DNA of 12,420 bases from an uncultured Lachnospiraceae bacterium. GTDB lineage: Bacteria > Bacillota > Clostridia > Lachnospirales > Lachnospiraceae. Below are positions 1 through 12,420 of the stretch, piece by piece. Positions within the stretch are counted from its first letter, which is position 1. Each line of letters begins with the position of its first letter. The notes beneath the pieces are model-generated. The model made no database searches. It saw only the letters and a list, made by a program, of their open reading frames with translations, and was not told the DNA's origin. The stretch covers positions 1 to 12,420 of the forward strand of contig CADCQU010000198.1 in the NCBI GenBank assembly GCA_902803635.1. Reading direction: 5' to 3'. The translations under genes and the position numbers were made by a program.

Positions 1-386
1 CCCTCCTTCACGACCTTCTTCGGGATGTCCGCCGTCTCCGGGAAGAACTGGCCCAGCATGGTAAAGGTTTTCGCGTTGCCGACAAGCGTGAGCCCCGGGT
101 AGAGAGCCGCCACCGTCGCAATCTGCGAACAGTGATCCGGCTCCATGTGCGTGATGACAAGGTAATCGAGGCTCCGGCCTTTCAGCACCTCCGCCAGATT
201 CTCCAAATACTGGTCCGCGATGGTGATGTCCGCCGTGTCCAGAACCGCCGTCTTATCATCCAGAATCGCGTAACTGTTGTAGGACACGCCCCCGTAAAGC
301 GGGAACAGGTTCTCGAAACGGGAAAGCCGGCGGTCGCTCCCGCCAATCCAAAGCGTATCCGCTGTCACCTTTTGTATGTTAATCAT
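1..386 (-). CDS. Flavodiiron protein (A-type flavoprotein), N-terminal part
   Basis: This is the first 128 codons of a gene that runs off the left edge. The translation begins MINIQKVTAD and contains the metallo-beta-lactamase-type di-iron motif HxExDH as H80-M-E82-P-D84-H85 (THMEPDHCS). The FENLFPLYGGVSYNSY stretch at about 25-39 is typical of flavodiiron proteins. Full-length members are about 400 residues, with a C-terminal flavodoxin domain that would lie outside the window. They are cytoplasmic enzymes that reduce O2 to water or NO to N2O and protect anaerobes; which substrate applies here cannot be read from this fragment. The ATG at 386 follows GGAGG (392-396) with normal spacing, and a good promoter lies just upstream, so it is probably transcribed separately from the DUF4129 gene behind it. 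The family call is firm; the exact subfamily is open because the C-terminus is missing. Confidence 0.93.
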   Translation of the reverse strand, partial: MINIQKVTADTLWIGGSDRRLSRFENLFPLYGGVSYNSYAILDDKTAVLDTADITIADQYLENLAEVLKGRSLDYLVITHMEPDHCSQIATVAALYPGLTLVGNAKTFTMLGQFFPETADIPKKVVKE

Positions 387-424
387 AAAAACCTCCGTTC
401 AAAATAGCCAAATGCATCCCCTAT

Positions 425-453
425 ATCTTACTATAAAATTCGTCATCTGTCAC
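425..453 (-). promoter_or_regulatory. Sigma-70-type promoter of the flavodiiron gene
   Basis: On the minus strand the -35 box is GTGACA (complement of 448-453) and the -10 box is TAAGAT (complement of 425-430), with a 17-base spacer. The predicted start of transcription is near 417-418, giving a leader of about 30 bases before the ATG at 386. The rest of the 387-508 gap shows no clear terminator for the upstream DUF4129 gene, so some read-through into this gene is possible. Confidence 0.55.
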
Positions 454-508
454 GAAAATGACCAAAATAATCAAGTATCCTCCCTGCAACAAGACATCTG
501 ATGAAGAC

Positions 509-1816
509 TCACTTCTCCAGCGCCTTCACGGCCCCGCGCATCCTTCGGACGTCCTCATTTGTCACCCCAAGCGTACTGTAACGAGCCCGCTCGTAAATCT
601 CATGCACCTCCTGCACGGAGGCATTTGCCGAGAAATCGGAATCCCTCACACCGGCCGTCATTTCCAGCTCCGAGGGGGTCTCGGAGGCATGGATGCGCTT
701 CGCGCCCGGTTGCTTCTGGATAAATCGGAGATATAGCCTTCGGATTTTCGCCTCGGGTGTCCGGTCGAAAAAGCCGGGACTCTTTGGCGCCTCCCGCTCC
801 CTCTCTTCCGTCTCCGCCGGGGGCACATAGACCACCACATCATTGTTCTCCTTGCGGGCCAGGCGGAACTCGCGAAGAAAGTTCTTGAAAAAGGACCAGA
901 CAAGCATCGAAAAAATAATAATCCCGATAACAGCAAGCAGCGCGAAGACCACGTTCCAGAAAGCTTCCAGGGCAGGATTGTTTTTCGGTTCCTCAAGATG
1001 AAGTTCCTCAATCAGTTCGGCAATGTTGCAGGTGGATGCCGGCGCGGAGCTATCCGGTGCAAGCTCCTCGGCCGGTAACTCCGGGATAAGCGAGAGTACC
1101 CACTGTATCACCCTCGCAATGAAATCCCGCATCCCGGCAAGGACCTCCGCTCCATGGTCAAAGAAGGCGATGATAGCAAGCACCACGATTGCCAAAAACG
1201 ACATCCCCAGCATTTTCTGCCCATTGGAGCGACGAATCTTCTCATAGGGGACATTGTTGTATCCTTGCGCTTCAAAAAAGGAGCGCACAAGGCTCCTTCG
1301 ATTGTAAAAAAGGAGGCAGAGAATAAGAAGAGCGGCCTCCACGAAGAAGGAGAGCAAACGAAGCTCCACACGTTCAAAGATAAAGCTCATGCAGTAGATA
1401 CAGACAGGATAAATGACGAGCGGGATAACCGGATAGATGCGGCGCGTACCGACAATGCGGCTATTCACCGCCGTCAAGGTTGCCGCAAGACCGATCACAA
1501 TTGTAAACAGGAGGGCAGAGATGTCTGGCCGGGAGCCATTTGCCCCCGGTATGAAAAAAACGACAAGCGCAAGAAGCCCCAAAAGGAGCCCCGCGAGCGC
1601 GAGGAAATAGGCCGCAAAAGCGAAGATACGCCTCTGGACGACCCGTAATCCCACGGCATAGGCCGTCATGAGAAGTCCCGCAACGATGACCTCCGCCCCA
1701 AATGGCCTTTCCGCAAGAAGCAGGACCGGCAGGGCAGTTCCAAGCAGGACGCAGTTGGTGAGGAGACGGATTAGGCCAAGACCATGGTCCTCCTCCGGAA
1801 GTTTTTCTGGAATCAT
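509..1816 (-). CDS. Multi-pass membrane protein with DUF4129-like C-terminal domain
   Basis: This is a 435-residue integral membrane protein. Hydrophobic segments lie at about 15-35, 41-60, 64-90, 99-117, 126-147, 153-171, 203-220 and 285-311, so roughly eight membrane passes. A soluble acidic loop at 245-283 lies between the last two. The tail from about 355 has the pattern of DUF4129 (AKIRRLYLRFIQKQ, then SETPSELE, then a helix with YERARYS), the domain usually found with MoxR/DUF58 genes, often at the end of a transglutaminase membrane protein. No transglutaminase core (Cys-His-Asp) is seen here. The gene starts 23 bases after the DUF58 stop; the ATG at 1816 has an AGGAGG site (complement of 1820-1825). 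It is the last gene of the HAD-MoxR-DUF58 block and is probably the membrane partner of the MoxR chaperone. The function is unknown. The domain call rests on pattern recognition. Confidence 0.82.
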   Translation of the reverse strand: MIPEKLPEEDHGLGLIRLLTNCVLLGTALPVLLLAERPFGAEVIVAGLLMTAYAVGLRVVQRRIFAFAAYFLALAGLLLGLLALVVFFIPGANGSRPDISALLFTIVIGLAATLTAVNSRIVGTRRIYPVIPLVIYPVCIYCMSFIFERVELRLLSFFVEAALLILCLLFYNRRSLVRSFFEAQGYNNVPYEKIRRSNGQKMLGMSFLAIVVLAIIAFFDHGAEVLAGMRDFIARVIQWVLSLIPELPAEELAPDSSAPASTCNIAELIEELHLEEPKNNPALEAFWNVVFALLAVIGIIIFSMLVWSFFKNFLREFRLARKENNDVVVYVPPAETEEREREAPKSPGFFDRTPEAKIRRLYLRFIQKQPGAKRIHASETPSELEMTAGVRDSDFSANASVQEVHEIYERARYSTLGVTNEDVRRMRGAVKALEK

Positions 1817-1839
1817 GCTGCCTCCTTTCTCACGTTAAC

Positions 1840-2994
1840 CTACACCTGCCGTGCCATACGGAAGAAGTTAACACAGGCGGGCATGGGAATGTCCGGCATA
1901 TCCCTTTCCAGCGGAGCAAGCCAGAAAAGACCACCCTGTCGCTCAGCCAGCTGCGCGACGGCCTCGATCAACACTTCCCCCCTCGCCGAGGAGACAAGGA
2001 GATAGGTGACCGCGTTATCATTCTGCCGTTCCGCAATAACGCGAACCACCCCGTCAAAGTTCCGCACGGCTTTCTCGGTATCGATTCGGGCAAGTCCCTC
2101 CGCAATGGAGCGAAGATGTTCCTTGGAGCTTCCGGAAGCGACCGAAATTTCCCCCGTATAGGCCTCCTCCCCCGCGTCCTCCTTCGCCTCCGGCGCGAGA
2201 ATATCCCTCCCGTTGGTCTTGAGCGAGACGGGAAGCTTCTTTTCAATGAGGAGGGCCGCCAGCGAATACGCAAGGCGGATTCCCTCCTCCGGAAGCTCCC
2301 GGTCGAAGCGGATGGCCGGTTGCTCCAGATTGAGCAGGATGCAAATCTCCTGCCCGGCCGTGTAATCCCGAAGATTCACCATCGGCCGGCCATAGCGGGC
2401 AGACGCCTTCTGGTTGATGGCCGACATCGGGTCCGTCGGAGCGTATTCCCGAATCCCGCGAAAAGTAAACACATCCGGATACAGGTATTTTTTCGACAGG
2501 ACATCCCCCAGAAGATGCTCGAACGCCGCAGTGACATCCGGCGCATCCAGAAGTTTGGGAAAGACATAGAGCGAGGTGGCCTGTGGCAAGTATCTGATCT
2601 GCTGGCTGCTGGAGAGCAGTCCAGGCGCAAGGAGCGTGGTGCGAAGGATCTGGTAATACCCCCGCTGCATGCAAGCCACCTCAATGCGGCGTGTCAATTG
2701 CTCGCAGCCCCGGAGGCTGTAGTACTCCACGCAGTTGCTTCGATCCGTAACACTTGCATTTGCATTTCCCTGAATATGCAGGCCCCTTCCCAATTGGAAC
2801 TGTACCTGCAAAAGATGAAGGGACAGGCGTTTGCGGTTGGTCACCACCTCCTCCAGGAAGGTGCTCTCCCCCTCCGTCACCGGGTGGTCGTCAAAGGTAA
2901 ACCGCACGGTCAGGTTCCGATCCCAGAATTTCCGGAAAAGGAGCTGCTGAATAAGCACGATCAAGGCGATCCCTACCGGGATCCATACAATCAT
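1840..2994 (-). CDS. DUF58 domain protein, MoxR-associated
   Basis: The product is 384 residues. It opens with one membrane segment (about 3-22) followed by basic residues. The DUF58 signature is present in the second half: REYAPTDPMSAINQKASARY followed by a strand ending in ILLNLE. DUF58 proteins are von Willebrand-A-like and are encoded next to MoxR ATPases, which are thought to remodel or load metal onto them; their substrates are largely unknown. The start was placed at the ATG at 2994, not at the far upstream end of the open frame (3615), because the upstream extension lies over the MoxR gene and is low-complexity Gly/Arg/Ala. A GGGAGG site sits about 10 bases before this ATG; a TTG one codon earlier (2997) is an alternative. 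It begins 17 bases after the MoxR stop, so co-translation is likely. Confidence 0.88.
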   Translation of the reverse strand: MIVWIPVGIALIVLIQQLLFRKFWDRNLTVRFTFDDHPVTEGESTFLEEVVTNRKRLSLHLLQVQFQLGRGLHIQGNANASVTDRSNCVEYYSLRGCEQLTRRIEVACMQRGYYQILRTTLLAPGLLSSSQQIRYLPQATSLYVFPKLLDAPDVTAAFEHLLGDVLSKKYLYPDVFTFRGIREYAPTDPMSAINQKASARYGRPMVNLRDYTAGQEICILLNLEQPAIRFDRELPEEGIRLAYSLAALLIEKKLPVSLKTNGRDILAPEAKEDAGEEAYTGEISVASGSSKEHLRSIAEGLARIDTEKAVRNFDGVVRVIAERQNDNAVTYLLVSSARGEVLIEAVAQLAERQGGLFWLAPLERDMPDIPMPACVNFFRMARQV

Positions 2995-3011
2995 CAAGGC
3001 GTGGCCCTCCC

Positions 3012-3974
3012 TTAGATTTCCTTCCTCTCCTCCCCGACGAAATTCTCGGTCGGCACGGAGACCGTCAGCAGGATTTTCTCCACCAGTTCCTCGGAGCTGA
3101 CACCGGCACCGAAGCGATGTGCAGGCACGAGGCGATGCGCAAGGACCGGCACCGCGATATCCTTGATATCCTCGGGCACAACAAATGAACGTCCTGCAAG
3201 GAAGGCCATCGCGCGGGCCGCCCGCATGAGCGCGAGGGAAGCGCGGGGGCTGGCTCCGGCGGCCAGCTCCGGAAGCGTACGGGTTGCCAGTACAAGGTCG
3301 GCAATATAGCCCAAAAGCTCCTCCGAGATGGCCACTTTCGCAGCTTCCATGCGAGCTGACAGGAAATCCTCCGCCGAAGCCACCGCCGAAAGCTCCTCCA
3401 GCACGTTGGAGGAAAGGAAGCGGCGAAGCACCTCCACCTCTCCCTCCCGATCCGGAAAGCCCACCGAAAGCTTCATCAAAAAGCGGTCGAGCTGCGCCTC
3501 GGGAAGCGGAAACGTCCCGCTGGTCTCCACCGGGTTCTGTGTCGCCAGAACGAAAAATGGCTCCGGGAGCGTCCGCGTCACGCCATCCGTCGTTACCTGC
3601 CGCTCCTCCATGCACTCCAGAAGGCCGGCCTGCGTCCTTGGTGTCGCACGGTTAATCTCGTCAGCCAGCAGGATCGACGTAAAGACCGGCCCGGGCTGGA
3701 AGACAAATTCCCCCCGGTTCTGCTGCCACACCGAAAGCCCCGTAATATCGGTGGGAAGAAGATCTGGCGTAAACTGAATCCTTCGGAAAGGAACATTTGC
3801 CGACTTTGCCAGGGATTTTGCAAGCATCGTCTTACCGCTGCCGGGGAGATCCTCCAAAAGAACGTGTCCCCCCGCCAGAAGGCTTACCAGCACCAGGCGA
3901 ATTGGCCGTTCCTTGCCCACCAGAACGCGGGCAATATTTTCCTCCACCGCCAACATTTTCTCACGTATAGACAT
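3012..3974 (-). CDS. MoxR family AAA+ ATPase
   Basis: At 320 residues this is the normal length for the family. Visible motifs are Walker A EDLPGSGKT (41-49), Walker B ILLADEINR (101-109), sensor 1 ATQNP (144-148), the arginine region LDRF (162-165) and sensor 2 GASPRASLAL (240-249). The lid domain follows to the C-terminus. MoxR proteins are cytoplasmic ATP-driven chaperones that act on von Willebrand-A or DUF58 partners, and the DUF58 gene follows directly. The ATG at 3974 lies only 6 bases after the stop of the HAD gene, and its AAGGAGG site is formed by the last codons of that gene, so the two are co-expressed. No key residue is missing. The family is certain; the client is unknown. Confidence 0.97.
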   Translation of the reverse strand: MSIREKMLAVEENIARVLVGKERPIRLVLVSLLAGGHVLLEDLPGSGKTMLAKSLAKSANVPFRRIQFTPDLLPTDITGLSVWQQNRGEFVFQPGPVFTSILLADEINRATPRTQAGLLECMEERQVTTDGVTRTLPEPFFVLATQNPVETSGTFPLPEAQLDRFLMKLSVGFPDREGEVEVLRRFLSSNVLEELSAVASAEDFLSARMEAAKVAISEELLGYIADLVLATRTLPELAAGASPRASLALMRAARAMAFLAGRSFVVPEDIKDIAVPVLAHRLVPAHRFGAGVSSEELVEKILLTVSVPTENFVGEERKEI

Positions 3975-3980
3975 GTGCCC

Positions 3981-5003
3981 TTATGCCTCCTTCTGCAGAA
4001 TTTTCCCGATATCGCCGTCCCAGATAATGCGTGGCTGGGTATGCGTTCCCGTGGCCTCGTGCATCGCGGAAAGCCGCCGCTGCATTTCCGTATTGTCATA
4101 CCTGTCCGTATTGAGGAAAATGCCGTCGACGCCGCAGAGGGCGGCCACGCCCATATCAGAGAAAAAATCGTTGCCGATCATGACCGTACGGGACGGCAAC
4201 AGGGAATGGCGGTGCATCAGAGCTGCAAGGAAGCTCGGATCCGGCTTTTTTACCTGTTGCTCCGAAGAAATAAAAATATCGTCAAAATACCAGTAAAGGC
4301 CAGCCTCCTCGATTTCCGGCACCGTAAAGATACTCTGTGCGTTGGAAAGGAGGTATACCCGTTTGCCGGCTTCTTTCAGTTCCCGAAGCGTGGCCTCCGT
4401 ATGCGGATACGGGGCAAAACGCTGCCGCGAAGCCGTGCGGAAGAAGTTGGCGACCGCCGTCGTCCAAATCTCCCACCGCTCCTCGCTCCAGCTTTCCGTC
4501 CCCGCCGCGCCTTCCGACGAAAGACGGGCAGCCTCCGACCAGGGGTCCCTCCGGAAACCGCGAAGGGCCTCCGCTGCCGCCACCTCCCTTGTGAGCGTCA
4601 TCGCGCGGCGTCCCGCAGCCGTCTCCTCCATCTTTCGGCCCCTGACATTTGCCGTGCCAAAGAAGGCCGCCGTCTGCCGCCCGCTCCGGCCATCGGAAAC
4701 AGGCGCCGCAAGGATGGCCGTCCTCTTTTTGGGGGCCTCTTCCAGGAGCGCACGGAAAACGCGCCCCTGCTCCACCTCCGGGTACGTGCGCTGCGAAGCC
4801 TTGGCAAGCGCCTCCTCCTGCTGCTTTATCAGGCGGTTGTAAGCCTCGTGAATTTCCCTGCCGCTGTAAATGGCCCCGTAGCAGCCGTAAAACCCTGCCA
4901 GCTCCTCCCAGAGCCGGTCGTCGTACTCGTTGGTGTGGATATCCACCAGAGTCCCGTAAAAATCAAACACAAAATTATCATATGCCGCAAGCGCGCTCTT
5001 CAT
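3981..5003 (-). CDS. HAD-superfamily hydrolase with a long internal insertion
   Basis: This 340-residue protein has all four HAD motifs: motif I DFYGTLVD (14-21, nucleophile D14), motif II LLSNA (218-222), motif III lysine in VKKPDP (251-256) and motif IV MIGNDFFSD (275-283). Tyr stands where many HAD phosphatases have the second Asp of motif I, as in the haloacid dehalogenase branch, so a phosphatase role is not certain. HAD proteins of this layout are usually 220-240 residues. Here about 85 residues (roughly 90-175), rich in Ala, Arg, Glu and Thr, are inserted in the cap region, just before a normal-looking EIWTTAVANFF helix. The insertion carries one CATTTGCC octamer (4646-4653). The start is the ATG at 5003, with GAGGAGG six bases upstream; an in-frame TTG at 5018 overlaps that site and was rejected. 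It is the first gene of the MoxR/DUF58/DUF4129 block. The substrate is unknown. Confidence 0.88.
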   Translation of the reverse strand: MKSALAAYDNFVFDFYGTLVDIHTNEYDDRLWEELAGFYGCYGAIYSGREIHEAYNRLIKQQEEALAKASQRTYPEVEQGRVFRALLEEAPKKRTAILAAPVSDGRSGRQTAAFFGTANVRGRKMEETAAGRRAMTLTREVAAAEALRGFRRDPWSEAARLSSEGAAGTESWSEERWEIWTTAVANFFRTASRQRFAPYPHTEATLRELKEAGKRVYLLSNAQSIFTVPEIEEAGLYWYFDDIFISSEQQVKKPDPSFLAALMHRHSLLPSRTVMIGNDFFSDMGVAALCGVDGIFLNTDRYDNTEMQRRLSAMHEATGTHTQPRIIWDGDIGKILQKEA

Positions 5004-5020
5004 CCGGAACCTCCTCAATA

Positions 5021-5061
5021 TATAAAAATATTACCGGCGGCAGCTTTGGGCATACCGCCGG
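5021..5061 (-). terminator. Intrinsic terminator after the lipoprotein gene
   Basis: On the minus strand the arm CCGGCGG (complement of 5055-5061) pairs perfectly with CCGCCGG (complement of 5034-5040) across a 14-base loop. The T-rich run TAATATTTTTATA (complement of 5021-5033) follows. It begins 20 bases after the lipoprotein stop. The end of the T-tract is only about 5 bases from the ribosome binding site of the HAD gene (5011-5016), which leaves no room for a promoter between them. Confidence 0.75.
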
Positions 5062-5080
5062 CAGGTACATTTGTCAAACC

Positions 5081-5455
5081 TCAGGCTTTCTTGAACGTCA
5101 TCTGTTCGTTTTCAATCTTGATGGTAATCATTCCATCGGAATACGTATAAGCAATCGATTCTCCGTCGGCTGTAAGCTTACCATCGCTCCAGGTAAGGTC
5201 CTCCGGATCATCTCCGGAGATGTACAGCGTCGCAGTTCCGTCCGAACGAAGCTCCAGGTAGGAATCATCCATCCCGAGGTCCTGCAGCATCTTTTGGGTG
5301 ATCGTCGTTTTCTCCGACTTGACTTCCTCCAGCATATACTTGCCTACCTGGTCCTTCGGAACATCCGCCTCCTTCTTCCCGCCGCACGCCGTCATGGCCA
5401 GAAGCATTACGGCAAAAAGGAGAAGAACCGTCACCTTCCGCATTGTTTTTCCCAT
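5081..5455 (-). CDS. Small predicted lipoprotein with lipocalin-like beta repeat
   Basis: The product is 124 residues. A classical lipoprotein signal is present: MGKTMRKV, a hydrophobic stretch to about 20, then LAMTAC with the lipidated cysteine at 24, followed by GGKKEAD as a linker. The mature part alternates short strands: GKYMLEEV, YLELRSDGTATLYIS, LTWSDGKLTADGESIAYTY and MITIKIENEQMTFKK. That is the pattern of small Firmicute lipoproteins with a DUF4854/lipocalin-like fold; the exact family is not certain. It should be anchored on the outer face of the cytoplasmic membrane. The ATG at 5455 has AAGGAGG six bases upstream, an extended -10 promoter lies about 40 bases before it and a terminator follows, so it looks like a single-gene unit. 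The function is unknown; no enzymatic motif is seen. Confidence 0.85.
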   Translation of the reverse strand: MGKTMRKVTVLLLFAVMLLAMTACGGKKEADVPKDQVGKYMLEEVKSEKTTITQKMLQDLGMDDSYLELRSDGTATLYISGDDPEDLTWSDGKLTADGESIAYTYSDGMITIKIENEQMTFKKA

Positions 5456-5495
5456 AACATCCTCCTTCTATAAAAATAAGAAGCTATACAAAGAA

Positions 5496-5504
5496 AGTAT
5501 ACCA
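5496..5504 (-). promoter_or_regulatory. Extended -10 promoter of the lipoprotein gene
   Basis: On the minus strand the sequence reads TGGTATACT, that is TG-n-TATACT (-10 hexamer complement of 5496-5501). The -35 position at 17 bases (complement of 5519-5524, TTCCAT) is poor, as is often the case with extended -10 promoters. It lies between the transporter stop and the lipoprotein ATG. Confidence 0.5.
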
Positions 5505-5549
5505 CATATCCACGAAACATGGAATTATTTTTATAAAAAATTGATATTC

Positions 5550-6737
5550 TCAGTCCGCCGTATCCGAGTCCAGCGTGACGAAGACATCAAAGTCCGGATA
5601 ACGCGCGGCAATCTCCCTCCAGACATGGCGGTGCACCGCCTGGCGATCCGGCGCGTCAAAACCAACAACCATGTCAAAGGTAATTCTTCGATCCTCAAAA
5701 TCGATGAAGACACCGTGTACCTGCTGTACATAATCATGGGCGAGCGCAATGCGGCTCAGCTCCGTACGCATTTGCGCGGCCCGGCCGCCTCCGACATTTC
5801 TCGAATATATGCCCACCGTCGTCAGCAGGAAGCCACATTTTTCGTAGACCTCCTTCTGAATTTGACGGGTAAGCTCGTCGATGCGATGGGCCGTCATTGT
5901 CTCCGGCACCTCGATGTGGATAGAACCCAGAGAATAGTCCGGTCCATAGTTGTGAATCAAAAGGTCATAAGCCCCCAAAACATCCGGCACCTGCCGCACC
6001 GTCGCACGGATGTTTTTCGAAAGCTCCGGATCCGGACGCTTCCCAAGGATGTCGCTCATGGTATCCATCAGCATCCCGAAACCGGACTTTATAATGATGA
6101 GGGAAATGACCGCTCCAAGAAAGGCCTCCAGACTAATACCGGTAAGGAGGAAAATGACAGCCGCGACAAGGGTCGCCGCCGAGATGATCGCGTCCATCAG
6201 GGCATCGGTACCGGAAGCGACCAGGGCATCCGCCCGCACCCGCTTCCCGGTTTTCTTGACATACGTGCCCAGGACAATCTTCGTCACTACCGCGATGCCG
6301 ACAAGCACGAGCGTCAGGACTGAGTAGTCCGGCTCCTGTGGCTCAAAAATTTTCTTCACGGATTCCACGAGGGCCGTGACACCTGCATAGAGAATGATGA
6401 CCGCGATTACCATCGTGGCGATATACTCGACCCTCCGGTAGCCCAGCGGATGGCTCTTATCCGGCGGCCGCGAGGCAATCTTCGCCCCCAGGATCGTGAT
6501 CACCGAGGAGAGCGCGTCGGTGAGGTTGTTCACCGCATCGAGCACGATCGCGATCGAGCCTGAAAGCAAACCAACGGCCGCCTTCCCGGCCGACAAAACC
6601 AGATTGACCAGAATTCCAATCACGCTGGTCCGCACGATGACCCTCTCCCGGGCTTTCGCCGCCTCCTCCGCCTCGTTCCGCAGCCTCCAGGAATCCTGCT
6701 CCGTCGTCGTAGCTTTTTCCTTCGTCTTCTCTCCCAT
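5550..6737 (-). CDS. Cation diffusion facilitator family transporter with doubled C-terminal domain
   Basis: The 395-residue product is a proton-coupled divalent metal efflux protein of the CDF family. After a charged N-terminus (1-32) there are about six membrane segments up to residue 225. The family motif in segment 2 reads LDAVNNLTDALSS (66-78), and a PDKSHPLGYRRVEY loop follows. Segment 5 has SGTDALMD (175-182). In the usual zinc-type pattern (H/DxxxD in segments 2 and 5) the first position of segment 2 is Asn70 here, so the metal cannot be assigned. The C-terminal part (about 235-395) is twice the usual length and reads as two ferredoxin-like domains, one ending near TTVGIYSRN and the second containing VHGVFIDFEDRRITFDMVV. 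The chosen ATG at 6737 has an AGGGGG site six bases upstream; an ATG two codons earlier abuts that site. An AT-rich dyad overlaps its promoter, which fits control by a metal sensor. Confidence 0.92.
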   Translation of the reverse strand: MGEKTKEKATTTEQDSWRLRNEAEEAAKARERVIVRTSVIGILVNLVLSAGKAAVGLLSGSIAIVLDAVNNLTDALSSVITILGAKIASRPPDKSHPLGYRRVEYIATMVIAVIILYAGVTALVESVKKIFEPQEPDYSVLTLVLVGIAVVTKIVLGTYVKKTGKRVRADALVASGTDALMDAIISAATLVAAVIFLLTGISLEAFLGAVISLIIIKSGFGMLMDTMSDILGKRPDPELSKNIRATVRQVPDVLGAYDLLIHNYGPDYSLGSIHIEVPETMTAHRIDELTRQIQKEVYEKCGFLLTTVGIYSRNVGGGRAAQMRTELSRIALAHDYVQQVHGVFIDFEDRRITFDMVVGFDAPDRQAVHRHVWREIAARYPDFDVFVTLDSDTAD

Positions 6738-6787
6738 GCGCATCCCCCTTTTTGGCAAATGCCCTGAACATGAAATTTTCTTCTATA

Positions 6788-6805
6788 ACTATATCACAAT
6801 ATAGT
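6788..6805 (-). promoter_or_regulatory. Extended -10 promoter of the CDF gene overlapped by a dyad operator candidate
   Basis: On the minus strand TGATATAGT (complement of 6788-6796) is an extended -10 element. The same bases form half of a perfect inverted repeat, ACTATAT-CACA-ATATAGT (6788-6805, 7 + 4 + 7). The -35 position (complement of 6811-6816, TTTTCT) is weak. A dyad directly over the -10 of a metal exporter is where a repressor such as a metal sensor would bind; the regulator itself is not in the window and the site matches no box that I can name with confidence. Confidence 0.5.
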
Positions 6806-6856
6806 CTATAAGAAAATGCAAATCATCAGCGAAGACAAAAAGATGGCGCTGCCCCG

Positions 6857-6882
6857 TTACAGTTCAGGAAGCTGAACTGTAA
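6857..6882. repeat. Perfect 11-base inverted repeat with 4-base loop
   Basis: TTACAGTTCAG (6857-6867) and CTGAACTGTAA (6872-6882) are exact complements around GAAG. No T-run follows on either strand, so it is not an ordinary terminator. It lies about 70-90 bases upstream of the map promoter and 40-65 bases upstream of the transporter -35 position. That fits an operator for a dimeric regulator shared by the two genes, or an RNA hairpin if a transcript crosses it. Confidence 0.6.
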
Positions 6883-6945
6883 TACGCAGGCCTTGCCCAA
6901 CCCGCCAACCTTTTTATTTTTTTCATAGCGCGTTCCGAAAAAATA

Positions 6946-6954
6946 TGGTATAGT
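6946..6954 (+). promoter_or_regulatory. Extended -10 promoter of map
   Basis: TGGTATAGT is an extended -10 (TG-n-TATAGT, hexamer 6949-6954). No good -35 is seen 16-18 bases upstream. The predicted start of transcription is near 6961, giving a leader of about 90 bases to the map ATG. Confidence 0.5.
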
Positions 6955-7050
6955 AGCATTTTGAGTAACTTTTTAAATAATTGGAAGAGCGCTTGGAGGC
7001 ATTTGCCGCAGGCAAGCTGGGACGACGTGTAAAGAGAAGGAAGGAAAACC

Positions 7051-7929
7051 ATGTTATTTAAGAAATTTGACCGCAATGCCCCCTGCTGGTGCGGGAGCGG
7101 GCGAAAGTACAAAACCTGCCACGCTGCATTTGACGATAAAATTTTATCCTATGCCCGCGCCGGGCACACCGTACCCACGCGAGACCTCATCAAATCCGAA
7201 AAAGACATCGAGGGTATCAAGGAAAGCGCGAAGATCAACATGGCCGTCCTCGACGAGGTGGGCGACAAGATCCACGCCGGCATGTCCACGGAAGAAATCA
7301 ATGATATCGTGAACGACGTGACGCACAAGATGGGCGGCATTCCGGCCGACCTTGGCTATGAAGGTTTCCCGAAGAGCGTCTGCACCTCGGTCAATGACGA
7401 GGTTTGCCACGGAATCCCCTCGCGGGACGTCATCCTAAAGGACGGCGACATCATCAATGTGGACTGCTCCACGATCCTGAACGGCTATTTCTCGGATTCC
7501 TCCCGCATGTTCCTCATCGGCGATGTCTCCCCGGAGAAGCGACGACTCGTCGAGGTCACCCGCGAGTGCATGCTGGCCGGTCTGGAAAAGGTCATTCCCT
7601 GGACCTTCCTCGGCGACATGGGCAGCGCGGTCCATCACCACGCCATGAAAAATGGCTACTCCGTCGTGCGTGAAATTGGCGGCCACGGCTGCGGGAACGC
7701 CTTCCACGAGGAGCCCTGGGTCAGCTACGTCTCCAAGCCCGGCACGGAAATGCTCATGGTGCCCGGCATGGTCTTCACCATCGAGCCCATGATCAACATG
7801 GGCGGTGCCCGCATTTTTACGGACGAGGAGAACGGCTGGACCATCTACACGGCGGACGGCAAACCCTCCGCCCAGTGGGAGATCGAGGTTCTCGTCACCG
7901 AGACCGGCCACGAGGTCCTGTGCTGGTAA
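7051..7929 (+). CDS. map: Methionine aminopeptidase type I with N-terminal SEC-C zinc motif
   Basis: The 292-residue enzyme removes the initiator methionine from new proteins in the cytoplasm. Residues 8-24 hold a SEC-C-type zinc knuckle, RNAPCWCGSGRKYKTCH (CxCx8CH), as in SecA tails and in many Firmicute MAPs, thought to help ribosome or protein contact. The catalytic domain follows with H120 in CHGIP and all five metal ligands: D138 (NVDCS), D149 (FSDSS), H212 (GHGCG), E245 (FTIEPM) and E277 (QWEIEV). Length and order match type Ia enzymes with the zinc extension. The ATG at 7051 follows GGAAGG at normal spacing; there is no competing start because the zinc motif begins at residue 8. It has its own promoter and is followed after 40 bases by the CoA transferase, probably in the same transcript. 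It is an isolated map gene, not in the common adk-map-infA context. Confidence 0.96.
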   Translation: MLFKKFDRNAPCWCGSGRKYKTCHAAFDDKILSYARAGHTVPTRDLIKSEKDIEGIKESAKINMAVLDEVGDKIHAGMSTEEINDIVNDVTHKMGGIPADLGYEGFPKSVCTSVNDEVCHGIPSRDVILKDGDIINVDCSTILNGYFSDSSRMFLIGDVSPEKRRLVEVTRECMLAGLEKVIPWTFLGDMGSAVHHHAMKNGYSVVREIGGHGCGNAFHEEPWVSYVSKPGTEMLMVPGMVFTIEPMINMGGARIFTDEENGWTIYTADGKPSAQWEIEVLVTETGHEVLCW

Positions 7930-7969
7930 TGCTCTCTTCGAAAAATAACTGTTAGAAAGGAAGCTTTCT

Positions 7970-9481
7970 ATGTTTGAAATCATGTCCGCCGACGAGGCCG
8001 CGACTCGCATCCACGACGGAGACTGCATCTGTGTTAACTCCTTTGTCGGCATTGAAAATCCAGTAGAACTCCACGAGGCCATCCACCGCCGTTTCCTGTC
8101 GGAGGGTTCTCCGAAAAACCTGACCATTGTCTCCAGCGCGGGCTTTGGCGTCTTTGACGAAAATCGTTCCGCGGAAGGCTATATCCGCGACGGCGCGGTC
8201 TCTCGCATCATTTGTGGACATTTCGGCGCGATGCTCAGCACCAAGCGACTCATTTTAGAAGACCGTTTTGAGGCCTACAATCTGCCCTTGGGATGCATTT
8301 CCCACGCTATCCGTGCACAGGCAAGCGGCGTCCCCGGGGCGCTCTCCAAGGTCGGCCTCGACATCTTCGTCGACCCCAGACAGGAGGGCCCCGGCATCAA
8401 CCATCTCTCCACGTCCACGGAGTTTGTCAAGAACGTCGAGGTGGACGGCGAGGAGTTCCTGTACTACAAGCTCCCGAAGCTCACCGTGGCTCTTATCAAG
8501 GGCACGGCGGCCGACCACAGAGGCAATATATCCTTTGACGATATGTTTATGTCCGGAGACGCACTCTCCATTTGTCAGGCAGTGCGGGCAAATGGCGGCA
8601 AAGTGATTGTGCAGGTGGACCGCCTAGTGGCGACGCCGGCCCGTCCGCGTAACACCATCATCCCCGGCTGCCTCGTGGATATCATCGTCGTCACCGAGCC
8701 GGAGGAGCGGCCGGTCGCCTACCGTGCCCTCACCGGCGGCTTCGAAATCCCCTATGAGGAGTGGAAATCCTGGTACGAGATGATTGACGCCCTGAGCACA
8801 ACCCGTCCGCAGTCGAACCCGGTTTTCAACATTATCGGAAAGCGGGCCTCCCGGGAGCTCCACGAGGATGATATTGTCAATATCGGTATCGGCATCCCGG
8901 AGACCGTCACAAAATACGCGCGGAAGAGCGGGATGCTCGCCAAGATCACGATGACCGTCGAGTCCGGCGGTATCGGCGGTTTCCCGGCCTCCGGAAAGGT
9001 CTTCGGCGCGATGATCGGGGCGGCCTCCGTCTACGACATGGCAAACCAGTTCGACCTCTATAACAACGGCGGCCTCGATATTTGCTTTATGGGTGCCTTC
9101 GAGGTCGACCGCTATGGCAATGTCAATGCACATAAATCTCCGTCCATGTATCCTGGAATCGGCGGTTTTGCCAACATCACCGCCAAGACGCCCACCGTGG
9201 TCTTCTGCCTTACCTTCAACACGAAGGGCCTCTCCGCCTCGCGGAAGGGCGATGTGGTCACCATCCTTGAAAATGGGGCAATCCCGAAGTTCGTGGAGAA
9301 GGTGGGGAGCATCAGCTTCTCCGCCAAGCGCGCGCGGGAAAATGGCCAGCGCGTACTCTACATCACCGAGCGCTGCGTCTTTGGCCTTGGTAAAAATGGG
9401 CTGAAGCTCCTCGAGATCTACCCTGGCATCGATAGGCAGAGGGACATCCTCGACCTCCTGCCCTTCCCGGTGGAGGAATAA
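7970..9481 (+). CDS. Fused-subunit acyl-CoA:carboxylate CoA-transferase (propionate/acetate CoA-transferase family)
   Basis: The 503-residue protein joins the alpha and beta halves of a family I CoA transferase. The alpha half covers about 1-270, with GVPGALSKVGLDIFVDPRQEG at 119-140 and GTAADHRGNISFDD at 178-191. The beta half begins near 284 and carries the catalytic glutamate E331 in MTVESGGIGG (328-337), which forms the glutamyl-CoA intermediate. IGIGIPETV (305-313) and the GNVNAH motif (383-388) also fit. Relatives such as Pct of Clostridium and YdiF move CoA between acetate and propionate, lactate, butyrate or acetoacetate; the exact substrate cannot be read here. In a fermenting anaerobe it would act at the end of short-chain acid formation. 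The start has an AAAGGAAG site. It is 40 bases behind map, with no terminator between them. It contains one octamer (8587-8594). I see no clear hairpin plus T-run between its stop and the thi promoter. Confidence 0.92.
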   Translation: MFEIMSADEAATRIHDGDCICVNSFVGIENPVELHEAIHRRFLSEGSPKNLTIVSSAGFGVFDENRSAEGYIRDGAVSRIICGHFGAMLSTKRLILEDRFEAYNLPLGCISHAIRAQASGVPGALSKVGLDIFVDPRQEGPGINHLSTSTEFVKNVEVDGEEFLYYKLPKLTVALIKGTAADHRGNISFDDMFMSGDALSICQAVRANGGKVIVQVDRLVATPARPRNTIIPGCLVDIIVVTEPEERPVAYRALTGGFEIPYEEWKSWYEMIDALSTTRPQSNPVFNIIGKRASRELHEDDIVNIGIGIPETVTKYARKSGMLAKITMTVESGGIGGFPASGKVFGAMIGAASVYDMANQFDLYNNGGLDICFMGAFEVDRYGNVNAHKSPSMYPGIGGFANITAKTPTVVFCLTFNTKGLSASRKGDVVTILENGAIPKFVEKVGSISFSAKRARENGQRVLYITERCVFGLGKNGLKLLEIYPGIDRQRDILDLLPFPVEE

Positions 9482-9494
9482 AAAAATTTTCTCC

Positions 9495-9523
9495 TTGCCC
9501 CTTCCCTCTTCTGGTGCTATAAT
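9495..9523 (+). promoter_or_regulatory. Promoter of the thiamine operon
   Basis: A -35 TTGCCC (9495-9500), a 17-base spacer and a consensus -10 TATAAT (9518-9523) preceded by TGC (extended -10) lie 14 bases after the CoA-transferase stop. Transcription should start around 9530, immediately before the riboswitch. Confidence 0.8.
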
Positions 9524-9534
9524 ACGAACAAACA

Positions 9535-9613
9535 GGGGAGCTTGTGTAGCAGGCTGAGAGGAAGCAAAAGCTTCGACCCTTTACCTGATTCGGGTAATGC
9601 CGACGTAGGGAGA
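9535..9613 (+). promoter_or_regulatory. TPP riboswitch (THI box) aptamer
   Basis: The conserved TPP aptamer cores are present in order: GGGGAGC (9535-9541), CTGAGA (9554-9559), ACCCTTTACCTGATT (9576-9590) and GGGTAATGCCGACGTAGGGA (9592-9611). Visible helices are the P2 pairing GGG (9536-9538) with CCC (9577-9579), an optional P3a hairpin GAAGC-AAAA-GCTTC (9561-9574) and P5 TCGG/CCGA (9590-9593 with 9600-9603). It binds thiamine pyrophosphate. Two hairpins with T-runs follow before thiN, so it most likely stops transcription of the thi genes when TPP is plentiful. The P3a strand AAAGCT (9567-9572) is complementary to AGCTTT (9634-9639) in the first terminator, a possible antiterminator pairing that is my inference. 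Confidence 0.96.
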
Positions 9614-9630
9614 GGATATGGATGATTTTG

Positions 9631-9666
9631 GAGAGCTTTCCTGTTTTTGGAGTGCTCTCTTTTTTT
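9631..9666 (+). terminator. Riboswitch-linked intrinsic terminator 1
   Basis: GAGAGC (9631-9636) pairs with GCTCTC (9654-9659). After one mismatch the stem continues TTCC/GGAG (9638-9641 with 9649-9652, one G-T pair), with a seven-base loop. Seven Ts (9660-9666) follow. It begins 18 bases after the aptamer and is the probable expression platform. Confidence 0.85.
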
Positions 9667-9682
9667 GCTGCTTTTTGGCGAG

Positions 9683-9717
9683 GCAGCCACAGGAACTTTT
9701 TGTTGGCTGCTTTTGTT
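9683..9717 (+). terminator. Second hairpin with T-run in the thi leader
   Basis: GCAGCCA (9683-9689) and TGGCTGC (9704-9710) form a perfect 7-base stem with a 14-base loop, followed by TTTTGTT (9711-9717). It ends just before the thiN ribosome site (AGAGG, 9723-9727). GCTGC at 9667-9671, directly after the first terminator, can pair with GCAGC (9683-9687), giving an alternative fold that would break this hairpin. It may be a backup terminator or a second control point. Confidence 0.6.
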
Positions 9718-9734
9718 GCTACAGAGGTAAACAA

Positions 9735-10457
9735 ATGCATGGTTTATGCTTGCTGATTTCGGGCGGGGATTTTTCTCCCCTTCCCAAGGAACTGTACGAG
9801 GCGGACTACGTGATTGCCTGCGACAAGGGCTGGCAGTACGCCGAAAGGCTTGGACTGTCCCCGGATCTTATCCTCGGCGACTTCGACTCCGTGCCTCCCC
9901 CCATGACCTCCGTCCCTGTGGAGCACTTCCCCACGCGAAAGGACGACACCGACACGATGCTGGCCGCGCGCCGGGCGCTGGCGATGGGCTACCGGGACAT
10001 CGCAGTCGCCTGCGCTTTCGGCGGACGTTTCGACCATGCTCTGGCAAACCTCCAGACAGCCGCCTTTTTAGCCTCCCATGGGGCGAGGACGAGATTGGTC
10101 GGGACGGACACTGACGCGCTCGCGTTTGCCGGGGCCAACGCTGACGCGCTCGCATTTGATAGGACGGACATCGACGTACGCACATTTGCCGGGGCCAACA
10201 CTGACGCGCCCGCATTTGTCAGGACGGAGCGGTTCCCAAGACGGGACGGCTGGTCCCTCTCCGTATTCGCGCTCTCGGACATTTGCCAGGGCGTCTCCAT
10301 CCGCGGCACGGAGTATGTGTGCACGGACGAGACCCTGACAAACACTTTCCCGATCGGCATCAGCAACGCCTGGGCCTCCGAGGAGGCGGAAATCTCCGTA
10401 AGGAGCGGAATTCTACTGGTTATGCATTCAAAATTGCAGAAAGGAGAACATATATGA
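9735..10457 (+). CDS. thiN: Thiamine pyrophosphokinase with a tandem-repeat insertion
   Basis: The 240-residue enzyme transfers pyrophosphate from ATP to thiamine to give TPP. The catalytic domain has LISGGDF (7-13), ACDKGW (28-33), LGDFDS (47-52), PTRKDDTDT (66-74) and GGRFDH (96-101). The C-terminal thiamine-binding domain has LSVFALSD (175-182), GVSIRGTEY (186-194) and GISNAW (208-213). Relatives have about 210 residues with a short strand-turn-strand between the domains. Here residues 124-163 are four 10-residue repeats in that place. The start is the ATG at 9735, with AGAGG seven bases upstream; the frame is open back to an ATG at 9618, but that extension would cover both leader hairpins and adds a Cys/Phe-rich run not seen in the family. 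It overlaps thiM by ATGA and is controlled by the TPP riboswitch. All catalytic motifs are intact, so it is probably active despite the insertion. Confidence 0.93.
   Translation: MHGLCLLISGGDFSPLPKELYEADYVIACDKGWQYAERLGLSPDLILGDFDSVPPPMTSVPVEHFPTRKDDTDTMLAARRALAMGYRDIAVACAFGGRFDHALANLQTAAFLASHGARTRLVGTDTDALAFAGANADALAFDRTDIDVRTFAGANTDAPAFVRTERFPRRDGWSLSVFALSDICQGVSIRGTEYVCTDETLTNTFPIGISNAWASEEAEISVRSGILLVMHSKLQKGEHI
10104..10223 (+). repeat. Four 30-base tandem repeats inside thiN
   Basis: The units are 10104-10133, 10134-10163, 10164-10193 and 10194-10223. They encode TDTDALAFAG, ANADALAFDR, TDIDVRTFAG and ANTDAPAFVR. Units 1 and 3 share the start ACGGACA and the end TTTGCCGGG; units 2 and 4 share GCCAAC and CGCATTTG. 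The array is therefore also two 60-base units, with a partial start (ACGGA) of a fifth 30-base unit after it. At the same place in each unit lies CGTTTGCC, CATTTGAT, CATTTGCC or CATTTGTC. The reading frame is kept. Confidence 0.92.
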
Positions 10458-11281
10458 TTGATTTTGAACGCATTTTGTCAAATGTCCGCGAAAGGACACC
10501 TCTGGTGCACAACATCACCAACTATGTCACGGTCAACGACTGTGCCAACATCCTTCTGGCCTGCGGCGGTTCGCCCATCATGTCCGATGACGCCGCCGAG
10601 GTGGAGGACATCACATCCATCTGCGGCGGTCTGAACATCAACATCGGCACACTGAACCAGAACACCATCCCGTCCATGTTCCTGGCCGGGAAACGCGCCA
10701 ACGCACTGAGCCACCCGGTGCTGCTCGACCCCGTCGGCGCCGGCGCCTCGAAGCTGCGCACCGAGACGGCCGCAAAGCTCCTTGAAGAGGTGAAATTTGC
10801 CGTGATCCGGGGCAATATCTCCGAGATCAAGGCCCTTGCCCAGGGTACTAACAGCACGAAGGGCGTAGACGCAAGCGAGGAGGATGCGGCAAATGCCTCT
10901 AACCTCGACAGTGTCGTTGCCTTTGCCAGAGCCCTCTCCGAGAAAACCGGCGCGATCATCGCCATCACCGGGGCCACGGACATCATCGTGGACAAGGCAA
11001 ATGCCTGCACGATCACCAACGGACATCCGATGATGAGCAAGATCACCGGCACCGGCTGCATGCTCTCGGCCATGACGACCGCCTTTGTGACAGCAAATCC
11101 GGAGCAGCCCTTCGAGGCCGTCTGCACCGCCGTCATCGCCATGGGGCTTTGCGGGGAGCTTGCGCAGCGGCGGCTCACGGAGCTCGATGGAAACAGCAGC
11201 TACCGGAACTATATCATTGACGCGGTCTATCGTCTGACTGCGGAGCAGCTCGTGGAAGGTGCAAAATATGAGATGCGATAA
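10454..11281 (+). CDS. thiM: Hydroxyethylthiazole kinase
   Basis: The 275-residue protein is a ribokinase-like ATP-dependent kinase that phosphorylates 4-methyl-5-(2-hydroxyethyl)thiazole for thiamine salvage. Motifs are TPLVHNITNYVTVNDCAN (15-32), GGSPIM (38-43), LDPVGAGAS (91-99), RGNISEI (119-125), GVDA (137-140) and the anion-hole/active-site loop ITGTGCMLSA (197-206) with Cys202. The length is close to the family norm. The start is the ATG at 10454, with AAGGAG seven bases before it, overlapping the thiN stop as ATGA; the open frame upstream to 10283 lies inside thiN and was not used. It overlaps thiE by 14 bases. Two octamers (10888-10895 and 10996-11003) lie in loop-coding parts, AANAS and KANAC, each read as Ala-Asn with GCA-AAT codons. 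Confidence 0.97.
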   Translation: MIDFERILSNVRERTPLVHNITNYVTVNDCANILLACGGSPIMSDDAAEVEDITSICGGLNINIGTLNQNTIPSMFLAGKRANALSHPVLLDPVGAGASKLRTETAAKLLEEVKFAVIRGNISEIKALAQGTNSTKGVDASEEDAANASNLDSVVAFARALSEKTGAIIAITGATDIIVDKANACTITNGHPMMSKITGTGCMLSAMTTAFVTANPEQPFEAVCTAVIAMGLCGELAQRRLTELDGNSSYRNYIIDAVYRLTAEQLVEGAKYEMR

Positions 11282-11909
11282 AAAATGGATGCCGCTCTAT
11301 GCGGTCACCGACCGGGCCTGGCTGCATGGACGGACGCTCGCGGAGGTGGTGGAAGCCGCCCTCAAGGGGGGCGTGACCTGTATGCAGCTCCGGGAAAAGG
11401 AGCTTTCACACGAAGAATTCCTTCGGGAGGCCATCGCCCTCCGGGAGCTTTGCCGGAAGTATAACGTTCCGCTCATCATCAATGACAACGTGGACGTCGC
11501 TCTGGAAAGTCATGCAGACGGGGTTCATATCGGGCAGCATGACGCTCCCTGTGCAGAAGTGCGGCGGCGGATTGGCCCCGAAATGCTGCTCGGAGTCTCG
11601 GCGCAGACGGTGGAGCAGGCCATTCAGGCAGAAAAAGACGGGGCGGATTACCTCGGCGTCGGGGCCGTTTTCTCGACCGGTACCAAGCTCGATGCGGACG
11701 ACGTCAGCCGGGAGACCCTCAGGGCCATCTGCGAGGCGGTTTCCATCCCCGTCGTCGCCATCGGCGGCATCAAAAAGGAAAACATAGGCGGCCTTTCCGG
11801 CACCGGAATCGACGGTGTCGCCGTTGTCAGCGCGATTTTCGCGGCAGCGGATTCCGAGGCCGCCTCGAAGGAACTACTGGAAACCGTCCAGAAGGAGCTG
11901 GGCGTATGA
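11268..11909 (+). CDS. thiE: Thiamine-phosphate synthase
   Basis: This 213-residue TIM-barrel enzyme joins hydroxyethylthiazole phosphate with HMP-pyrophosphate to give thiamine phosphate. Motifs are YAVTDR (11-16), MQLREKE (39-45), LIINDNVDVAL (69-79), ADGVHIGQHD (83-92), LLGVSAQT (107-114), DYLGVGAVFSTGTK (127-140), VVAIGGI (162-168) and GVAVVSAI (183-190). The loop STGTK differs slightly from the common PTxTK, but the essential Thr-Lys end is kept. The chosen ATG at 11268 has GGAAGG (11254-11259) eight bases upstream; a GTG at 11259 overlaps that site. It starts inside thiM and its stop overlaps the next gene as ATGA, so all four thi genes are translationally coupled. HMP-PP must come from a thiD elsewhere, as none is in the window. 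Confidence 0.97.
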   Translation: MRCDKKWMPLYAVTDRAWLHGRTLAEVVEAALKGGVTCMQLREKELSHEEFLREAIALRELCRKYNVPLIINDNVDVALESHADGVHIGQHDAPCAEVRRRIGPEMLLGVSAQTVEQAIQAEKDGADYLGVGAVFSTGTKLDADDVSRETLRAICEAVSIPVVAIGGIKKENIGGLSGTGIDGVAVVSAIFAAADSEAASKELLETVQKELGV

Positions 11910-12420
11910 TTCGCGGCGCGATCTTCGACTTCGACGGAACCCTGGTGGACTCCAACCCCTACTGGGACATGGCCCCGGTCGCGTGGCTCGCCTCGCTTGG
12001 AAAAGAAGCCCAGCCGGACCTCGGGGCGAAGCTATTTGCCATGACCGTGCCAGAAGCGTCAGCATACTTAATCTCCACCTACCACCTTACGCAAACTCCG
12101 GAGGAAATCAAGCACGGGATTAACGCGGCGATGCAAAGCTATTACCTGACGGACGTTCCACTAAAGCCTGGAGTCACCAGGCTATTGCAGGCCTTCCGGG
12201 AACGAAACATCCCCTGTGCCATCGCGAGCGTGACGGACGAGCCTTTGGTTACGGAGGTGCTGCAAAAATTCGGGCTTTTGTCCTGTTTTTCCGCCATCGT
12301 CTCCACGGACATGGTGGGCGTTGGAAAAAACAAGCCGGACATTTATTTTCGCGCGGCAGAGCTTTTAGGAAGCTCCCCTGCGGAAACCCTGGTTTTCGAG
12401 GACGCTTTCCACGCGCTCTC
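11906..12420 (+). CDS. HAD phosphatase of the beta-phosphoglucomutase type, C-terminus cut
   Basis: There are 171 codons before the right edge; the family usually has 210-220. Motif I is IFDFDGTLVDS (6-16, with D8 and D10), motif II is IASVT (106-110), the motif III lysine is in KNKPDIY (141-147) and motif IV begins VFEDAFHAL (163-171, with E165 and D166). A helical cap lies between about 16 and 85. Both motif I aspartates are present, as expected for a phosphate-releasing enzyme. Its ATG overlaps the thiE stop as ATGA, so it belongs to the TPP-controlled operon. From this position a role in thiamine metabolism is likely, and the best candidate reaction is removal of phosphate from thiamine phosphate so that ThiN can use the thiamine; cleavage of HMP-P/HMP-PP or sugar phosphates remains possible. 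Family firm, substrate inferred. Confidence 0.9.
   Translation, partial: MIRGAIFDFDGTLVDSNPYWDMAPVAWLASLGKEAQPDLGAKLFAMTVPEASAYLISTYHLTQTPEEIKHGINAAMQSYYLTDVPLKPGVTRLLQAFRERNIPCAIASVTDEPLVTEVLQKFGLLSCFSAIVSTDMVGVGKNKPDIYFRAAELLGSSPAETLVFEDAFHAL

Follow-up and report, generated by a model that had tools for sequence, protein, structure and literature searches.

The octamer CATTTGCC is iterated genome-wide in an uncultured Lachnospiraceae bacterium (genome G000), and we hold it to be an evenly balanced proposition, judged from sequence, that it is a strand-symmetric DNA recognition word working like a DNA uptake sequence. Among the kinds of iterated motif listed in a preliminary description of this DNA, the uptake-sequence type fits best.

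Abundance of the octamer

The window analyzed is a stretch of 12,420 nucleotides of G000. As had been reported, it carries 11 exact copies of CATTTGCC over both strands (Table 1), compared to a mean of 0.58 and a maximum of 4 in 200 dinucleotide shuffles, and CATTTGCC was its top octamer under an order-2 Markov model. The 2.416-Mb genome holds 2177 copies (1137 forward and 1040 reverse), or 0.90 per kb, whereas the reversed control word occurs 49 times (30 and 19). The shuffles and the reversed word rule out chance or base composition as the source. The count against a Markov model that the preliminary description had called for was far above expectation: 320,880 sampled bases of G000, 9,575 of them N, held 317 copies, whereas an order-3 model predicted 30.3. 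The proposal of a genome-wide iterated signal is thus upheld, as the count is not near the Markov level and the use of Ala-Asn codon pairs does not account for it (see below).

Five of the 11 window copies extend to the longer form GGCATTTGCC, and the consensus is approximately gGCATTTG[C/t]C[R]; GCATTTGCCR alone has 784 copies in G000. The flanks of 192 copies were nearly uninformative beyond 2 bases on the 5' side and 1 base on the 3' side, which excludes CATTTGCC as a piece of a longer repeat.

The full G000 sample comprised 348,151 bases, with 336 copies in its 338,576 non-N bases. Contigs L163, L173, L175, and L180 (9,575 bases) read N throughout and are included in both the 320,880 and the 348,151 totals. 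The density was 1.07 per kb in the first 20 contigs, 12 of which (C1 to C17) had been chosen from contigs with CATTTGCC matches, 0.96 per kb in the unselected, non-N contigs C30 to C49, and 0.70 per kb in C50 and C51.

Table 1. Copies of the octamer in the window
Feature	Position	Strand	Context
CATTTGCC copy	622..629	+	DUF4129 gene, antisense; coding strand GCA-AAT (Ala-Asn)
CATTTGCC copy	1537..1544	+	DUF4129 gene, antisense; GCA-AAT
CATTTGCC copy	3794..3801	+	MoxR-type AAA gene, antisense; GCA-AAT
CATTTGCC copy	4646..4653	+	HAD hydrolase gene, antisense; GCA-AAT
CATTTGCC copy	6754..6761	-	cation-efflux (CDF) gene leader
CATTTGCC copy	7000..7007	+	M24 peptidase (map) gene leader
CATTTGCC copy	8587..8594	-	CoA-transferase gene, antisense; GCA-AAT
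CATTTGCC copy	10183..10190	+	thiamin pyrophosphokinase gene, sense (Thr-Phe-Ala); within repetitive stretch
CATTTGCC copy	10280..10287	+	thiamin pyrophosphokinase gene, sense (Asp-Ile-Cys-Gln)
CATTTGCC copy	10888..10895	-	thiM, antisense; GCA-AAT
CATTTGCC copy	10996..11003	-	thiM, antisense; GCA-AAT

Both leaders of the divergent CDF/map pair carry a copy, as had been described. Seven genes had been said to read the word as GCA-AAT; seven copies are indeed so read, but they lie in only five genes (DUF4129 twice, MoxR, HAD, CoA transferase, and thiM twice). At the CoA-transferase site, the exact octamer was found in none of the 80 orthologues from named loci.

Codon use, polarity, and other explanations

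The GCA-AAT reading of 7 of the 9 coding copies in the window would fit a codon-pair or protein-level effect, in which Ala-Asn is favored and written GCA-AAT in the absence of any DNA signal. However, 207 of 395 Ala-Asn pairs in G000 are written in this way, where codon use predicts 19.7, and the word remained in large excess over synonymous-codon shuffles of the coding DNA, with 111 versus 11.1 copies in the sense direction (10.0-fold) and 178 versus 13.6 in the antisense direction (13.1-fold), and strict intergenic DNA held 15 copies versus 0.95 expected. The two thiN (thiamin pyrophosphokinase) copies are read in other frames (ACA-TTT-GCC and GAC-ATT-TGC). In G447, another member of the Lachnospiraceae, CATTTGCC is the top octamer, yet GCA-AAT is not favored (39 versus 43.4). 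The codon-pair explanation, a check proposed at the outset, fails on all of these counts; Ala-Asn pairs as the sole cause are refuted, and we give the effect next to no credence. The excess over shuffles on both strands, together with the intergenic excess, indicates a signal at the level of the DNA that is present on both strands. Coding sequence from 80 named loci, 1.05 Mb in all, was not enriched over shuffles (17 versus 22.1 and 26 versus 17.3).

An over-represented octamer could also be a polar signal oriented with replication, of the Chi or KOPS type, and Chi is itself an over-represented octamer. CATTTGCC resembles Chi sites in this respect but is without strand polarity. The sense and antisense enrichments are nearly equal, so that there is no orientation bias beyond coding constraint, and only 162 of 298 neighboring copies in the sample share an orientation; the two genome-wide strand counts, from unordered contigs, are likewise close. 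Strand bias was thus looked for in enrichment and neighbor orientation and not found, and a polar site is rejected as very improbable. Spacing was near random (coefficient of variation [CV], 1.05 versus 1.03). There was no preference for noncoding DNA (0.78 versus 1.04 per kb), some of which is missed coding sequence, since genes were called by a codon-score script (coding fraction, 0.81). Neither position within genes nor the codon typicality of the host genes showed a clear trend. Mismatches were tolerated in a graded manner: one-mismatch variants were enriched mainly at positions 6 to 8, by up to 5.8-fold, and the central TTT tolerated almost none (at most 1.5-fold).

Near-random placement on both strands, in coding and intergenic DNA, would also be seen if an abundant protein of the chromosome, such as a nucleoid organizer or recombination factor, bound the word and selection acted on it genome-wide, and the graded mismatch tolerance suggests protein-DNA affinity. 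We regard this explanation as unlikely, as the 37 species of the genus differ from 49 to 2177 copies, and we know of no chromosome-organizing word at about 1 per kb with such differences between species. Quite unlikely, too, is an origin like that of HIP1, in which methylation coupled to mismatch repair makes and maintains the word and lineage words follow the methyltransferase present. As outlined in a portion of PMC4390886, cyanobacterial HIP1 is a highly iterated octamer with alternates in some lineages and one-base deviations at the edges, features that CATTTGCC shares in being highly iterated with lineage-specific alternates. Dyad symmetry is present in the arms (GGCA/TGCC) of the extended word GGCATTTGCC, and strong methyltransferase matches occur in motif-bearing G001 (PF01555 and PF02384) and G447 (PF02384). 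HIPs, however, are palindromes tied to methyltransferases, whereas CATTTGCC is not self-complementary outside the arms of GGCATTTGCC, and its graded tolerance at positions 6 to 8 seems unlike an exact methylase site. In a search of 15 genomes limited to the N6/N4 families PF01555 and PF02384, G000 had one DNA enzyme, located beside a BsuBI/PstI-type endonuclease, and none recognized as matching the word; G004 had none over the cutoff, and G381 had none. The target of the BsuBI/PstI-type system, which we take to be CTGCAG, differs from CATTTGCC and is not depleted (108 versus 83), so CATTTGCC is rejected as that target. A HIP-type or methylase role is therefore weakened.

Comparison with known uptake sequences

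The uptake-sequence reading draws on likeness to known systems. Copy number is within the hundreds to thousands, at about 1 per kb, characteristic of uptake sequences, and a section of PMC5397411 quotes the same density for Haemophilus and Neisseria. The uptake sequences (DUS) of Neisseriaceae are described in parts of PMC3630211 and PMC12616744 as a short word with thousands of copies and dialects that keep an inner core. CATTTGCC is similar in being a short word with thousands of copies and in the presence of pilus and ComEC genes in G000, and words in its relatives suggest possible dialects (see below). It differs in its unrelated sequence, in its host (Bacillota), in being known here from sequence alone, and in that close pairs are not terminators. 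Inverted-repeat pairs were not frequent as terminators: opposite-orientation neighbors less than 45 bp apart numbered nine in the sample, and all nine were inside called genes. One such pair (L176) is near the end of its gene. Pasteurellaceae uptake sequences (USS), of which one orientation is more common in reading frames according to an excerpt of PMC2346458, are similar in copy density and in this orientation difference. In contrast, a profile of 14 bases flanking CATTTGCC showed no AT-rich tract, and the word has no preference for noncoding DNA. The near-random spacing of the copies also speaks against an uptake sequence.

Somewhat more tentatively, we propose that Lachnospiraceae have their own self-DNA recognition for natural transformation, which arose independently of that in the Gram-negative families Neisseriaceae and Pasteurellaceae. 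Its species dialects would center on a CATT core (CATTTGCC, CATTTGTC, and CATTGNCC), its reader would be the type IV pilus, here in a cell of Gram-positive type, and Bacillota would thereby gain their first uptake sequence. In the uptake-sequence reading of G000 itself, CATTTGCC in extracellular DNA would be bound by a receptor at the cell surface, probably one of the minor pilins of the type IV pilus. The pilus would then be retracted by PilT, and ComEC would import one strand. Recombination of self-tagged DNA may then spread and maintain the word through biased uptake.

A passage of PMC12616744 (2025) states that specific self-DNA uptake is known only in Neisseriaceae and Pasteurellaceae. 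The part of PMC5397411 that covers a screen of Veillonella parvula (Bacillota) reports no word of at least 10 bp with at least 100 copies, in contrast to the count of GCATTTGCCR in G000. Among the papers listed as containing CATTTGCC, none had such an iterated signal in its title or abstract opening, and the matches listed in further literature searches showed no report of one in Clostridia. If the proposal is correct, this uptake tag would be new for Bacillota, and a gut family would join the two known ones as an independent third, showing that such tags can arise with Gram-positive-type envelopes. Gene exchange among uncultured gut bacteria could then be followed by sequence, and strains resistant to genetic work could be transformed with the help of a practical tag. 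Should CATTTGCC serve methylation or the chromosome instead, the signal would still be unusually strong, and no report of it came up among the matches listed.

Pilus and competence genes

The type IV pilus locus of G000 comprises pilB, pilT, pilC, pilD, pilM, and pilin-like genes, and the genome also has a ComEC gene with an uninterrupted frame of 806 codons that matches PF03772 over positions 1 to 269 of 270. The same genome thus holds both systems expected with an uptake sequence; the pilus part was missing from motif-bearing G381, where T4P-type PilC and PilT were looked for and neither was found. The G000 contig carrying the pilus locus is motif poor (7 versus 18.4 copies). PilT was present in all three of the motif-richest species of the genus, compared to 13 of 37 species overall (post hoc chance of 0.037, calculated by hand). 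Across Lachnospiraceae, PilT over the cutoff was not associated with motif richness, being found in 10 of 14 motif-rich and 14 of 20 motif-poor genomes in sets chosen by eye. The degenerate word CATT..CC was more strongly raised in congeners without T4P-type PilC (G005, 1.82-fold; G013, 1.76-fold) than in some congeners with it (G022, 1.27-fold; G001, 1.26-fold), indicating that CATT..CC does not follow the pilus. This result, the PilT distribution across the family, the lack of T4P-type PilC and PilT in G381, the motif-poor pilus contig, and the pilus-bearing congeners without CATTTGCC excess (see below) all count against the uptake reading.

Related words in other Lachnospiraceae

We compared G000 with congeners (G001, G004, G005, G013, G022, and G027) and with other Lachnospiraceae (G381, G447, and G520), some of which are also enriched. 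In pilus-bearing G027 and G022, there was no CATTTGCC excess (3 versus 2.0 and 1 versus 0.8 in 37 to 38 kb), and signals for a dialect octamer in these and other congeners were too weak to call in 12 to 39 kb of coding DNA. Octamer peaks in loci L051 and L070 were confined to one strand, in runs resembling coding repeats. CATTTGCC is the enriched word in G000, G004, and G447. G381 contains 425 copies of it and is enriched in CATTTGTC (18 versus 2.3), G001 is enriched in CATTTGCA (12 versus 1.2), and one genus prefers CATTGNCC over CATTTGCC, with 27 versus 2.6 sense and 27 versus 4.7 antisense copies in G520. These words suggest dialects around CATT, with the shared inner core partly selected, since G447, G381, and G520 were chosen for richness in the G000 word.

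Orthologues were compared for 38 of 235 G000 genes (67 with any match) against 552,081 bases of G004. G000 insertions relative to G004 held no motifs, in only 387 nucleotides. The octamer was retained at orthologous sites: 8 of 10 sites of G004 were exact in G000, compared to 1.82 expected (P = 4e-5; control words, 706 of 3711).

Iteration of the octamer in the window and genome

The preliminary description had claimed that CATTTGCC is over-represented in the window and possibly iterated throughout the genome, and both claims held. The two strands of the window carry 11 copies, compared with 0.58 in 200 shuffles, and the word ranks first among its octamers. The genome of which the window is contig C198 (G000; 2,415,941 bases in 411 contigs, 88.65% complete) holds 2177 copies (1137 + 1040), compared with 49 of the control, the same word reversed. 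Contigs consisting entirely of N occur in the sequences analyzed, both from this genome (L163, L173, L175, and L180) and from congeners (L122, L126, L129, L132, and L140).

In the called genes of the G000 sample, CATTTGCC occurred 111 times sense and 178 times antisense, with 11.1 and 13.6 expected from synonymous-codon shuffles; the control occurred 4 times in each orientation (3.8 and 1.8 expected). There was no enrichment in the named pool, which comprises 1.05 Mb of coding sequence drawn from 80 named loci (17 versus 22.1 and 26 versus 17.3). GCA-AAT encoded 207 of the 395 Ala-Asn pairs in G000, where codon use predicts 19.7, and 123 of the 1013 in the named pool, where it predicts 98.7; the pair itself stood at 1.18 and 0.92 of expectation, respectively. 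Strict intergenic DNA of G000 (22,330 bases) contained 15 copies versus 0.95 under an order-2 model and no copy of the control. Beyond gGCATTTGCCr, the flanks hold little information. An origin solely in protein sequence, codon use, or a repeat is ruled out by the synonymous shuffles, the intergenic copies, and the uninformative flanks. At the DNA level, CATTTGCC forms a strong signal on both strands throughout the genome, and some sister lineages have related words.

Spacing was almost random (coefficient of variation, 1.05 versus 1.03 simulated), with a mild surplus of pairs less than 100 bp apart (47 versus 32.3; SD, 4.9), 33 of which had the same orientation. Adjacent copies were co-oriented in 162 of 298 cases. 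Among 43 sequences, the contig with the type IV pilus locus (L193) had the fewest copies for its length (7 versus 18.4; p 0.002, uncorrected for the 43 tests), and the 6.4-kb pilus contig of the congener G004 had zero.

Orthologous sites and tolerated mismatches

We compared 38 gene pairs of G000 and G004 (41.4 kb aligned, 77% nucleotide identity). Of 10 G004 sites, 8 were exact in G000 (p 4e-5), where 1.82 would be expected given the genes and frames involved; the figure for control words was 706 of 3711. These few sites suggest that the word is retained in G000. In the other direction, 8 of 39 G000 sites were exact in G004 (5.63 expected; p 0.19). The differences fell mostly at positions 2 and 5, the third codon positions in the GCA-AAT reading, so the most plausible source of the excess in G000, in this two-species comparison of few sites, is silent-site gain; the alternative is loss in G004. 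Codons at motif sites were conserved like others (66 of 138 versus 6458 of 13,505 identical). At the CoA-transferase site, none of 80 named orthologues had the exact octamer; 29 different words were found there, with GCAAAT in 5 orthologues.

After exact copies were masked, enriched one-mismatch forms were concentrated at positions 6 to 8 (G to T, 3.1x; C7 to T, 5.8x; C7 to A, 3.7x; C8 to A, 4.9x). Enrichment was weak at position 1 (2.4x and 1.8x), and mismatches in the central TTT were barely enriched (≤1.5x). Mutational decay should scatter more broadly, and the bias thus looks like the tolerance of a putative binding protein. CATTTTCC, the G-to-T form, may in part reflect a habit of the family at large, since it was raised in the named pool too (38 versus 19.6 and 93 versus 51.4).

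The word and its variants in relatives

In a search of G000 and 36 other species of the genus, the congeners G001 and G004 had 871 and 751 copies, and the remaining 34 species had 49 to 365. Among 392 genomes of the order, two species that share another genus stood out relative to size: G447, of 1.9 Mb, with 695 copies and G381, of 2.5 Mb, with 425. The counts in G241 (524; control, 240) and G318 (568; control, 217) came from larger genomes, of 7.7 and 8.8 Mb, respectively. Across 397 genomes of the family, which is probably Lachnospiraceae, GCATTTGCCR was most frequent in G000 (784; control, 10), followed by G447 (199), G764 (164), G520 (162), G381 (139), G723 (121), G607 (120 in 7.4 Mb), G613 (114), G549 (114 in 4.9 Mb), G748 (109 in 6.9 Mb), and G121 (103); most had about 10 to 15 per Mb, as judged by eye.

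Over synonymous shuffles, CATTTGCC was the top octamer in G004 (135 versus 17.4) and G447 (52 versus 7.7); it was not raised in 37 to 38 kb of the congeners G027 (3 versus 2.0) and G022 (1 versus 0.8). G001 favors CATTTGCA (12 versus 1.2), G381 favors CATTTGTC (18 versus 2.3), and G520 favors CATTTTCC (22 versus 6.1), CATTGCCC (20 versus 2.5), and CATTGACC (19 versus 2.7), the last two combining as CATTGNCC (27 versus 2.6 sense and 27 versus 4.7 antisense); G520, G447, and G381 were chosen for richness in the G000 word, so the common core is partly selected. CATTGNCC is a different iterated word in another genus of the family, with 55 copies on both strands of 75.7 kb of G520 (L251 to L254). 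The CATT..CC ratio over 84 groups had a median of 1.2 (control, 0.86), and raised ratios were seen both with and without a pilus.

Pilus genes and comparison with uptake words

Pilus and uptake genes of G000
Feature	Location	Content
Type IV pilus locus	C50 (L193)	pilB, pilT, pilC, pilin-like gene, pilD, pilM
comEC	C204	uninterrupted 806-codon frame

The pilT product matches TIGR01420 (E 1.9e-126). We read the two genes after pilM as pilN and pilO, the putative pilO having a T2SSM match under its cutoff; further pilin-like genes lie upstream. These genes are compatible with an uptake model in which the word would be bound via the pilus and the DNA imported via ComEC. ComEC matches were found in 40 of 45 genomes examined. 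PilT was over the cutoff in 13 of 37 genomes of the genus, the three motif-richest among them. In the family, it passed in 10 of the 14 genomes rich in the motif and in 14 of the 20 poor in it; in the motif-bearing G381 the pilus is absent. The pilus thus fits the model yet is no predictor of CATTTGCC.

Among known kinds, the closest likeness of CATTTGCC is to the DNA uptake words DUS and USS, which a 2025 paper describes as known only from Neisseriaceae and Pasteurellaceae (PMC12616744). However, no terminator pairs of CATTTGCC were found, the occurrence of the pilus does not follow that of the word, and uptake and a receptor are putative. We therefore describe CATTTGCC as resembling DUS/USS most, without filing it as a member.

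Methyltransferases and other repeats

Searches with PF01555 and PF02384 in 15 genomes yielded one genuine DNA methyltransferase in G000, adjoining a BsuBI/PstI-type endonuclease; the other match in G000 looks, from its sequence, like an RNA methyltransferase. The motif-bearing G001 had several strong matches and G447 had two; G004 had none over the cutoff, and G381 had none. On L250 (C329 of G000), the BsuBI/PstI-type restriction endonuclease lies next to an Eco57I-like methyltransferase, and CTGCAG is not depleted. CTCGAG (29 versus 117) and GGGCCC (23 versus 102) were strongly avoided in the G000 sample (338,576 non-N bases), perhaps reflecting past restriction pressure. The 2.4 Mb of G000 contained a single tyrosine-recombinase match (PF00589) and one subthreshold rve match, a scarcity possibly due to loss in binning.

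An interspersed repeat around TGTCATTCTGAGCGAAGCGAAGAATCCCG had 14 exact copies in the G000 sample (L081 to L100, L161 to L180, and the window), where CTCAGAATGA, of the same repeat, occurred 44 times; a related word, GTCATCCTGA, occurred 27 times in 52 kb of G001. At positions 10077 to 10245 of the window, a repetitive stretch (LAFAGANADALAF...) containing one copy of CATTTGCC separates the catalytic and B1-binding domains in the thiamin pyrophosphokinase gene.
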